Positions 1 through 64,000 of a stretch of DNA of 64,000 bases are shown here, one piece after another (the stretch's first letter is position 1; each line of letters begins with the position of its first letter). The stretch comes from Streptomyces griseiscabiei. GTDB taxonomy: Bacteria; Actinomycetota; Actinomycetes; Streptomycetales; Streptomycetaceae. The position numbers and the translations under genes are program-made. The stretch covers positions 2,170,001 to 2,234,000 of the forward strand of contig NZ_JAGJBZ010000002.1 of assembly GCF_020010925.1 (NCBI RefSeq), given 5' to 3'. The notes under the pieces are model-generated. The model was not told the origin of the DNA and ran no database searches. It saw only the letters and a list, made by a program, of their open reading frames with translations.

Positions 1-1
1 G

Positions 2-586
2 GCCGCCATCAAGGAGGCCAAGAAGCGCGGCTTCCGGGTCACCACCAACTCGACCTTCTTCAACACCGACACCCCGCAGACCATCATCGAGGTCCTCAAC
101 TTCCTGAATGACGACCTCCAGGTCGACGAGATGATGATCTCGCCCGCCTACGCCTACGAGAAGGCGCCCGACCAGGAGCACTTCCTCGGAGTCGAGCAGA
201 CCCGCGAACTGTTCAAGAAGGCCTTCGCCGGGGGCAACCGGCGGCGCTGGCGGCTCAACCACTCGCCCCTGTTCCTCGACTTCCTGGAGGGCCGGGTCGA
301 CTTCCCGTGCACGGCGTGGGCCATTCCCAACTACTCGCTCTTCGGCTGGCAGCGGCCCTGCTATCTGATGAGCGACGGGTACGTCACCACGTACCGGGAG
401 CTGATCGAGGACACCGACTGGAACGCGTACGGCCGGGGCAAGGACCCGCGCTGCGCCAACTGCATGGCGCACTGCGGCTACGAACCGACCGCCGTCCTCG
501 CCACCATGGGATCGCTGAAGGAGTCCCTGCGCGCCCTGCGCGAGACCGTGTCCGGGAACCAGGCGAACCACGGGAACCAGGGGTGA
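2..586 (+). CDS. hpnH: Adenosyl-hopene transferase HpnH, C-terminal part (5' end outside window)
   Basis: Last ~194 residues of a radical-SAM enzyme that links a 5'-deoxyadenosyl group to diploptene, the first step of C35 hopanoid side-chain synthesis. The frame is open from base 2, so the gene begins upstream; the radical-SAM CxxxCxxC motif is not in view. Visible family features are [12 protein letters not shown] near the left edge, the [15 protein letters not shown] stretch and a late cysteine cluster ([12 protein letters not shown]) around bases 451-488. The stop falls 4 nt before the ispG ATG, so the two are one transcription unit. Identification rests on these stretches plus the ispG-dxs-aminotransferase context, which is the known streptomycete hopanoid arrangement. 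Confidence 0.93.
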
Positions 587-590
587 TGTG

Positions 591-1748
591 ATGACCGCCG
601 TATCGCTGGGCGTCCCCGAGCTGCCCGCCCGACCGATCGCGGAGCGCCGTCACTCACGGCGTATCCACGTCGGCGCGGTGGCCGTGGGGGGCGGGGCCCC
701 GGTGTCGGTGCAGTCGATGACGACGACCCGGACGTCGGACGTCGGCGCCACCCTGCAGCAGATCGCCGAACTCACCGCCTCCGGCTGCCAGATCGTCCGC
801 GTCGCCTGCCCCACGCAGGACGACGCGGACGCCCTCGCCACCATCGCCCGCAAGTCGCAGATCCCGGTGATCGCGGACATCCACTTCCAGCCGAAGTACG
901 TGTTCGCGGCGATCGAGGCGGGGTGCGCCGGGGTACGGGTGAACCCCGGCAACATCAAGCAGTTCGACGACAAGGTCAAGGAGATCGCGCGGGCGGCGAA
1001 GGACCACGGGACCCCGATCCGGATCGGGGTCAACGCGGGCTCGCTCGACCGGCGGCTGCTGCAGAAGTACGGCAAGGCCACGCCCGAGGCGCTGGTGGAG
1101 TCCGCGCTGTGGGAGTCCTCGCTGTTCGAGGAGCACGACTTCCGGGACATCAAGATCTCGGTCAAGCACAACGACCCGGTCGTGATGATCGAGGCCTACC
1201 GGCAGCTCGCCGCCCGGTGCGACTACCCGCTGCACCTGGGTGTGACCGAGGCCGGTCCCGCCTTCCAGGGGACCATCAAGTCCGCCGTGGCCTTCGGGGC
1301 GCTGCTCAGCGAGGGGATCGGCGACACGATCCGGGTCTCGCTGAGCGCCCCGCCGGTCGAGGAGATCAAGGTCGGCATCCAGATCCTGGAGTCGCTGAAC
1401 CTGCGGCAGCGGCGGCTGGAGATCGTCTCCTGCCCCTCGTGCGGGCGGGCGCAGGTCGATGTGTACCGGCTCGCGGACGAGGTCAGCGCCGGTCTGGAGG
1501 GCATGGAGGTGCCGTTGCGGGTGGCCGTCATGGGCTGCGTCGTCAACGGGCCCGGGGAGGCGCGGGAGGCGGACCTGGGGGTCGCCTCCGGCAACGGGAA
1601 GGGGCAGATCTTCGTGAAGGGCGAGGTCATCAAGACCGTGCCCGAGTCGAAGATCGTGGAGACCCTCATCGAGGAGGCGATGAAGATCGCCGAGCGGATG
1701 GAACGGGACGGCGTCGCGTCGGGGGAACCGGCGGTCACCGTGAGCTGA
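591..1748 (+). CDS. ispG: 4-hydroxy-3-methylbut-2-enyl diphosphate synthase (IspG/GcpE)
   Basis: Penultimate step of the MEP isoprenoid pathway: reductive ring opening of methylerythritol cyclodiphosphate to HMBPP by a [4Fe-4S] enzyme. About 385 residues, normal for the actinobacterial two-domain form. The N-terminal TIM barrel carries VSVQSMTTT and GVRVNPGNI; the C-terminal cluster domain has the cysteine pair SCPSCGR (about residues 281 and 284) and the third cysteine in [10 protein letters not shown] (about 315). An in-frame GTG at 588 directly precedes the ATG, so the true start could be 588 or 591. It follows hpnH with almost no gap. Streptomycetes usually have a second, housekeeping ispG; this copy is presumably dedicated to hopanoid precursor supply (inference). 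Confidence 0.96.
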
Positions 1749-1788
1749 CAACACGGGCTGAGAAGCACGGATCGAGAGGGGGCCCGAC

Positions 1789-3765
1789 GTGACGATTCTG
1801 GAGAGCATCCGGCAACCGCGCGACCTGAAGGCGCTGACCGAGGCGGAACTCGGTGAACTGGCCGAAGAAATCCGGGAGTTCCTGGTGCACGCGGTCGCCA
1901 GGACCGGTGGTCACCTGGGACCCAACCTGGGGGTGGTGGAACTGACCGTCGCCCTCCACCGGGTCTTCGAGTCACCCGTCGACCGCATCGTCTGGGACAC
2001 CGGGCACCAGAGCTATGTGCACAAGCTGCTGACCGGACGGCAGGACTTCTCCAAACTGCGCGGCAAGGGCGGCCTGTCCGGCTATCCCTCGCGCGAGGAG
2101 TCCGAGCACGACATCGTCGAGAACAGCCACGCCTCCACGGCCCTCGGCTGGGCGGACGGCCTCGCCAAGGCCCGGCAGGTGCAGGGGGAGAAGGGCCATG
2201 TCGTCGCGGTCATCGGCGACGGCGCCCTGACCGGCGGTATGGCCTGGGAGGCCCTCAACAACATCGCGGCGGCCAAGGACCGGCCGCTGATCATCGTCGT
2301 CAACGACAACGAACGCTCCTACTCGCCCACCATCGGCGGCCTCGCCAACCACCTCGCGACCCTGCGGACCACCGACGGCTACGAGCAGTTCCTCGCCTGG
2401 GGCAAGGACGTCCTGCTGCGCACCCCGATCGTCGGCAAGGAGGTCTACGAGGCGCTGCACGGGGCGAAGAAGGGCTTCAAGGACGCCTTCGCACCCCAGG
2501 GGATGTTCGAGGACCTGGGGCTCAAGTACGTGGGTCCGATCGACGGACACGACATCAAGGCCGTCGAGTCCGCGCTGCGCCGCGCCAAGCGCTTCCACGG
2601 GCCCGTCCTCGTGCACTGCCTGACGCAGAAGGGGCGGGGGTACGAGCCGGCGCTCGCCAACGAGGAGGACCACTTCCACACCGTCGGTGTGATGGACCCG
2701 CTGACCTGCGAGCCGCTCACCCCCGCCGGCGGACCGTCCTGGACGTCGGTCTTCGGCGACGAGATCGTCCGGATCGGCGACGAGCGCGAGGACGTCGTGG
2801 CGATCACGGCGGCCATGCTGCACCCCGTCGGGCTCGGCAGGTTCGCGGAGAAGTTCCCCGACCGGGTGTGGGACGTCGGCATCGCCGAGCAGCACGCGGC
2901 GGTCTCGGCGGCCGGGCTCGCGACGGGCGGGCTGCATCCGGTGGTGGCGGTCTACGCGACCTTCCTCAACCGGGCCTTCGACCAGCTGCTGATGGATGTG
3001 GCGCTGCACCGGTGCGGGGTCACCTTCGTCCTGGACCGGGCCGGAGTGACCGGCGTCGACGGCGCCTCGCACAACGGCATGTGGGACCTGTCCGTCCTCC
3101 AGGTCGTGCCGGGGCTGCGGATCGCCGCGCCGCGCGACGCCGAGCAGTTGCGGACGCAGCTGCGGGAGGCGGTCGCCGTGGACGACGCCCCGACACTGAT
3201 CCGCTTCCCGAAGGAGTCCGTGGGGCCGGAGATCCCGGCCCTGGACCGGGTGGGCGGCATGGACGTCCTGCACCGTTCCCCGACCGCGAAGGCCCCGGAC
3301 GGCCCGTCGGTGCTGCTGGTCGCCGTCGGTGTGATGGCGTCCGTGTGCCTCCAGGCCGCGGAGCTGCTGGAGAGCCGGGGCATCGGCTGCACCGTCGTCG
3401 ACCCCCGCTGGGTCAAACCGGTCGACCCGGCGCTGCCCTGGCTCGCCGACGAACACCGGCTGGTGGCCGTCGTGGAGGACAACAGCCGCGCGGCCGGGGT
3501 CGGTTCGGCGGTCGCCCTCGCGCTGGGGGACGCCGAGGTCGACGTGCCCGTACGGCGGTTCGGCATCCCGGAGCAGTTCCTCGCGCATGCCAAGCGCGGG
3601 GAGGTGCTGGCCGACATAGGGCTGACGCCGGTCGAGATCGCCGGGCGGATCAGCGCCTCACTGGCCGCCCGGGACGACTTCGCCAAGGGCGACCCGAAGG
3701 GGGAATCGAAGGAGGAATCGAAGGGGGACCCGTCCCAGGCCGAGCCCGCCGAGGAGAAACCGTAG
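1789..3765 (+). CDS. dxs: 1-deoxy-D-xylulose-5-phosphate synthase (Dxs)
   Basis: Thiamine-diphosphate enzyme that condenses pyruvate with glyceraldehyde-3-phosphate, the entry step of the MEP pathway. 658 residues. The TPP/Mg motif runs from GDGALTGG (about residues 143-150) to the downstream NDN; the pyrimidine-domain catalytic glutamate is in [14 protein letters not shown], and the transketolase C-domain follows. GTG start at 1789, preceded by GAGAGGG. The last ~25 residues are a hydrophilic repeat ([14 protein letters not shown]) beyond the usual family end, likely a disordered tail. The stop TAG abuts the ATG of the next gene with no spacer, indicating translational coupling. Probably the cluster-specific paralogue of a housekeeping dxs elsewhere. 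Confidence 0.96.
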
Positions 3766-5184
3766 ATGACCACCGTGGAACCCGCCGTCGGCGCCGGGGA
3801 GACCGGGGAGTTCGACCTCGGCAGACTCCTGGCCGAGCGCGGCGCCGAGCGCTATGAGCTCCATGCCCGGCACCTCAACCACCAACTCCCGCGCATGCTG
3901 CACACCATCGGCTTCGACAAGGTCTACGAGCGGGCCGAGGGCGCGTACTTCTGGGACGCGGACGGCAACGACTACCTGGACATGCTCGCCGGGTTCGGGG
4001 TGATGGGGCTCGGCCGCCACCACCCCGTGGTCCGCAAGGCGCTGCACGACGTGCTCGACGCCCAGCTCGCCGACCTCACCCGCTTCGACTGCCAGCCGCT
4101 GCCCGGACTGCTCGCCGAGAAGCTGCTCGCCCACAGTCCGCACCTGGACCGGGTGTTCTTCGGCAACAGCGGGACCGAGGCCGTCGAGACCGCCCTGAAG
4201 TTCGCCCGGTACGCCACCGGCCGACCGCGCGTCCTCTACTGCGACCACGCCTTCCACGGGCTCACCACCGGCTCGCTCTCGGTGAACGGGGAGGACGGCT
4301 TCCGGGACGGCTTCGCCCCGCTGCTGCCCGACACGGCCGTACCGCTCGGTGATCTCGAAGCCCTGGCACAGGAGTTGAAGAAGGGAGATGTCGCCGCCCT
4401 GGTCGTCGAGCCCATCCAGGGCAAGGGTGTGCACGAGGCGCCGCCCGGCTATCTGCGCGCCGCCCAGGAACTGCTGCACCGGCACAAGGCGCTGCTGATC
4501 GTCGACGAGGTGCAGACCGGCCTCGGGCGGACCGGGGACTTCTACGCCTACCAGCACGAGGACGGCGTGGAGCCGGACCTCGTCTGTGTGGCGAAGGCGC
4601 TCTCCGGCGGCTATGTCCCGGTCGGCGCGACCCTCGGCAAGGAGTGGATCTTCAAGAAGGTCTACTCGTCCATGGACCGCGTCCTCGTCCACTCGGCGAG
4701 CTTCGGCTCCAACGCCCAGGCCATGGCCGCCGGGCTCGCCGTCCTCGCGGTCATGGAGCGGGAACGGACCGTGGCCGGGGCGCGGGCCACGGGGGAACTG
4801 CTGAAGAGCCGGCTCACGGCGCTCATCGACAAGTACGAGCTGCTCAGCGACGTACGCGGCCGGGGGCTGATGATCGGCATCGAGTTCGGCCGCCCCAAGT
4901 CACTGAAGCTGCGCGGCCGTTGGACGATGCTCCAGGCGGCCCGCAAAGGGCTCTTCGCACAGATGGTGGTCGTACCGCTGCTGCAACGCCACCGCATCCT
5001 CACCCAGGTCTCCGGGGACCATCTGGAGGTGATCAAGCTGATCCCGCCGCTGGTCGTCGGGGAGCGGGAGGTGGACCGGTTCGTGGCGGCCTTCACCGAG
5101 GTGATGGACGACGCGCACAGCGGGGGCGGACTGATGTGGGACTTCGGGAAGACGCTGGTGAAGCAGGCGGTCGCCCACCGTTAG
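3766..5184 (+). CDS. hpnO: HpnO-type PLP aminotransferase of the hopanoid cluster
   Basis: Class-III (ornithine/acetylornithine-type) aminotransferase, 472 residues. PLP motifs are FGNSGTEAVETALKFAR, CDHAFHGLTTGSLS, the cofactor-binding VDEVQTGLGRTG and the Schiff-base lysine in VAKALSGG (about K277). In this neighbourhood it is expected to aminate the hopanoid side chain at C35, giving aminobacteriohopanetriol; that assignment comes from the cluster, not from the motifs, which would fit several substrates. It starts on the base after the dxs stop and is followed by a ~100-bp gap with tandem palindromes, so it is probably the last gene of the transcript begun upstream. The N-terminal ~40 residues are an extension relative to plain ornithine aminotransferases. 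Confidence 0.85.
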   Translation: MTTVEPAVGAGETGEFDLGRLLAERGAERYELHARHLNHQLPRMLHTIGFDKVYERAEGAYFWDADGNDYLDMLAGFGVMGLGRHHPVVRKALHDVLDAQLADLTRFDCQPLPGLLAEKLLAHSPHLDRVFFGNSGTEAVETALKFARYATGRPRVLYCDHAFHGLTTGSLSVNGEDGFRDGFAPLLPDTAVPLGDLEALAQELKKGDVAALVVEPIQGKGVHEAPPGYLRAAQELLHRHKALLIVDEVQTGLGRTGDFYAYQHEDGVEPDLVCVAKALSGGYVPVGATLGKEWIFKKVYSSMDRVLVHSASFGSNAQAMAAGLAVLAVMERERTVAGARATGELLKSRLTALIDKYELLSDVRGRGLMIGIEFGRPKSLKLRGRWTMLQAARKGLFAQMVVVPLLQRHRILTQVSGDHLEVIKLIPPLVVGEREVDRFVAAFTEVMDDAHSGGGLMWDFGKTLVKQAVAHR

Positions 5185-5225
5185 CGGCCTCCACGACCGC
5201 GCGGGCACGGGACGGCTTCGCCGGC

Positions 5226-5262
5226 TTTGCCTCTGAGGCAAGAAATTTGCCGCAGAGGCAAA
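5226..5262. promoter_or_regulatory. Two tandem TTTGCC-N5-GGCAA(A) palindromes, probable operator of the cupin regulator
   Basis: TTTGCC-TCTGA-GGCAA (5226-5241) and TTTGCC-GCAGA-GGCAAA (5246-5262) start exactly 20 bp apart, so two dimers would sit on the same DNA face. They lie 20 bp before the ATG of the helix-turn-helix/cupin gene, a placement typical of autoregulation. The palindromes are directly visible; the assignment to the adjacent regulator is inference. Confidence 0.7.
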
Positions 5263-5281
5263 GCTCCGGCTGAATGGGGTC

Positions 5282-5914
5282 ATGACCCCCTCCGAGGGTA
5301 CGCACCCTTCCGAGCCTCCGGCGGACCAGGCCCTGCCCGCCGTCGCCCCGCAGCTGCGGGCCCTGCGCCGCCGGGCCGCCCTCACCCTGGAGGCCGCGGC
5401 CCGCGCCGCCGCGCTCTCGCCCGCCCACCTCTCCCGGCTGGAGACCGGGCAGCGCCAGCCCTCGCTGCCGATGCTGCTCGCGCTGGCCCGTGTCTACGGC
5501 ACGACCGTCTCGGAGCTGCTCGGCGAGACCGTCGCCGAGCGGGACGCCGTACTGCGCGCGCCCGACATGGAACCCACCCGGGCCGGCGGCTGGACCTACT
5601 GGCAGGCGGGCGCGTCCGGGCGCGGGATGCAGGCGCTGCGGGTCCATGTGCCGCACGGCTCGCAGGGCGACATCGTGCGGGTGCACCCCGGTGAGGAGTG
5701 GCTCTACGTCCTCAAGGGGCGGCTGCGGCTGCGCCTCGGGGACACCGCGCATCTGCTGGCGCCCGGGGACAGCGCGCACTTCGACTCGCTGACCCCGCAC
5801 CGCATCGCCGCCGCCGATCACGACGGCGCCGATCTCCTGTTCGTCCACACCCTGCTGCAGAGCCCGGCCGCCGCGCTGTGCCTCGGGCCGATCACCCCCG
5901 GAGAGACCCCATGA
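5282..5914 (+). CDS. XRE-family regulator with C-terminal cupin domain
   Basis: 210 residues. An N-terminal helix-turn-helix of the lambda-repressor/HTH_3 type (LRRRAALTLEAAARAAALSPAHLSRLETGQRQPSLPM in short form, about residues 20-60) is followed by a cupin_2 beta-barrel (about residues 125-200) containing VHPGEEWLYVLKGRLRLRLGD and HFDSLTPHRI. Such proteins usually sense a small ligand in the cupin and repress their own or neighbouring genes. The two tandem palindromes just upstream are the likely binding site. An equivalent gene sits after the aminotransferase in other streptomycete hopanoid clusters, so control of that cluster is a reasonable guess. The stop overlaps the next ATG (ATGA). 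Confidence 0.88.
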   Translation: MTPSEGTHPSEPPADQALPAVAPQLRALRRRAALTLEAAARAAALSPAHLSRLETGQRQPSLPMLLALARVYGTTVSELLGETVAERDAVLRAPDMEPTRAGGWTYWQAGASGRGMQALRVHVPHGSQGDIVRVHPGEEWLYVLKGRLRLRLGDTAHLLAPGDSAHFDSLTPHRIAAADHDGADLLFVHTLLQSPAAALCLGPITPGETP

Positions 5915-6033
5915 CCGACCTGGAAGAGAAGTTCCCCCGCGCCCTGTGGGTACGGCTCATCATCTACATCGCGGTCGGCCATGTCTTCGCGGCCTTCATC
6001 TATCTGCTGTTCGAGCTGGGAGCCAAGCAGTAG
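5911..6033 (+). CDS. Small membrane peptide of the hopanoid cluster (40 aa)
   Basis: Forty residues, with an acidic/basic start (MTDLEEKFPRALWVRL) followed by a single hydrophobic helix (IIYIAVGHVFAAFIYLLFEL) and a short GAKQ tail. The ATG overlaps the stop of the cupin regulator as ATGA, which makes translational coupling very likely and supports a gene of this size. Streptomycetes carry a small hydrophobic protein at this position in the hopanoid locus. No catalytic motif is visible. It could be a membrane anchor or chaperone for hopanoid enzymes, but nothing in the sequence shows this. Confidence 0.8.
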   Translation: MTDLEEKFPRALWVRLIIYIAVGHVFAAFIYLLFELGAKQ

Positions 6034-6079
6034 CGGAGCGGTGGCCGAGCGGGGGAGCGGCGGCGGGTCGGCCGCCGGG

Positions 6080-6877
6080 TCAGTCGAGGAGGCGCTCGCG
6101 CAGACGCTCCCGGGTCTGCGGGGTGACCTTCAGGCCCTGCTCCAGATAGGTGTCCACGTCGCCCCAGGTCTCGTCGACGGTGTCGAAGGCCGCCTGCAGG
6201 TACTCGGCGCGGGCGTCGAAGAGCGGGCTCAGCAGCTCCATGACCTCGGGGGAGTAGGCGCTCGCGGCGCTGCTGGTGCGGTGCACCTTGTAGCGGCGGT
6301 GCTTGGCGTTCGACTCCAGATAGTCGGCGACGATCGCCTCGCGCTCCACGCCCAGGGCCAGAAGGGTCACCGCGACGGAGAGGCCCGCGCGGTCCTTGCC
6401 CGCCGCGCAGTGCATCAGCGCGGGCACGCTGTCCTCGGCCAGCGCGTGCAGCACCCGGGAGTGCTCGGCCGTGCGGTCCTTGATGATCCGCCGGTAGGAG
6501 GCGATCATCCGGCCCGCCCCCTTGCCGTCGTCCAGCAGCTCCCGCAGCTGGTCCAGGTCGCCGTCGCGGACCATCTTCCAGAACTCGGCGCCGTCCGCCG
6601 GGTCGCTCAGCGGCAGGTTCACATTGAGGACGCCGGGCAGCCCGACGTCCGGGCCCTCCAGCTTCTGGTCGGCCGCGTTGCGGAAGTCGAAGACCGTGTG
6701 CAGGCCCAGCGAGGCCAGGAACGCCGCGTCCTCGTCGGTCGCGTGTGCCAGGTGGCCGCTGCGGAACAGCACTCCGTGACGCACCCGGCGGCCGTCCACG
6801 GTCGGCAGACCGCCCACGTCCCGGAAATTACGCACTCCGGTCAGCTCGGGCTCGGTCGACGGGATCTGCTGCGTCAC
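6080..6877 (-). CDS. Tyrosine-protein phosphatase (PtpB/DUF tyrosine phosphatase_3 type)
   Basis: 265 residues. The dual-specificity/PtpB-like phosphatase signature HCAAGKDRAG gives the C-x5-R catalytic loop (Cys about residue 157), preceded by the N-terminal NFRDVGG motif that defines this atypical family. GTG start at 6877 is chosen because GGAGGG lies 7 nt upstream; a longer in-frame extension to 7111 runs through the DnaA-box region and lacks family similarity. The substrate cannot be told from sequence; relatives act on phosphotyrosine and sometimes phosphoinositides. It is transcribed convergently with the hopanoid operon and divergently from the alpha-galactosidase. Confidence 0.9.
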   Translation of the reverse strand: MTQQIPSTEPELTGVRNFRDVGGLPTVDGRRVRHGVLFRSGHLAHATDEDAAFLASLGLHTVFDFRNAADQKLEGPDVGLPGVLNVNLPLSDPADGAEFWKMVRDGDLDQLRELLDDGKGAGRMIASYRRIIKDRTAEHSRVLHALAEDSVPALMHCAAGKDRAGLSVAVTLLALGVEREAIVADYLESNAKHRRYKVHRTSSAASAYSPEVMELLSPLFDARAEYLQAAFDTVDETWGDVDTYLEQGLKVTPQTRERLRERLLD

Positions 6878-6981
6878 GGGGGCTCCCTCCCATCCGGCCG
6901 CCGGCGCCGGGCGCCGACGGGCACGCACTCGGCACCGAGGCGCGCCCTCGACGATACGACATGGGTGCGTACGCCAATGAG

Positions 6982-7058
6982 TTGTCCACAGGGGGATGCG
7001 AGAGGCCCGGAGCGGTTGTCCACAGGCGGCTCGGCCGACGCGGCGGCGGTTGTCCACA
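6982..7058 (+). promoter_or_regulatory. Three DnaA-box-like TTGTCCACA sites, exactly 34 bp apart
   Basis: TTGTCCACA occurs at 6982-6990, 7016-7024 and 7050-7058, all in the same orientation and all followed by GG. The 9-mer is identical to the preferred streptomycete DnaA box. Start-to-start spacing is 34 bp in both intervals. The cluster sits in the divergent region between the phosphatase and alpha-galactosidase genes. The sites are seen directly; DnaA binding is inference from the match, and a different regulator recognising this repeat is possible. Confidence 0.7.
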
Positions 7059-7134
7059 GGCGCCGCCGCGCGTCCGCGACGACCTGCGATGATGTTGAAG
7101 CCCGATCGCACCTGTTCGAATCTGTGGGGGCTTG

Positions 7135-9210
7135 ATGTTGGAAATCGGCGCAGACGGCCGGACGTGGCTTCTCACCGGGCCCAGGAGCAGTTATGCCCTG
7201 CGGCTCACGGAGGACGACGAGCTGCTGCACCTGCACTGGGGTCCCCGGATCGCGCTCGCCGACGCCGAGGAGCTGGCCGCCCGGCAGCAGCTGGCGTACT
7301 GGCCGTTCGAGGCCCCGGTCGACGGTCACGAGGAGTATCCCGTCGAGGGCGGCCCCCGCTTCACCCGTCCCGCGCTCTCCGTGCGCACGGACGAGCGGCG
7401 CGGCACCGAGTGGACCTTCCGGGGGCACGAGGCCGACGGCGACGAGCTGCGGCTGCGGTTCGGTGACGACGGACTCGGGATCACCCTGCACTACCGGATG
7501 CGCGACGACGTGGTCGAGCGCTGGGTGACCCTGGCCAACGACGGGCCGGCGGTGGAGCTGCTGCGGGCCGACTCGGCGACCTGGACGCTGCCGCCGCGCG
7601 CGGAGGAGTCCTGGCGCCTCTCCCAGCTGCACGGGCGGTGGGCGGCCGAGTCCCGGCTCGTGCGCGGCGACCTCACCTACGGCGAGAAGGTCATCGGCAG
7701 CCGGCGCGGCCACACCGGGCACCAGCACCTGCCCTGGGTCGCCCTGGACACCGACGCCACCGAGGAACGCGGCGAGGTCTACGGCTGCGCCCTCGGCTGG
7801 TCGGGGTCCTGGCGGATCGCCGTCGCCCAACTCCCGGACGCCCGTGTGCAGATCACCGGCGGCGCCGGTTACGACGAGTCCGGGCTGCTGAGGCTGGAGA
7901 CGGGGGAGACGTTCACCACGCCCGTCTTCGCCGGCCTGTGGAGCGACGGCGGCTTCGGCGGGGCCAGCCGCGCCTGGCACGCCTACCAGCGGGCGTACGT
8001 CATCCCGGACGCGGAGCAGGACCGGCCGGTGCTCTTCAACTCCTGGGAGGCCACCGAGTTCGACATCTCGGAGGACCAGCAGGGGACGCTGGCGCGGGCG
8101 GCGGCGGCCATCGGGGTCGTGCTGTTCGTGGTGGACGACGGCTGGTTCGGGGCGCGGACCAGCGACCGGGCCGGGCTCGGCGACTGGGCGCCCAATCCGG
8201 ACCGCTTCCCGAAGGGGCTGAAGCCGCTCGCCGACTATGTGCACGCCCTCGGGATGCAGTTCGGTATCTGGGTCGAGCCGGAAATGGTCAACCCGGACAG
8301 CGAGCTGTACCGGGCACACCCCGAATGGGCACAGTTCCAACCGGGACGAAAGCGGACGGAGCTGCGTAATCAGCTCGTTCTCAACCTCGCCCGCGAGGAT
8401 GTTCAGGAATACCTCTGGGAGCGGCTCGACGCGCTGCTGTCCAGCGCGCCGATCGACTACGTGAAATGGGACTTCAATCGCTGCTTCACCGATGCCGGCT
8501 GGCCCGGAGAGCCGTATCCGCAGAAGCTGTGGGTCGAGCATGTGCGTGCCTTCTACGCGCTGCTGGACCGGCTGCGGGCCGCGCACCCGGGGGTGGCGTT
8601 CGAGTCGTGCTCGGGCGGCGGCGGCCGGATCGACCTCGGGGTCATGGCGCGGACCGACCAGGTGTGGACCTCCGACAACACCGACCCGCTGGACCGGCTC
8701 GCCATCCAGCACGGCTTCAGCCAGGTCCACCCGGCGCGGGCCATGGCCGCCTGGGTCACGGACAGCCCGAACAACCAGCTCAACGGCCGGGTCAGCTCGC
8801 TGCGGTTCCGCTTCGTCAGTGCCATGGCCGGGGTGCTCGGGGTCGGCGGCGACCTCACCCGGTGGTCCGAGGAGGAGCTGGCCGAGGCGCGCGGCTGGGT
8901 CGGGCTGTACAAGGAGATCCGGCCGGTCGTGCAGCGCGGCGACCTCTACCGGCTGCGGCCCCCGGCGGGCGGGCTGAGCGCCGTGGAGTACGTCCACGGG
9001 GACGAGGTCGTCATCCTCGCCTGGCTCCAGGCCCAGCACTACGGCGAGCCGCTCGCCCCGCTCCGGCTGCGTGGACTCGACCCGGAGGGCACGTACGAAT
9101 GCCGCGAAACGGGCGAAGTGTACCGAGGGGCGGTGCTGTTGCATCACGGGTTGCGGACGGGACTGCGGGGCGACTTCGATGCGGCAGTTATCCGCCTGCG
9201 TCGCACTTGA
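7135..9210 (+). CDS. Alpha-galactosidase, glycoside hydrolase family 36
   Basis: 691 residues, no signal peptide, so probably cytoplasmic hydrolysis of imported alpha-galactosides such as melibiose or raffinose fragments. An N-terminal beta-supersandwich (about residues 1-300) precedes the (beta/alpha)8 barrel with VVDDGWFG and FGIWVEPEMVNPDSELY. The family nucleophile is the Asp in VKWDFNR (about D446) and the acid/base is the Asp in WTSDNTDP (about D514), with SCSGGGGRIDLG between them. ATG at 7135 is preceded by GGGGG; an in-frame TTG directly before it (7132) is less likely. No sugar transporter is adjacent, so the natural substrate is not indicated by context. Confidence 0.95.
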   Translation: MLEIGADGRTWLLTGPRSSYALRLTEDDELLHLHWGPRIALADAEELAARQQLAYWPFEAPVDGHEEYPVEGGPRFTRPALSVRTDERRGTEWTFRGHEADGDELRLRFGDDGLGITLHYRMRDDVVERWVTLANDGPAVELLRADSATWTLPPRAEESWRLSQLHGRWAAESRLVRGDLTYGEKVIGSRRGHTGHQHLPWVALDTDATEERGEVYGCALGWSGSWRIAVAQLPDARVQITGGAGYDESGLLRLETGETFTTPVFAGLWSDGGFGGASRAWHAYQRAYVIPDAEQDRPVLFNSWEATEFDISEDQQGTLARAAAAIGVVLFVVDDGWFGARTSDRAGLGDWAPNPDRFPKGLKPLADYVHALGMQFGIWVEPEMVNPDSELYRAHPEWAQFQPGRKRTELRNQLVLNLAREDVQEYLWERLDALLSSAPIDYVKWDFNRCFTDAGWPGEPYPQKLWVEHVRAFYALLDRLRAAHPGVAFESCSGGGGRIDLGVMARTDQVWTSDNTDPLDRLAIQHGFSQVHPARAMAAWVTDSPNNQLNGRVSSLRFRFVSAMAGVLGVGGDLTRWSEEELAEARGWVGLYKEIRPVVQRGDLYRLRPPAGGLSAVEYVHGDEVVILAWLQAQHYGEPLAPLRLRGLDPEGTYECRETGEVYRGAVLLHHGLRTGLRGDFDAAVIRLRRT

Positions 9211-9469
9211 GTGAACTGTCCGAAATGCAGCTGTAATTCCAACAAGCCCTGGAATAAAGCCTACTGGGTCGTAGGTGCGTGAGCAGCGTCATATTCGTGA
9301 CGTTCCGTTGCCGCCATGTCCACGTAATCCGGGCGGATTTCCAGGGTGGTTGGAAAAGGGCCAGGATCGGTGATTTACGGAGCGTGATCGTGAATTGATG
9401 TAAGGATCAGGGAGGAAGACGCACAGGAAGTCCCAATGGTTGTCTCTGTGGGCACAAGTCGCTTACGTT
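9211..9469. other. Non-coding stretch upstream of the riboswitch
   Basis: About 260 bases, noticeably more A/T-rich than the surroundings, without an ORF of coding character. It should contain the promoter of the M23 gene. A short inverted repeat, CGTCA-TATTCG-TGACG (9287-9302), is the only structure I can point to. No confident -35/-10 pair. Confidence 0.5.
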
Positions 9470-9661
9470 CGGCGTCAATCCGGACGGACGCCCAATCCTG
9501 CCGCCGACCGGAGCCGCGTACCGACCCGATCCACGGCAGGAGCGGGGGACCCACAGGAATCACCGCCTGTTCCGGTCTCCGGAACGGCTAGGGGTAAAGC
9601 CGTGCGCAAGCACGGCCGGACATCTCCAGTCCGCACCCGACAGCTCACCTCGCAGGCGCCG
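9470..9661 (+). ncRNA. c-di-AMP riboswitch (ydaO-yuaA type)
   Basis: The region carries the conserved blocks of the actinobacterial ydaO element in order: AATCCTGCCG, then GGCAGGAGCGGGGGACCCA (about 9535-9553), then GGGGTAAAGCCG (about 9592-9603), and finally CCGACAGCTCACCTCGCAGGC near 9638-9658. This element binds cyclic di-AMP and in streptomycetes precedes genes for cell-wall hydrolases, which is exactly the situation here (M23 gene at 9676). High c-di-AMP is expected to lower expression. End points are approximate because the outer helix was not folded. Confidence 0.92.
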
Positions 9662-9675
9662 GAGAGGAATTCGCC

Positions 9676-10689
9676 ATGCCCGCGAAGGGTAAGCACCGCC
9701 GTCCGAAGTCCCAGCGTTTCACCCGCTCGATCGCCGCCGCGGGGACCGGTGGCGCGGCGCTCGCGCTGCCCCTGATCGGAGCCGCCGGCGCCCACGCCGC
9801 GACCCCGACGGCCACCGTTTCCGGGGTGGCCGAGAAGACGGCCACCGTCGCCGCCGAGAAGGCCGCGGCCGAGGCGGGCGCACGGATCGAGCAGGCCGAG
9901 AAGGCCGCGCAGGCGGAGAAGACCAGCACCAAGAAGGCGCCGACCAAGACCTACTCGGTCAAGGTCGGCGACTACCTCGCCAAGATCGCGGACGAGCAGG
10001 ACGTGGACGGCGGCTGGAAGCGGCTGTACTCGGACAACCGCGCCGCGATCGGCTCCGACCCGTCGCTCATCCACCCGGGACTCAAGCTCAGCATCGGCGG
10101 GCAGGCCGGCTCGGGCGGGACGTCGCAGTCGTCCAAGCCGCAGCTGTCGCAGTCCTCGAAGCCCGCCGAGTCGTCCGGGTCCTCGCAGTCGTCGAAGTCC
10201 TCCGGCTCGGCGAAGCAGGAGTCGAAGGACACCCAGGCGTCGACCTCCACGTCGAGCAACCAGTCCTCGTCGTCCAGCGGCTCCGGCTTCAGCGTGCCGA
10301 TCCAGGGCGCCACCGTCGGCACCGCGTACAAGACCGCCGGCAGCATGTGGTCCAGCGGCTACCACACGGGTGTCGACTTCGTGGCCCCGACCGGGACGAC
10401 CCTCAAGGCCGTCGGCGCGGGCACCGTCGTCTCCGCCGGCTGGGGCGGCGCGTACGGCAACCAGGTCGTCGTCAAGCTCGCCGACGGCTACTACGCCCAG
10501 TACGCCCACCTCTCCTCGATCTCCGTCTCCGCGGGCCAGTCCGTGAGCGGCGGCCAGCAGATCGGCCTCTCCGGCGCGACCGGCAACGTCACCGGCCCGC
10601 ACCTCCACTTCGAGATCCGGACCAGCCCGAACTACGGCTCGGACATCGACCCGCTGGCCTACCTCCGCTCCAAGGGTGTCAGCGTCTGA
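9676..10689 (+). CDS. Secreted LysM/M23 peptidoglycan endopeptidase
   Basis: 337 residues. A signal peptide (basic start, hydrophobic stretch, AGAHA cleavage near residue 40) is followed by an Ala/Glu/Lys-rich helical segment, a LysM domain (TYSVKVGDYLAKIADE to HPGLKLSI, about residues 93-141) and a long Ser-rich linker. The C-terminal M23 metallopeptidase has zinc ligands in HTGVDF and GPHLHFE. It should bind and cut peptidoglycan cross-bridges outside the cell, in growth or germination. AGGAATTCGCC before the ATG provides the ribosome site, just downstream of the c-di-AMP riboswitch that controls it. The IS/MITE block starts 67 bp after its stop. Confidence 0.95.
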   Translation: MPAKGKHRRPKSQRFTRSIAAAGTGGAALALPLIGAAGAHAATPTATVSGVAEKTATVAAEKAAAEAGARIEQAEKAAQAEKTSTKKAPTKTYSVKVGDYLAKIADEQDVDGGWKRLYSDNRAAIGSDPSLIHPGLKLSIGGQAGSGGTSQSSKPQLSQSSKPAESSGSSQSSKSSGSAKQESKDTQASTSTSSNQSSSSSGSGFSVPIQGATVGTAYKTAGSMWSSGYHTGVDFVAPTGTTLKAVGAGTVVSAGWGGAYGNQVVVKLADGYYAQYAHLSSISVSAGQSVSGGQQIGLSGATGNVTGPHLHFEIRTSPNYGSDIDPLAYLRSKGVSV

Positions 10690-10756
10690 CGGCACCTCGA
10701 CCGCGTACGCGGCGAAGGCCGGCTCCCGTGACCGGGGGCCGGCCTTCGGCGTCTCC

Positions 10757-10899
10757 CTAGGGCCTGTCTTCACATTCCCGCCTGCCCCGCGACGCCATGC
10801 ACGCTCCCCCACTCTCGGCTTCGCTCGACCGGGAGGTACCCCCACGACGCCGCGGGGCCGCCCTCCGGGCGACGACGGGAATGTGAAGACAGGCCCTAG
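10757..10899. mobile_element. MITE-like element 1 (143 bp, CTAG-bounded terminal inverted repeats)
   Basis: Perfect terminal inverted repeats of about 24 bp begin CTAGGGCCTGTCTTCAC at the left and read the same on the opposite strand at the right. No coding capacity. The internal part (core 10801-10845) is shared, in reverse orientation, with the element at 14504-14719, so both belong to one family of non-autonomous elements. The CTAG at each end may be a target duplication or part of the repeat. The right-hand CTAG was later the target of the adjacent IS481 element. Confidence 0.75.
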
Positions 10900-11852
10900 C
10901 TGTATTGAGCCGCAGCGTTGTTGACGCGGCTGATGGGTGGCTGGCCGCCGAGTGCGGTGTGGCAGCGGTGGTGGTTGTAGGTGTGCAGGAAGTCTGCCAG
11001 GGCGTCGGCGCGTTCGGTGTTGCTGGTGTAGGGCCGCAGGTAGGCCCATTCGTCGAGCAGGGTGCGGTTGAAGCGTTCGACCTTGCCGTTGGTCTGCGGC
11101 CGGTAGGCGCGGGTGAGCTTGCCGGTCGCGCCGAGGTCGGCCAGCGCCTGCTGCCAGGCGAAGCTCTTGCGGTAGGGCCAGGCGTTGTCGGTCAGGACCC
11201 GCTCGATGCGGTCGATGCCCGATGCGGCGAAGAAGGCCGCGGCCCGGCGCAGGAAGGCGGCGCAGGTGTCGGCCTTCTCGTCCGGGTGGATCTCGCTGTA
11301 GGCGACGCGAGTGTGGTCGTCGACGGCGGAGTGGACGTAGTCGAAGCCCATGCCGCTGCGCGTGGTCCGGCCCGCCCGGCGGCCCAGCACCTTGTGGCCG
11401 CCGCCGTCGGGGATCCGGCCGAGCTTCTTGACGTCGACGTGGATCAGTTCGCCGGGGCGGTCGCGTTCGTAGCGGCGGATCACGGCGCCGGTGGGGCGGT
11501 CCAGCCAGGCCAGGCGGTTGAGGCCGTGGCGGGTCAGGATCCGGTGCACGGTGGAGGTGGGCAGGCCCAGGACCGGGCCGATGCGGGCCGGGCCGGGCTT
11601 GCGCTCCCGCCGCAGCCGGCACACCCGGTCCTCCGCCGTCGCCGGGGTGCGGTGCGGCGTCCGATGCGGCCTGCTCGAACGGTCAAGAAGCCCGGCCTCG
11701 CCTTCACAGCGCCAGCGGCGGATCCACTTGTGGGCCGTGGCGCGTGAGATGCCCATCTCTGCGGCCACGTGCGCCACGGGACGACCCGAGCGGACACGTT
11801 CGACGAGCAGCCGCCTGCCGTGAACGGTCAGCCGGGCATTACGGTGGGACAC
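10896..11852 (-). CDS. IS481-family transposase (DDE integrase fold)
   Basis: 318 residues from GTG 11852, chosen because GGAGG lies 5 nt upstream; the frame is open further upstream to 11894 but without a ribosome site. An N-terminal helix-turn-helix (VAHVAAEMGISRATAHKWIRRW) is followed by an rve integrase core with the three acidic residues in LIHVDVKKLGR, VLTDNAWPYR and NGKVERFNRT. The last residues (AAAQYS) read through the terminal repeat, and the TAG stop is supplied by the CCTAGC target sequence outside the element. This stop-on-insertion design ties expression of a full-length protein to the CTAG target. Confidence 0.94.
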   Translation of the reverse strand: MSHRNARLTVHGRRLLVERVRSGRPVAHVAAEMGISRATAHKWIRRWRCEGEAGLLDRSSRPHRTPHRTPATAEDRVCRLRRERKPGPARIGPVLGLPTSTVHRILTRHGLNRLAWLDRPTGAVIRRYERDRPGELIHVDVKKLGRIPDGGGHKVLGRRAGRTTRSGMGFDYVHSAVDDHTRVAYSEIHPDEKADTCAAFLRRAAAFFAASGIDRIERVLTDNAWPYRKSFAWQQALADLGATGKLTRAYRPQTNGKVERFNRTLLDEWAYLRPYTSNTERADALADFLHTYNHHRCHTALGGQPPISRVNNAAAQYS

Positions 11853-11952
11853 GAAGACCTCCGAGCGGTGTGTTCCTAGACAGCTCCACCACATCGGAGG
11901 TCTTCGCCATGTTCAAGACCCGCCAGTGTCAACAACGCTCATGCTCAATACA
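10901..11952 (-). mobile_element. IS481-family insertion sequence (1052 bp) with 6-bp target duplication
   Basis: Terminal inverted repeats are TGTATTGAGC-N3-AGCGTTGTTGAC at 10901 and its complement ending at 11952. The flanking hexamer CCTAGC is present on both sides (10895-10900 and 11953-11958). IS481 is known to prefer NCTAGN with a 6-bp duplication, which fits exactly. Removing one copy of the hexamer plus the element rebuilds the right end of MITE 1 running into CGGCGTG. The element is intact: one full-length transposase and both ends. Confidence 0.93.
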
Positions 11953-12030
11953 CCTAGCGGCGTGTTGCGGTCCTGTGGCATGGCCGATCGCGGTCTCGAC
12001 AGCACCGTCCGGCACGGGGACAGTGATCCT

Positions 12031-12044
12031 TGTAAGCGCTTTCT
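12031..12044. promoter_or_regulatory. LacI-type operator half-palindrome
   Basis: TGTAAGCGCTTTCT matches the LacI/GalR-family consensus TGnAAnCGnTTnCA with a central CG and near-perfect symmetry. It lies 20 bp before the ATG of the secreted DUF6250-like protein, where a sugar-responsive repressor would act. No LacI gene is in the window, so the regulator must be elsewhere. Confidence 0.5.
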
Positions 12045-12063
12045 GTCCGCGCGAAGGAGCCTC

Positions 12064-12780
12064 ATGACCACCCGCAGAGCTTTCGGAACCCTCGCCGCCG
12101 GCGCCGCCCTCGCGGCGCTCGCCCCGGCGGGCCCCGCGTCCGCGCACACGCCCCGGCGGCGCGGCCGGCTGATCGCCGCCGACGACTTCCGGCACGGGCT
12201 CCGGCAGTGGGCCGTGGAACTGGAGAGAGGCGGCACCGTCACGGCCGCGCGGGGCGTGCTGGAGGTGGATGTACCGGCCGGGGCCACGGTCTGGTTCAGG
12301 CGGAGGCTGGAGGGGCCGTACGTCGTCGAGTACACGGCCACGCCGGTCTCGGCGGGCGGGGTCAACGACCGGGTCTCCGATCTCAACAACTTCTGGAACG
12401 CCGTCGACGTGCGCTCACCCGGTGATCTCTTCGCCACTCCGCGCGGCGGCGCACTCGCCGAGTACGACTTTCTGAAGACCTATTACGTCGGGTACGGGGC
12501 CAACACCAACACGACGACGCGGCTGCGCCGGTACGTGGGGGAGGCGGGTGTGCGGCCACTGATCCACGACTACACCGAGCCGCTGCTCGTCGCGAACGAA
12601 CCGCATCATGTCCGGATCGTCTCCGACGGGTCGACGGTGCGGTGGTGGAACAACGGGCGGCTCGTGTTCGACTACGTCGACCCCGCGCCGTACACGGGTG
12701 GGCACTTCGCCTTCCGGACCACCTGGAGCCACTTCCGGATCGAGGACTTCAGGGTGTGGAGGCCGGCCGGGCGGCACTGA
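12064..12780 (+). CDS. Tat-exported DUF6250-like protein
   Basis: 238 residues. A twin-arginine signal (TTRRAFGTLAAGAALAALAPAGPASA, about residues 2-28) is followed by a single beta-rich domain of concanavalin/jelly-roll flavour: DDFRHGLRQWAVELE at the start, WFRRRLEGPYVVEYTATPV, LNNFWNAVDV, and GGHFAFRTTWSHFRIEDFRVW at the end. This resembles the DUF6250 proteins that accompany polysaccharide lyases or hydrolases in actinomycetes. No catalytic residues are known for the family, so it may bind or cleave carbohydrate. ATG with GAAGGAG 5 nt upstream. A LacI-type operator precedes it, consistent with carbohydrate control. The IS and MITE lie immediately upstream. Confidence 0.75.
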   Translation: MTTRRAFGTLAAGAALAALAPAGPASAHTPRRRGRLIAADDFRHGLRQWAVELERGGTVTAARGVLEVDVPAGATVWFRRRLEGPYVVEYTATPVSAGGVNDRVSDLNNFWNAVDVRSPGDLFATPRGGALAEYDFLKTYYVGYGANTNTTTRLRRYVGEAGVRPLIHDYTEPLLVANEPHHVRIVSDGSTVRWWNNGRLVFDYVDPAPYTGGHFAFRTTWSHFRIEDFRVWRPAGRH

Positions 12781-12893
12781 CCGACCTGGTGTATTCCGGG
12801 TTGACCAACACTTGACGCGTGGTCTATCTCACCGTCCGTCAAGCCCTTATTACGGTCGCGTAGGTCACATCGGAAGGTGAATCATGGGCCGAT

Positions 12894-13709
12894 GTGGCAG
12901 ACGATTCGAATGACAGCGGAACGATGATCGGGTCGTACGTGGCGCTGGGGGACAGCTTCACCGAGGGCGTCGGCGACCCCGGGCCCGATGGACGGTTCGT
13001 CGGCTGGGCCGACCGGTTCGCGGTGCTCCTCGCGGACCGGCTCCCCGAAGGCGACTTCGACTACAGCAACCTGGCCGTGCGGGGGAAGCTCCTCGACCAG
13101 ATCGTGGAGGACCAGGTACCGCGGGCGCTGGAACTCGCGCCGGACCTCATCTCCTTCTGCGCGGGCGGCAACGACATCATCCGGCCCGGCACCGATCCCG
13201 ACGAGGTCGCCGAGCGGTTCGAGCGGGCCGTGGTCCGGCTCACCTCCGCCGTCGGCACGGTCATGGTGACCACCGGGTTCGACACCCGTGACGTACCGGT
13301 GCTGAAGCATCTGCGGGGCAAGATCGCCACGTACAACCTGCATGTACGGGCCATCGCCGACCGGTACGGCTGCCCCGTGCTGGACCTGTGGTCGCTGAAG
13401 ACGGTCCAGGACCGGCGGGCCTGGGACCTGGACCGGCTGCATCTGTCGCCGGAGGGGCACACCCGGGTCGCGCTGCGGGCCGGACAGGTGCTCGGCGTCG
13501 ACATTCCCGCCGATCCCGATCAGCCGTGGCCGCCGCTGCCGCCGCGCGGCACGCTGGAGATGCGGCGGGACAACATCCAGTGGGCGCGGGAGTTTCTGGT
13601 GCCGTGGATCGGGCGGCGGCTGCGCGGGGAGTCGTCCGGGGACCATGTGTCGGCGAAGGGGCATCTGTCGCCGGACGACATCAAGATGCGGATCGAGGCG
13701 GTGGCCTGA
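12894..13709 (+). CDS. SGNH/GDSL-family hydrolase
   Basis: 271 residues, no signal peptide. Block I GDSFTEG (nucleophile Ser), block II Gly (NLAVRG), block III GGND (SFCAGGNDI) and block V DRLHLSPEGH (catalytic Asp/His) are all present, so a functional esterase/lipase or acyl hydrolase is expected; the substrate is unknown. The start is GTG 12894. The best Shine-Dalgarno (GGAAGG, 12872-12877) fits an ATG at 12884 in another frame, which gives a nine-codon ORF overlapping the gene start; the GTG may be reached by coupling from it. No partner genes. Confidence 0.9.
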   Translation: MADDSNDSGTMIGSYVALGDSFTEGVGDPGPDGRFVGWADRFAVLLADRLPEGDFDYSNLAVRGKLLDQIVEDQVPRALELAPDLISFCAGGNDIIRPGTDPDEVAERFERAVVRLTSAVGTVMVTTGFDTRDVPVLKHLRGKIATYNLHVRAIADRYGCPVLDLWSLKTVQDRRAWDLDRLHLSPEGHTRVALRAGQVLGVDIPADPDQPWPPLPPRGTLEMRRDNIQWAREFLVPWIGRRLRGESSGDHVSAKGHLSPDDIKMRIEAVA

Positions 13710-13832
13710 GGGCAGCTCACACGGCGGGCGGTGCGTCTCCGCCGTGGAGCCGCCCCTTGCCGGGGGCCTTCCGTGCGTCGTGGTCGCGCGCGTGGTTCCC
13801 CGTGTCCCTCACTGGGCGGGCCCTGGCTTCGC

Positions 13833-14453
13833 TCAGCGCGTCGACGCCGTCAACGTCTCCCGGGTCAGGCCCAGTTCGCGGGCCAGGGCCTCGTCGGCCC
13901 AGTCCTGGGCGCGGCTTCGGGAGACGGCTCCGTCGTAGGCGGTCAACTGGACGGCCAGGCCGTCCAGGAGGGCGGTGAGACGGAGGGCCGTGGCCGCGGG
14001 ATCGGGGCAGTGGAACTCGCCGGCGGCCACACCGGCTTCGATGACCTCGGTGAGGGCGGCCTTCCACTGCCGGTCCAGGTCGCGGGTGACCTCACGCAGG
14101 GCCGGTTCGCGCAGGGCCGCCGCCCAGCCCTCGATCCACAGGCGCCAGCCCTTGGCCTGACCGGTCGGGGCGTACCAGCGGACCGCCGTGCGGAGCCGGC
14201 GCAGGGCCGTGGTGCGGCGGCCCAGGAGTTTGCGGAGGTGGGCGAGGTCGGCCTCGGCGGCGTGGCGGAACGCCTCGGCCACCAGCCGCTCCTTGGTCGA
14301 GAAGTGGTACAGCACCAAGGCGTTGCTCACCCCGAGGACGGCGGCCACGTCGGCGATCCGTACCGCCGCCACGCCCCGCGCCTCGATCTGCTCGATGGCG
14401 GCCCGGAGCAGCTCCGTACGCCGCTCGGCCACACTCAACCGCACCCTGCCCAC
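13833..14453 (-). CDS. TetR-family transcriptional regulator
   Basis: 206 residues. The N-terminal TetR helix-turn-helix is clear (AAIEQIEARGVAAVRIADVAAVLGVSNALVLYHFSTKERLVAEAF, about residues 18-60), and the C-terminal ligand domain resembles BetI/TetR_C_6 types (WRLWIEGWAAALREPAL, LRLTALLDGLAVQL). GTG start at 14453 without a strong ribosome site; a second GTG nine bases downstream is possible. It is convergent with the SGNH gene and lies next to MITE 2. The ligand and targets are not indicated. Confidence 0.92.
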   Translation of the reverse strand: MGRVRLSVAERRTELLRAAIEQIEARGVAAVRIADVAAVLGVSNALVLYHFSTKERLVAEAFRHAAEADLAHLRKLLGRRTTALRRLRTAVRWYAPTGQAKGWRLWIEGWAAALREPALREVTRDLDRQWKAALTEVIEAGVAAGEFHCPDPAATALRLTALLDGLAVQLTAYDGAVSRSRAQDWADEALARELGLTRETLTASTR

Positions 14454-14503
14454 GCGGCAACCCTACCGAGGCCCAGGGACGGTCGCCGCCGCGATCCGGC
14501 CAC

Positions 14504-14719
14504 CTAGGTCGTGTCCGCAAAGTCCCGTCGTCCGTCCGGAGGGCGGGTCCCGCGGCGTCTGGTGCGTGCGCTCGGCGTGCCGGGCGGAAGCCCTCGTACT
14601 GGATGTACTTGGGTTTTCGCCCGGTGCGGTGGTGGGGCCCCTCCCGCTCGGGCGCAGCCGGGAGCGGGGGAGCGTGCCAGGCGTCGCGGGGCAGGCGGGA
14701 CTTTGCGGACACGACCTAG
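14504..14719. mobile_element. MITE-like element 2 (216 bp, CTAG-bounded terminal inverted repeats)
   Basis: Terminal inverted repeats of about 24 bp begin CTAGGTCGTGTCCGCAAAG and match perfectly at both ends. The interior is the reverse complement relative of MITE 1 (shared CGGAGGGCGG, CCGCGGCGTC, AGCGGGGGAGCG and GGCGTCGCGGGGCAGGCGGGA blocks) plus an extra ~70 bp. No ORF with coding character. Located between the TetR and Glu/Leu dehydrogenase genes, where it could also act as a transcription terminator. Confidence 0.75.
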
Positions 14720-14737
14720 GGCCGTGGCGGCGGCCGG

Positions 14738-15920
14738 TCAGCGGTGCCAGCCGAAGCGGTCCGTGATCGTCGGCAGGCGGTCCGCGGCGATCGCGTGGGC
14801 GGCGGCCCGGGGCGTCGTGCCGTCGCTCTCGGCCCGGGTGAGCATCAGGTCGACGAGGGCGCGCATGGAGCGGCGGGTGTGGGCGAACGCCTCCTCCGCG
14901 GTGGGGCCGATGTCGCCGAACAGGGTCCACCACCACCAGGCGTTCGTCCCGGAGTTGACCACGACGTCCGGCAGGACGGTGACCCCGCGCGCGGTGAGCG
15001 CCTCCTCGGCCGCGGGGAGCACGGGCATGTTGGCCGCCTCGACGATCAGCCGGGCGGTGACACGGTGGTGGTTGGTGGTGTCGATGGCGTACGAGACGGC
15101 CGCGGGGACCAGCACGTCGGCCCCGGTGGTCAGCCAGGCGTCGGCGGACGCCTCCTGGTCGTCCGGGCGGAGCGCACCGCGGTCGATCGTGCCGTGCGGG
15201 TCGCGGGCGGCGAGCAGGGTCTCGACGTCCAGCCCCGCCGGGTTGGTGATCGTGCCCTTGATGTCGGCGACGGCGACGACCGTGAGGCCGGCGCGGGCGA
15301 GGAAACGGGCGGTCGCCCCGCCCATGGTGCCCAGGCCCTGTACCGCGACCCGCGTCCCGGCGTACGGCGTGCCGGTCCGGTCCAGGGCCGTGAGGACGGA
15401 CTCGGCGACCCCGCGGCCGCCGACGAGTTCGTCCAGGCCGATCCCGTCCACCTGGACCGCGAAGGCGTCCGCGAGGCGCCGCCGGGCCGCCCCCTCGTCG
15501 TCGAGCAGGGGGTACACCGCCTGGATCGTCGACACGAGCCCCGCCTCGGCCGCCGCGCGGTCGATCAGGTCCTGGGTGAGGCCGAGGTCCTCGCCGGTGG
15601 TCCAGAGGCTCTCGATGTACGGGCGCATCGCGCGCAGGTAGCGGACGAGGACGCCGTACGCCTCCGGGTCCCGGGGGTCGCAGTCGATGCCGCCCTTGGC
15701 GCCCCCGAGCGGGACGTACCGGCCCTCGGGCTCGTAGTGCAGCGCCTCTTTCATGGTCATGCCACGGGCGAGCCCGGCGACCTCGTCGAGCGTGCAGCCG
15801 GGACGCATCCGCAGCCCACCGCTGGCGACCCCGCGCACCAGCCGGTCCACCACGAGAAAGCCCCGCCGGCCGGTGACGTGGTCGGTCCAGGCGAGGGAGA
15901 GGAAGGGGGGCGTGGTCATG
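14738..15920 (-). CDS. Glu/Leu/Phe/Val dehydrogenase family protein
   Basis: 393 residues. The substrate-binding ELFV N-domain has GGLRMRPGCTLDEVAGLARGMTMKEAL and the catalytic-lysine segment VPLGGAKGGIDCDP. The C-terminal Rossmann domain has VAVQGLGTMGGATARFLARAGLTVVAV, and late VVVNSGTNAWWWW. It should deaminate an amino acid to a 2-oxo acid with NAD(P)+; the family covers glutamate, leucine, valine and phenylalanine, and I cannot choose among them. ATG 15920 has GAGGAG 4 nt upstream; the upstream frame to 16123 is not coding. The divergent gap to the next gene contains ACTGA-N8-TCAGT (16029-16046), a weak operator candidate. Confidence 0.88.
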
Positions 15921-16134
15921 GGGCTCCTCGGTACGGCGCGGCGAGGCGGGCGGGGGCGGAGTAAGGCGGGGAAGGCGAGGGAGAGGGGGACGTGGATCCG
16001 GGTGCGGTCGGCGGGAACAAAGGCGGCTACTGAATAGTTGGTCAGTATTGCATCGCATGGGGACGGGTCGGACCCGGCGCTGTCACAGGGGCGGCCCATA
16101 ATGGGATGCCTGAGCGAATTCACCTGGAGGTGCC

Positions 16135-17310
16135 GTGTCCGGTTCCGGATCCCGTTCTCTCAGCTCGGGGCTGCGCGCCGCGCGGCCGGCCGCGTTCGGC
16201 GCGGACCCGAGCGGTGCCCGGCTGGAGCGGATCCGCAGATCCCCGCATTTCGCGAACGGGGTCTTCGTGAATCCCGAGGGCGCCAGGATCCGGCCCTCCG
16301 GCAATGCCGCGATGGAGATGGCGAAGAGCTACTTCCGCAAGGACGAGCGGGTGCGGCGGGCCCCGGCGGGCCTGATCCCCGTCCACTCCACGACCCTCGC
16401 CGACCTTGCCCGGCCCCCGGCGAGCGGGCTGCGGATCACATGGATGGGTCACTCCAGTGTGCTCGCCGAGATCGACGGGCACCGGGTGCTCTTCGATCCG
16501 GTCTGGGGCGAGCGCTGCTCGCCGTTCGCCTTCGCCGGTCCCAAGCGGCTGCACCCCGTGCCGGTGCCGCTGGCCGCGCTCGGCCCGGTCGACGTGGTCG
16601 TCATCTCGCACGACCACTACGACCATCTGGACATGCCGTCGATCAAGGAGCTGGCCGGTACGGACACGGTCTTCGCCGTGCCGCTCGGCGTCGGCGCCCA
16701 TCTGGAGCACTGGGGCGTCTCCGCGGACCGTATCCGCGAGCTGGACTGGCACGAGACCACCAAGATCGGCGGCCTCACCCTGACCGCGACCCCCGCCCGG
16801 CACTTCTGCGGCCGGGGCCTGCGCAACACCCAGCACACGCTGTGGGCCTCCTGGGTCGTCGCCGGTGACGAACACCGGATCTACCACAGCGGCGACACCG
16901 GGTACTTCGAGGGCTTCAAGGACATCGGCGCCGCGCACGGCCCGTTCGACATCACCATGATCCAGGTCGGCGCCTATTCGGAGTTCTGGCCCGACATCCA
17001 CATGACGCCCGACGAGGGGCTGCAGACCCATCTCGACCTCCAGGGCGAGCCCGGCGGCGTGATGATGCCGATCCACTGGGCCACGTTCAATCTCGCGATG
17101 CACGCCTGGGCAGAGCCGGGCGAGCGCATGATGTGGGCCACGCACGGCGCGGGGGTCACCATGGCCGCGCCGCGGCCGGGGGCGCCGTTCGAGCCGGGGA
17201 GCACACCACCGGTCGACCCGTGGTGGCGGGCGGTGTCCCAGCAGCCGGTCGGCGGCTGGGCAGCCTGGCCGCCCGTGGGGGAGCGCCTGGACCTGGTGGC
17301 CGAGGGCTGA
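16135..17310 (+). CDS. Metallo-beta-lactamase-fold hydrolase (NAPE-PLD/RomA-like)
   Basis: 391 residues, cytoplasmic. The metal-binding motifs of the N-acyl-phosphatidylethanolamine phospholipase D-like branch are present: WMGHSSVLAEIDGHRVLFDPVW, the HxHxDH motif in ISHDHYDHLDMPS, TPARHFCGRGL, YHSGDTGYFEGF and MPIHWATFNLAMHAW. It probably hydrolyses a phosphodiester or acyl bond with a dinuclear metal; the physiological substrate is unknown. GTG 16135 sits 5 nt after CTGGAGG. A 19-bp perfect hairpin 115 bp downstream likely ends its transcript. Confidence 0.9.
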   Translation: MSGSGSRSLSSGLRAARPAAFGADPSGARLERIRRSPHFANGVFVNPEGARIRPSGNAAMEMAKSYFRKDERVRRAPAGLIPVHSTTLADLARPPASGLRITWMGHSSVLAEIDGHRVLFDPVWGERCSPFAFAGPKRLHPVPVPLAALGPVDVVVISHDHYDHLDMPSIKELAGTDTVFAVPLGVGAHLEHWGVSADRIRELDWHETTKIGGLTLTATPARHFCGRGLRNTQHTLWASWVVAGDEHRIYHSGDTGYFEGFKDIGAAHGPFDITMIQVGAYSEFWPDIHMTPDEGLQTHLDLQGEPGGVMMPIHWATFNLAMHAWAEPGERMMWATHGAGVTMAAPRPGAPFEPGSTPPVDPWWRAVSQQPVGGWAAWPPVGERLDLVAEG

Positions 17311-17425
17311 GCAGCCGGGGACCCGGAAGCCGAGGGTTGAGAAGCCGGGAGTCGGGGGCCGGGAGTCGGGGGTCGGACGCCGGAGGACGGTCGGGAATTC
17401 TCCCGACAGGGTGATTTTTCGATTG

Positions 17426-17468
17426 ACGTCGAGGGCCGGGGAGCAATGCGCTCCCCGGCCCTCGACGT
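17426..17468. terminator. Perfect 19-bp stem-loop, probable terminator
   Basis: ACGTCGAGGGCCGGGGAGC (17426-17444) pairs perfectly with 17450-17468 around a five-base AATGC loop. There is no T-tract, as is common for streptomycete terminators, but a TTTTT run precedes the left arm, which would serve the opposite strand. It separates the metallo-hydrolase from the conservon. Confidence 0.75.
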
Positions 17469-17768
17469 ATGTTCTCGCCCTTTTCTGACCGCCTCTGATC
17501 GAAATTCAGGCGTAGAGAGAATTCGTCAGGAACAAGCGTCCGAAGAATTATCGGACTGTCGCACGAAGCCTCATACCAGAGCGGGACGCATTGCGGAGGT
17601 ATTTGTCAACTGCGCACCGCACATGACGCGTTGGCGACTACTGTGAGTTGCCGTCGGGCGACGCTGTGCCGAATTCTTCGACTCTCGCGACCGACACGCG
17701 ATGGCGCATGCCCAAGTCGCCCAGACGCGGCACCCCCCACGCCCAGACGGACCAGTTCGAGGACGCTG
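17469..17768. other. Conservon upstream region, no gene seen
   Basis: About 300 bases, A/T-richer than the flanks in its first half, leading to the CvnA-type gene. The CvnA frame is open back to 17631, but codons there do not resemble the family. It must hold the conservon promoter; I see no confident -35/-10 pair. Confidence 0.45.
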
Positions 17769-20093
17769 ATGTCTCACCTTCGCGCACCGGCCGCCCGCGC
17801 AGACCGCCGTGAGGGCGGGCGGCACGGGCGATCGGCCCCCCGCGCCGTCCCCTCGCTGCCCGAGTCACTGCCCGAGATCCACATACGGCCACAGCTGGTG
17901 CGTCTCGCGGTCCTGCCCCCCACCGCGGTCGCCCTCAGCGCCTGCGCCGCCGTCCTGTTCACCTTCCGCGCCGGCGGCGCCCGCCCCAGCCTCACCCTGT
18001 GGGCGGTGCTCGCCGGAGCCACCGCGGTCGCCCTCGCCGGGATCGCGATCGCCGCCGTGGCCGCCACCCGCACCGCCAGGTCCGTCCGGGAACGCCTGGG
18101 TGCCCTGCGGCAGGCCAGCACCAGGAGCGCGGACGACCTGCGCGACCTCGTCGACGCGCTCCGGCGCGGCGACCAGCCGCCCGCGCGCGGCCCCCGCGTC
18201 AAACCCGCCGCGGGCGCCGACGACTTCGAACTGCTCACCGCCGACCTGACCCGGGCACACGACAGCGCCGTCACCGCCGTCGTCCAGGCCTCCCAGCTCT
18301 CCAGCCAGGCCGGCAGCGAACAGAAGCTCGAAGTCTTCGTGAATCTGGCGCGCCGGCTCCAGTCCCTCGTCCAGCGCGAGATCACCATCCTGGACGACCT
18401 CGAGAACGAGATCGAGGACCCCGATCTCCTCAAGGGCCTCTTCCACGTCGACCACCTCGCGACCCGCATCCGCCGCCACGCCGAGAACCTCGCCGTCCTC
18501 GGCGGCGCCGTCTCCCGCCGCCAGTGGAGCAACCCCGTCTCCATGACCGAGGTGCTGCGCTCCGCGATCGCCGAGGTCGAGCAGTACTCCCGGGTCAAGC
18601 TGGTGCCCCCGGTCGACGGCACCCTGCGCGGGCACGCCGTCGCCGACGTCATCCACCTCCTCGCCGAACTCGTCGAGAACGCCACGGTGTTCTCCGCCCC
18701 GCACACCCAGGTCCTGCTCCGGGCCAACCTCGTCACCTCCGGGCTGGCCGTCGAGGTGGAGGACCGGGGTCTCGGCATGCCCGTCACCGAGCAGAACAAG
18801 ATGAACGCCCTGCTCGCCGACCCCGACCAGGTCAACGTCGCCAGCCTCCTCCAGGACGGCCGCATCGGCCTCTTCGTGGTCTCCCAGCTGGCCCGCCGCC
18901 ACGGCATCCAGGTCCGGCTGCAGACCAACATCTACGGCGGGGTCCAGGCCGCGTTCGTCGTCCCGCAGGGCCTGCTGGGGGCCGAGCCGGGCGACCTGCC
19001 GCAGCACCAGCCGCACACCGGGCAGAGCATCGGCGTACGCCACCCGGACGCGCCGCGTCACGCGCAGCCCGTCACACCCCTGCGGGCCCCGGGCACCGGC
19101 ACCGGCCCCGCCGACCGTGCGGCCACCGACCGGTCCGGCCGTACCACCGCGGGCCGATCCGCTCCCGCGCAGCCCGGCCGCCCGGCGCCCGTGCGGCCCC
19201 TGCGCCCCGAGTCCGGCCACCGCTCCACCCCGAACCCGACCCGCGCCTCCGTGCCCCGGCAGCAGGGCCCCGGCCGGAGTGACGACCGGCAGAGCCCGGG
19301 CAGAGGCGGCTCCGGGCCGACCCCGCTGCCGGTGCGCGGCGCCCGGGACGAGCGGCCCAACCCGGCCGAGGCCGTGCCCGGCATCCGCCCCGACGACCGG
19401 CGGACCGTCGCCGACCACGCCGGGACGCCCCCGACGCCCCGCGTCGGCGGCGCCGTCCGCGGCACCATGGGCAAGCCCCAGCTGCCCCGACGCCGCGCCC
19501 AGCAGCACATCGTGCCCCAGCTCCGCGGCGGCCCCGTGCCCACGCCCCGCCAGGACCCCGACCACTACGTCGGCCACGATCCCGGGCTCATGGCCGCCTT
19601 CCAGCGCGGTATCGGGCTCGCCGAGGCCCGTCAGCTGGAGGGCTCCGACTGGGACACCTCGTCGCTCGACACGGCCTCGCTCGACCCCGCCCCGCTCGAC
19701 CCGACCCCGCCCGGCATCACGTCGATCGACACGGCCGGCACGGCGTCCGCGGACCTGACACCCCCGGCACCCGACGCCGCGTCCCGCATCGACACGGGAC
19801 AGCTGAACACAGGACCGCTGAACACAGGACCGCTGAACGCAGCACCGCTGAACACCGGACCGCCGCACACGGGACCGTCGAACACGGGATCACCGAACGC
19901 GGACCGGCCGAGCGCGGGACGCGCCGACGCCCTCCGCATGGAGCTGGCCCACATGGACGCCCCCCACAAGGACGCCGCCCAGCCCCGGGCCGGACACCCC
20001 AGGGGCATCGCCCCCATAGCCGTACCGCCGTCGGCCCTCGACGCGGTACAGGACCTCACGCCCCGGCAGGACGGGAGCACACCGGCCGGATGA
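17769..20093 (+). CDS. cvnA: Conservon sensor ATPase/histidine-kinase-like protein (CvnA type)
   Basis: 774 residues. Two transmembrane helices near the N-terminus (LAVLPPTAVALSACAAVLFTF and LWAVLAGATAVALAGIAIAAVAA) flank a very short extracellular loop. A helical dimer region follows, with VDHLATRIRRHAENLAVLGG, and then a GHKL ATPase domain (LLAELVENATVFSAP as the N box, VEDRGLGM as the G1 box). The C-terminal ~330 residues are Pro/Arg-rich and disordered, ending in five-residue repeats. Conservon A proteins act upstream of the B/C/D partners in membrane signalling that resembles eukaryotic G-protein systems. ATG 17769 starts the MSHLRAPAAR sequence. The stop overlaps an in-frame ATG for an N-extended roadblock protein, but the better start for that is 20204. 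Confidence 0.9.
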   Translation: MSHLRAPAARADRREGGRHGRSAPRAVPSLPESLPEIHIRPQLVRLAVLPPTAVALSACAAVLFTFRAGGARPSLTLWAVLAGATAVALAGIAIAAVAATRTARSVRERLGALRQASTRSADDLRDLVDALRRGDQPPARGPRVKPAAGADDFELLTADLTRAHDSAVTAVVQASQLSSQAGSEQKLEVFVNLARRLQSLVQREITILDDLENEIEDPDLLKGLFHVDHLATRIRRHAENLAVLGGAVSRRQWSNPVSMTEVLRSAIAEVEQYSRVKLVPPVDGTLRGHAVADVIHLLAELVENATVFSAPHTQVLLRANLVTSGLAVEVEDRGLGMPVTEQNKMNALLADPDQVNVASLLQDGRIGLFVVSQLARRHGIQVRLQTNIYGGVQAAFVVPQGLLGAEPGDLPQHQPHTGQSIGVRHPDAPRHAQPVTPLRAPGTGTGPADRAATDRSGRTTAGRSAPAQPGRPAPVRPLRPESGHRSTPNPTRASVPRQQGPGRSDDRQSPGRGGSGPTPLPVRGARDERPNPAEAVPGIRPDDRRTVADHAGTPPTPRVGGAVRGTMGKPQLPRRRAQQHIVPQLRGGPVPTPRQDPDHYVGHDPGLMAAFQRGIGLAEARQLEGSDWDTSSLDTASLDPAPLDPTPPGITSIDTAGTASADLTPPAPDAASRIDTGQLNTGPLNTGPLNAAPLNTGPPHTGPSNTGSPNADRPSAGRADALRMELAHMDAPHKDAAQPRAGHPRGIAPIAVPPSALDAVQDLTPRQDGSTPAG
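19803..19907 (+). repeat. 15-bp coding tandem repeat (LNTGP-type pentapeptides)
   Basis: Seven imperfect copies of CTGAACACAGGACCG inside the CvnA-type gene encode LNTGP, LNTGP, LNAAP, LNTGP, PHTGP, SNTGS and PNADR. The first two copies are identical in DNA, suggesting recent slippage. A looser five-residue period (SLDTA, SLDPA, PLDPT) precedes it around 19670-19710. Confidence 0.85.
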
Positions 20094-20203
20094 CCACTCC
20101 CCACGGCACGACCACCCCATGGACCACCCCCCGCCCCACCCCCACCACGGTCCCCACCCCCTCCGCTCCCGCAGACCAACGCACCCCAAGGAGTCGATCC
20201 ACC

Positions 20204-20635
20204 ATGGCGAGCGATGCGCCGACCAGCCAGGTATCCGATCTCGACTGGCTGATGAGCGGCCTCGTCCAGCGCGTACCGCACACCACGAGCGCGGTGCTGC
20301 TCTCCTGCGACGGGCTGGTGAAGTCGGTCCACGGCCTCGATCCGGACAGCGCCGACCACATGGCGGCCCTGGCCTCCGGGCTGTACTCCCTCGGACGCAG
20401 CGCGGGCGTCCGGTTCGGCGACGGCGGAGACGTCCGCCAGGTCGTCGTCGAACTCGCCTCGACCCTGCTGTTCGTCTCCACCGCGGGCTCCGGCACCTGC
20501 CTCGCCGTGCTCGCCGGCCGCGAGGCGGACGCCGCCGTCCTCGGCTACGAGATGGCCATGCTGGTCAAGAGCGTCCGCCCCTACCTGGTCACCCAGCCCC
20601 GGCAAGCCGCCGAACCCTCCGCGATGAGGCCTTGA
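20204..20635 (+). CDS. cvnB: Roadblock/LC7-domain protein (CvnB type)
   Basis: 143 residues, one roadblock/LC7 domain (LDWLMSGLVQRVPHTTSAVLLSCDGL to AAVLGYEMAMLVKSVRPYL), the second component of a conservon. These proteins are related to MglB and are expected to dimerise and act on the GTPase encoded three genes on. ATG 20204 has AAGGAG 10 nt upstream; the frame is also open to an ATG at 20090 that overlaps the cvnA stop, but that extension is Pro/Thr-rich and unlike the family. Confidence 0.92.
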   Translation: MASDAPTSQVSDLDWLMSGLVQRVPHTTSAVLLSCDGLVKSVHGLDPDSADHMAALASGLYSLGRSAGVRFGDGGDVRQVVVELASTLLFVSTAGSGTCLAVLAGREADAAVLGYEMAMLVKSVRPYLVTQPRQAAEPSAMRP

Positions 20636-20637
20636 AC

Positions 20638-21009
20638 GTGCCCGCGGCCGGCGACGGACCTCTGTACGACGACGCCGCCGGGCGTCTGGTGCGCCCCTAC
20701 ACCGTCATCAACGGCCGGACCCGGCCGACCACCGCGCTGGATCTCCTCTCACAGGTGATGGCCACCGGGGCGACCCCCCTCGGCTATCTGGGCCCCGAGC
20801 ACGCAACCGCACTCGACCTGTGCCGGGCACCCGTCTCGGTCGCCGAGGTCGCCGCTCACCTGAAGCTGCCGGCGGCGGTCACGAAGGTGCTGCTGTCCGA
20901 CCTCGTCGACTGCGGGGCCCTCACCACCAAGCCCCCGGTTTTCCACCACAACCCGACAGACCGGTCTCTTCTGGAGGCAGTGCTCGATGGACTACGACGA
21001 CAGCTCTGA
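20638..21009 (+). CDS. cvnC: DUF742-domain protein (CvnC type)
   Basis: 123 residues. The DUF742 sequence runs nearly the full length: RLVRPYTVINGRTRPTTALDLLSQV at the start and a winged-helix-like segment VAEVAAHLKLPAAVTKVLLSDLVDCGAL toward the end. GTG 20638 is 3 nt after the cvnB stop; a TTG at 20632 overlapping that stop is an alternative. Third member of the conservon, possibly nucleic-acid- or partner-binding. Its 3' end overlaps the GTPase gene by 23 nt. Confidence 0.9.
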   Translation: MPAAGDGPLYDDAAGRLVRPYTVINGRTRPTTALDLLSQVMATGATPLGYLGPEHATALDLCRAPVSVAEVAAHLKLPAAVTKVLLSDLVDCGALTTKPPVFHHNPTDRSLLEAVLDGLRRQL

Positions 21010-21586
21010 CCCCTTTCCCACCGCACTCAAAATCCTGGTGGCGGGCGGGTTCGGGGTCGGCAAGACGACCTTCGTCGGCGCGGTGAGCGAGATCGCGCCG
21101 CTGAGCACGGAGGAACTGCTCACCACAGTGAGCGAGGCCACCGACAATCTCGAAGGCATCGAGAACAAGGTCGAGACGACCGTCGCGATGGACTTCGGCC
21201 GCATCACCCTCGACCCGCGCCATGTGCTCTATCTGTTCGGAACCCCCGGACAGCAGCGGTTCTGGTTCATGTGGGACGAACTCTCCGAGGGCGCCCTCGG
21301 CGCGGTCATCCTCGCCGACACCCGGCGCCTGGAGGACTGTTTCGCCGCGGTCGACTTCTTCGAGCAGCGCGGCCTCGGTTTCATCGTCGCCATCAACGAG
21401 TTCGACGGCTCCTACCGCTACGACGCCGACGAGGTCCGCGCGGCCCTCGACCTCGACCCCGAGGTCCCCGTCGTCTGCTGCGACGCCCGTATCTCCAGCT
21501 CGGGCGTGCAGACCCTGCTCACCCTCGTACGGCACCTCCTCGCCCACACCCCGGCCCAGCTGCCCAGCCACGGAGCCCACACGTGA
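20987..21586 (+). CDS. cvnD: Small Ras-like/MglA-type GTPase (CvnD type)
   Basis: 199 residues. G1 P-loop GGFGVGKTT, switch region TTVAMDFGRITL, G3 FGTPGQQRFWFMW, and a G4-equivalent NEFD in place of the usual NKxD, which is common in this actinobacterial ATP/GTP-binding family. It should cycle between nucleotide states under the control of the roadblock partner. The ATG lies inside the end of cvnC and its stop overlaps the next GTG (GTGA), so the whole conservon is translationally chained. Confidence 0.93.
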   Translation: MDYDDSSDPFPTALKILVAGGFGVGKTTFVGAVSEIAPLSTEELLTTVSEATDNLEGIENKVETTVAMDFGRITLDPRHVLYLFGTPGQQRFWFMWDELSEGALGAVILADTRRLEDCFAAVDFFEQRGLGFIVAINEFDGSYRYDADEVRAALDLDPEVPVVCCDARISSSGVQTLLTLVRHLLAHTPAQLPSHGAHT

Positions 21587-22140
21587 CGTACGACCCGCCG
21601 CGTCCGGTCGGCCGGCTGCTGCTCACCCCCGAGGACCCGGGCGCCCCCGAACGCGTGGCGCGGCTGCGGCTGCTGGGGCTCGGTGAGTTCGCGGAACCGT
21701 CCTTCGACGCCTTCGCGGACCGCCTCGCCGAGGTCGCCGCGGTGCCGTACGCGATGGTCAACTTCATCGACGAGAGCCGGCAGTTCTTCGTCGGGCTGCA
21801 TGTGTCGGCGGAGCCCACCGCGACCACCACCGTGCTCGGGGTGGACCGGCACCTCGCCCGTGACCACGGCTTCTGTCCCTATGTGGTGGTCCGCCGCAAG
21901 GGGCTCGTACTCGAAGACGTGCGCGAATACCCGAAGTTCGCCGGGAACCCCGTGGTCGACGACCACGGCATCCGCTCCTACCTCGGCGCCCCGCTCCTCG
22001 ACCGTACCGGCATCGCCCTCGGCACCGTCTGTGTCATGGACGTCCAGCCACGCCCCTGGCGCCGGGCCGGTCTGGAGACCATCAAGTCCATGGCCGCGGA
22101 ACTCGCCGCCCGGATCGAGGGGCGGGAGGCGTTCCCGTGA
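21583..22140 (+). CDS. GAF-domain protein, fifth conservon gene
   Basis: 185 residues, essentially a single GAF domain: FDAFADRLAEVAAVPYAMVNFIDESRQFF at the start, HGFCPYVVVRRKGLVLEDVREYPKFAGNPVV in the middle, and IRSYLGAPLLDRTGIALGTVCVMD near the end. GAF domains bind small ligands, haem or bilins; the ligand here is unknown, though FCPYVVV carries a cysteine that could matter. GTG 21583 overlaps the GTPase stop. Some conservons have an extra sensory gene at this position, so it probably feeds a signal into the same module. Confidence 0.85.
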   Translation: MTYDPPRPVGRLLLTPEDPGAPERVARLRLLGLGEFAEPSFDAFADRLAEVAAVPYAMVNFIDESRQFFVGLHVSAEPTATTTVLGVDRHLARDHGFCPYVVVRRKGLVLEDVREYPKFAGNPVVDDHGIRSYLGAPLLDRTGIALGTVCVMDVQPRPWRRAGLETIKSMAAELAARIEGREAFP

Positions 22141-22367
22141 CACCGGGGCGCCCGGCACTTCATGGCGGATCGACGGCCGGCGGTGGGGCCGTTCCGCAGG
22201 GGGCGCCCGGCGGGGTGTGAAGGAAAGCTGCGGCGGAGCTTAAGAAAACCTCGATGGACCCGGGGCGCCGCCGTACGGCAGATTGATCGGCGATCCCACC
22301 CCTCTCCCCGGTACGGGCCCGTTCGTCATGCCCGGCGCCGGGGGCGCACCCCACAGGAGCCGTAGCG

Positions 22368-23396
22368 TTGAAGGCGCTGGTCAAGGAGAAGGCGGAGCCC
22401 GGGCTGTGGCTCGTCGACGTCCCGGAGCCCGAGATCGGCCCCGGCGACGTACTGATCAAGGTCCTGCGGACCGGGATCTGCGGCACCGACCTGCACATAC
22501 GGTCGTGGGACGGCTGGGCCCGGCAGAGCATCCGGACCCCGCTCGTGGCCGGTCACGAGTTCGTCGGCGAGGTCGTGGAGACCGGCCGTGCCGTCGCCGA
22601 CATCCGGGCCGGGGACCTGGTCAGCGGCGAGGGCCATCTGGTGTGCGGGAAGTGCCGCAACTGCCTCGCCGGCCGCCGTCATCTGTGCCGCGCCACCATC
22701 GGCCTCGGCGTCGGACGCGACGGCGCCTTCGCGGAGTACGTCGCCCTGCCCGCGACCAATGTCTGGGTGCACCGGGTCCCCGTCGACCTCGACGTGGCCG
22801 CGATCTTCGACCCGTTCGGCAACGCCGTGCACACCGCGCTGTCCTTCCCGCTGGTCGGTGAGGACGTACTGATCACCGGCGCGGGGCCCATCGGTCTGAT
22901 GGCGGCGGCGGTGGCCCGGCACGCGGGGGCCCGCAATGTCGTGATCACCGATGTGAGCGAGGAGCGGCTGGCCCTGGCCCGCAAGATCGGTGTCAGTCTC
23001 GCGCTGAACGTGGCGGAGTCCCGGATCGCCGACGGGCAGCGGGAACTGGGCCTGCGGGAGGGCTTCGACATCGGCCTGGAGATGTCCGGCAACCCCGCCG
23101 CGATGCGCGACATGATCGCCAACATGACACACGGCGGCCGGATCGCCATGCTCGGGCTGCCGTCCGAGGAGTTCGCCGTCGACTGGTCCCGGATCGTCAC
23201 CTCCATGATCACCGTCAAGGGCATCTACGGCCGCGAGATGTTCGAGACCTGGTACGCGATGACGGTGCTCCTGGAGGGCGGCCTCGACCTCGCCCCCGTC
23301 ATCACCGGCCGCTACGGCTACCGCGACCACGAGGCGGCGTTCGCGGACGCGGCGAGCGGCAGCGGCGGCAAGGTCATCCTCGACTGGGCAGTCTGA
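22368..23396 (+). CDS. tdh: L-threonine 3-dehydrogenase
   Basis: 342 residues, zinc-dependent medium-chain dehydrogenase that oxidises L-threonine to 2-amino-3-ketobutyrate with NAD+. Catalytic zinc ligands are in [10 protein letters not shown] and AGHEFVGEV; the structural zinc site is [15 protein letters not shown]; the Rossmann motif is [24 protein letters not shown] is characteristic of Tdh. TTG start at 22368 with CAGGAG 9 nt upstream; the alternative GTC/CTG codons nearby are not starts. It is followed by kbl, which uses its product. Confidence 0.95.
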
Positions 23397-23428
23397 ATTT
23401 TGGCTCGGTTCGCCTCCGGGGCGCCCAA

Positions 23429-23539
23429 GCCTGTGTCGAGAGGCCGATCGTGCTCGACCCTCCTTCGTCGGGCCTGCGCGCTCCCCCACTCTCGGCTGCG
23501 CTCGAGCGGGAGGGGCCCCCATGCCCTCTCGACACAGGC
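23429..23539. repeat. Inverted repeat with the same core as the MITE-like elements
   Basis: GCCTGTGTCGAGAGG (23429-23443) pairs with CCTCTCGACACAGGC (23525-23539). Between them lies a ~45-bp palindromic core (23478-23521, CGCTCCCCCACTCTCGG and onward) that is also found in both MITE-like elements. It lacks the CTAG ends. It sits between tdh and kbl and may fold in mRNA or terminate transcription. Confidence 0.6.
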
Positions 23540-23587
23540 GCGCCCCTTCGGCTCACTCGCTCTTCATCGCACCCTAGGAGCCCCCTG

Positions 23588-24787
<1,200 letters not shown>

Positions 24788-24844
24788 GCGCCGGGCCCCG
24801 GGCGGCCGGCTCAGGGGGTACGCGGCATTTGAGAGAATCGATCC

Positions 24845-25744
24845 ATGATCGAGGCACGGCGGCTCCACATCCTCCGTGCGGTGGCCGACCACCGCACGGT
24901 CACGGCGGCGGCCGCCGCGCTCTATCTCACCCCGTCCGCCGTCTCCCAGCAGCTGACCGCCCTGGAACAGGAGACCGGCCACCGCCTGGTCGAGCGCGGC
25001 GCCAGGGGCGTACGGCTCACCCCGGCCGGTGAGATCCTGCTCGGCCACACCAACGCGGTCCTCGCCCAGCTGGAGCAGGCGGCGGCGGAACTGGCCGCGT
25101 ACGGCTCGGGCGAGGCCGGCACGGTCACGGTCGCCTCCTTCGCCACCGGGATCGCCCAGGTCGTGGCGCCCGCGCTGGCCCGCCTCGCCGACTCCGCGCC
25201 CGGCATCCGCCTCCGCGTCCAGGACGCCGAGGGCGACGCGAGCCTCCCGATGGTCCTGGACCGGCAGGTCGACATCGCCGTGGCCGTCGAGTACCGGGGC
25301 GCCCCGGCCGCCGACGACCCGCGCCTCACCCATGTCCCGCTGTACGCCGAGCCCTTCGACGCGGTCGTGCCCGTCAGCCACCGCCTCGCCGACGCGGCCG
25401 AGGTGCCGCTCGCCGAACTCGCCAAGGACCCCTGGATCGGTCCCTATCCCGGCAACCCCTGCCATGACGTGGTCGTCCTGGCCTGCGAGAGCGCCGGATT
25501 CCAACCTCGCCTCGAACACTCCTCCGACGACTTCCGGGCCGTCGTCGCCCTCGCCTCCGCCGACGCCGGCGTCGCCCTCGTCCCCCGCTCGGCGCTGCGC
25601 GGCACGGACCTCACGGGCGTGGTCGTACGCCCCGTGGACGGAGTGGCCCCCACGCGCCGTGTCTTCGCCGCCGTACGCCGGGGCGCGGAGGGGCATCCGC
25701 TGATCCGGCCGGTACTGGAGGCGCTGGGGGAGGCGGCGGAGTGA
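24845..25744 (+). CDS. LysR-family transcriptional regulator
   Basis: 299 residues. N-terminal winged helix (LHILRAVADHRTVTAAAAALYLTPSAVSQQLTALEQETGHRLVER) and a periplasmic-binding-like effector domain (VTVASFATGIAQVVAPALARL to HPLIRPVLEAL). It lies downstream of kbl on the same strand, so control of threonine catabolism is possible, but LysR genes usually act on divergent targets and none is adjacent. The short gap contains no clear T-n11-A box. ATG at 24845, without a strong ribosome site. Confidence 0.92.
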   Translation: MIEARRLHILRAVADHRTVTAAAAALYLTPSAVSQQLTALEQETGHRLVERGARGVRLTPAGEILLGHTNAVLAQLEQAAAELAAYGSGEAGTVTVASFATGIAQVVAPALARLADSAPGIRLRVQDAEGDASLPMVLDRQVDIAVAVEYRGAPAADDPRLTHVPLYAEPFDAVVPVSHRLADAAEVPLAELAKDPWIGPYPGNPCHDVVVLACESAGFQPRLEHSSDDFRAVVALASADAGVALVPRSALRGTDLTGVVVRPVDGVAPTRRVFAAVRRGAEGHPLIRPVLEALGEAAE

Positions 25745-25973
25745 GCCGCTCCACCCTCTCCCGGGCCGAGCGCGCGGAGACCAGCCCCACGGCCGCCCTC
25801 CTCAACCGCCTCTGCCGGCCCTACGCCGGGACCGGCTGGACCCGGATCGGGACCATCCCCGACTTCGCGGCGGACCCCCTGGGACGCTGCGGCCCACGTC
25901 GATCTACTACAAGAGGCCGGGGACGGGGCCGGAGGCGGGGGCGGGGGCGGGGGCGGCCGAACCCGCTCCGTGA
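25741..25973 (+). pseudogene. Remnant of a GNAT acetyltransferase C-terminus
   Basis: Translation gives GTGWTRIGTIPDFAADP in one frame (from about 25828) and PTSIYYKRPGTGPEAG in the next (from 25893), which together read like the typical GNAT ending GW.RIGTIPDFA..PTSIYYKR. One base appears to be missing in the GGCCCACG stretch at 25891-25898. No acetyl-CoA-binding R-x-x-G-x-A core is present upstream, where the LysR gene ends instead. I read it as a truncated, frameshifted relic; the tail is a GGGGCG slippage tract. Confidence 0.6.
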
Positions 25974-26003
25974 TTGTCAGTGGTCACCGCTACCGTGCGT
26001 CCC

Positions 26004-26363
26004 ATGCCCGATGCAGAAGACGTACGACGTGTCGCCCTCTCCCTCCCCGACACCACGGAGAAGGAGGCCTGGAGCATGCCCACCTTCCGGGTGGCGGGGA
26101 AGATGTTCGTGACCCTCCCCGAGGACGAGACGTCCATGGCCGTGCGCTGCCCCAAGGTGGAGCGGGACGAGCTGGTCCTCGCCGAGCCCGACAAGTTCTG
26201 GATCGCCGAGCACGAGGCGGGGTTCGCCTGGGTGCGGGTGCGGCTCTCCGCCCTGGAGGACGAGCCGGAGCTGCGCGACATCCTCGCCGACTCCTGGCGC
26301 CAGGCGGCCCCGACCAAACTCCTCGACAGTTACCCGGAGTTGGGGCTCCCGGACGCCGACTGA
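26004..26363 (+). CDS. MmcQ/YjbR-family protein
   Basis: 119 residues from ATG 26004. The YjbR/CyaY-like fold is recognisable: VRRVALSLPDTTEKEAWSMPTFRVAGKMFVTL, followed by FWIAEHEAGFAWVRVRLSAL and a C-terminal WRQAAPTKLLDSYPEL. These proteins have been suggested to bind DNA non-specifically, but their function is not established. The frame is open 30 bases further upstream (GTG 25974), overlapping the acetyltransferase remnant; the ATG start gives the normal family length. Confidence 0.88.
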   Translation: MPDAEDVRRVALSLPDTTEKEAWSMPTFRVAGKMFVTLPEDETSMAVRCPKVERDELVLAEPDKFWIAEHEAGFAWVRVRLSALEDEPELRDILADSWRQAAPTKLLDSYPELGLPDAD

Positions 26364-26403
26364 CCCGACCGCCGGGCGGTCCGCCCCCGGGCCTCCCGGT
26401 CGG

Positions 26404-27309
26404 CTAGCGCAGGAAACCCGTGATCCGCTTCCGCAAGGTGGCCGCGTCCAGCCCGTGCGCGGCCACGTGTTCCTCCAGCTGCCCGTAGCGCCGCAGCTCC
26501 CGCCGCCCCACACCCAGTCCGAGCACCCGGTGGGGCACATCGGCGAGCGCGTCGTTCGCGGCGGCCGTCGAGGTGCCCGCCAGATACGGCTCGACCAGGA
26601 CGACGTCCGGGCCCGCCGCCTCGGTCGCCCGGCGCAGCGCGGCCGAGTCGAAGGGGCGGACGGTGGTCGCGTACAGCACGGTCACATCGAGCCCCTCCGT
26701 GGCCGCGAGGACGGGGTCGAGCATCGGCCCGACGGCCACGACGACCCCGCGCCGCCCCTCGCGCACGGTGAGGAACCGCTGCCCGTCCACCGGGAGCGAC
26801 CGCTCGTTGGACTGCGCGGACAGCCGTACGTACACCTTGTCGTCCTTGGCCTCGCCCGCGCCGACCGCGTGCCGCAGCAGGGTCTCGGCCTCGTCGGGGT
26901 GGCCCGGCACCTGCACGGTCCAGCCGTCGAGCGTGTCGAGCAGGGCCACGTCTCCGGGTGCCATGTGGGTGAAGCCGCCGGCGGGCCAGTCGTAGGAGGC
27001 GGCGGCGCTGACCAGTACCGCGCCCACGTCCTGGTGCCCGAGATCCAGCTTCACCTGCTCGAAGGGGCGTTCCACCAGGAAGCTCGCGAAGGTGTGCAGT
27101 ACGGGCCGCATCCCGGTCAGCGCCAGGCCCGCGCCCGCGCCGATCAGCAGCTGTTCCCGGATGCCGACATTGAGCACCCGGTCCGGATGCCGGCGCGACG
27201 CCTCCGTGAAGCCGTCCCTGCCGATCTCGGCGAGGACCACCGCGACCCGGGGATCCTCGTCGAGCAGCCGGGAGACGACGGGGGCGAGACGGTCCCGCAT
27301 GGTGTCCAT
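26404..27309 (-). CDS. Transketolase, C-terminal (pyrimidine) subunit
   Basis: 301 residues. Transketolase pyrimidine-binding and C-terminal domains as a separate polypeptide: NVGIREQLLIGAGAGLALTGMRPVLHTF contains the catalytic glutamate in IREQ, followed by YDWPAGGFTHMAPGDVALL and VVVAVGPMLDPVLAA. It should pair with the protein encoded just upstream to form one TPP site per heterodimer interface. ATG 27309 has AAGGAAAGAG upstream. The substrate could be pentose phosphates or a dedicated secondary-metabolite sugar; nothing nearby decides this. Confidence 0.88.
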   Translation of the reverse strand: MDTMRDRLAPVVSRLLDEDPRVAVVLAEIGRDGFTEASRRHPDRVLNVGIREQLLIGAGAGLALTGMRPVLHTFASFLVERPFEQVKLDLGHQDVGAVLVSAAASYDWPAGGFTHMAPGDVALLDTLDGWTVQVPGHPDEAETLLRHAVGAGEAKDDKVYVRLSAQSNERSLPVDGQRFLTVREGRRGVVVAVGPMLDPVLAATEGLDVTVLYATTVRPFDSAALRRATEAAGPDVVLVEPYLAGTSTAAANDALADVPHRVLGLGVGRRELRRYGQLEEHVAAHGLDAATLRKRITGFLR

Positions 27310-27387
27310 GAAGTCTCTTTCCTTTCAAGGGAGTTGGGGCCCCGGTCGGCGGGGCCGGGAGAGTGCCGGAACGGCCGCGCCCCGGTC

Positions 27388-28089
27388 TCAGGCGTTCTTC
27401 GGCTCCACCTGGGCCACCACCACCCGCGGCCGGCCCGGGTGCGGGGCGGTGAAGGCGGCGTACAGCGCCTCGTGGTCGCGGCCGTCCACGGTCGTGGCGG
27501 ACCAGCCCGCCACCTCGAACCGCGCGGCGATCCCGCCCGGCCGGGCATGGCTGGCCGAGGAGTTGTCGATCACGACGGTGTGCAGCCGGTCGAGCCCGGC
27601 GGGACCGGCGTACGCGATCGCCTCGTGATTGCTGCCCTCGTCCAGCTCCGCGTCCCCGACCAGCACCCACACCGCCGGGTCGACCCGCCCCTGGGCGCGC
27701 AGCCCGAGCGCGGTCCCGACCGCGATCGGCAGCCCGTGCCCGAGCGATCCGCTGCCGATCTCCGCGCCCGGCACCAGCACCCGGTCCGGGTGGTGGCCGA
27801 GCGGCGAGTCGTACGACCCGAACTCGGGCAGCCAGTCGACGGGCAGGAACCCCTTCGCCGCGAGGACCGCGTAGTACGCCATCGGCCCGTGCCCCTTCGA
27901 CAGCAGGAACCGATCCCGTTCCGGGTCGTCCAGCCGCCCCGGCGCCACCCGCAGCACCCGGTCGTAGAGCACCCACAGCACATCCAGCGTGGACGTGGCC
28001 GCCGGTCCGTGCTTCTCGGCCCCCGTCATCAGCCCCATCAGCCCGGGCAGATCCGGGAACCGGTACATACGCTCCGCTGTCGTCGTCAT
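27388..28089 (-). CDS. Transketolase, N-terminal (diphosphate-binding) subunit
   Basis: 233 residues. TPP-binding N-domain: LSKGHGPMAYYAVLAAKGFLP, GSGSLGHGLPIAVGTALGLR, and the Mg-diphosphate motif GDAELDEGSNHEA with IDNSSASH, where family members often have GDGE. ATG 28089 is preferred; an upstream ATG at 28095 adds two residues. The partner begins 79 bp after its stop, in the same orientation, so they form a two-gene operon. Divergent from the tRNA gene. Confidence 0.88.
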   Translation of the reverse strand: MTTTAERMYRFPDLPGLMGLMTGAEKHGPAATSTLDVLWVLYDRVLRVAPGRLDDPERDRFLLSKGHGPMAYYAVLAAKGFLPVDWLPEFGSYDSPLGHHPDRVLVPGAEIGSGSLGHGLPIAVGTALGLRAQGRVDPAVWVLVGDAELDEGSNHEAIAYAGPAGLDRLHTVVIDNSSASHARPGGIAARFEVAGWSATTVDGRDHEALYAAFTAPHPGRPRVVVAQVEPKNA

Positions 28090-28241
28090 ACGCACGAGCC
28101 TGCAACCTCAACCGAGCTTCAGGTCAAGCGACGGCCCTCGCGCCCTCTCCTCCCACATAAACGAGTGCGCGACCACCGGCCCGAGTGCGGTATTGTTTCC
28201 GTGCGCGTTCAACCAGGGGAAACCCCAGGTCAGACGGGCAA

Positions 28242-28315
<74 letters not shown>

Positions 28316-28334
28316 CTGGAGACAGTCGCAGTTC

Positions 28335-28368
28335 AGGGCCGGTTTCGGAGACATCCGAAACCGGCCCT
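28335..28368 (+). terminator. Hairpin terminator after tRNA-Pro
   Basis: AGGGCCGGTTTCGGA (28335-28349) pairs perfectly with 28354-28368 around a GACA loop, followed by TGACCGTTCTT. A 15-bp stem 20 bp after the tRNA end is a good factor-independent terminator. Confidence 0.85.
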
Positions 28369-28452
28369 TGACCGTTCTTGGGGACCGGTCGGGGACCAGG
28401 TGCTCCCGGCCGCCGCGCAGGACGTTCTCCCCGCGTGAGGGCGCCCGGCGGT

Positions 28453-29439
28453 TCAGCCCGCGAGGGTGTTCAGCCAGCCGGTCAGCAGACGGTTGATCTC
28501 CTCGGGGCGTTCCTGCTGGATCCAGTGGCCGCAGCCCTCCAGAAGGTGGGAGGCGGTCAGGCCGGGGAGGGTGGTGGGGAAGGCGTCGACAGCGTCGGAC
28601 ATCCAGGTGGTGGAGGCGTCCAGGGTGCCGCCGATGAACAGGGACGGCTGTTCGATCGGGGCTCCGCGGTGGGCGGCGAGGTCTTCCCAGTCGCGGTCCA
28701 TGGTGCGGTAGCGGTTGAGGGCGCCGGTCAGACCCGTGCGCTCGAACTCTCCGGCGTAGACGTCGAGATCGTCCTCGGTCAGCCAGGCGGGGAGGACGCC
28801 GACGGGAAAACGGTCACGCAACTGGCCGCCGTGAGCGACGAAGTGGGGGTCGGGCTTGTCCTGGGCGGGCATGGTGTCGGCGGACAGGGCCGCGTAGAAG
28901 CCCGCGAGCCAGCCCCGGACGTCGGGCTCGATCTCCGTCTCGGCGCGGCCGGGCTCCTGGAAGTACGAGACGTAGAACTCCTGCTCGGGGCCGCCGATCC
29001 GGCCGAAGATCTCGGTGGGGCGGGGACCGCCGGGCGGCGCGTACGGGACGCTCAGCAGGGCGACGGCCCGGAAGACCTCGGGGTGGAGCAGGGCGGAGGT
29101 GGCGGCGATGCCGGAGCCCCAGTCATGGCCGACGACCACCGCGGTCTCCTCGCCGAGGGCGTGCACGAGGGCGACGTTGTCCGCCACCAGGTCGAGCATC
29201 CGGTAGGCGTCGGTCGCCGCGGGCCTGGACGAGCGGCCGTAGCCGCGCACGTCGAGCGCCACCGCCCGGTAGCCGGCCGCGGCGAGGGCCGGGAGCTGGT
29301 GTCGCCAGGAGTACCAGGACTCGGGGAAGCCGTGCACGAGCAGGACCAGCGGACCGGTGCCCTGCTCGACCATGTGCAGGCGCCCGGCGGGGGCCTCGAC
29401 GGTGCGGTGGCGGAGTGCGGCGGACAGCTCGGGCTGCAT
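28453..29439 (-). CDS. Alpha/beta hydrolase, epoxide-hydrolase-like
   Basis: 328 residues. Epoxide-hydrolase features: oxyanion motif HGFPESWYSWRHQLP, the nucleophile elbow GHDWGS with Asp as nucleophile (also used by haloalkane dehalogenases), DVRGYGRSSRP, a lid region and the late catalytic histidine in EGCGHWIQQERPEEIN. It would open epoxides to diols or hydrolyse a similar substrate; the natural one is not indicated. ATG 29439 has GAGGAG upstream. Single-gene unit between the tRNA and MerR genes. Confidence 0.9.
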   Translation of the reverse strand: MQPELSAALRHRTVEAPAGRLHMVEQGTGPLVLLVHGFPESWYSWRHQLPALAAAGYRAVALDVRGYGRSSRPAATDAYRMLDLVADNVALVHALGEETAVVVGHDWGSGIAATSALLHPEVFRAVALLSVPYAPPGGPRPTEIFGRIGGPEQEFYVSYFQEPGRAETEIEPDVRGWLAGFYAALSADTMPAQDKPDPHFVAHGGQLRDRFPVGVLPAWLTEDDLDVYAGEFERTGLTGALNRYRTMDRDWEDLAAHRGAPIEQPSLFIGGTLDASTTWMSDAVDAFPTTLPGLTASHLLEGCGHWIQQERPEEINRLLTGWLNTLAG

Positions 29440-29687
29440 GGGTCTTCTCCTCGGGTCGCGGGCGGACGCGGGTACCCGTCGATCATGCGGCGCGGCGACC
29501 GGCCGACGCGATCAGCCTTGCCACTCCGGCAAACTCGCAGGACGGGACGGGGGGAGCGGCCCGTCCGGAAGGGGCAGGGCGGGTCCTGAGTGCCGGGGAT
29601 GTCGCCTGGTTCGGCACCCGCGATCCGCACGGGGTCGCGAACGCCGGCCCAAGACCGCTGGTGTGCCGTCCGAACGGACCGCGCCGC

Positions 29688-30065
29688 CTACGGGTGCGTG
29701 TCCGTGATCGCGATGACCTCGTCGAGGCGGTCCAGGGCGGCCTGAAGGTCGTCGACCTTGGCCTGGATACGGTCGCGCTCGGCGCGCAGCATGGCGCGTT
29801 GCTCGGCGTCGGTGTGCCCGGACTCCCAGCATGGGAGGAGTTCGGTGATCCTTCGGCTGGTCAGGCCGGCGGCGAACATCTGCTGGAAGAAGCGCACCAG
29901 GGTGACGGCGTCCTGCCGGTAGAGGCGCTGGCCGGACGGGCTGCGCTCCGCGACGAGCAGTCCCTGCTGCTCGTAGTAGCGCACGGCGCGTACGGAGACG
30001 CCGGCGCCCCGTGCCACCTCGCCGATGCGGACCAGTCGCTCGGCCGCGGGCTCCGTGACGGTCAT
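29688..30065 (-). CDS. MerR-family transcriptional regulator
   Basis: 125 residues. The N-terminal MerR helix-turn-helix starts at VRIGEVARGAGVSVRAVRYYEQQGLLVAERSPSGQRLY, followed by the dimerisation coiled coil (AEQRAMLRAERDRIQAKVDDLQAALDRLDEVI). No metal-binding cysteine cluster at the C-terminus, so an organic ligand or no ligand is more likely than metal sensing. ATG 30065 has GGGGAA upstream. Divergent from the SDR gene; the shared operator at 30102-30123 suggests it activates that gene, a typical MerR arrangement. Confidence 0.93.
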   Translation of the reverse strand: MTVTEPAAERLVRIGEVARGAGVSVRAVRYYEQQGLLVAERSPSGQRLYRQDAVTLVRFFQQMFAAGLTSRRITELLPCWESGHTDAEQRAMLRAERDRIQAKVDDLQAALDRLDEVIAITDTHP

Positions 30066-30101
30066 GGTGATTCCCCTCGCCCCGGTCCTGACGGCCAGCA
30101 C

Positions 30102-30131
30102 TTGCCTCTGACGTCAACGTCAGGTTCTAGC
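30102..30131 (+). promoter_or_regulatory. MerR-type promoter/operator of the SDR gene
   Basis: A 7-bp inverted repeat CTGACGT-CA-ACGTCAG (30108-30123) lies between a -35-like TTGCCT (30102-30107) and a -10-like TCTAGC (30126-30131), with a long spacer of about 18-19 bp as MerR activators require. The SDR ATG is at 30141, about 10 nt after the -10, so the transcript may be leaderless. Confidence 0.7.
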
Positions 30132-30140
30132 GTACCGGGC

Positions 30141-30869
30141 ATGGATATCGACAACTCAGTCGCCCTTGTCACCGGAGCCAACCGTGGCCTGGGCCGTGCC
30201 TTCGCCCAGCGCCTGCTGGAGCGGGGCGCCCGCAAGGTCTACGCGACGGCCCGCCGACCGGAGACCGTGGACCTGCCCGGGGTCGAGGTGCTGCCCCTCG
30301 ACATCGCCGATCCCGCGTCCGTGAGGGCCGCCGCCGAGGCCGCCCCGGATGTCTCGCTGCTCGTCAACAACGCGGGGATCCAGACGGGAACCGACCTGGT
30401 GACGGGCTCGCTGGACGCGGTACGCCGCGAGCTGGAGACCAATGTGTTCGGCCACCTGGAAATGATCCGGGAGTTCGCCCCGGCGCTCGCCGGGAACGGC
30501 GGGGGCGCGATCGTCAACGTCCTCTCCGCCATGTCGTGGTTCGGGGGCAGGGGCGCCAACGCCTACCACCTGACCAAGGCCGCCGCCTGGGCCATGACCA
30601 ACGGCGTCCGCCTGGAACTCGCCGAGCAGGGCACGCTCGTGACAGCGGTGCACCTCGGCCTGGCCGACACCGACATGGCCGCGGGCTGGCCCGTGGACAA
30701 GCTCGCGCCGTCGGACCTGGCCGACGCGGTGCTCGACGGCGTCGAGGCGGGCTCCGCCGAGGTCCTCGCCGACCAGTGGAGCCGGGACGTCAAGTCCCGG
30801 CTGCCGCTGGCGCCGGAGGAGTTCAACGCCGCGATGGGCCGGGCCCTGGCGGCGCTGACGGCCGGCTGA
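30141..30869 (+). CDS. Short-chain dehydrogenase/reductase
   Basis: 242 residues, classical SDR. Nucleotide-binding TGANRGLGRAFAQ, NNAG motif (LLVNNAGIQ), catalytic Ser in NVLSAMSWFG and YxxxK in AYHLTKAAAW. ARRPET after the second strand suggests NADP(H). The substrate is unknown. It is controlled with the divergent MerR gene. Such MerR-SDR pairs often respond to reactive or xenobiotic compounds, but no inducer is visible. Confidence 0.93.
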   Translation: MDIDNSVALVTGANRGLGRAFAQRLLERGARKVYATARRPETVDLPGVEVLPLDIADPASVRAAAEAAPDVSLLVNNAGIQTGTDLVTGSLDAVRRELETNVFGHLEMIREFAPALAGNGGGAIVNVLSAMSWFGGRGANAYHLTKAAAWAMTNGVRLELAEQGTLVTAVHLGLADTDMAAGWPVDKLAPSDLADAVLDGVEAGSAEVLADQWSRDVKSRLPLAPEEFNAAMGRALAALTAG

Positions 30870-30891
30870 GGGCCCTCGGGCCCGCCGGCTT

Positions 30892-30940
30892 CGGCCGGTC
30901 GCCTCGGCCGGTCGCCTCGGCCGGTCGCCTCGGCCGGCGG
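30892..30940. repeat. 13-bp tandem repeat
   Basis: CGGCCGGTCGCCT occurs three times in direct, contiguous copies from 30892 to 30930, followed by a partial fourth copy (CGGCCGGCGG). Located just after the SDR stop. The GGCCGGTC part is itself nearly palindromic. Probably slippage-prone filler; no function visible. Confidence 0.85.
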
Positions 30941-31136
30941 GGTCCGGCGCATCGCACGGGTGGTGCGCGGGAGTGGCGTGCGTGCGGCGCACAGTGGTGA
31001 TTCGGGGTGTGTCGGGGGTGCTCGGTGGACTGGGCGCGGGAGTGGTCGGTTGGATGGGGACGCGGGGTGGTCCGTGGTGTCACGGGTCGACGACCGCGGG
31101 CCCACGACACCCGACACGCGCCGGAGATGAGCTGCC

Positions 31137-32606
31137 ATGGTGACCGACCGGTACGGCAACCGCCTGCACGAGTGCACCGCCGAAGGGGCGGGGCACCTGG
31201 ACCGGGCCGTGGAGGGGCTGTTGTTCTTCCGGCCGGACTTCCCGGCCGCCGTCGCGGGCGCGGTCGCCGCGTCTCCGGCCGCACCGATGGCACAGGTGTT
31301 CTCGGCCTATCTGGGGGTCCTCGGGACCGAGTCCCGGGACGCGGCCGAGGCGCGCCGCCGGTTCACGGAGTTCGGCGCCGCACTCGACCGCTCGGCGCTG
31401 CCCCGGCGGGAGCGGATGCACATGGCGGCGGCGGAGGCCTGGCTCGGCGGCGATCTGGGCCGGGCCGGACAGGTCCTGGAGGAACTGGTCGAGGAGTGCC
31501 CCCGCGATCCGCTCGCCCTGGCCGTGGGCCATCAGCTCGACTTCTTCACCGGTGACGCGACCCGGCTGCGGGACCGGATCGGCGGGGCCCTGCCCGCCTG
31601 GGACGAGGACGATCCGCATCGCGGTCCGCTGATGGGCATGTACGCGTTCGGTCTGGAGGAGTCGGGGCACTACGGCAGGGCCCAGGAGGTGGCGCGGGCC
31701 GCCGTCGAGCGGAACGGCCACGACATCTGGGCCATCCACGCCGTCGCCCATGTGCACGAGATGCAGGGGCGGTTCGCCGAGGGGATCGACTTCTTCGACG
31801 CCCATCTCGACGGCTGGGCGAGCGGCAGCCTGCTGACCGTGCACAGTTGGTGGCACTACGCCCTGTACGCGCTGGAGGCGGGCGACACCGGCACGGCCCT
31901 GCGGATCTACGACGCCGTCCTGCACCACAAGGACTCGTCGGGGTTCGTCATGGAACTCCTCGACGCCGCCTCGCTGCTGTGGCGGTTCCTGCTGGACGGC
32001 TCGGAGCAGGAGGCCCGTTGGCGGGCCCTGGCCGACGCGTGGGCCGCGCGCGAGGACCCGCCGTTCTACGCCTTCAACGACGTGCACGCCGTCATGGCCT
32101 TCGCGGGAGCGGGCCGGCTGGACACGGCCGACGAGTTCGTCGCCGACCGGCGGCGCTGGCTGCGGGCGGCCCGCGAGGACGGGCGGCCCCGCGCGCACGG
32201 CACCAACCGTGTGATGACCGGGGAGATCGGCCTGCCCGTGTGCGAGGCGCTCGTGGCGTACGCCCGCGAGGACCACGCGACGGTGGTGGAACTGCTCTGG
32301 CCGATCCGGCGCCGGCTGCACACCTTCGGCGGCAGCCACGCCCAGCGGGATGTGATCCAGCGGACCCTGCTGGAGGCGGCCCTGCGCGCACGCCGGGACG
32401 ACCTGGCCCGGCTCCTGCTCGGCGAACGCACCGGACTGAGCCCGCACAGCCCCTACAACTGGCTCGGGCAGGCCCGGCTCGCCGACGCCCTCGGCGAAGC
32501 GGGCCGCGCGGCTCTCGCCCGGGACACGGCGACCGGACTGGCGGCACCCGCGGCGCGCAGGCTGAGCCGCGACCCGCACGGCACGCTGCTCGACCGCAGG
32601 TCCTGA
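31137..32606 (+). CDS. Tetratricopeptide-repeat protein, TTC38-like
   Basis: 489 residues, all helical, with degenerate TPR pairs: MHMAAAEAWLGGDLGRAGQVLEELVEECPRDPLAL, MGMYAFGLEESGHYGRAQEVARAAVE, and HAVAHVHEMQGRFAEGIDFFDAHLDGW, the last being the most recognisable block of the TTC38 family (shared with eukaryotic TTC38). No signal peptide or membrane helix. It is presumably a protein-interaction scaffold, although the conserved HAVAHVHEM and HSWWHYALYAL histidines look unusually site-like for a pure scaffold. ATG 31137 with GGAG 11 nt upstream. No functional partner adjacent. Confidence 0.82.
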   Translation: MVTDRYGNRLHECTAEGAGHLDRAVEGLLFFRPDFPAAVAGAVAASPAAPMAQVFSAYLGVLGTESRDAAEARRRFTEFGAALDRSALPRRERMHMAAAEAWLGGDLGRAGQVLEELVEECPRDPLALAVGHQLDFFTGDATRLRDRIGGALPAWDEDDPHRGPLMGMYAFGLEESGHYGRAQEVARAAVERNGHDIWAIHAVAHVHEMQGRFAEGIDFFDAHLDGWASGSLLTVHSWWHYALYALEAGDTGTALRIYDAVLHHKDSSGFVMELLDAASLLWRFLLDGSEQEARWRALADAWAAREDPPFYAFNDVHAVMAFAGAGRLDTADEFVADRRRWLRAAREDGRPRAHGTNRVMTGEIGLPVCEALVAYAREDHATVVELLWPIRRRLHTFGGSHAQRDVIQRTLLEAALRARRDDLARLLLGERTGLSPHSPYNWLGQARLADALGEAGRAALARDTATGLAAPAARRLSRDPHGTLLDRRS

Positions 32607-32636
32607 CCCCGGCCCCGGCCGCCGGGTGCGCCCCCG

Positions 32637-33173
32637 CTAGGACAGACAGCCCACGTGGGCCAGGGCCTGCTTCAGCAGGACTCCCTGGCCGCCCGGCATC
32701 TCGCCCTGGACCGACGCCGACGCCGCGTCCTGGGGGCTGAACCACACCAGGTCGAGCGCGTCCTGCCGGGGGGCGCAGTCGCCGGCCACGGGGACGATGT
32801 AGGCCAGCGACACCGCGTGCTGACGCGGGTCGTGGAACGGGGTGATGCCCTGCGTCGGGAAGTACTCGGCGACGGTGAAGGGCTGCAGCGCGGACGGGAC
32901 GCGGGGCAGCGCCACCGGACCGAGGTCCTTCTCCAGGTGGCGCAGCAGCGCGTCCCGTACCCGCTCGTGGTGCATCACGCGGCCGGAGACCAGATTGCGG
33001 CTGACCGTCCCGTCCGGGCCGATGCGCAGCAGCAGCCCGATGCTGGTCACTTCGCCGCTGTCGTCGACGCGCACGGGCACGGCCTCGACGTACAGGATCG
33101 GCATCCGGGCGCGCGCCGACTCGAGCTCGTCGGACGGCAGCCAGCCGGGCGTGGTTTCGGTCATGTCAGACAT
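32637..33173 (-). CDS. NUDIX-like DUF4916 protein
   Basis: 178 residues. Overall pattern fits the actinobacterial NUDIX/DUF4916 group: PILYVEAVPVRVDDSGEVTSIGLLLRIGPDG, LVSGRVMHHERVRDALLRHLEKDLGP and FHDPRQHAVSLAYIVPV. The canonical Nudix box (GX5EX7REUXEEXGU) is not intact: GRVMHHERVRDALLRHLEKDLG has the spacing but not all acidic residues, so hydrolase activity is uncertain. The -10 hexamer TATGAT ends 7 nt before ATG 33173, indicating a leaderless mRNA. Confidence 0.75.
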   Translation of the reverse strand: MSDMTETTPGWLPSDELESARARMPILYVEAVPVRVDDSGEVTSIGLLLRIGPDGTVSRNLVSGRVMHHERVRDALLRHLEKDLGPVALPRVPSALQPFTVAEYFPTQGITPFHDPRQHAVSLAYIVPVAGDCAPRQDALDLVWFSPQDAASASVQGEMPGGQGVLLKQALAHVGCLS

Positions 33174-33179
33174 TGGCCG

Positions 33180-33185
33180 ATCATA
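33180..33185 (-). promoter_or_regulatory. -10 element TATGAT, leaderless NUDIX-like gene
   Basis: On the minus strand TATGAT lies only 6 nt from ATG 33173, so transcription should start at or next to the A of the start codon. No Shine-Dalgarno is present. A matching -35 is poor (the region around 33203 reads GCGCTC). Confidence 0.55.
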
Positions 33186-33306
33186 CTTTCAACGTCAGGC
33201 GGAGCGCGCGTCGCTCCGATCACACCTGTCAGAGATGCCCCGGCCGTCCCGTTCGCATGCGCGGCTTCGGTGACCGGTCGTGCGGTGGTCGTCCGGCGGT
33301 CGTGGA

Positions 33307-33990
33307 TCAGCCGTGCGCGGCCCACATGCCGCGGACATGACCGAGGTGGCGGGTCATCACCGTGTGCACGGCCGCCTCGTCGCGGGCCAGCAGGGCGTCC
33401 AGGAGTTCCAGGTGCTCCTGGGCCGAGGACAGCAGCAGGCCCGACTCGGCGAGCGCGGTCAGACCGTAGAGACGGGCCCGTTTGCGCAGGTCGCCGACCA
33501 CCTCGACCAGATGCGCGTTGCCCGCGAGGGCGAGCAGCCCCAGATGGAAGCGGGTGTCGGCCTCGACGTACGCGATCAGGTCACCGGCGGCCGCGGCGGC
33601 GACGATCTCCCGGGCGGCCGGACGCAGCGCCTCCAGGGAGACCGGGTCGGCGGTCCGGGCCAGGCCGACGGTGGTCGGGATCTCGATGAGCGCGCGGACG
33701 TGGGTGTACTCGTCGAGCTGCTTCTCGGTCACGGCGGTGACCCGGAACCCCTTGTTGGGCACGGTGTCGACCAGGCCCTCCTTGGCCAGATCCAGCATCG
33801 CCTCCCGCACCGGTGTCGCCGAGACACCGAAGCGGGAGGCGAGCCCTGGCGCGGAGTACACCTCGCCCGGCCGCAGCTCACCGGCGATCAGCGCGGCCCG
33901 CAGCGCGTCGGCGACCCGCTCGCGGTAGCTGCTCTTCTTGCCGCCGAGCACGGGCAGGGCGGGGCCGGCGGCAGGGGCTGGCAGGGCCAT
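33307..33990 (-). CDS. GntR-family (FCD) regulator of the hydroxyproline operon
   Basis: 227 residues. Winged helix VADALRAALIAGELRPGEVYSAPGLASRFGVSATPVREAMLDLAKEGLV and C-terminal FCD domain with metal-ligand-like residues in EADTRFHLGLLALAGN and HLELLDALLARD. Last gene of the minus-strand operon, 10 bp after the epimerase. In known hydroxyproline clusters an FCD regulator represses catabolism until hydroxyproline or a product is present; the GTGACATGTCAC palindrome at 35983 is a likely operator. Inference on ligand rests on neighbours. Confidence 0.9.
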   Translation of the reverse strand: MALPAPAAGPALPVLGGKKSSYRERVADALRAALIAGELRPGEVYSAPGLASRFGVSATPVREAMLDLAKEGLVDTVPNKGFRVTAVTEKQLDEYTHVRALIEIPTTVGLARTADPVSLEALRPAAREIVAAAAAGDLIAYVEADTRFHLGLLALAGNAHLVEVVGDLRKRARLYGLTALAESGLLLSSAQEHLELLDALLARDEAAVHTVMTRHLGHVRGMWAAHG

Positions 33991-34000
33991 CGGGCCACTC

Positions 34001-35002
34001 CTAGAGGACGAACCCGGACGGGAACGGGTCGGACGGGTCGAGCAGGTACTGGGCGGTGCCGGTGATCCAGGCGCGGCCGGTGAAGCTGGGCAGCACGGCC
34101 GGGACGCCGGCCACCTCGGTCTCGCCGAGCAGTCTGCCGGTGAAGTGGGTGCCGATGAAGGACTCGTTCACGAACTCGGTGCGCAGTGGGAGTTCACCCC
34201 GGGCGTGCAGCTGCGCCATGCGCGCGCTGGTGCCCGTACCGCAGGGGGAGCGGTCGAACCAGCCGGGGTGGATGGCCATGGCGTGCCGGGAGCGCCGGGC
34301 GGTGGCGCCGGGGGCGTACACATGGACGTGGTGGAGGCCGTGGATCGACGGGTCCTCCGGATGGACGGGCTCCGCCTCGGCGTTGACGGCGTCCATCAGG
34401 GCGAGGCCCGCCTTCAGGATGTCGTCCTTGCGGTCGCGGTCGAAGGGGAGACCGAACTGCTCCAGCGGCAGGATGGCGTAGAAGTTGCCGCCGTAGGCGA
34501 GGTCGTAGGTCACCGTCCGCCCGTCGGCGAGCGTGGCCTTGCGGTCGAGGCCGACGGAGAACGACGGCACGTTCTGGAGGGTGACCGACTTCGCCGCGCC
34601 GTCCTCCACCGCCACCTCGGCCACGACGAGGCCCGCCGGGGTGTCCAGACGGATGGTGGTGACGGGTTCGACGACCTCGACCATGCCGGTCTCGACGAGG
34701 ACGGTCGCGACACCGATCGTGCCGTGGCCGCACATGGGCAGATAGCCGGAGACCTCGATGTAGACCACGCCCCAGTCGCAGTCGGGGCGGGTCGGCGGCT
34801 GCAGGATCGCGCCGCTCATCGCCGCGTGCCCGCGCGGCTCGTTCATCAGCAACTGCTTGATGTCGTCGCGGTGTTCGCGGAACCACAGCCGGCGTTCGTT
34901 CATGGTCGCGCCGGGGATCGCGCCGATTCCGCCGGTGATCACCCGGGTGGGCATGCCCTCGGTGTGCGAGTCGACGGCGTGCAGGACGAGTCTGCTGCGC
35001 AT
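34001..35002 (-). CDS. 4-hydroxyproline 2-epimerase (proline racemase family)
   Basis: 333 residues. Both catalytic cysteines of the two-base mechanism are present: LPMCGHGTIG (C91) and SPCGTGTSA (C254), so this is a racemase/epimerase and not a Thr/Cys-type dehydratase. DSHTEGMPTRVI is the family N-terminal signature. In this operon, with DapA-type and D-hydroxyproline dehydrogenase genes, the reaction is trans-4-hydroxy-L-proline to cis-4-hydroxy-D-proline. ATG 35002 with AGAGAGGT upstream. Plain proline racemase is the alternative, less likely given the neighbours. Confidence 0.9.
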   Translation of the reverse strand: MRSRLVLHAVDSHTEGMPTRVITGGIGAIPGATMNERRLWFREHRDDIKQLLMNEPRGHAAMSGAILQPPTRPDCDWGVVYIEVSGYLPMCGHGTIGVATVLVETGMVEVVEPVTTIRLDTPAGLVVAEVAVEDGAAKSVTLQNVPSFSVGLDRKATLADGRTVTYDLAYGGNFYAILPLEQFGLPFDRDRKDDILKAGLALMDAVNAEAEPVHPEDPSIHGLHHVHVYAPGATARRSRHAMAIHPGWFDRSPCGTGTSARMAQLHARGELPLRTEFVNESFIGTHFTGRLLGETEVAGVPAVLPSFTGRAWITGTAQYLLDPSDPFPSGFVL

Positions 35003-35028
35003 GGACGGTCGTACCTCTCTGTTCCGGG

Positions 35029-35925
35029 TTACGCGAGCCCCGCCGCGACGGCCTTCTCGGTGGCCGCGCGGATCGCGGTCTCCTGCTCCGGCAGCAGCTC
35101 CACACGCGGCGGACGGCAGTGTCCTCCGTGCCGCCCCACGATGTCCATCGACAACTTGATCGCCTGCACGAACTCGACCTTGGAGTCCCAGCGCAGCAGC
35201 GGGTGCAGTTGCACGTAGAGATCCTTGGCGGTGGCGAGGTCGCCGCCCACCGCCGCGTGGTACAGCTCCACCGTCGCCGCGGGCAGCGCGTTCGGGTAGC
35301 CCGCCACCCAGCCCTTGGCGCCGGCCAGCGCCAGTTCCAGCAGGACGTCGTCCGCGCCGATCAACAGGTCCAGTTCCGGGGCGACTTCGCCGAGCTGGTA
35401 GGCCCGGCGGACATCGCCCGAGAACTCCTTCACCGCCTGGATGTACCCCTCGCCGTGCAGCTTGGCGAGCAGTTCGGGGACCAGGTCGACCTTGGTGTCG
35501 ATCGGGTTGTTGTACGCCACGACGGGGACGCCCGCCTTCGCGACCTCGGCGTAGTGCGCCAGCACGGACCGCTCGTCGGCGCGGTACGCGTTCGGCGGCA
35601 GCAGCATCACCGAGGCGCAGCCCGCGTCCCGCGCCTGCTCGGCCCAGCGCCGGGACTCGGCGGACCCGTACGCGGCCACCCCCGGCATCACCCGGCTGCC
35701 GCCGATCGCGGCGACGGCCGTCTCGACGACCTTGGCGCGCTCCTCGGGCGTCAGCACCTGGTACTCGCCGAGCGAGCCGTTCGGCACGACACCGTCGCAG
35801 CCGTTCTCGACCAGCCAGGCGCAGTGCTCGGCGTACTTGTCGTAATCGACGGAGAGATCGTCGCGCAGGGGGAGCGCGGTGGCGACGAGGACGCCGCGCC
35901 AGGGGCGGTCAGGAGTGCGGGTCAT
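35029..35925 (-). CDS. DapA-family deaminase (pyrroline-4-hydroxy-2-carboxylate deaminase)
   Basis: 298 residues, class-I aldolase/dihydrodipicolinate-synthase fold. The Schiff-base lysine is in IQAVKEFSGD, the catalytic tyrosine in VVAYNNPIDTK, and the substrate-binding strand NGSLGEYQVLTPEER. In hydroxyproline operons this subfamily converts delta-1-pyrroline-4-hydroxy-2-carboxylate to 2-oxoglutarate semialdehyde and ammonia. ATG 35925 preceded by AGAGGGA. A 65-bp gap with a palindrome separates it from the upstream oxidase gene, so it may have its own promoter. Confidence 0.88.
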   Translation of the reverse strand: MTRTPDRPWRGVLVATALPLRDDLSVDYDKYAEHCAWLVENGCDGVVPNGSLGEYQVLTPEERAKVVETAVAAIGGSRVMPGVAAYGSAESRRWAEQARDAGCASVMLLPPNAYRADERSVLAHYAEVAKAGVPVVAYNNPIDTKVDLVPELLAKLHGEGYIQAVKEFSGDVRRAYQLGEVAPELDLLIGADDVLLELALAGAKGWVAGYPNALPAATVELYHAAVGGDLATAKDLYVQLHPLLRWDSKVEFVQAIKLSMDIVGRHGGHCRPPRVELLPEQETAIRAATEKAVAAGLA

Positions 35926-35982
35926 TTCAGGGTCCCTCTCGGTCTCGGTGAGGTGGGGCAGGGGAGGCGTGACGGGTGAGGT

Positions 35983-35994
35983 GTGACATGTCAC
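35983..35994. promoter_or_regulatory. Perfect palindrome GTGACATGTCAC, probable GntR operator
   Basis: A 12-bp perfect palindrome located at the 3' end of the FAD oxidoreductase gene and 58 bp upstream of the DapA-type gene. A half-site (ATGTCACAT, 38919-38927) occurs just before the first gene of the operon. FCD-type GntR proteins bind short palindromes like this. Assignment to the operon's own regulator is inference. Confidence 0.6.
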
Positions 35995-37454
35995 TGATGG
36001 TGATCGGTGTCGCGGGCCAGCACACCCAGCGGCACCGGCTGGGCGAACGGCCGCCGGGCCACGGCCGGTTCGCAGCCGGTGAGGCCGGCCACCGCGGGCT
36101 CGCACATCCGGCCCTGGCACCAGCCCATCCCGGCCCGGGTGAGCAGCTTGACCGTGCGGACGTCCCCGGCGCCCAGTTCCCCGAGGGCCTCGCGGACGGC
36201 CCCGGCGGTGACCTCCTCGCACCGGCAGACGACCGTGTCGTCCGTGACCTGCTCGATCCAGTGCGCCGGCGGAACGTACACGGAGTCGAGCACGGCGAAG
36301 AACTCCCTCAGTTCCGCACGGGACTCGGCGGCCCCCGCCCACGCGGCCGGGTCCGGTACCCGTCCCCGGAGTCGGGCGGCGGCCGACCGTCCGGCGATGT
36401 GCCCCTCGGCGAGGGAGAGTGCCGCGCCGCCGATCCCGGTGGTCTCGCCCGCCGCCCAGACCCCCGGCACATCGGTGCGCTGTTCCTCGTCGACCCGGAC
36501 GCGCGGCCCGGCGGGCTCGATCCGGCAGCCCAGCGTCTCGGCGAGGTCCGTGTGCGGGAGCATGCCGTGCCCGACGGCTAGCGTGTCGCAGGGGACGCGC
36601 CGCTCGCTGCCGGGCCGGACCCGGCCCTCGGCGTCCAGTGCGGCGACGGTCACGGCCGCCAGGCGGTCGTCGCCGTGCGCCTCGACGACGGTGTGCCGGA
36701 CGAGGGTCCGCACCCGGCGGCGCAGCAACTCGGCGGCGTACCCGGCCCCTTCGACGAGTTTGTCCGCCCGGCTGGCCAGCGCTCCGGCCCGGCGCACCAG
36801 GGCCCTGGGGTCGGCGGACTCCACCAGCGCGGTCACGGTGACGCCCGCCGCCGCGAGACCGGTCGCCACCGGCAGCAGCAGCGGTCCGGTCCCGGCGACG
36901 ACCGCCGTACGGCCGGACACCACCAGTCCGCCCTTCAGCATGGCCTGCGCGCCCCCGGCCGTGACCACACCGGGCAGGGTCCAGCCGGGGAAGGGCAGCA
37001 CCTTCTCGTAGCCACCGGTCGCGAGCAGGACGGCGTCCGCGCGCACCTCGACGGCGGTCTCCTGGCCGGGGCCGAGCAGGGCGTGGACGGTGAAGCGCGG
37101 GGGGTGGACGGTGGTGCGCCGGGGGCCGTCGCCCCCGGGATGCCGTTCCACGCACCACACATGGTGGTCCGGGAGATGGGTGACGCGCCCGGCGGCGATC
37201 TGCCGGTCGAGGCCGGCGCGCAGCCGCCGCCAGGTGCGCCACTGGTGGTGCAGGGCCTGCGGGCGTCGCGCCCCGAGCCCGGCGGCGGGCTGCCGGTAGA
37301 ACTGCCCGCCGGGTGCCCGCGCCGAGTCGATCACCGTGACCCGGATGCCCTGTCCGGCCGCCGCGAGGGCCGCGGCGAGCCCCGCGGGGCCGGCGCCGAC
37401 GATCGCCAGGTGGGGCGGCCCGGGGGCGGTGGCGGCGGTGGCTTCAGTGCTCAT
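35991..37454 (-). CDS. FAD/NAD(P)-binding subunit of D-hydroxyproline dehydrogenase, with BFD-like [2Fe-2S] tail
   Basis: 487 residues. N-terminal dinucleotide fold HLAIVGAGPAGLAAALAAAGQG and PGGQFYRQ, second nucleotide motif AVVAGTGPLLLPVATGLAAAG, then a C-terminal BFD-like iron-sulphur domain with CRCEEVTAGAVREAL and GMGWCQGRMC. It resembles HcnB and the corresponding subunit of bacterial D-hydroxyproline and opine dehydrogenases. It passes electrons from the D-amino-acid-oxidising subunit toward the respiratory chain. ATG 37454 overlaps the end of the [2Fe-2S] gene by 11 nt. Confidence 0.87.
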   Translation of the reverse strand: MSTEATAATAPGPPHLAIVGAGPAGLAAALAAAGQGIRVTVIDSARAPGGQFYRQPAAGLGARRPQALHHQWRTWRRLRAGLDRQIAAGRVTHLPDHHVWCVERHPGGDGPRRTTVHPPRFTVHALLGPGQETAVEVRADAVLLATGGYEKVLPFPGWTLPGVVTAGGAQAMLKGGLVVSGRTAVVAGTGPLLLPVATGLAAAGVTVTALVESADPRALVRRAGALASRADKLVEGAGYAAELLRRRVRTLVRHTVVEAHGDDRLAAVTVAALDAEGRVRPGSERRVPCDTLAVGHGMLPHTDLAETLGCRIEPAGPRVRVDEEQRTDVPGVWAAGETTGIGGAALSLAEGHIAGRSAAARLRGRVPDPAAWAGAAESRAELREFFAVLDSVYVPPAHWIEQVTDDTVVCRCEEVTAGAVREALGELGAGDVRTVKLLTRAGMGWCQGRMCEPAVAGLTGCEPAVARRPFAQPVPLGVLARDTDHHQ

Positions 37455-37743
37455 GGCCCGTGCCCTCCTGTGTGTCGATGGCGTCCCCCGGTCGCACCGG
37501 GACCAGACAGGCCCGTTGGTTGGGCCGGCCGTTGACGGTGACCAGGCAGTCGAAGCACACGCCGATGCCGCAGAAGATCCCGCGCGGCCGGCCCTCGCCC
37601 CGGGTGCTGCGCCAGGAGGTGACTCCGGCGGCCCAGAGCGCGGCGGCGACCGTCTGGCCGGGCAGCGCCGCCAGCTCATGACCGTCCAGGGTGACGGTGA
37701 AGGCGGGCTCCGGCTCGGCCCGTGCCAGTTCGTGCGGGTTCAC
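37444..37743 (-). CDS. [2Fe-2S] ferredoxin-like subunit of D-hydroxyproline dehydrogenase
   Basis: 99 residues, HcnA/SoxA-delta-like plant-type ferredoxin. The cluster ligands are in GIFCGIGVCFDCLVTVNG and QRACLVP (C-x4-C-x2-C ... C). Preceding PAFTVTLDGHELAALPGQTVAAALWAAG is the typical beta-grasp start. GTG 37743 overlaps the stop of the oxidase subunit (GTGA) and has GGAGGGGGAG upstream. Electron-transfer component between the two flavoproteins encoded on either side. Confidence 0.88.
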   Translation of the reverse strand: MNPHELARAEPEPAFTVTLDGHELAALPGQTVAAALWAAGVTSWRSTRGEGRPRGIFCGIGVCFDCLVTVNGRPNQRACLVPVRPGDAIDTQEGTGHEH

Positions 37744-38909
37744 GTCGGCTCCCCCTCCTCGTACTCCGCGAACCGGTCCGGACGGAACGGCGCAAGGTCC
37801 AGCTCGGGCGCCTCGCCCCCGATGGTCTGGGCGATCAACTGCCCGGTGCCGGTGGCGAGTCCGATCCCGGCGCCCTCGTGCCCGCAGGCGTGGAACAGGC
37901 CCGGGACCCGGGGGTCGGGACCGATCGCGGGCAGATGGTCGGGCATGTACGGCCGGAAGCCGATGTACGTCCGCATCGCCCGCACCCGCTCCAGGAACGG
38001 GAACAACCGGGTCGCGCCGGCCGCCAGCGCCCGGACGACGGGCAGGGAGAACGAACGGTCGAAGCCGACCCGTTCGCGGCTCGCGCCGATCAGCACCGGC
38101 CCGGCGGCGGTTCCCTCGACGACCGGGGAGGTCTGCAGCGCCGCCGAGTCGCTCGCCACGTCGGCCACGTAGTCGGCGGCGTACACCTTGTGCCGCACCA
38201 GCGGCGGCAGGGGTTCGGTGACGAGGACGAAGCCGCGCCGGGGGAGGACGGGCAGGGCGACCCCGGCGAGCGCGGCCAGTTCGCCGCCCCAGGTCCCGGC
38301 GGCGTTCACCACGGCCGGGGCGTGCACATCGCCCCGGTCGGTCCGGACGCCCCGTACGGCACCGTCCGGCGTGCGCAGCACCTCGGTCACCGTACGGCCG
38401 GTGAGCAGTCGGGCGCCGGAGGCCCGCAGGAGATGGGCGGCGGCCAGGGTGGGCATGACCTGCGCGTCCTGGGGGTAGTGGACGCCGCCCGCGAGGGAGG
38501 GCGCCAAGTGCGGCTCCAGAGACGGGAGTTGCTCTGCCGTGACGGTGTGCGCCTCGACGCCGGCGGTGCGTTGCCCGGCCGCGAACGTCTCCAGCGCGGC
38601 GAGCCCGTCCGGGGTGGAGGCGACGACGAGGCCGCCCTTCGCCTCGTACTCGAACGCCGCGCCCAGGCCCGGTTCGGCGGCCAGCTCCGCCCACAAACGC
38701 TGGGACAGCAGGGCGAGTTCGAGTTCGGGGCCGGGCTCCTTGTCGGAGACCAGCAGATTGCCCTCACCGGCGCCGGTCGTGCCGCCGGCCACCGGGCCAC
38801 GGTCCACCACGACGACGCTCAGACCCGCTCGGGCCGCGTACAGGGCGCAGGCCGCGCCCACCATTCCCGCTCCGACAACCACGACGTCGCAGGTCAGTCG
38901 CTCGGTCAC
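37740..38909 (-). CDS. FAD-dependent D-amino-acid (D-hydroxyproline) dehydrogenase subunit
   Basis: 389 residues, DAO/glycine-oxidase fold (HcnC/DadA-like). FAD motif CDVVVVGAGMVGAACALYAARAGLSVVVVDRG, substrate/FAD region VNAAGTWGGELAALAG, and C-terminal YIGFRPYMPDHLPAIGPDPRVPGLFHACGHEGAGIGLA. It should oxidise cis-4-hydroxy-D-proline to the pyrroline. First gene of the operon, GTG start at 38909. The half-palindrome ATGTCACAT lies 10 bp upstream. Confidence 0.88.
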   Translation of the reverse strand: MTERLTCDVVVVGAGMVGAACALYAARAGLSVVVVDRGPVAGGTTGAGEGNLLVSDKEPGPELELALLSQRLWAELAAEPGLGAAFEYEAKGGLVVASTPDGLAALETFAAGQRTAGVEAHTVTAEQLPSLEPHLAPSLAGGVHYPQDAQVMPTLAAAHLLRASGARLLTGRTVTEVLRTPDGAVRGVRTDRGDVHAPAVVNAAGTWGGELAALAGVALPVLPRRGFVLVTEPLPPLVRHKVYAADYVADVASDSAALQTSPVVEGTAAGPVLIGASRERVGFDRSFSLPVVRALAAGATRLFPFLERVRAMRTYIGFRPYMPDHLPAIGPDPRVPGLFHACGHEGAGIGLATGTGQLIAQTIGGEAPELDLAPFRPDRFAEYEEGEPT

Positions 38910-38918
38910 GCCAGTACT

Positions 38919-38927
38919 ATGTCACAT
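38919..38927. promoter_or_regulatory. ATGTCACAT half-site upstream of the hydroxyproline operon
   Basis: Shares the TGTCAC half with the 12-bp palindrome at 35983. It lies immediately before the GTG of the first operon gene, where a repressor would block transcription or initiation. Weak on its own; the pairing with the palindrome and the GntR gene gives it value. Confidence 0.4.
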
Positions 38928-39074
38928 GGCGCTGAGCCGTGGAATACCCCGCGCGGCAGCCCCGGGTGGAGCGCGGACTACGCTGCGGGCCGTACCCCAT
39001 CCCTCATCCCCTTCGCCCTGCCGCCCCCCGTCTCCCGGCTCACCCCGCCCCCGTCTCCCGGCTAGGACACCGCG

Positions 39075-40028
39075 ATGGCACACGACAAGCCCTGCTGCGC
39101 CCCCGGACGCGAGCCGGTGGCCGGGGCGCTCGGTGGTCCCGTCGATGTCCCGTCCGGCGCCGCGCCGGCACGCGGCGGCGAACGGCTGCTGCCGCTGCCC
39201 GGCGGGGTGTTCCTGATGGGCACCGAGGACGAGGCGGGCTACCCGGCGGACGGGGAGGGGCCGGTCCGGGAGGTCCGGGTGAGGCCGTTCCGTATCGCCG
39301 CGACGACCGTCACCAACGAGCGGTTCGCCGAGTTCGTGGACGCGACCGGCCATGTGACCGAGTCCGAACTCTTCGGCTTCTCCTTCGTCTTCGAGGGCTT
39401 CCTGCCCGCCGACGTGCGTGCCGTCTCCCCGCGCGTCCCCGGCACCCCGTGGTGGCGCGGTGTCCGGGACGCCACCTGGCGGCGGCCGGCCGGGCCCGGT
39501 TCCTCCGTGGACGCGCTCCTCGACCACCCGGTGGTGCACGTCTCCTGGAACGACGCGCAGGCCTACTGCGCCTGGTCCGGCACCCGGCTGCCCACCGAGG
39601 CCGAGTGGGAGTACGCGGCCCGCGGTGGCCTGGCCGGGAAGCGCTACCCATGGGGCGACGAACTCGCCCCCGGTGGCCGGCACCTCTGCAACATCTGGCG
39701 CGGCACGTTCCCGACCGACAACACCGCCGCCGACGGCCACCGTTCGACGGCCCCGGCCGACGCCTTCGAGCCCAACGGCTTCGGCCTGTACAACACCGTC
39801 GGCAATGTGTGGGAGTGGTGCGCCGACCGGTTCAGCCCGGATTTCCATGTCACCGGCCCGCGTACAAATCCGACGGGCCCGCCCGACGGCCCGGCCCGGG
39901 TCATGCGCGGCGGCTCCCACCTGTGCCACGCCTCCTACTGCAACCGCTACCGGGTGGCCGCGCGCTCCTCCAACACACCGGACAGCGCCGCCGGGAACAT
40001 CGGGTTCCGGGTGGTGGCAGGGGGCTGA
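39075..40028 (+). CDS. Formylglycine-generating enzyme
   Basis: 317 residues, FGE-sulfatase (SUMF1-type) fold. Converts a cysteine in CxPxR motifs of sulfatases to formylglycine. The copper/active-site cysteines are C284 and C289 (GGSHLCHASYCNRYR), the same five-residue spacing as in the characterised S. coelicolor enzyme, and the tail RSSNTPDSAAGNIGFRV is typical. VHVSWNDAQAYCAWSGTRLPTEAEWEYAARGG marks the family. Retention of both cysteines argues against an EgtB- or PvdO-type relative. No sulfatase is nearby, so its target is elsewhere. ATG 39075 after AGGACA. Confidence 0.92.
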   Translation: MAHDKPCCAPGREPVAGALGGPVDVPSGAAPARGGERLLPLPGGVFLMGTEDEAGYPADGEGPVREVRVRPFRIAATTVTNERFAEFVDATGHVTESELFGFSFVFEGFLPADVRAVSPRVPGTPWWRGVRDATWRRPAGPGSSVDALLDHPVVHVSWNDAQAYCAWSGTRLPTEAEWEYAARGGLAGKRYPWGDELAPGGRHLCNIWRGTFPTDNTAADGHRSTAPADAFEPNGFGLYNTVGNVWEWCADRFSPDFHVTGPRTNPTGPPDGPARVMRGGSHLCHASYCNRYRVAARSSNTPDSAAGNIGFRVVAGG

Positions 40029-40114
40029 CACCGCCTGCTCATGACACCGGCCTTCGACTCGGGCGGGACCGTCCCGGCGTCAGCGGCGGCGGAAACGGTC
40101 TTCGGCCCGGCCGA

Positions 40115-40420
40115 TCAGAGCCCGAGTCCCTGCACCATCTCGTCGACCACGACCCGGCACCGGGGCAGCGGACGACGGCCCCCTCGTGCGGGTGCGGGTG
40201 CGGGTGCGGGCGCGGACAGGTCGTCGGCGCGGCCCGCTCCGGGCGTCGGCGAGGCCACCGGGATCTCCCGCAGCCACCGCTGGACGACCCGTACCGGAAG
40301 GGCATGGCGGCGGGCGGCGTCCCGTGCCGTGAGGGTGCCGGAGAGGATGTCCGCGAGGATGCGGATCCGCTCGGTCGGGGAGATCTCCCAGGTTTCCGAG
40401 GTTTCCGAGGAGGCCTTCAA
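40115..40420 (-). CDS. Small helix-turn-helix protein, hypothetical
   Basis: About 101 residues from TTG 40420 (AAAGGA 8 nt upstream). Codon third positions are strongly G/C, as in real genes here. ISPTERIRILADILSGTLTARDAARRHALPVRVVQRWLREIP (about residues 12-53) looks like a transposase- or Trp-repressor-like helix-turn-helix. A Pro-Ala repeat (APAPAPAPAR) and a basic segment follow. No transposase core accompanies it. The frame is open upstream to 40612, but that part is not family-like. Convergent with the FGE gene, divergent from the GH15 gene. I do not recognise a named family. Confidence 0.5.
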   Translation of the reverse strand: MKASSETSETWEISPTERIRILADILSGTLTARDAARRHALPVRVVQRWLREIPVASPTPGAGRADDLSAPAPAPAPARGGRRPLPRCRVVVDEMVQGLGL

Positions 40421-40735
40421 GAGTGGGTCCTTTCCATGGACGTTCACCTGTGTGGGGGTCGAACCGTCGGTACTCGGTACTCGGTGCTGGGATTCGGAAC
40501 GTGCCGCTCGGTACCCGGCAGCTTCGGCCCGGACGGGGGAGCGGCCCTTGCCGTGGCATGGCCCGCGACCGTCCGGAAGATGAAGAGCCTGGCTCGCGCG
40601 TTCCAGGAGCACCGGTCACGCGGTCACTCTCCCGGCCGAGTACCGGGCCGGCCCCGGTGCAGTCCTCCCGCCCGCAGGGAACTCGAACGCCCCACCCCAC
40701 ATGCCGGGAACCCGGAACCCCCCGACACTGACCCC

Positions 40736-42616
40736 ATGCCAGGACCCGCCCCCGACCCCCGCATCGACCCCCGCGCCAAACCCGGCCGCATCGAGGACTA
40801 CGCCCTCATCGGCGACCTCCTGACCGCCGCCCTCGTAGGCAAGGACGGCAGCATCGACTGGCTCTGCCTCCCCCGCTTCGACTCGCCCGCCTGCTTCGCC
40901 GCCCTGCTCGGCGACGAGGACAACGGCCGCTGGCGCATCGCCCCGGCGGAGGAGCACGGTCCGTACTCCCGCCGCCGCTACCGGGACGACACGGCGATCC
41001 TGGAGACGGAGTGGGAGACGACCCGCGGCCAGGTCCTGGTCACCGACTTCATGCCGTGCCGGAAGACCGGCGCCCCCAGCCTCGTCCGTATCGTCGAGGG
41101 CATCTCCGGCACCGTCGACATGCGCATGGACCTGCGGCTCCGCTTCGACTACGGCCGGGTCCTGCCCTGGATGCGGCGGCGCGGCGGCGCGCTCACGGGC
41201 ACCGCGGGGCCGGAGTCGGTGTGGCTGCGCACCCCCGTGCGGCCGGTCGCCCACGGCACGGCCCACACCGCCGTCTTCCCGGTCACCGCGGGCGAACGCG
41301 TCCCCTTCGTGCTGACCTGGCACCCCTCCCATCTGTCCGCGCCGCGCCAGGTGGACGCCTTCGAGGCGCTGCGCAGCACCGAGGCGTACTGGCGCCGCTG
41401 GCTGCGCAGACTGACGTACGACGGGCCGTACCGGGACGCCGTCGCACGCTCCCTGATCACGCTGAAGGCGCTGACGTACCAGCCGACCGGCGGCATCGTC
41501 GCCGCGCCGACCACGTCCCTGCCGGAGGAGATCGGCGGCGTACGGAACTGGGACTACCGGTTCTGCTGGCTGCGGGACGCCGGTATGACACTGGAGGCGT
41601 TGCTGCGCAGCGGCTTCAAGGCGGAGGCGGACGCCTGGCGGGGCTGGCTGGAGCGGGCCGTGGCGGGGCGGCCCGAGGACGTGCAGATCATGTACGGCAT
41701 CGCGGGGGAGCGGCGGCTCACCGAGTGGGAGGCCGACTGGCTGCCCGGGTACGAGGGGTCGCGGCCGGTGCGGATCGGCAACGCGGCGGCGGCGCAGCGG
41801 CAGCTGGACGTGCCCGGTGAGGTGATGGACGCCGTTCATCTGGCCATCGGCTGCGGACTGCGGCCCCGCAAGCATCTGGCCTCGCTGCAGACGGTGTTCC
41901 TGGAGCATCTGGAACAGGTCTGGGTCGAGCCCGACCAGGGGCTGTGGGAGATGCGCGGCGCCCCCCGCCACTACACGCACTCCAAGGTGATGTGCTGGGT
42001 GGCCTTCGACCGGGCGGTCAAGCTGGCCGAGTCGCACGCCCGCCCCGGCCCGGCGGAGAGATGGCGGGAGGTCCGCGACCGGATCCACCGCGACATCTGC
42101 GAGAAGGCCTACGACCCGGAGCGGAACACCTTCACCCAGTCGTACGGCTCCCGCGAACTGGACGCGGCGCTGCTGCAGATCCCGCAGACCGGGTTCCTGC
42201 CGCCGGACGACCCGCGCGTCATCGGCACCGTCGAGGCCGTGCAGCGCGAACTCCTCCACGACGGGCTGGTGGCCCGCTACTCGGTGGGTACCGCCGACTC
42301 GCCCGACGGCCTGACCGGCGGTGAGGGTGCCTTCCTCGCCTGCTCCTTCTGGCTGGCGGACGCCCTGCGGCTGATCGGCCGCGAGGACGAGGCCCGTGAG
42401 CTGTACGAACGGCTCCTGGAGCTGCGCAACGACGTGGGCCTGCTCTCCGAGGAGTACGACCCCCGCGCCGGACGCCAACTGGGCAACTTCCCGCAGGCGT
42501 TCACCCACGTCCCGCTGATCCGGGTCGCCTACGAACTCGACCGGCACGCCCTGCACGCCCGCCGTGAGGACCCCAAGGCGCCGCCCGGCGGACCCTCCGG
42601 CGCGAAGGAGGGGTGA
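40736..42616 (+). CDS. Glycoside hydrolase family 15 protein (trehalase/glucoamylase-like)
   Basis: 626 residues, no signal peptide. An N-terminal beta-sandwich (RIEDYALIGDLLTAALVGKDGSIDWLCLPRFDSPACFAALLG) is followed by an (alpha/alpha)6 barrel with GGIVAAPTTSLPEEIGGVRNWDYRFCWLRDAGMTLEAL, WEMRGAPRHYTHSKVMCWVAFDRAV and the late LLSEEYDPRAGRQLGNFPQAFTHVPLI. This is the intracellular actinobacterial GH15 type, some members of which are trehalases, so trehalose hydrolysis is the best guess. ATG 40736 lacks a Shine-Dalgarno and may be leaderless. It is followed after 3 nt by the channel gene. Confidence 0.9.
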   Translation: MPGPAPDPRIDPRAKPGRIEDYALIGDLLTAALVGKDGSIDWLCLPRFDSPACFAALLGDEDNGRWRIAPAEEHGPYSRRRYRDDTAILETEWETTRGQVLVTDFMPCRKTGAPSLVRIVEGISGTVDMRMDLRLRFDYGRVLPWMRRRGGALTGTAGPESVWLRTPVRPVAHGTAHTAVFPVTAGERVPFVLTWHPSHLSAPRQVDAFEALRSTEAYWRRWLRRLTYDGPYRDAVARSLITLKALTYQPTGGIVAAPTTSLPEEIGGVRNWDYRFCWLRDAGMTLEALLRSGFKAEADAWRGWLERAVAGRPEDVQIMYGIAGERRLTEWEADWLPGYEGSRPVRIGNAAAAQRQLDVPGEVMDAVHLAIGCGLRPRKHLASLQTVFLEHLEQVWVEPDQGLWEMRGAPRHYTHSKVMCWVAFDRAVKLAESHARPGPAERWREVRDRIHRDICEKAYDPERNTFTQSYGSRELDAALLQIPQTGFLPPDDPRVIGTVEAVQRELLHDGLVARYSVGTADSPDGLTGGEGAFLACSFWLADALRLIGREDEARELYERLLELRNDVGLLSEEYDPRAGRQLGNFPQAFTHVPLIRVAYELDRHALHARREDPKAPPGGPSGAKEG

Positions 42617-42619
42617 GCC

Positions 42620-43090
42620 GTGCTTCCCGGATTCTTCACCAGGGCCGTCGAACTGCTGCTCGGCCGGGACGGCCGGGGCCGCCCCCTCCACTTCCAGGCG
42701 GCGGGCGGCGCCACCCTGCTGCTCGTCGTGGTGATGCTGCTCGGCTCCTGGGCCGTGATCGTCGCCGAGCACGGCGCGCCGCGCGCCAATCTGACCTCGT
42801 ACCCGAAGGCCCTGTGGTGGTCCATCGAGACGGCCACGACCGTCGGGTACGGCGACTTCTTCCCGGTGACGCTCTGGGGCCGGGTGGTCGGCGCGGTCGT
42901 CATGGTCGTCGGCATCACCACCTACGGCATGGTCACCGCCGCCATCGCCACCTGGTTCGTGGGCCGGGAGCAGAAGCGCCACGAACTCACGCACAGGGCG
43001 CATGAGTTGTGCGACGAGACCGCGCACGCCCTGCATGAGCGGTTCGACCGGCTGGAGCGGATGCTCGGAGCGAAGGGCAAGGGCGACTGA
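42620..43090 (+). CDS. Two-helix potassium channel
   Basis: 156 residues. First membrane helix ATLLLVVVMLLGSWAVIVAEHG, pore helix YPKALWWSIETATTVGYGDFFPVT with the TVGYG selectivity filter, and second helix GRVVGAVVMVVGITTYGMVTAAIATWFVG; then a cytoplasmic coiled-coil tail (HELTHRAHELCDETAHALHERFDRLERML) that probably tetramerises. GTG 42620 with GGAGGGG upstream, 3 nt after the GH15 stop. KcsA-like architecture. The link between a trehalase-like hydrolase and a K+ channel could reflect osmotic adjustment (inference). Confidence 0.93.
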   Translation: MLPGFFTRAVELLLGRDGRGRPLHFQAAGGATLLLVVVMLLGSWAVIVAEHGAPRANLTSYPKALWWSIETATTVGYGDFFPVTLWGRVVGAVVMVVGITTYGMVTAAIATWFVGREQKRHELTHRAHELCDETAHALHERFDRLERMLGAKGKGD

Positions 43091-43180
43091 CCGGCGGGTG
43101 TCCACACCTCGGACGATGTTCCCATTTCCTGGACAGCCTCTTGACGCGGGGCGGGGTCGGATCGACACTCCAGGTGGGGT

Positions 43181-43205
43181 ATTTCCTAGTGAACAGGTAG
43201 GGAAT
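43181..43205. promoter_or_regulatory. Imperfect inverted repeat ATTTCCTA-N9-TAGGGAAT upstream of leader 1
   Basis: ATTTCCTA (43181-43188) and TAGGGAAT (43198-43205) are inverted with one mismatch and a 9-bp spacer. It lies 32 bp before the GTG of the first leader peptide in an otherwise gene-free, relatively A/T-rich stretch. Could be an operator or overlap the promoter (-10-like TAGTGA at 43187). Confidence 0.45.
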
Positions 43206-43236
43206 GATGGGGCGCCTGGAGCCGGTCGTCACTCAT

Positions 43237-43329
43237 GTGCCGCGCGCACGCCGGCGGTCCCTTCTGCTGACCTCCCGCCGTCACATCGATCTGCTGCGCG
43301 TCTGCAGCGCGAGAAGCCCCCTGAGCTGA
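43237..43329 (+). CDS. Leader peptide 1, DLLRV family (30 aa)
   Basis: A short ORF ending LTSRRHIDLLRVCSARSPLS just before the glutathionyl-hydroquinone-reductase-like gene. The HIDLLRV core recurs in two more mini-ORFs at 44449 and 48588. Such peptides are known in streptomycetes as putative leader peptides in front of sulphur-assimilation genes. Here the Cys codon follows the core directly (RVCS). Start uncertain: GTG 43237 gives MPRARRRS like leader 3; in-frame ATGs at 43204 and 43207 are alternatives. An overlapping ATG at 43235 encodes the 11-mer MCRAHAGGPFC. Role as a cysteine-sensing attenuator is inference. Confidence 0.7.
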   Translation: MPRARRRSLLLTSRRHIDLLRVCSARSPLS

Positions 43330-43434
43330 GCCGCCGGCGGGGCGCTCCATCGGGCCCGAGCCCGCGCCCGAGCCCGCGCCGTTCCGTGTACTCGCGTCAC
43401 CACGCGACCGCGCACCAGAATCCCGGGGAGACAC

Positions 43435-44349
43435 ATGTCCGCCATGCCCGTCCACGCCCTGAACGCCGTTCCGTCGCCGCGGCCCCTGCCCTCCTTCCGG
43501 GGCAGGATCGGCTGCGACGCGCGCAGCGGCCACTACGCCGTGCCGCGCCGCTACCGGCTCCATCTGTCGCTGTCCTGTCCGGGTGCCCTGCGCATCGCCA
43601 TCGTGCACAGCCTCCTCGGGCTGGCCGACGCCTGTCCCGTGACCCTCCTGCCCGCCGTGCCCGACGGCCCGGACGGCGAGCACTCCGCGCTGCGCCCGCT
43701 GTACGAGGCGAGTGCCCACCGCTACCCCGGAGCGGCCGTGGCGCCCGTCCTCAGCGACGACTGGTCCGGACGCATCGTCAGCACCCACGCCCCCGACATC
43801 ATGCGCGACCTCGCCCGGCGCTTCGGCGGCGGCCGGCCGGAGATGTACCCGAAGGGCGCGGAGGCCGAGATCGAGGGGGTCGCCCGCCTCTGCGAACAGG
43901 GCATGGACGGGGCCGCCCAGCGCGCCGGACGTGTCGGCGCCGACGACCTGGAACGCGGCGACGCGCTGCGCTCCCTGCTGCGCACCCTGCGCTCCCTGGA
44001 CGCCCGGCTCGCCGGGCAGACGTATGTCCTCGGCGACCAACTCACCGCCGCCGACGTCGAGTTGTGGGTCGCTCTGGTACGGCTCGACACCGTGCACCGC
44101 TGGCACCTTGACGCCTCCGCCGTGCACCGGATCGCCGACCACCCCCACCTGTGGGCGTACGCCCGGCGACTGGCCGCCCACCCCGCCTTCGGCCCGCACC
44201 TCGACCTCGACGGCATCGCCCGCCGTCACCACGCCCACTGCCAGGGCCTGGAGGCGGCCGGTGCGGCCGTACAGATCCTGGACTGGGCCTCGCACGTCCC
44301 GGACCAGGGCGTATCGACAGACGGACGAGCGTCCCATGTGCTGGACTGA
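43435..44349 (+). CDS. Glutathione S-transferase/glutathionyl-hydroquinone-reductase-like protein
   Basis: 304 residues. Arrangement resembles the YqjG/ECM4 (Xi-class) transferases: N-terminal GRIGCDARSGHYAVPRRYRLHLSLSCPGALRIAIVHSLLGL with an SCPGA motif where characterised members have CPWA, then MRDLARRFGGG, and a C-terminal helical domain (RLAGQTYVLGDQLTAADVELWVALVRLDTVH). Xi enzymes reduce glutathionyl-quinones through that cysteine. Actinomycetes use mycothiol, so the thiol partner is probably different. ATG 43435 after GGGGAG. Its leader peptide and position before the ABC importer place it in the sulphur-compound cluster. Confidence 0.78.
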   Translation: MSAMPVHALNAVPSPRPLPSFRGRIGCDARSGHYAVPRRYRLHLSLSCPGALRIAIVHSLLGLADACPVTLLPAVPDGPDGEHSALRPLYEASAHRYPGAAVAPVLSDDWSGRIVSTHAPDIMRDLARRFGGGRPEMYPKGAEAEIEGVARLCEQGMDGAAQRAGRVGADDLERGDALRSLLRTLRSLDARLAGQTYVLGDQLTAADVELWVALVRLDTVHRWHLDASAVHRIADHPHLWAYARRLAAHPAFGPHLDLDGIARRHHAHCQGLEAAGAAVQILDWASHVPDQGVSTDGRASHVLD

Positions 44350-44351
44350 CG

Positions 44352-44381
44352 TTGACAGCGGCCCGCCGGGCCTGAGTTACT
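44352..44381 (+). promoter_or_regulatory. Possible promoter for leader 2 and the ABC operon
   Basis: A perfect -35 TTGACA (44352-44357) overlaps the end of the preceding gene. About 18 bp later is GTTACT (44376-44381) as a weak -10. It lies ~70 bp upstream of leader 2. Two near-identical GAAGACCGCCG repeats follow at 44419-44440. Confidence 0.4.
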
Positions 44382-44448
44382 TACGGCCACCCGAAGAGCG
44401 CGAGGCCCCACCGGGCCGGAAGACCGCCGGAAGACCGCCGGAAGAACG

Positions 44449-44574
44449 ATGGTGACGGACATGTACGCATCCCCGAGGCCCGCCGCATGGCGCCGCCAGG
44501 GCTGCGTGCCGCTCTGCGCCGACCGCGCCGTCGATCTGCTCCGGGTCAACAGCGCACTGTGTAGCGCACGTTAG
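44449..44574 (+). CDS. Leader peptide 2, DLLRV family (41 aa)
   Basis: ATG 44449 (GGAAGA just upstream) to TAG 44574; a second in-frame ATG is at 44461. The C-terminus reads CADRAVDLLRVNSALCSAR, matching the cores of leaders 1 and 3. Four cysteines in 41 residues (positions around 19, 23, 38) is high for this genome; the last Cys codon, TGT, is four codons before the stop. It precedes the ABC permease gene by ~230 bp, room enough for an attenuator hairpin (I did not identify a unique one). Confidence 0.72.
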   Translation: MVTDMYASPRPAAWRRQGCVPLCADRAVDLLRVNSALCSAR

Positions 44575-44807
44575 CGCGCCGTCCGGGCCCGACCCGGCGC
44601 CGCGCTCCCGTCGAGGCTGACGGTTCCCCGAACCTCCGAGACACCGCACCGGCGGTCGTCTCTCTCCGCCAGCCCCGGTGCCGTGCGCATCCCGTGACTC
44701 CCTTCCGTGCCTCCGTACGGCGAGCGGCGCCCCGTCGCCCGCCGTACCCCGTCACGGCCGAAGTCGCCCGCGTCGCCTGGGGTTTCGACACTCCTCCGGA
44801 GCCCTTG

Positions 44808-45791
44808 ATGAGTGAACCCCCAGGCGCCGCCGTGTCCTTGACCGAGGCACCGCCGCCCGCCGACACCCCGTCGAAGCAGCTCGCCGCCCAGCGCGTACTG
44901 CCACTGCGCCGCCCCGGCCGCTGGATCGCCACCGCCCTCGTCCTGGTCCTCGCGGCCCAGTTCGTCCACGGACTGATCTCCAACCCGTTCTACCAGTGGG
45001 ACCGCTTCGCCTACTGGTTCCTGCGGCCGACCATCCTCGACGGACTGCTCATCACCCTCGAAGTCACCGCCTACAGCGCGGTGCTGGGCCTCCTCGGCGG
45101 CATCCTTCTCGCCCTGGCCCGGCTCTCCGACAGCCCGGTCCTGCGCTCGGTCAGCTGGGTCTACATCTGGGCCCTGCGCTCGATCCCGCTGATCGTCGTC
45201 CTGCTGTTCCTCTACAACTTCAGCGCCCTCTACCAGACGCTCAGCCTGGGCGTGCCCTTCGGCCCGGCGTTCTTCACCTTCGACGAGTCACGGCTCGCCA
45301 CCGACATGGCCGTCGCCGTCATCGGCCTCTCCCTCAACGAGGCCGCCTACGCCGCCGAGGTCGTCCGCGGCGGCATCCTCTCCGTCGACCAGGGCCAGCA
45401 CGAGGCGGCCTCCGCCCTCGGCCTGCCGAAGGGCTACCAGTTCCGCAGGATCGTCTTCCCGCAGGCCCTGCGCTCGATCACCCCGAACTACGTCAACCAG
45501 CTGATCGGCCTGATCAAGAGCACCTCCCTGGTCTTCTACGTCTCGCTGCTCGACCTCTTCGGCACGGCCCAGGCCATGGGCTCCACCTACCCCGGCGACA
45601 TCGTGCCGCTGCTGATGGTCTCCACCGTCTGGTACCTGATCCTCACCAGCGTCGTCTCCGTCATCCAGTTCTACGTCGAGCGGTACTACGCCCGGGGCGC
45701 CACCCGCACCCTCCCGCCGACACCGCTGCAGAGACTGCGGACCGGGGTCACCGACCTCCGCGCCCGCGTCCGCGAGGAGGCCGCCGTATGA
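44808..45791 (+). CDS. Polar amino-acid ABC transporter permease
   Basis: 327 residues with a hydrophilic N-terminal ~45 residues, then about five to six membrane helices (IATALVLVLAAQFVHGL, LDGLLITLEVTAYSAVLGLLGGILLALA, WVYIWALRSIPLIVVLLFLYNF, MAVAVIGLSLNEAAYAAEVV, IVPLLMVSTVWYLILTSVVSVIQF). The EAA loop that contacts the ATPase is EAASALGLPKGYQFRRIVFPQAL. HisM/cystine-permease type. ATG 44808 with CCGGAG upstream; the longer frame to 44694 is leader DNA. Stop overlaps the ATPase ATG. Context (leader peptides, monooxygenases) suggests a sulphur amino acid as cargo. Confidence 0.9.
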   Translation: MSEPPGAAVSLTEAPPPADTPSKQLAAQRVLPLRRPGRWIATALVLVLAAQFVHGLISNPFYQWDRFAYWFLRPTILDGLLITLEVTAYSAVLGLLGGILLALARLSDSPVLRSVSWVYIWALRSIPLIVVLLFLYNFSALYQTLSLGVPFGPAFFTFDESRLATDMAVAVIGLSLNEAAYAAEVVRGGILSVDQGQHEAASALGLPKGYQFRRIVFPQALRSITPNYVNQLIGLIKSTSLVFYVSLLDLFGTAQAMGSTYPGDIVPLLMVSTVWYLILTSVVSVIQFYVERYYARGATRTLPPTPLQRLRTGVTDLRARVREEAAV

Positions 45792-46591
45792 CCGCCACGA
45801 CGCGCGAGAGCGCCAAGGCGCTCGACCAGCCGGCCGCCACGGTCGAGGTGCACGACGTGCACAAGTGGTACGGCGCCCACCGGGTCCTCAACGGCGTCGA
45901 CCTGACCGTCCGCCCCGGCGAGGTCACCGTGATCCTCGGCCCGTCCGGCTCCGGCAAGTCCACGCTGCTCAGGGTCATCAACCACCTGGAGAAGCCCGAG
46001 ATCGGCCATGTCAGCGTCAACGGCGAGCTGATCGGCGTACGGCGTCACGGCGACCGGCTGAAGGAGCTGAGCGAACGGGCGATCCTCACCCAGCGCTCCC
46101 GGATCGGCTTCGTCTTCCAGAACTTCAACCTCTTCCCGCACCTGACCGTGCTGGAGAACGTGGCCGCCGCCCCGGTGGCGACCGGCAAGCTCGGCCGCGC
46201 CCGGGCCGACGACCTCGCCCATGAACTCCTGGACCGGGTGGGCCTCGCCGACAAGGCCGCCGCCTACCCACGGCAGCTGTCGGGCGGACAGCAGCAGCGT
46301 GTGGCCATCGCCCGCGCCCTCGCCCTGCGGCCCGGCGTCATCCTCTTCGACGAGCCGACCTCCGCCCTCGACCCCGAACTCGTCGGTGAAGTCCTCGCCG
46401 TCATCAAGGACCTGGCGCGCGGCGGCACCACGCTGGTGATCGTCACCCATGAGATCGGCTTCGCCCGGGAGATCGCCGACCGGGTCGTCTTCATCGACGA
46501 CGGCCGCATCGTCGAACAGGGCCCGCCCGCCGAGGTCCTGGACAGGCCGCGCCACGAGCGCACGAAGGACTTCCTCAGCAAGGTCCTCTGA
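45788..46591 (+). CDS. Amino-acid ABC transporter ATP-binding protein
   Basis: 267 residues. Walker A GPSGSGKST, Q-loop FQNFNLFPHLTVLENV, signature LSGGQQQRVAIARAL, Walker B VILFDEPTSALDPE, H-loop VTHE: a complete GlnQ/HisP-type ATPase. An insertion after the first beta-sheet (GELIGVRRHGDRLKELSERAILTQRS) is typical of the cystine and YxeO-like branch. ATG 45788 overlaps the permease stop (ATGA). Only one permease gene is present, so the membrane part is presumably a homodimer. Confidence 0.94.
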   Translation: MTATTRESAKALDQPAATVEVHDVHKWYGAHRVLNGVDLTVRPGEVTVILGPSGSGKSTLLRVINHLEKPEIGHVSVNGELIGVRRHGDRLKELSERAILTQRSRIGFVFQNFNLFPHLTVLENVAAAPVATGKLGRARADDLAHELLDRVGLADKAAAYPRQLSGGQQQRVAIARALALRPGVILFDEPTSALDPELVGEVLAVIKDLARGGTTLVIVTHEIGFAREIADRVVFIDDGRIVEQGPPAEVLDRPRHERTKDFLSKVL

Positions 46592-46679
46592 CCGCGCCCG
46601 CCCCCTTGGGACTTCCCCCACGGCCCCCCACACGCACGCACATCACCGTCCACACCCTCTCGACACGACAAGGACAGCC

Positions 46680-47714
46680 ATGCCCACGCACACCCGGTTC
46701 TCCCGGCGCAGCCTGCTGCGCGGCATCACCGCGGCGACCGCCGCCGCCACCCTCGCCACCGGGCTCGCCGCCTGCGGGGGCGACACCGAGGCCGCCACCA
46801 CGACCGGATCGGCCTCCGCCGGCACGGTCACCGTGGGGCAGCTGTCCAACGGCGCCGCCAAGGAGACCAGGATCAAGGTCTCCGAGGTGAAGTCCATCAG
46901 CGCCAAGCTGCCCGCCGCGATCAAGAAGAGCGGCAAGCTGGTGATCGGATCCGGCACACTGCCGTCAGGCAGCCCGCCGCTCGGCTTCATCGGGAGTGAC
47001 CAGAAGACCGTCACCGGCTCCGAGCCGGACCTCGCCAGACTCGTGGCGGCGGTGCTCGGCCTCGAACCCGAGGTGCGCCAGTCGACCTGGGAGAACCTGT
47101 TCATCGGGATCGACAGCGGCAAGGTCGACGTCGGCTTCTCCAACATCACCGACACCGAGGAACGCAAGCAGAAGTACGAGTTCGCCTCCTACCGCAAGGA
47201 CGACCTGGCCTTCGAGACGAAGAAGGACAACGCCTGGAAGTTCGACGGGGACTACGAGAACCTCGCCGGGAAAACGGTCTCCGTCGGCAACGGCACCAAC
47301 CAGGAGAAGATCCTCCTGGAGTGGAAGGCCAAGCTGGCGAAGGAGGGCAGGAAGCCTCTCACCGTCAAGTACTTCCAGGAGACCAACAGCCTCTATCTGG
47401 CGCTGAGCAGCGGCAAGATCGACGCCTACTTCGGGCCCAGCCCCAACCTCGCGTACCACGCGGCCAAGACCGCCGGTACGCCCCAGGCGACCCGGATCGC
47501 GGGGCAGTTCTCCGGCGCCGGTGAGTCCCTCCAGGGCCTGATCGCCGCGACCGCGAAGAAGGACAGCGGCCTCGCCGAACCGCTCGCCGAGGCGATCAAC
47601 CATCTGATCGACAACGGCCAGTACGCCGAGTGGCTGAAGGCCTGGAACCTCTCCAACGAGTCCGTGGAGAAGTCCGAGGTCAACCCGCCGGGCCTGCCGC
47701 TCACCAACTCCTGA
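46680..47714 (+). CDS. Amino-acid ABC transporter substrate-binding lipoprotein
   Basis: 344 residues. Tat-like SRRSLLRG followed by a hydrophobic stretch and lipobox GLAAC (C32), so an exported lipoprotein. The SBP_bac_3 domain (KSGKLVIGSGTLPSGSPPLGFI to INHLIDNGQYAEWLKAWNL) has the usual VTGSEPDLARLVAAVLGLE and GIDSGKVDVGFSNITDTEERKQKYEF motifs. Ligand presumably a polar amino acid, and from the surrounding genes an S-substituted cysteine. 89 bp downstream of the ATPase; ATG 46680 with AAGGA upstream. Confidence 0.93.
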   Translation: MPTHTRFSRRSLLRGITAATAAATLATGLAACGGDTEAATTTGSASAGTVTVGQLSNGAAKETRIKVSEVKSISAKLPAAIKKSGKLVIGSGTLPSGSPPLGFIGSDQKTVTGSEPDLARLVAAVLGLEPEVRQSTWENLFIGIDSGKVDVGFSNITDTEERKQKYEFASYRKDDLAFETKKDNAWKFDGDYENLAGKTVSVGNGTNQEKILLEWKAKLAKEGRKPLTVKYFQETNSLYLALSSGKIDAYFGPSPNLAYHAAKTAGTPQATRIAGQFSGAGESLQGLIAATAKKDSGLAEPLAEAINHLIDNGQYAEWLKAWNLSNESVEKSEVNPPGLPLTNS

Positions 47715-47784
47715 CCAACCGTCACCCCAACCGCACGGCACACCCGTTGAACACTCCGCCGAAGAGGGAGAGGACTCCGTCCCC

Positions 47785-48531
47785 GTGGCCCATCCGACCG
47801 AACCGCACGGGGGCGGAGCCCCGCTCGCACCGGACACCTCGGTTCTCGACAACGCCGTATGGACCTCCCTCGACGGCCCGCACGCCCGCTTCGCCGAACG
47901 GTTCGGCAGGGCCGCCCGCTACCGGACCGACGTCTACGCCTTCGCCGCCCTCGCCGACCCGGCGGACCCGGCCGCCTGGGCCGACCTGCGCACGCTCGTC
48001 GGCCCGGGAGCCGTCGTCCGGGTCAAGCCGGTCGACCGGGTCCCCGACGGCTGGGAGGTACTGGGCGGTGGACAGGGTGTCCAACTCGTGGACGCAGGTC
48101 TCCGGGCCGAGCCCGCCCCCGAAGCGGTGCCGCTCGGTCCGGACGACGTCCCCGAGATCCTGGACCTCGTCGCCCGTACCGAACCGGGCCCCTTTCTGAA
48201 GCACACCGTCGAACTGGGCACCTATCTCGGCATCCGGGACAGGGGGCGGCTCGTCGCCATGGCGGGGGAACGCGTCCATCCGCCCGGCTGGACCGAGATC
48301 AGCGCGGTCTGCACCGACCCGGAGTACCGCGGCCGGGGCCTCGCCACCCGCCTGGTCCGCGCGGTCGCCGCGGGCATCCGCGCACGCGGCGAGACCCCCT
48401 TCCTGCACGCCGCCGCCGACAACGTCCCCGCGATCCGGCTCTACGAGTCCCTCGGCTTCACCCCGCGCCGCCGTTCCACGATCCTGGCGGTCCGCAGTCC
48501 GGGAACACCCGGTGGGGGCGCGATGTTGTGA
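47785..48531 (+). CDS. GNAT-family N-acetyltransferase
   Basis: 248 residues. The GNAT domain occupies the C-terminal half: AMAGERVHPPGWTEISAVCTDPEYRGRGLATRLVRAVAAGI (acetyl-CoA motif YRGRGLA) and AADNVPAIRLYESLGFTPRR. The N-terminal ~110 residues are a degenerate FR47-like half-domain (VYAFAALADPADPAAWADLRTLV). In Bacillus ytm and yxe operons an acetyltransferase N-acetylates S-substituted cysteines before a flavin monooxygenase cleaves the C-S bond; the gene order here, importer then acetyltransferase then monooxygenases, is the same. GTG 47785. The precise substrate is inference. Confidence 0.88.
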   Translation: MAHPTEPHGGGAPLAPDTSVLDNAVWTSLDGPHARFAERFGRAARYRTDVYAFAALADPADPAAWADLRTLVGPGAVVRVKPVDRVPDGWEVLGGGQGVQLVDAGLRAEPAPEAVPLGPDDVPEILDLVARTEPGPFLKHTVELGTYLGIRDRGRLVAMAGERVHPPGWTEISAVCTDPEYRGRGLATRLVRAVAAGIRARGETPFLHAAADNVPAIRLYESLGFTPRRRSTILAVRSPGTPGGGAML

Positions 48532-48587
48532 CGCACGACGAGATCCGCGAGGCGCCGTCGCGCGCCCGGACGAGGGAGGTGCCGGCC

Positions 48588-48674
48588 GTGCCCCGTGTGC
48601 CGCGCGCCGTCCGCCTCCACTCCCGGCCCCATATCGATCTCCTGCGCGTGGCCGGCGCGCTCTGTCGCTCCTGA
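48588..48674 (+). CDS. Leader peptide 3, DLLRV family (28 aa)
   Basis: GTG 48588 (GAGGGAGG about 8 nt upstream) to TGA 48674, ending SRPHIDLLRVAGALCRS. Same core as leaders 1 and 2, with the Cys codon TGT three codons before the stop. Lies between the acetyltransferase and the first monooxygenase, so it would gate only the monooxygenase part of the cluster. G/C third positions and a good ribosome site support translation. Confidence 0.75.
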   Translation: MPRVPRAVRLHSRPHIDLLRVAGALCRS

Positions 48675-48756
48675 CCCTGATCCCAGCCGCCGTGCCCCGT
48701 GCCGTCCCCGGGGCCGGTGACGGCCGTCGTACGCACCTCCAGGAAGGCGCCCACCC

Positions 48757-50037
48757 GTGTCCCCCTCCGCCGCTTCGCCCGCGCCCGCATCCCCGACTCC
48801 CGCATCCCAGACTTCCGCCTCCTCCATTCCCGCCTCCCCGACTCCTCCTCCCGCCGCCCTGCACCTCGCCGTCGCGCTGGACGGCACCGGCTGGCATCCC
48901 GCCTCCTGGCGCGAGCCGGTCGCCCGGCCCCGCGAGGTGTTCACCGCCGGATACTGGGCCGACCTCGTCGGCGAGGCCGAGCACGGACTCCTCGACCTCG
49001 TGACGATCGAGGACGGCCTCGGCCCGCAGTCCGCGCACTTCCTGGACCCGGACGAGCGCACCGACCAGCTCCGCGGCCGGCTGGACGCCGTCCTCGTCGC
49101 GGCCCGGATCGCCCCTCTCACCCGGCACATAGGCATCGTGCCGACCACCGTGGCCACCCACACCGAGCCGTTCCACATCTCCAAGGCGATCGCCACCCTC
49201 GACCACGTCAGCTCCGGCCGGGCCGGCCTCCGTGTGCAGATCACCGCCCGGCCGAACGAGGCCGCCCACTTCGGCCGCCGTACGGTCCCGCGCATCGAGG
49301 CCTACGACAGCCCGGACGCCCAGGAGCTGGTGGCCGATCTGTTCGACGAGGCCGCCGACTACGTCGAGGTGGTGCGCCGCCTCTGGGACAGCTGGGAGGA
49401 CGACGCCGAGATCCGGGACGTGGCCACCGGACGGTTCGTCGACCGGGACAAGCTGCACTACATCGACTTCCAGGGTCGCCGGTTCAGTGTCAAGGGCCCC
49501 TCCATCACCCCCCGTCCGCCGCAGGGCCAGCCCCTCGTGGCCGCCCTCGCGCACGCCACCGTCCCGTACCGGCTGGTGGCCCGCCAGGCGGACATCGGCT
49601 TCGTCACCCCGCACGACACCGACCAGGCGCGCGCGATCGTCGCCGAGATCCGCGCCGAGCAACGGGCCGCCGGGCGCGCCGACGAACCCCTGCACGTCTT
49701 CGGCGACCTGGTCGTCTTCCTCGACGACGACCCGGCCGAGGCGGCGGCCCGCCGGGAGCGTCTCGACGCGCTCGCGGGGGAGCCGTACACGAGCGACGCC
49801 CGGATCTTCACCGGCACACCCGCCCAACTCGCCGACCTGTTGCAGGAGTTGGCGACAGCCGGGCTGACCGGCTTCCGGCTGCGGCCCGCCGTGGCCGGCC
49901 ACGACCTCCCGGCGATCACCCGGGGCCTGGTTCCCGAACTCCAGCGCCGCGACGCCTTCCGCCACGCCTACGAGGCCGACACCCTGCGCGGACTGCTGGG
50001 ACTGGCCCGCCCCGCCAACCGCTACACCGCCGCCTGA
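48757..50037 (+). CDS. LLM-class flavin-dependent monooxygenase
   Basis: 426 residues. Ser/Pro/Ala-rich low-complexity N-terminus (about residues 1-35), then a luciferase-like barrel: LHLAVALDGTGWHPASWREP, DLVTIEDGLGPQS, RIAPLTRHIGIVPTTVATHTEPFHISKAIATLDHVSSGRAGLRVQI, and RPPQGQPLVAALAHATVPYRLVARQADIGFV. FMNH2 supplied by a separate reductase, none adjacent. Probably one of two oxygenases that oxidise an S-modified cysteine derivative for sulphur release. GTG 48757 after AGGAAGG; 21 bp before the next monooxygenase. Confidence 0.9.
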   Translation: MSPSAASPAPASPTPASQTSASSIPASPTPPPAALHLAVALDGTGWHPASWREPVARPREVFTAGYWADLVGEAEHGLLDLVTIEDGLGPQSAHFLDPDERTDQLRGRLDAVLVAARIAPLTRHIGIVPTTVATHTEPFHISKAIATLDHVSSGRAGLRVQITARPNEAAHFGRRTVPRIEAYDSPDAQELVADLFDEAADYVEVVRRLWDSWEDDAEIRDVATGRFVDRDKLHYIDFQGRRFSVKGPSITPRPPQGQPLVAALAHATVPYRLVARQADIGFVTPHDTDQARAIVAEIRAEQRAAGRADEPLHVFGDLVVFLDDDPAEAAARRERLDALAGEPYTSDARIFTGTPAQLADLLQELATAGLTGFRLRPAVAGHDLPAITRGLVPELQRRDAFRHAYEADTLRGLLGLARPANRYTAA

Positions 50038-50058
50038 GCGGGCGGGAGAGGACACCCC

Positions 50059-51405
50059 ATGAGCAAGCCGCTGAAGCAGATCCACCTGGCCGCCCACTTC
50101 CCGGGCGTCAACAACACCACCGTCTGGAGCGACCCGAAGGCCGGCAGCCACATCGAGTTCAGCTCCTTCGCACACTTCGCGCGGACCGCCGAACGCGCCA
50201 AGTTCGACTTCCTGTTCCTCGCGGAAGGCCTGCGGCTGCGCGAACAGGGCGGCCGGATCTACGACTTGGACGTCGTGGGCCGCCCCGACACCTTCACCGT
50301 GCTGTCCGCGCTCGCCGCCGTCACCGACCACCTCGGCCTGACCGGCACCATCAACTCCACCTTCAACGAGCCCTACGAGGTGGCCCGCCAGTTCGCCAGC
50401 CTCGACCACCTCTCCGGCGGGCGCGCCGCGTGGAACGTCGTCACCTCCTGGGACGCCTTCACCGGCGAGAACTTCCGCCGGGGCGGCTTCCTGCCGCAGG
50501 AGGAGCGCTACTCCCGCGCGAAGGAGTTCCTGGCCACCGCGAACGAACTCTTCGACTCCTGGGACGGGGACGAGATCGTCGCCGACCGGGAGACGGGCGT
50601 CTTCCTGCGGGACGCCAAGGCCGGGGCCTTCGTGCACAGCGGGCAGCACTTCGACATCGAGGGCCGGTTCAACGTCCCGCGCTCACCCCAGGGCCGCCCG
50701 GTGATCTTCCAGGCCGGGGACTCCGACGAGGGCCGCGAGTTCGCCGCGTCGAGCGCCGACGCCATCTTCAGCCGGTACGCCGACCTGGATTCGGGCCGCG
50801 CCTTCTACGCCGACGTCAAGAACCGTCTCGCCCGCCACGGCCGCCGCCACGACCAGCTGCTCATCCTGCCCGCGGCGACCTTCGTGCTCGGCGACACCGA
50901 CGCCGAGGCCGAGAAACTCGCCAAGGAGGTACGCCGCCTCCAGGTCAGCGGGGCCACCGCCCTCAAGCACCTGGAGTTCGTCTGGAACCGGGACCTGTCC
51001 TCCTACGACCCGGACGGCCCGCTCCCCGACGTCGACCCCGATGTCAGCGACACCCATATCTCCAAGGGCCGCGCCCAAGTCCGCATGTACCGCGACCCGC
51101 TCGCCACCGCCCGCGAATGGCGGGAGCGCGCCGAGGCCAACAACTGGTCCATCCGCGACCTCGTCATCAACACCGGCAACCGCCAGAACTTCATCGGCAG
51201 CCCGCAGACGGTCGCCCGCACGATCGACGAGTACGTCCAGTCCGACGCCGCCGACGGCTTCATCCTCGTCCCCCACATCACCCCCACCGGCCTCGACCCC
51301 TTCGCCGACAAGGTCGTCCCCCTCCTCCAGGAACGGGGCGTCTTCCGCACGGAGTACGAGGGCACGACCCTCCGCGACCACCTGGGGCTGGACGCGCTCA
51401 CGTAG
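50059..51405 (+). CDS. NtaA/SnaA/DszA-type FMN-dependent monooxygenase
   Basis: 448 residues. Typical of the NtaA/SnaA/SoxA(DszA) branch of luciferase-like enzymes, to which YxeK and CmoJ/YtnJ belong: KQIHLAAHFPGVNNTTVWSDP, FAHFARTAERAKFDFLFLAEG, GLTGTINSTFNEPYEVARQFASLDHLSGGRAAWNVVTSWD, FRRGGFLPQEERYSRAKEF and SPQGRPVIFQAGDSDEGREFAA. These enzymes cleave C-S or C-N bonds in sulphur compounds and aminopolycarboxylates. ATG 50059 with GGAGAGGA upstream. Last gene of the leader-peptide cluster. Confidence 0.92.
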   Translation: MSKPLKQIHLAAHFPGVNNTTVWSDPKAGSHIEFSSFAHFARTAERAKFDFLFLAEGLRLREQGGRIYDLDVVGRPDTFTVLSALAAVTDHLGLTGTINSTFNEPYEVARQFASLDHLSGGRAAWNVVTSWDAFTGENFRRGGFLPQEERYSRAKEFLATANELFDSWDGDEIVADRETGVFLRDAKAGAFVHSGQHFDIEGRFNVPRSPQGRPVIFQAGDSDEGREFAASSADAIFSRYADLDSGRAFYADVKNRLARHGRRHDQLLILPAATFVLGDTDAEAEKLAKEVRRLQVSGATALKHLEFVWNRDLSSYDPDGPLPDVDPDVSDTHISKGRAQVRMYRDPLATAREWRERAEANNWSIRDLVINTGNRQNFIGSPQTVARTIDEYVQSDAADGFILVPHITPTGLDPFADKVVPLLQERGVFRTEYEGTTLRDHLGLDALT

Positions 51406-51471
51406 AGGGTGGGCGCGGCGGCTCCCGGCGGGGGCGGCAACCCGCCCCCGCCCAACCTCCGAACCGGGTAC

Positions 51472-51498
51472 CTTCTGTTCAACAGAGCTGTACAGAAG
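51472..51498. promoter_or_regulatory. Nested palindromes before the XRE-cupin regulator
   Basis: Outer inverted repeat CTTCTGT (51472-51478) / ACAGAAG (51492-51498), with two inner palindromes CTGTTCAACAG (51475-51485) and CTGTACAG (51488-51495). It lies 21 bp before the GTG of the regulator. Looks like a two-dimer operator for autoregulation; it may also cover the promoter of the downstream operon. Confidence 0.62.
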
Positions 51499-51519
51499 CC
51501 GACATCAGAGGGGAGCCCC

Positions 51520-52158
51520 GTGTCCCCCGCCGCCGCTCCCCCCGTAGGAGCCCGCATCCGGCAGGCCCGCCTGGCGCGCGGCATGAGCCTGCGCGCCCTC
51601 GCCCGGGACGTCGGCGTCTCGGCGAGCCTGGTCTCCCAGATCGAGACGGGCAAGAGCCAGCCCTCGGTCAGCACGCTGTACGCGATCACCACGGCCCTGT
51701 CGATCTCGGTCGAGTCGCTCTTCGACAGCGAGACCGACGAGCCGAAGCGTGCGCCGGTCACCCCGCCCACCACCGTCCCCCACGCCCTCGCCACCATCGC
51801 CGCCGACCACGCCCGCCGGATCGGCCCCCTGGTCGGCGCCGGGGACCGCGAACGGCTGGAGCTGGACTCCGGGGTCGTATGGGAACGCCTCGGTCATGTT
51901 CCGGGCGCGGACGTCGACTTCCTGCTCGTCACCTACCGTCCCGGCGGCTCCTCCTCCGGCTCGGGCGGCCTCATGCGGCACACCGGCACCGAGTACGGCT
52001 GCCTCACCTCGGGCGAACTCGTCCTGACCCTCGGCTTCGAGGAGTTCACCCTGCGCCCCGGCGACGCGGTCTGCTTCGAGTCGGCGACCCCGCACCGCTA
52101 CCGCAACGACGGCGACGAACCGGCCGTCGGTGTCTGGTTCGTGTTCAGTACCACTTGA
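51520..52158 (+). CDS. XRE-family regulator with cupin domain
   Basis: 212 residues. N-terminal helix-turn-helix VGARIRQARLARGMSLRALARDVGVSASLVSQIETGKSQPSVSTLYAI, and a C-terminal cupin (LLVTYRPGGSSSGSGGLMRHTGTEYGCLTSGELVLTLGFEEFTLRPGDAVCFESATPHRYRND). Same architecture as the PuuR/BetR-like repressors of amine catabolism, where the cupin senses the pathway substrate. GTG 51520 with GGGGAG upstream. The first gene of a seven-gene same-strand block, likely its repressor or activator. Confidence 0.92.
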   Translation: MSPAAAPPVGARIRQARLARGMSLRALARDVGVSASLVSQIETGKSQPSVSTLYAITTALSISVESLFDSETDEPKRAPVTPPTTVPHALATIAADHARRIGPLVGAGDRERLELDSGVVWERLGHVPGADVDFLLVTYRPGGSSSGSGGLMRHTGTEYGCLTSGELVLTLGFEEFTLRPGDAVCFESATPHRYRNDGDEPAVGVWFVFSTT

Positions 52159-52191
52159 CACCCGGCCCGCGCGGTCGTTCACTCCGCAGTG

Positions 52192-53544
52192 ATGGGGGTG
52201 GTCGCCGTGGCGATCCGCACATTCGGACCCAACGCCGTCGACTGGGAAGAGCGCGTCGATCTGGACCGGCTCCGCAAGGAGCGTCTGGCCCGCCTGCACA
52301 CCGCACTGAACGGCTCCTCCCTCGGCGCCGTCCTCACCTTCGACTTCGCCAACATCCGCTATATGTCCGCCACCCATATCGGCACCTGGGCGATGGACAA
52401 GCTGATCCGCTTCGCCCTCCTCGTCCGCGGCGGTGAACCGGTCGTCTGGGACTTCGGCTCGGCCGCCCGCCACCACCAGCTGTACAACCCGTGGCTGGAC
52501 CACGGGAACGGCAAGGAGGGCGGCCCGCCGAGCGGCGCCCGCGCCGGTATCTCCACCCTCCGGGGCGCCTTCCACCCGGACGCCGGGATCGCCGCCGACG
52601 TGGCCGCGAAGATCGCCGCCGAACTGCGCGAACACGGCCTGGCGGACGCGCCGTTGGGCGTCGACATCGTCGAGATGCCGATCCTGGCCGCGCTGCGCGC
52701 CGAGGGCATCGACGTCGTCGACGGCCAGCAGGTCTTCCTCGCCGCCCGCCGCACCAAGACCCGCGACGAGATCTCCCTGCTCACCCAGGCGTGCTCGATG
52801 GTCGACGCCGCGTACGAGGAGCTGTACGGCTTCCTGCGCGCCGGCGTACGCGAGAACGAGTGCGTGGGGCTCGTCAGCAAGGTCCTCTACGACCTGGGCA
52901 GCGAGTACGTCGAGGGCGTCAACGCCATCTCGGGGGAGCGCTGTTCACCCCACCCGCACGTCTACAGCGACCGACTGATCCGCCCCGGCGACCCCGCCTT
53001 CTTCGACATCCTGCACAGCCACCTCGGCTACCGCACCTGCTACTACCGCACCTTCGCCGTCGGCAGCGCCTCGACCGCCCAGCGCGACGCCTACGTCCGC
53101 TGCCGCGAGTACATGGACGCCGCCATCGCCCTGGTCCGCCCCGGCGCGACCACCGCCGACATCGTCGAAGTCTGGCCGCGCGCCCAGGAGTTCGGGTTCC
53201 CCGACGAGACGGCCGCCTTCGCGCTGCAGTACGGCCACGGCGTCGGCCTGTCGATCTGGGAGAAGCCGATCTTCAGCCGTCTCGTCTCCCTCGACCACCC
53301 CGAAGTCCTCGAAGAGGGCATGGTGTTCGCCCTGGAGACGTACTGGCCGGCCGCCGACGGCTGGTCCGCCGCCCGCATCGAGGAGGAGATCGTCGTCACC
53401 GCCGACGGCTGCGAGGTCATCACCAAGTTCCCCGCCGAGGAACTCCTCGTGGCCGGCCGCCGCTACTGGACGGTCGACGGCCCCCTGAACACCCGCCGCG
53501 AGGCCCAGTCCCACCTCAACACCCGCCCGAACGGGGGCACATGA
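52192..53544 (+). CDS. M24-fold (creatinase/Xaa-Pro peptidase-like) protein with altered metal site
   Basis: About 450 residues. An N-terminal creatinase-like domain (LHTALNGSSLGAVLTFDFANIRYMSATHIGTWAMDKLIRF) is followed by the pita-bread domain (RRTKTRDEISLLTQACSMVDAAY to VVTADGCEVITKFPAEEL). Metal ligands: Asp in AFFDILHS (D272), His in GHGVGLSIWEKP, Glu in ALETYWP and Glu in RIEEEIVV are present. The second Asp, normally 11 residues after the first, is Cys (C283, YRTCYYRTF). A plain dinuclear aminopeptidase is therefore doubtful; creatinase-type hydrolases and the DMSP lyase DddP are relatives with changed chemistry. Start may be ATG 52192, GTG 52189 or GTG 52207. Coupled to the next gene (ATGA). 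Confidence 0.85.
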   Translation: MGVVAVAIRTFGPNAVDWEERVDLDRLRKERLARLHTALNGSSLGAVLTFDFANIRYMSATHIGTWAMDKLIRFALLVRGGEPVVWDFGSAARHHQLYNPWLDHGNGKEGGPPSGARAGISTLRGAFHPDAGIAADVAAKIAAELREHGLADAPLGVDIVEMPILAALRAEGIDVVDGQQVFLAARRTKTRDEISLLTQACSMVDAAYEELYGFLRAGVRENECVGLVSKVLYDLGSEYVEGVNAISGERCSPHPHVYSDRLIRPGDPAFFDILHSHLGYRTCYYRTFAVGSASTAQRDAYVRCREYMDAAIALVRPGATTADIVEVWPRAQEFGFPDETAAFALQYGHGVGLSIWEKPIFSRLVSLDHPEVLEEGMVFALETYWPAADGWSAARIEEEIVVTADGCEVITKFPAEELLVAGRRYWTVDGPLNTRREAQSHLNTRPNGGT

Positions 53545-54581
53545 TGGCCGACGGCCTGGACGACCTGGCGGACCCACGGGCCACGAGGGGCACCGCCGAC
53601 ATCGACGACACCGTGGACGCGGACGAACTCCTCGCGCTCTACGAGCAGATGGCCCTGATCCGCCGCACCGAGAAGGCCGCCCACGACCTGTTCCTCTCCG
53701 GCCTCGTCAAGGGCACCACCCATCTCGCCGCCGGACACGAGGCCGTCGCCGTCGGCGCGAGCGCCGCCCTGCGCCCCGACGACTACGTCTTCGCCACCTA
53801 CCGGGGCCACCACCACGCCCTCGCCCGGGGCGCGACCCCCGAGGAGTGCCTCGCCGAACTCATGAGCAGGGCAACGGGGTTGTGCCGGGGCAAGGGCGGC
53901 TCGATGCACCTCACGAAGGCCTCGGTCGGCATGCTCGGCTCGTACGCGATCGTCGGCGCCCATCTCCCCATGGCCGTGGGCGCCGCCTGGTCCGCCCGGC
54001 TGCGCGGCTCCGGGCAGATCGCGGTGGCCTTCTTCGGCGACGGCGCCACCAACATCGGTGCCTTCCACGAGGCGCTCAACCTGGCGGCCGTGTGGAAGCT
54101 GCCGGTGCTCTTCGTCTGCGAGAACAACCTGTACATGGAGTACACGCCCATCGCCGACGTCACCGCCGTGCCCCGGCCCGCCGCCGACCGCGCGCCCGCC
54201 TACGGCATCGACGGCGAGGTCGTCGACGGCAACGACGTGGTGCTGGTGCGCGACGCGGTGGCGCGCCTCGCGGACCGGGCCCGGGCGGGAGACGGGCCCG
54301 GTCTGCTGGAGGCGCGGACCTACCGGCACTACGGGCACAGCCGCGCCGACCCGGCCACCTACCGGCCTGCCGACGAGGTCGAGCACTGGCTGAAGCACGA
54401 CCCGCTCGATCTGGCGCGGGCCCGGCTCGCCGCCCTCGGCGAGTCCACCCTCGACGCCGACGCCCGCGTGGAGCGGACCGTGAGCGAGGCCGTCGACGCG
54501 GCCAAGGGCGCGCCCGGCCCCGACCCCGCCGAGGCGCTGACCGACGTATGGGCCGACGGAGGTGCCGTATGGCGGACGTGA
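53541..54581 (+). CDS. Thiamine-diphosphate dehydrogenase E1 component, alpha subunit
   Basis: 346 residues, E1-alpha of the acetoin/2-oxoacid dehydrogenase type. IRRTEKAAHDLFLSGLVKGTTHLAAGHEAVAVG, YRGHHHALARG, GKGGSMHL, and the Mg-TPP motif GDGATNIGAFHEALNLAAVWKLPVLFVCENN; then RTYRHYGHSRADPATYR. The HSRADP sequence is typical of acetoin dehydrogenases and plain E1s without regulatory serines. No E2 or E3 gene in the operon, so the acyl acceptor must come from elsewhere. ATG overlaps the M24 stop. Confidence 0.93.
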   Translation: MMADGLDDLADPRATRGTADIDDTVDADELLALYEQMALIRRTEKAAHDLFLSGLVKGTTHLAAGHEAVAVGASAALRPDDYVFATYRGHHHALARGATPEECLAELMSRATGLCRGKGGSMHLTKASVGMLGSYAIVGAHLPMAVGAAWSARLRGSGQIAVAFFGDGATNIGAFHEALNLAAVWKLPVLFVCENNLYMEYTPIADVTAVPRPAADRAPAYGIDGEVVDGNDVVLVRDAVARLADRARAGDGPGLLEARTYRHYGHSRADPATYRPADEVEHWLKHDPLDLARARLAALGESTLDADARVERTVSEAVDAAKGAPGPDPAEALTDVWADGGAVWRT

Positions 54582-55549
54582 TCACCTACCGCGAGGCGGT
54601 CGCCGAGGGCCTGGCCCGGGAGATGCGCCGCGACCCGACCGTGGTGTGCCTGGGCGAGGACATCGCCGAGGCCGGGGGAGTGTTCAAGACGACCGTCGGG
54701 CTGCTGAAGGAGTTCGGGCCGGAGCGGGTGTGGGACACGCCCATCTCCGAACAGGCCATCGTGGGCGCGGCGATGGGCGCCGCGATGACCGGGATCCGCC
54801 CGGTCGCCGAGATCATGTTCTCCGACTTCCTGGCCTGTTGCTGGGACTACCTCGCCAACGAGATACCGAAAGTACGCTATATGACGGGCGGTCAGGTCAC
54901 CGTCCCGCTCGTCGTCCGCACCGCCAACGGCGGCGGCCTCGGCTTCGGCGCCCAGCACTCGCAGTCCACCGAGAACTGGGCGCTCACCGTCCCCGGCCTG
55001 AAGATCGCGGCACCCTCGACCCCGGCCGACGTCATCGGCATGATGGCCGCCGCCGTCCGCAGCGACGACCCGGTGGTCTTCTTCGAGCACAAGGCCCTCC
55101 TCGCCACCAAGGGCCCGCCCCCGCCACCGGACCACGTGGTCGAGCTGGGCCGCGCCCGCATCGTCCGCGAGGGCGGCGACATCACCCTCGTCGCGCTCGC
55201 AGCCATGGTCCCCGTCGCCCTCGAAGCCGCCCGGCGGCTGGCCGAGGAGGGCGTCGAGGCCGAGGTGATCGACCTGCGCGGACTGATCCCGCTGGACACG
55301 GCCACCGTGCTCGCCTCGCTCGCCCGGACCTCGCGGCTGGTGACCGTCGAGGAGAACCCGTACCAGGGCGGCTGGGGCGCGACCCTCGTCTCCGTCGTCG
55401 CCGACGAGGGCTTCGGCCTGCTGGACGCGCCGGTCCGGCGGGTGGCGGGGGAGTGCGTACCGCTGCCGTTCGCCGACACCCTGGAGGAACGGGTCGTGCC
55501 CACCGTCGGCCGGGTCATGAGGACGGTCCGCGACCTCGCCGCATACTGA
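54569..55549 (+). CDS. Thiamine-diphosphate dehydrogenase E1 component, beta subunit
   Basis: 326 residues. VITYREAVAEGLAREMRRDPTVVCLGEDIAEAGGVFKTT with the conserved Glu that activates TPP, PISEQAIVGAAMGAAMTGIRPVAEIMFSDF, and the C-terminal transketolase domain VEAEVIDLRGLIPLDTATVLASLARTSRLVTVEE. Pairs with the alpha subunit encoded just upstream; the genes overlap by 13 nt. Substrate is probably a 2-oxo acid or acetoin-like intermediate formed by the preceding or following enzymes (inference). Confidence 0.94.
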   Translation: MADVITYREAVAEGLAREMRRDPTVVCLGEDIAEAGGVFKTTVGLLKEFGPERVWDTPISEQAIVGAAMGAAMTGIRPVAEIMFSDFLACCWDYLANEIPKVRYMTGGQVTVPLVVRTANGGGLGFGAQHSQSTENWALTVPGLKIAAPSTPADVIGMMAAAVRSDDPVVFFEHKALLATKGPPPPPDHVVELGRARIVREGGDITLVALAAMVPVALEAARRLAEEGVEAEVIDLRGLIPLDTATVLASLARTSRLVTVEENPYQGGWGATLVSVVADEGFGLLDAPVRRVAGECVPLPFADTLEERVVPTVGRVMRTVRDLAAY

Positions 55550-55603
55550 CTCCCCTGACTGATCGTCAGCTTTCATACGGACCCACCTCTGGGAGGAACG
55601 GCG

Positions 55604-56965
55604 ATGACCAAACGGATGCTCCTGCGCTCGGGCCATGTCGTCACGATGGACCCGGTCATCGGCGACCTGCCCGAGGGCGACGTCCTCATCGAGGACGGCA
55701 CGATCACGGCCGTCGCGCCCGCGATCGACGCGGACGTGGACGCCGAGGTGCTCGACATGACCGGCCGTATCGTCATCCCCGGCTTCGTCGACACCCACCG
55801 CCACACCTGGGAGGCGCCGATCCGCGGCTGCGCCCCCGACGCCACCCTCGACGACTACTTCGTCGACGTCCTCGACACCTTCGCGCCCGTCTACACCCCC
55901 GAGGACGTGTACGCGGGCAACCTCGCCGGCACCCTGGAGTGCCTCAACGCGGGCATCACCACCCTCGTCGACTGGTCGCACATCAACAACACGCCCGAGC
56001 ACCCCGACGCCGCGATCCAGGCGCTGCGGGAGACCGGCATCCGCGCCCAGTACGCGTACGGCAGCGCCAACACCTCCCTCGCCGACTACTGGTTCGACAG
56101 CAAGATCGCGGTCCCCGGCGACGACGTACGCCGGATCCGTGCCGAGCACTTCACCTCCGACGACGGTCTGCTGACCATGGGGCTGGCCACCCGGGGCCCC
56201 GGCTTCTGCACGAACGACGTGGTCACCCAGGAGTGGGCCCTCGCCCGTGAACTGGGCATCCCGATCACCGTCCATGTCGCCATGGGCCGCCTCGCCGGAC
56301 GCTTCGGCATGGTCAGACAGCTGCGCGATCTGGGACTGCTCGGCCCCGACACGACCTACGTCCACTGCTGTCACCTCAGTGAGGACGAGTGGCGCATGGT
56401 GGCCGACAGCGGCGGCACGGTGTCCATCGCCGCCCAGGTGGAGACCCAGATGGGCCACGGCTGGCCGCCCGTGATGCAGGCGATCGAGCACGGGCTGCGG
56501 CCGTCCCTGAGCATCGACGTCGTCACCACCGTCCCCGGCGACATGTTCACCCAGATCAGGGCCGCCTTCGGCGCGGAACGCGGCCGGGTCAACGCCGACT
56601 GCTGGCACGCCAACCTGCCCGTCCCGAACACCATGCTGACGGCCCGTCGGATGCTGGAGATCGCCACCGTCAACGGCGCCCATGTGGCCGGACTGGAGGA
56701 CCGCACCGGCTCCCTCACCCCCGGCAAACGGGCGGACATCGTCGCCCTCGACGCCACCGCCCTCAACATGGCACCCGTGCACGACCCGGTGGCCGCCGTG
56801 ACCCTCAGCGCCGACGTCTCCAACGTGGACACCGTCATCGTCGACGGCGTGGTCCACAAGCGCGACGGCCGGCTGCTCGCGGACACCGGCCGGGCCCGCC
56901 GCCTGGTCGAGGAGTCACGTGACCGCCTGCTCGCGGCCGTGGCGGCACGGAAGCCCGACGCATGA
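55604..56965 (+). CDS. Amidohydrolase (TRZ/ATZ, cytosine-deaminase-like)
   Basis: 453 residues. N-terminal beta-sandwich with MLLRSGHVVTMDP, metal-binding HxH in FVDTHRHTWE, then further ligand histidines in PITVHVAMG and YVHCCHLSEDE, and a catalytic Asp region LSIDVVTTVPGDM (where relatives have a D ligand). The end (LEDRTGSLTPGKRADIVALDA) is the family signature. It should deaminate or dechlorinate an amidine/guanidine-type heterocycle, or hydrolyse a cyclic amide. ATG 55604 with GGAGG upstream; stop overlaps the bicupin start. Specific substrate unknown. Confidence 0.9.
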   Translation: MTKRMLLRSGHVVTMDPVIGDLPEGDVLIEDGTITAVAPAIDADVDAEVLDMTGRIVIPGFVDTHRHTWEAPIRGCAPDATLDDYFVDVLDTFAPVYTPEDVYAGNLAGTLECLNAGITTLVDWSHINNTPEHPDAAIQALRETGIRAQYAYGSANTSLADYWFDSKIAVPGDDVRRIRAEHFTSDDGLLTMGLATRGPGFCTNDVVTQEWALARELGIPITVHVAMGRLAGRFGMVRQLRDLGLLGPDTTYVHCCHLSEDEWRMVADSGGTVSIAAQVETQMGHGWPPVMQAIEHGLRPSLSIDVVTTVPGDMFTQIRAAFGAERGRVNADCWHANLPVPNTMLTARRMLEIATVNGAHVAGLEDRTGSLTPGKRADIVALDATALNMAPVHDPVAAVTLSADVSNVDTVIVDGVVHKRDGRLLADTGRARRLVEESRDRLLAAVAARKPDA

Positions 56966-57849
56966 CCCACCACGTGATACGCCGGGCCGCCGAGATCCCC
57001 CAACTGCCTTACGACAGCGGGGGGTTCCGGCGGCAGGCGCTCATCGGCGAGACGGACGGCGCCGTGCACACCGGCTTCGGCATCTGCGAACTGCGGCCCG
57101 ACGGCACGGTCGGCGCCCACGTCCACTCCTACGAGGAGAGCTTCCACCTCCTCTCCGGCACGGCGGTCCTCGACACCCCCGAGGGCTCGTACCTCCTCGA
57201 AGAGGGCGACTACGGCCTCCTCCCGGCCGGCGTCCCGCACGCCTGGCGCGGCGCCGGGGACGCCGTCGCCCGCTGGGCCGACATGCTCGCCCCCGTGCCC
57301 CGCGCCCGCTACGGCCACGACACCCAGCCGGTGCCCGCGCTGCCGGAACGCGAGCCCGTCCGCATCGACGTACGGGACCCGCGCACCCGCTCCTTCGGGC
57401 ACTTCGAGGCCGCGCAGATGGACCCCGGGAAGCAGTCGCAGGACCTCCTCGCCCTGTCGGCGAGCATGCGGACCGCGCTGCTCGTCTACAGCGGGATCAC
57501 CGTGAAGATGATGGTGGACACCGACCTCGGGGCGGTCGCCTCGACCATGTTCATGGTCGGATACACCCCCGAAGGGGTCGCCGGCACCCACGACCACCCC
57601 TTCGAGGAGACGTATCTGATTCTCGAAGGGGTCGTCGACGCGACGTTCGACGGACGGAGTTACCGGCTCGGCGTGGGCGATGTCGCCTGGGCGGGCGCCG
57701 GTTGTGTGCACGGATTCGCCAACGCCGGTGACACACCGGTGCGTTGGCTGGAGACCCAGGCACCGCAGCCGCCGTCACGCCACTCGTACCGCTTCACCCG
57801 TGACTGGGAGTACCTGGATCGGATCCTCGGAGAGGGGGAGCGGCCATGA
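56962..57849 (+). CDS. Bicupin protein, (S)-ureidoglycine-aminohydrolase-like
   Basis: 295 residues with two cupin domains: GAHVHSYEESFHLLSGTAVLDTPEGSYLLEEGDYGLLPAGVPHAW (about residues 50-95) and AGTHDHPFEETYLILEGVVDATFDGRSYRLGVGDVAWAGAGCVHGF (about 200-250). The second has a full set of metal ligands (two His, Glu, His). YlbA/UGHY proteins, which act on ureidoglycine in purine catabolism, share this layout, but no other allantoin genes are here. Start ATG overlaps the amidohydrolase stop by 4 nt and its own stop overlaps the SDR start. Confidence 0.85.
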   Translation: MTHHVIRRAAEIPQLPYDSGGFRRQALIGETDGAVHTGFGICELRPDGTVGAHVHSYEESFHLLSGTAVLDTPEGSYLLEEGDYGLLPAGVPHAWRGAGDAVARWADMLAPVPRARYGHDTQPVPALPEREPVRIDVRDPRTRSFGHFEAAQMDPGKQSQDLLALSASMRTALLVYSGITVKMMVDTDLGAVASTMFMVGYTPEGVAGTHDHPFEETYLILEGVVDATFDGRSYRLGVGDVAWAGAGCVHGFANAGDTPVRWLETQAPQPPSRHSYRFTRDWEYLDRILGEGERP

Positions 57850-58529
57850 GCGGTGTGGTCGTCGTCGGCGGCACGTCCGGGATCGGCCGGGAGTTCGCCC
57901 GGCACCGCGCGGAACGCGGCGACGAGGTGATCCTCACCGGCCGGGACCCGGACCGTGCCGCCGCCGTCGCCAAGGAGGTCGGCGCGGCCCGCGGCCTCGC
58001 CCTCGACCTGTCCCGGCCGCACGGGATCGCCGGAGCCCTGACGGACGTCGGCCCCGTCGACCACCTGGTCCTCGCCGGTGTCTCCCGCGACCACAACCGG
58101 GTCGACGACTACGACATCGACGCCGCCCTCCACCTCGTCACCCTCAAACTCGTCGGCTACACCGAGGTCGTCCACGCCCTGCGGACCCGGCTGGACGACG
58201 ACAGCGCCGTCGTCGTCTTCGGCGGCCAGGCCAAGGAACGCCCCTACCCCGGGGCGACCACCGTCGCCACCGTCAACGCGGGCGTCACCGGCCTGGTCCA
58301 CACCCTCGCCACCGAACTCGCGCCCGTCCGCGTCAACGCCGTCCACCCGGGAGTCGTCGGCGACAGCCCCTTCTGGTCGGACAAACCCCTCGGCGCCCTG
58401 ATCGACAGGACACCGACGGGCCGCCTCGCGACCATGGGGGACGTGGTCGACGCCGTGGACTTCCTCCTCCGCAACCGCTCGGTCAACGGGATCGGCCTGA
58501 ACATCGACGGAGGCTGGCTCCTGCGCTGA
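57846..58529 (+). CDS. Atypical SDR-family oxidoreductase lacking YxxxK
   Basis: 227 residues. The Rossmann start VVVVGGTSGIGREFARHRAERGDEVILTGRD and the end VNGIGLNIDGGWLLR are classical SDR. The catalytic region is not: where SGxxxYxxSK is expected the sequence reads GGQAKERPYPGATTVATVNAGVTGLV, so the Tyr and Lys are replaced and the NNAG motif is LAGVSRDH. It may bind nucleotide without reducing a carbonyl, or use another chemistry. The N-terminal overlap (ATGA) with the bicupin gene makes it the last gene of the operon. Confidence 0.87.
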   Translation: MSGVVVVGGTSGIGREFARHRAERGDEVILTGRDPDRAAAVAKEVGAARGLALDLSRPHGIAGALTDVGPVDHLVLAGVSRDHNRVDDYDIDAALHLVTLKLVGYTEVVHALRTRLDDDSAVVVFGGQAKERPYPGATTVATVNAGVTGLVHTLATELAPVRVNAVHPGVVGDSPFWSDKPLGALIDRTPTGRLATMGDVVDAVDFLLRNRSVNGIGLNIDGGWLLR

Positions 58530-58550
58530 CCCCGAGCGGCCCCCGCACCG

Positions 58551-59036
58551 TCAGGTGTCCTCACGCGGCCAGTTCTCGGCCTCGAACATCCAGTGCTGCT
58601 TCTCCAGTTCGTAGGTGACCGAGATCAGCAGATCCTGGGTGACCTTGTCGGCCTCCTCCGTGGCGTCGATCCGCCCACGCAGCCGCCCGATCGCCGTCTC
58701 CAGCGCCTCGACCAGCAGCCGTACGACCTCGGTGTCCCGCAGCCGGCCCTCCTTCGGGCCCTGCAGCGCGCACCGCGCCGCCACGGTCTCCGGCCGTCCG
58801 TCGGGGGTGACCCCGAGCGCCGCCGCGCGTTCGGCGACCTGGTCGGCGTACGACCGTGCCGTGGACACCACCTCGTCGAGCTGGAGATGGATCGAACGGA
58901 ACCTCGGTCCCACGATGTTCCAGTGGGCCTGCTTCCCGATCAGCGAGAGTCCCAGCAGATCCACCAGGCTCTCCTGCAGCGCGTCGCCCGCGATCCGGCG
59001 GGCGGGCTCGGGAAGGGTGCTCCTCACTGTCGTCAT
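58551..59036 (-). CDS. Dps-family ferritin-like protein
   Basis: 161 residues. Dps dodecamer subunit with the inter-subunit ferroxidase motif KQAHWNIVGPRFRSIHLQLDEV (His and the following Asp/Glu on helix A) and a normal four-helix bundle ending KVTQDLLISVTYELEKQHWMFEAENWP. Stores iron and protects DNA from Fenton chemistry, or acts in spore nucleoid packing. Its ATG overlaps the WhiB stop as TGATG on the minus strand, so it is translated after WhiB. It converges with the SDR gene, 21 bp apart. Confidence 0.95.
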   Translation of the reverse strand: MTTVRSTLPEPARRIAGDALQESLVDLLGLSLIGKQAHWNIVGPRFRSIHLQLDEVVSTARSYADQVAERAAALGVTPDGRPETVAARCALQGPKEGRLRDTEVVRLLVEALETAIGRLRGRIDATEEADKVTQDLLISVTYELEKQHWMFEAENWPREDT

Positions 59037-59341
59037 CAGGCGTAACTCCTCACAGCCGTAGTCTCCTGTCGCTCCGTACGGGCGCGCGCCGCGTGCCGGG
59101 CGGCGTCGGCGCTCCCGGCCCTCCGGAGCAGGTCGGTGCGCTCCTCCTCGCCCATGCCGCCCCACACGCCGGCCGTCTGCCCGCTGTCGAGCGCCCAGTC
59201 GAGGCACTCGCGGCGCACCGGGCAGCGGGCGCAGACGCGTTTGGCGGCGGCGACGTCGTCGAGCGCCGGTCCCGTGGTGCCCACGGGGAAGAACAGTTCG
59301 GGGTCCTCTCCCACGCAGGCCGCTTTCAGCAACCACTCCAT
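59036..59341 (-). CDS. WhiB-family [4Fe-4S] transcription factor
   Basis: 101 residues. The four cluster cysteines are C9 (KAACVGEDPELFFP) and the CARCPVRREC trio, followed by the turn GVWGGMGEEER that contacts sigma factor region 4, then a basic C-terminal tail (RRAGSADAARHAARARTERQ). WhiB proteins regulate sporulation, redox or antibiotic responses with HrdB-type sigma. ATG 59341. It is co-transcribed and translationally coupled with dps, a rarely seen pairing that hints at oxidative-stress or nitric-oxide-responsive control. Confidence 0.95.
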   Translation of the reverse strand: MEWLLKAACVGEDPELFFPVGTTGPALDDVAAAKRVCARCPVRRECLDWALDSGQTAGVWGGMGEEERTDLLRRAGSADAARHAARARTERQETTAVRSYA

Positions 59342-59416
59342 GCGGGGCCGGGTGCCCAGGACGCATGGGGCAAAACGCGGCGTCCGGGCCGGGCGGTCCC
59401 GGTACGGCGGGTGAGC

Positions 59417-60226
59417 TCAGCGAGCCAGTACGCCGTCCACGAACTCCTTGACGTCCGCGAGCACTTCGCCCTTGTTCGTCTCGTTGAACACCTCGTGCCG
59501 AGCGCCCGCGTAGATCCGCTCGGTCCACTCGGCGCCCCGGAACTCCTCGATCCCCGTACGGCTGCCGGGCAGCGGCACGATCCGGTCGTCGTCGCCGTGC
59601 AGCCACAGCAGCGGGAGCGGACCGACCGACCCGCTCTTGGAGATCGTCTCCAGGGAGTGGTCGATGGCCTCCAGCGTCGGCCGCTTGAACGGGCCGTGCC
59701 ACACCAGCGGATCGTTCGCGTACGTGGCGCCGACCGCCATGTCCCGCGAGAGCAGCTTCGGATCGAGCGGCACCTCGGGCACCTCCGGCGACGCGAGCAG
59801 GACCCGCAACGGCGCCCAGATCCCGATCAGCGGCCCGGACAGCACCACCGCGGCGAGCCCGGCGCCGTACCGCTGGGCGTAGCGCGCCCCGATCAGACCG
59901 CCCATCGAGTGGCCGATCAGCACCACAGGCAGCCCCGGATACGCGGCCCGCGCCAGCACCTCCACGGCGTGCACGTCGGTGACCACGGCCTCGAAGTCCT
60001 CGATCAGCACCCGCTCGCCCGCCGACCTGCCGTGCCCCATGTGATCGGGGCCGAACACCGCCGCGCCGTGCCGCACCAGGGCATCGGCCACATGCTCGTA
60101 CCGGCCGATGTGCTCCCCGTAGCCGTGCACCAGGAGCACCACGTACCGCGCCCCCTCGCACGGCCATTCCCGTGCGGTGACACCGCCCCGCGTACCGGCG
60201 AAGCTGTGCTCGCGCGAGTCGGCCAT
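59417..60226 (-). CDS. Alpha/beta hydrolase, monoacylglycerol-lipase-like
   Basis: 269 residues from ATG 60226 (GGAGGAG 4 nt upstream). Hydrolase_4 (serine aminopeptidase S33) pattern: VVLLVHGYGEHIGRYEHVADAL, PDHMGHGRSAGERV, nucleophile elbow GHSMGG (Ser), acid LWLHGDDDRIVP (Asp) and late His in AGARHEVFNE. Fits bacterial monoacylglycerol lipases and lysophospholipases. No signal peptide. The frame continues to 60388, but that part is not conserved. Acts on an acyl glycerol or similar ester (inference). Confidence 0.93.
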   Translation of the reverse strand: MADSREHSFAGTRGGVTAREWPCEGARYVVLLVHGYGEHIGRYEHVADALVRHGAAVFGPDHMGHGRSAGERVLIEDFEAVVTDVHAVEVLARAAYPGLPVVLIGHSMGGLIGARYAQRYGAGLAAVVLSGPLIGIWAPLRVLLASPEVPEVPLDPKLLSRDMAVGATYANDPLVWHGPFKRPTLEAIDHSLETISKSGSVGPLPLLWLHGDDDRIVPLPGSRTGIEEFRGAEWTERIYAGARHEVFNETNKGEVLADVKEFVDGVLAR

Positions 60227-60467
60227 GACTCCTCCAACCACGTCGGGGAAGGTACCCGGGGGATCTTGCCAGCCCGTCGGACGATGGTCCATGGGCCGTC
60301 CCGGGCGAAAGCCCGAACCTGTGAGCGAGAGATCGACCCTCCGGGTGGCGCCCGCACCTGGCGGCGTCAGGGGCGCCGACGAGGGCATGGGTGGGGGGCC
60401 GTGGCAGGGTCAACTGGCGAGACGGTCCTGTCGCGCGCCGATAGGTGCGCCTAGCATCGGTCTCCGC

Positions 60468-61241
60468 ATGAACACGATGACTCTCTGGCAGCTGTCCACC
60501 GCCGAGTTCGCGGCCCTCGCCTTCGCCGCCCTGCTCGTCGGCTTCTCCAAGACCGCCGTGAGCGGTGCCAACACGGTCAGCCTCGCGATCTTCGCGGCCG
60601 TCCTGCCGGCCCGCGCCTCGACGGGCGTCCTCCTGCCGATCCTCATCGTCGGGGACGTCCTCGCCGTCCTCACCTACCGCCGCCACGCCCACTGGCCCAC
60701 CCTGTGGAAGCTCTTCCCGGCGGTCGGCGCCGGCGTCGTCCTCGGCACGCTCTTCCTTGTCTGGGCCGACGACCAGATCGTCCGCACGTCGATCGGCGCG
60801 ATCCTGCTGCTGATGACGGCCGTCACGCTCTGGCGCCGGCGCACGGTCGACAAGGACGACGAACCCGACGCGATCACCACCCGCGCCGGCCGCGCCAAGG
60901 CCCGTTCGTACGGCGTCCTCGGCGGCTTCACCACCATGGTCGCCAACGCGGGCGGCCCCGTGATGTCCATGTATCTGCTCTCGGCGGGCTTCCGGAAGCT
61001 CGGCTTCCTGGGCACCTCGGCGTTCTTCTTCCTCATCGTCAACGTCTCCAAGGTCCCCTTCAGCGTGGGCCTCGGCCTGATCGACAGACACTCCCTGCTG
61101 CTGGACGCCGCACTGGCCCTGTTCGTCGTACCGGGCGCCGTCCTCGGCAAGTGGGCGGTGAACCGCATCAACCAGAAGGTGTTCGAGCAGCTCGTGATCG
61201 CGGCGACGATCATCGGCGGCCTGCAGCTGCTGCTCCGCTGA
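60468..61241 (+). CDS. TauE/SafE-family sulfite/anion exporter
   Basis: 257 residues, about seven to eight membrane helices: FAALAFAALLVGFSKTAVSGANTVSLAIFAAVLPA, VLLPILIVGDVLAVLTY, LWKLFPAVGAGVVLGTLF, and a second repeat GVLGGFTTMVANAGGPVMSMYLLSAGF with the family GG/ANAGGP motif. Such proteins export sulfite, sulfoacetate or similar anions. Given the organosulphur cluster 9 kb away a sulfite link is attractive but unproven. ATG 60468, with TAGCAT as a possible -10 at 60452-60457. Confidence 0.92.
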   Translation: MNTMTLWQLSTAEFAALAFAALLVGFSKTAVSGANTVSLAIFAAVLPARASTGVLLPILIVGDVLAVLTYRRHAHWPTLWKLFPAVGAGVVLGTLFLVWADDQIVRTSIGAILLLMTAVTLWRRRTVDKDDEPDAITTRAGRAKARSYGVLGGFTTMVANAGGPVMSMYLLSAGFRKLGFLGTSAFFFLIVNVSKVPFSVGLGLIDRHSLLLDAALALFVVPGAVLGKWAVNRINQKVFEQLVIAATIIGGLQLLLR

Positions 61242-61268
61242 ACCCGGGAACGCCCACGCCCCCGGGGG

Positions 61269-63368
61269 CTACCGCTCCGCCGTAGCCCCCGCTACGGACG
61301 GCGCCGACTCCGGGTCCCGCGTGGGCAGTCCATGGGACAGGTCCTCCCGCAGCAGCCGCTTGGCGATGGTGTCGACCGCGGCCCGCAGATCCGCGTCGGC
61401 GGGCCGGCCGTAGTCCTTCTCCAGCCGCTGCCGCAGCCAGTCGCCCCACGCCGCGCTGATCACCCGCGCCTCACGGGCCCCGGCCTCGGTGTGGGTGAAG
61501 AGGGTGTCGGACCGGGTGAGATAGCCCTCCTCGACCATGCGCTGGAACACGGGCACGAGAACCTCGGCCGGCACATGCCGACGGGCCGCGATCAGCGTCA
61601 GACTGGCGTGCCCGACCATCCGGGTGAACAACTCCACCTGCATCACCGCCCAGGCGCCTGCGATGTCCAGCCGGGTGTCGGAGTCGAGGACGATCCGGCG
61701 GGCGGTCTCCAGCTCCGTACCGCCGATGATCTTTCCGACGGCCGACTCCAGGAGCCGCCGCGAGTCTCCGGCCGGCGGCCTCGCGAACCCCTCGCCCATG
61801 TCCGACGAACCCGCCCGCGCGCTGTCCCGCAACCGCACCTGTTTGAGGAAGAGCCCCACCACGAACCCGACGGCCGCGACCGGCACGGTCCACAGGAACA
61901 CGGTGTGCAGGGTGTCCGAGTACGCCCGCACGATCGGCTCGGCGGCCCGCGCGGGCAACTCGTGCAGTCCCTCGGGGCTCTGTGCCGCCCGCGCGATCAC
62001 CGCCGGATCCGCCGCGCCCGTCCGCGCCGCCTCCTCGACGGCGGCGGACAGCTTCGGGGCGAGCGTGTTGGCGTAGATCGTGCCGAACACGGCCGTGCCG
62101 AACGAACTGCCCAGCGTACGGAAGAAGGTGACGCCCGAGGTCGCCGTGCCCAGGTCGGCGTAGTCGACGGTGTTCTGCACGGCGATCGTCAGTACCTGCA
62201 TGCACAGCCCGATGCCGGTGCCGAGCACGAACATGTACAGCGACTCCAGCCAGCTGTTCGTGCCCGGCTCCATGAGCGACAGCAGGAACAGCCCGACCCC
62301 CATGACGAACGAGCCGACGATCGGGAAGGTCCGGTAGTGCCCGGTCTTGCTGACCACGTTGCCGCTGGCCACGGACGCGATGAGCAGCCCGATGACCATG
62401 GGCAGCGTACGGACGCCGGACACGGTGGCCGAGTCGCCGTCCACGTACTGGAGATACGTCGGCAGATACGTCATCGCGCCGAGCATCGCGAAGCCCACGA
62501 CGAAGCTGAGGATCGAGCAGACCGTGAAGACCGGGTTACGGAACAGCCGCATCGGCAGCATCGGTTCGGCCGCGCGCGTCTCCGCCCAGCAGAACAGCCC
62601 GAGCGCGACCGCGCCGCCCGCGAACAAGCCGATGATGACACCCGAGCCCCACGCGTACTCGTTGCCGCCCCAGCTCGTCGCCAGGATCAGCGCGCTCGCG
62701 CCGGCCGCGACGAAGCCGATGCCCAGGTAGTCGATGACGGGACGGGACGCCGACTTCACCACCGGGATCGTGCGGGCGGCGGCCACGACCACGAGGATCG
62801 CGATCGGCACGTTCACATAGAAGCACCAGCGCCAGGTCAGATGGTCGGTGAACAGCCCGCCGAGCAACGGCCCGATCACCGTCGCCACCCCGAACACCGC
62901 GCCGATCGCGCCCTGGTACTTCCCGCGCTCCCGCAGCGGGATCACATCCGCGATCAGCGCCATCGCCGTCACCATGAGCCCGCCCGCGCCGACGCCCTGC
63001 AGACCCCGCCACACGATCAGCAGCGTCATGTTCGAGGCCAGGCCGCACAGGAACGAGCCCGTGATGAACACGACCGCCGACACCTGGAAGACGACCTTCC
63101 GGCCGAACAGGTCGCCGAACTTGCCCACCAGCGCCGTGGACACCGTCTCCGCCAGCAGATACGCCGTCACGACCCACGACATGTGCTCCGCACCGCCGAG
63201 GTCCGACACGATCGTCGGCAGCGCCGTCCCCACGATCGTCTGGTCGAGGGCCGCGAGCAGCATCCCCAGCATGATCGTCACGAACACGACGTTCCGCTGC
63301 CGCTTGCCCAGCACGGGCGCCTGCGCGGCGGGCGTGGCGGGTGTGGCGGCGTCTTGGGTGGTCGTCAC
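61269..63368 (-). CDS. DHA2-family (EmrB/QacA) MFS drug transporter with MarR-like C-terminal domain
   Basis: 699 residues. Fourteen membrane helices (about residues 27-520) with motif [11 protein letters not shown] and motif [24 protein letters not shown]. Unlike the usual ~500-residue transporter, it has a ~170-residue hydrophilic tail (about 535-699). Part of it, [63 protein letters not shown], reads like a MarR-type winged helix (helix-turn-helix then TLFTHTEAG wing). Multidrug/proton antiport is the expected role; the tail could be a cytoplasmic sensor. ATG 63368, convergent with the exporter. Confidence 0.92.
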
Positions 63369-63488
63369 AGGGTCACGATCACACCTGCGTTCCGAGCCTG
63401 CACGCGGAGTGGTGCTGGGGGGTGCGTCGGGGTGCCTTCGGGGTGGGGTGTCCGGGGTGCGCCGGCGGGTGCGGGTGCGTGGGGCTTC

Positions 63489-63575
63489 TCGCGCAGTTCC
63501 CCGCGCCCCTATATCGGGCGGGGGAAAAGCACGGGGCGCAGCCCCTGCTTTTCAGGGGCGCGGGGAACTGCGCGA
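63489..63575. repeat. 87-bp cruciform repeat, streptomycete intergenic palindrome
   Basis: TCGCGCAGTTCCCCGCGCCCCT (63489-63510, in two halves TCGCGCAGTTC and CCCGCGCCCCT) pairs perfectly with 63554-63575, and an inner stem GAAAAGCA/TGCTTTTC caps it around GGGG-CGCAG-CCCC. The outer arm is a very common dispersed intergenic repeat in Streptomyces chromosomes. It lies between the DHA2 transporter and the DUF309 gene and can act as terminator on either strand. Confidence 0.85.
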
Positions 63576-63625
63576 CCAGCCCCCACCCACCCGCACTCGA
63601 CAACGCACCCCAGACACCCCTCCGC

Positions 63626-64000
63626 CTAGTCGCCCCGCAACCGCGGCGCCCACACCCCCGCGTCGACCGCCCGCCCCTCCCCCTCCACGACATCGGCGAG
63701 CCCCCGGGCCCACACACCGACCCCCACCAGATCGATGCCGTACGGGCGCAGCCGCCCGCTGTCCGCCCCCCATTCCCCCACCGCACCCGCCCCGCGCCGC
63801 AGCAACAGCGCCCCGCCCTTCACATTCCCGCGTGCCGAGTGCGTGAGACCCACCGCGAGCTGGGCGAGGCCCCGCCACAGCGCGCGCTCCTCGTCCGGTC
63901 CGGACTTCCACGCGTCCTCGAAGACCTCGTGCGCGTGGAACGGCTTCCCCGCGTCCAGCAGCGCCTGCGCCTCCACGACCGTGGCCTCGGGTGCCCGCAC
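63626..64000 (-). CDS. DUF309-domain protein (N-terminus beyond window)
   Basis: 124 residues visible. Contains the helical DUF309 signature FHAHEVFEDAWKSGPDEERALWRGLAQLAVGLTHSARGNVKGGALLLRRG, with the conserved His-Glu-x-x-Glu-x-x-Trp arrangement that suggests a metal-binding site (HEVFEDAW). A C-terminal DLVGVGVWARGLADVVE helix follows. Function unknown in the family. An ATG-like start may lie at 64000, but the frame is open to the window edge, so the true start is not known. Confidence 0.85.
   Translation of the reverse strand: MRAPEATVVEAQALLDAGKPFHAHEVFEDAWKSGPDEERALWRGLAQLAVGLTHSARGNVKGGALLLRRGAGAVGEWGADSGRLRPYGIDLVGVGVWARGLADVVEGEGRAVDAGVWAPRLRGD

Follow-up and report, generated by a model that had tools for sequence, protein, structure and literature searches.

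Three mini-ORFs in the window, by which we mean the whole stretch of 64,000 nucleotides, are confirmed as real leader ORFs and are not a product of chance. What is conserved most strongly in leaders of this kind is a peptide core together with the spelling of one Cys codon, rather than richness in Cys. The core, R.H(V/I)DLxRV..A, is demonstrably kept as amino acids while its codons drift. A Cys stands exactly nine codons past the core Asp (D+9) in leaders 2 and 3 and in nearly all sampled family members, and it is spelt UGU in 239 of the 241 sampled leaders among the matches listed.

Three leaders in one gene cluster

An earlier note on this DNA had pointed out three plus-strand mini-ORFs with a common (H/A)(I/V)DLLRV, the first ahead of a GST-like gene, the second ahead of an ABC operon and the third within the cluster ahead of monooxygenases. 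Both the ORFs and their placement hold; the operon is of amino-acid type, and the monooxygenases are two flavin enzymes. The features are as follows.

43141..43169, + strand: promoter-like TTGACG-N17-GACACT before leader 1, found by eye, weak, conserved in the alignment
43183..43204, + strand: inverted repeat TTCCTAGTGAACAGGTAGGGAA, a possible operator, including the SD-like AGGTAGGGA
43204..43329, + strand: leader 1, core LLLTSRRHIDLLRVCSA, with a UGC-coded Cys at D+5 (43303-43305) and no Cys at D+9
43435..44349, + strand: GST-like gene (PF13410)
44352..44381, + strand: promoter-like TTGACA-N18-GTTACT, found by eye
44449..44574, + strand: leader 2, core RAVDLLRVNSALC, UGU at D+9 (44560-44562), then A
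44808..45791, + strand: ABC permease of the polar amino-acid type, from profile matches
45788..46591, + strand: ABC ATPase
46680..47714, + strand: solute-binding lipoprotein (SBP_bac_3)
47785..48531, + strand: GNAT N-acetyltransferase, from profile matches
48588..48674, + strand: leader 3, core RPHIDLLRVAGALCRS, UGU at D+9 (48663-48665), then C
48757..50037, + strand: LLM1, luciferase-like flavin monooxygenase (TIGR03860 259.6 bits, below the cut-off of 279.7)
50059..51405, + strand: LLM2, NtaA/DmoA family FMN-dependent monooxygenase (TIGR03860 432.6 bits, cut-off 279.7)

Conservation among relatives makes ATG 43204 or 43207 a likelier start for leader 1 than GTG 43237. By the same reasoning leader 2 probably starts at ATG 44461 (44449 is also open) and leader 3 is likely to start at GTG 48588, which is preceded by GGAGGTG. 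We infer the sulphur role of the cluster from its gene families. The best NCBIfam equivalogs of the permease are glutamate/aspartate (117.8 bits) and cystine (114.4 bits), both far under cut-off, and the best transporter model for the lipoprotein is a cystine solute-binding protein at 79.1 bits, below its cut-off of 312.

Relation to described leader families

Single leaders of this kind are already described. NF042934 is annotated as a "putative leader peptide" (cis_reg_atten), and it shares with the window leaders both the core and the position before sulphur genes. When the 10.6 Mb genome is searched with this model in all six frames, all three are recovered, with genome-wide E-values of 1.2e-7 for leader 3, 3e-4 for leader 1 and 0.024 for leader 2. 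Against a cut-off of 27 bits leader 3 scores 37.4, leader 1 24.8-25.9 and leader 2 19.1, so leader 3 is the only member by cut-off. The model scores over cut-off in all 150 genomes of the genus that were searched. A family-wide survey found that the genes downstream of NF042934-type leaders are mostly those of sulphur metabolism, and the window leaders are likewise short ORFs directly 5' of sulphur-type genes, going by gene family. A leader-3-like ORF before LLM genes is even named "putative leader peptide" in a RefSeq plasmid record. The earlier proposal of translated-type leaders before sulphur genes is upheld; the leaders are under selection as peptides and belong with this known kind. Leader 1 differs from the NF042934 kind in having no Cys at D+9, and the UGU spelling is outside what a protein model can capture.

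Among the mycobacterial families, leader 1 reaches 25.7-26.7 bits with NF042936 (Ms4527A; cut-off 45), and leaders 2 and 3 have no NF042936 match among the matches listed. With NF042933 (Ms5788A; cut-off 45) leader 1 scores 12.1-12.7 bits and leader 3 13 bits; leader 2 has no match to it among the matches listed.

Conservation and clustering

Leaders 1, 2 and 3 are kept in 33, 21 and 19 loci respectively. There are 19 loci that have the GST gene, a permease orthologue of at least 80% identity and LLM1 together, and 14 of these carry all three leaders. Leader 3 is missing from L052, L053, L059 and L083 because GNAT and LLM1 nearly abut there, and leader 1 is missing from L064. Three more loci (L072, L078, L080) were excluded from the 19 for having only a distant permease (51-53%), and none of them has three leaders. 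The idea that leader 3 is fixed near the window was rejected, since four close relatives do not have it. Across 148 leaders in 16 other genomes, 11 pairs lie within 10 kb of each other vs 1.48 expected, and 2000 simulations gave at most 8; three of the 11 pairs come from a single triple.

Selection on the peptide core

The pN/pS of DLLRV is 0.02 for leader 1 (n=28, a set picked for C at D+5), 0.00 for leader 2 (n=21) and 0.12 for leader 3 (n=15). The N-terminal parts serve as a control and give 0.99, 0.85 and 1.11. Frame-shifted controls exceed 1 for all three cores. Family-wide the core is under weaker constraint, at 0.30-0.54.

Position and spelling of the Cys codon

The genus set has 163 leaders, after six duplicates were removed from 169. 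It draws on the best 130 of the 148 matches in the 16-genome sample, the 18 weakest (E above 0.001) being left out, and on thirty loci that are the best matches of the 150-genome search, two of which are also in the 16-genome sample. The locus L044 is truncated and was left out. The whole-genome NF042934 matches L012 and L014-L021 are outside the counts. The class set began as 30 loci plus 60 hand-picked among the matches listed, best first. Three loci of our own genus were excluded and L229 and L304 could not be parsed, which left 85, with any duplicates retained.

The D+9 Cys is present in 156 of the 163 genus leaders. Six of the seven without it stand before GST genes and the other, L215, before an unidentified gene. 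Where it is present the codon is TGT in 154/156 leaders of the genus and in 85/85 from other genera, among the matches listed. This near-fixed spelling comes from at least 44 genera (our own and at least 43 others). In the GST-anchored set it is TGT in 21/21 for leader 2, 19/19 for leader 3 and 0/33 for leader 1. It must be noted that the text patterns for leaders 2 and 3 in that set require a Cys at D+9; leader 2 was found at all 21 close permease orthologues, the window included, so no leader 2 was missed for lacking the Cys. UGC is commoner than UGU in the surrounding genes: only 66 of the 382 Cys codons in the ORFs behind the leaders are TGT (4/30 in another count), and these background ORFs were picked mechanically, so some are wrong. 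Cys at other positions is TGC in 90/96 cases at D+2 and 12/13 at D+8. Past D+9 the spelling is mixed, with TGT in 11/27 at D+10 and 15/32 at D+11, and some leaders have Cys-rich tails.

The base after UGU is a pyrimidine in 228/241 sampled leaders among the matches listed, but it is A in 21/21 copies of leader 2. This was rejected as a general rule and is retained as a tendency.

A pattern search, which may miss unusual genes, found three tRNA-Cys genes in this genome, all with anticodon GCA. UGU would then be decoded by G-U wobble. Codon choice in leaders is usually explained by unequally charged isoacceptor tRNAs, and we reject that explanation here because GCA is the sole anticodon found by this pattern. 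The genome also encodes MiaB (482.6 bits, cut-off 355.3). The ms2 group at A37 is a sulphur-dependent tRNA modification, and we offer as an idea that it might contribute to the UGU effect.

SAM-IV, promoters and hairpins

In relatives the SAM-IV riboswitch (RF00634) lies directly 5' of leader 2, at 96.8-100.6 bits; it is present at 12 of 19 scanned leader-2 loci. At the leader 2 of the window RF00634 gives no match even at E up to 1. Loss from the window and its nearest relatives is the probable reason. Where many relatives have SAM-IV the window has the TTGACA-N18-GTTACT site, which has no Rfam match. In an Rfam scan of 40 leader loci nothing appeared except SAM-IV, in front of two leaders, and Ms_IGR-5, 5' of one leader. 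The pairing of SAM-IV with a leader recurs at no fewer than one unrelated transporter locus. In the relatives a second, translated element sits behind the riboswitch, and we infer that their leader 2 has two inputs, SAM and Cys-tRNA.

A consensus promoter scan recovered neither by-eye promoter, that before leader 1 or that before leader 2. The UTRs of leaders 1 and 3 fold no better than shuffles, and that of leader 2 has a folding z of -4.17 in the window. Downstream of the leaders the search gave neither a conserved terminator nor a conserved hairpin that would mask the SD. The two intrinsic terminators detected, vs 1.3 expected, are both on the opposite strand. The stem of a hairpin over the permease SD is 9 bp long in L052, L064, L083 and the window and 8 bp long in L053. 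Against 300 mononucleotide-shuffled versions of its 5' arm the hairpin has p 0.003-0.02 in these five species and 0.2-0.98 in the other 15 of 20. The pooled mean z of 0.90 has its source in those five, four of them close relatives. We reject SD masking before the permease as the mechanism because it stands out in 5/20 species only.

The GST leader

The earlier note had placed Cys codons beside the core of every leader and proposed one Cys-stalling mechanism for all three. Leaders 2 and 3, with their Cys at D+9, give this partial support. Leader 1 does not: its Cys is shifted to D+5 and is replaced by Ser in L054, L055 and L056 (three species; 3/33 orthologous leaders), which leaves no Cys at all. 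These Cys-free orthologues still keep HIDLLRV.SA, so a single Cys-stalling mechanism for the three is not supported. The paralogue L172 is also Cys-free and keeps this motif. Leader 1 has the core without the UGU codon, and therefore it probably does not sense Cys-tRNA by the D+9 route. It may act constitutively as a brake, or it may respond to another cue.

The inverted repeat TTCCTAGTGAACAGGTAGGGAA before leader 1 has a chance mean of 0.05 in the window and appears in the alignment of relatives. A regulon was rejected, there being one genome copy at up to 3 mismatches.

Proposed mechanism and rival explanations

We argue, with slightly more belief than doubt, that Cys-tRNA is sensed by the conserved nascent peptide together with a single weak UGU codon, and that SAM-IV supplies a further input. 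When UGU occupies the A site, the peptide core would lie in the upper exit tunnel and slow the ribosome. As Cys-tRNA falls, wobble decoding of the single UGU would be the first to fail. The stalled ribosome would then alter mRNA folding or translation in a way that allows expression of the sulphur gene. The broader proposition falls a little short of an even chance: that across the Actinomycetes a single UGU nine codons past the peptide is a cysteine sensor with deliberately weak wobble, and the core a pluggable module. If so, a synonymous UGC would break the switch, and the module would take other inputs, with SAM-IV in front or with no Cys codon as in the GST leader. Several observations count against the UGU model: leader 1 keeps the core though its Cys is shifted or lost, the codons just past D+9 are mixed, the pyrimidine tendency fails for leader 2 itself, no conserved terminator or hairpin over the SD came to light, and the core is less constrained family-wide. 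The UGU might also be required in the RNA and not for decoding.

The strongest rival, which we consider unlikely, is plain Cys attenuation, where ribosomes stall at the Cys codons of all three leaders and the peptide sequence is unimportant. Mycobacterial Cys-rich uORFs are reported to act so, and the Cys-rich tails fit. This does not explain why core residues distant from the Cys have pN/pS near 0, why leader 1 orthologues and L172 can be Cys-free, or why Cys at D+2, D+7 and D+8 mostly has the common codon. More doubtful still is that UGU marks an RNA element overlapping the ORF (a pause site, a protein site or a base pair) and not a decoding step. One nucleotide is invariant past what the peptide needs, the next base tends to be a pyrimidine as counted above, and leader 1 has C at that base in 30/33 despite having no UGU. 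Yet the genus logo has no other near-invariant base nearby save those the peptide demands, the UGU register is fixed relative to the core, and the Rfam scan gave only the hits listed above. That the leaders are small proteins acting in trans is very improbable: peptide conservation is strong, but the N-terminal parts are near neutral, the ORFs lie directly 5' of genes mostly of sulphur metabolism, and the stop comes 11 to 26 residues past the motif start at the loci listed. Chance or merely inherited functionless ORFs are barely conceivable, for even though leaders 1 and 2 score below the NF042934 cut-off, the leaders persist at many loci and show coding-type substitution in the right frame, with shifted frames above 1.

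Explanations of amino-acid leader peptides usually invoke runs of regulatory codons. In these leaders a single codon seems to carry the function, with a nearly fixed spelling and only GCA tRNA-Cys found. A change of one base could thus test what synonymous codon choice and the nascent peptide contribute to metabolite sensing. A leader paired with SAM-IV would form a compact control with two inputs, tying SAM and cysteine supply together.

Comparison with other systems

The mycobacterial relatives of these leaders are reported to be cysteine-responsive attenuators (Canestrari 2020), and ribosomes are reported to occupy an upstream ORF rich in Cys that precedes cysA2 (Shell et al. 2015, PMC4633059). 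The mycobacterial Cys-rich leaders (NF042936, NF042933) are likewise described as uORFs that contain Cys codons and lie ahead of sulphur genes. In the Rhodobacterales, uORFC-8-2 before cysS is also a candidate Cys attenuator; it differs in having two adjacent Cys codons, UGC as the dominant spelling and a terminator-like stem, and the excerpted text of that report does not mention the H.DLxRV core (PMC8632094). The attenuators reported in S. lividans TK24 are likewise short leaders before amino-acid genes, and Table 4 of that report has leaders for Ala, Ile, Thr, Trp, Leu and Met and none for cysteine (PMC8079986).

Within our own class sample there are seven poly-Cys leaders among the matches listed. 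They share a DLCR(V/I)AG core and the UGU at D+9, and have Cys runs with several UGU, whereas many leaders in this analysis have one or two Cys.

The gene cluster and its leaders

Three short ORFs are found in the window, which is part of a 10.6 Mb genome; all are on the plus strand. Each stands before a different part of one gene cluster:

43204..43329, plus strand: leader 1, precedes the GST-like gene (PF13410; 43435..44349)
44449..44574, plus strand: leader 2, precedes a polar amino-acid type ABC operon (permease 44808..45791), then a GNAT acetyltransferase
48588..48674, plus strand: leader 3, precedes two luciferase-like monooxygenases, LLM1 (48757..50037) and LLM2 (50059..51405)

The second monooxygenase scores above the cut-off of the NtaA/DmoA family and the first below it. 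The gene families suggest a sulphur-compound role for the cluster. Its gene set is presumably similar to the S-alkylcysteine salvage operons ytmI and yxe of Bacillus subtilis. An HTH and cupin regulator (51409-52158) adjoins the monooxygenases on the downstream side and may control the cluster. A few kb 5' of the cluster lies a gene for a formylglycine-generating enzyme (FGE-sulfatase, 283.9 bits; 39075-40028), which is likewise related to sulphur. An inverted repeat before leader 1 (TTCCTAGTGAACAGGTAGGGAA, 43183-43204) is kept in most relatives and is single copy in the genome. The window also holds a c-di-AMP riboswitch (RF00379, 61.6 bits; 9513-9671) and a tRNA gene (RF00005, 63.8 bits; 28242-28315).

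The GST protein retrieved 38 loci, 39 with the window. Leader 1 is found in 33 of these, leader 2 in 21 and leader 3 in 19. Leader 1 accompanies the GST gene even where there is no permease or LLM match (L074, L077, L079, L082). All three leaders are present in 14 of the 19 loci that have GST, LLM1 and a permease orthologue at least 80% identical. L072, L078 and L080 were excluded from the 19 as they have only a distant permease, and they carry at most two of the three leaders. L064, one of the 19, has no leader 1. Leader 3 is absent from the close relatives L052, L053, L059 and L083 because GNAT and LLM1 almost adjoin there. Across 16 single-contig genomes (148 leaders at E up to 0.05, 2000 simulations) 11 leader pairs lie 10 kb or less apart against 1.48 expected (simulation maximum 8), and there is 1 triple against 0.009 expected (simulation maximum 1).

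A widespread leader family

The NCBIfam model NF042934, "putative leader peptide", has a cut-off of 27 bits. Leader 3 exceeds this with 37.4 bits, and leader 1 (24.8-25.9 bits) and leader 2 (19.1 bits) fall under it. Every one of the 150 Streptomyces genomes searched, the window genome included, has a match above the cut-off, with 3 to 17 matches per genome at E up to 0.05 (11 in the window genome). The same holds for 128 of 197 genomes sampled across the class, 16 of which belong to the window's genus. The 14 control genomes gave no matches in the genus, single-contig-genome and class searches; at E up to 10 weak matches appear in 10 of them, none above the cut-off. In the RefSeq entry for a plasmid of Streptomyces cadmiisoli, a leader-3-like ORF that precedes LLM genes bears the name "putative leader peptide". 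Single leaders are thus not new.

A downstream ORF is present for 247 of 248 leaders, and these ORFs form 35 similarity clusters. The Pfam scan covered 30 downstream proteins from part of the clusters, one or a few from each. By these representatives the clusters, with their sizes, are rhodanese (41), nitrite/sulphite reductase (29), sulfatase (25), PALP of the cysteine synthase fold (24), DUF4395 (20), luciferase-like monooxygenase (14), cysteine dioxygenase (11), flavin reductase (11), ABC permease (10), SDF symporter (7), GST (6), ROK (6) and SBP_bac_5 (6). PAPS reductase and APS kinase are among the smaller ones. ROK, POR, a 2OG oxygenase and Peripla_BP_4 have no plain sulphur link, and the L115 representative had no Pfam matches. 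In the window genome an Ms_IGR-5 RNA (RF02471, 67.3 bits; L010, 1583-1808, minus strand) lies immediately 5' of a Cys leader that itself precedes a 2OG-Fe(II) oxygenase gene.

Selection on the peptide

We number codons from D, the Asp of the core DLLRV. Over DLLRV pN/pS is 0.02 for leader 1 (n=28, preselected for Cys at D+5), 0.00 for leader 2 (n=21) and 0.12 for leader 3 (n=15). The corresponding values are 0.09, 0.59 and 0.41 for D-9 to D+7, and 0.99, 0.85 and 1.11 for D-17 to D-10. Shifted frames of the core DNA give values above 1, one being undefined. In the mixed family D to D+4 gives 0.44 for Streptomyces leaders and 0.30 for those of other Actinomycetes genera (shifted frames 0.94-2.35), a weaker signal that is expected because several subfamilies are pooled. 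Of the refuting conditions that the earlier note set, the one on divergence is answered: synonymous divergence is 0.25-0.34 at D-9 to D+7 and higher, 0.53-0.55, in the N-terminal parts.

A nearly fixed UGU codon

Cys stands at D+9 in 156 of 163 deduplicated Streptomyces leaders, encoded by TGT in 154 and TGC in 2. In the other genera (43 by manual count over the class-search loci) it is TGT in 85/85. The search model reads amino acids only and is blind to codons. Before D+9 Cys is mostly TGC (D+2 90/96, D+7 45/54, D+8 12/13), and after it the codons are mixed (TGC 16/27 at D+10, 17/32 at D+11). The background is TGT in 66/382 Cys codons of 159 downstream ORFs and 4/30 in window genes; against the downstream ORFs the Fisher p is about 4e-107, with leaders treated as unrelated. 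In 32 of the 35 downstream-gene clusters, TGT is used at D+9 more often than any other codon. A text pattern requiring Cys at D+9, codon free, finds TGT in 21/21 of leader 2 and 19/19 of leader 3 in the GST-retrieved loci. Seven poly-Cys leaders also have TGT at D+9, and TGT is frequent elsewhere within their Cys runs.

Why should this codon be UGU? A pattern search with the first anticodon base open found three tRNA-Cys genes in the window genome, all with anticodon GCA, and therefore UGU decoding would need wobble. Unequal charging of isoacceptors is rejected as the reason, since all three genes found are GCA. Decoding is in general weakened by wobble pairs and by a pyrimidine 3' neighbour. 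The base after D+9 is C or T in 228/241 leaders versus 254/567 after Cys codons of downstream ORFs, but in leader 2 it is A in 21/21. We argue that the nascent chain would slow the ribosome, and a single weak codon behind the core would then register a small fall in Cys-tRNA. The constant spacing of core and codon would agree with a ribosome that holds UGU in its A site and the core in the upper tunnel. The alpha-proteobacterial cysS leader uORFC-8-2 differs in that UGC is its main Cys codon (PMC8632094). In the titles, abstracts and passages covered, we found no account of fixed UGU in actinobacterial leaders, or of SAM-IV combined with a Cys leader; Canestrari 2020, outside our coverage, may discuss codons.

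The leader before GST

Leader 1 is the odd one. In 30 of 33 loci its Cys lies at D+5 and is encoded by UGC. Its D+9 codon is variable (AGC in 15/33), with C as the following base in 30/33. In L054, L055 and L056 Ser (TCC) replaces the Cys and the entire leader is Cys-free, as is the leader before a GST paralogue (L172, 42% identity). Judged from the sequences, the GST leader is under selection as a peptide because the pN/pS around its core (D-9 to D+7) is the lowest of the three, and in L054, L055 and L056 it cannot sense cysteine by way of Cys codons because it has none.

RNA structure and the SAM-IV riboswitch

The UTR of leader 2 folds better than shuffles (z -4.17); those of leaders 1 and 3 do not (z 0.54 and -0.78). 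A stem across the permease start stands out in just 5 of 20 species. No RNA-structure switch is established from these UTR foldings and the 20-species comparison.

A SAM-IV riboswitch lies immediately 5' of leader 2 in 12 of 19 loci scanned with Rfam (L057, L058, L060, L063, L064, L070, L065, L066, L067, L069, L071, L075; 96.8-100.6 bits, gathering 38). Rfam did not find it before leader 2 in L073, L052, L053, L054, L055, L059 or the window, and L056 and L083, outside that scan, have an alignment of the negative type. At this site the window has a promoter-like TTGACA-N18-GTTACT, seen by eye and not reported by the promoter scan. In relatives the leader-2 start is close behind the aptamer, so the riboswitch may act on translation of leader 2 itself.

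A search of 17 whole genomes gave 22 SAM-IV matches: one strong copy per genome (17; 104.7-116.6 bits) and 5 others. A motif scan found no leader near the extra copy of G065 or near the strong copy of the window genome; the strong copies of the remaining genomes were checked solely by position against known leader matches. Extra copies stand directly before leaders twice in G068 and twice in G040. The leaders behind these four are leader 2 twice, the leader of an SBP_bac_5 gene and a Cys-free GST leader. One G040 locus (L315, 2848-3410) has a back-to-back divergent SAM-IV pair, before the Cys-free GST leader and before leader 2.
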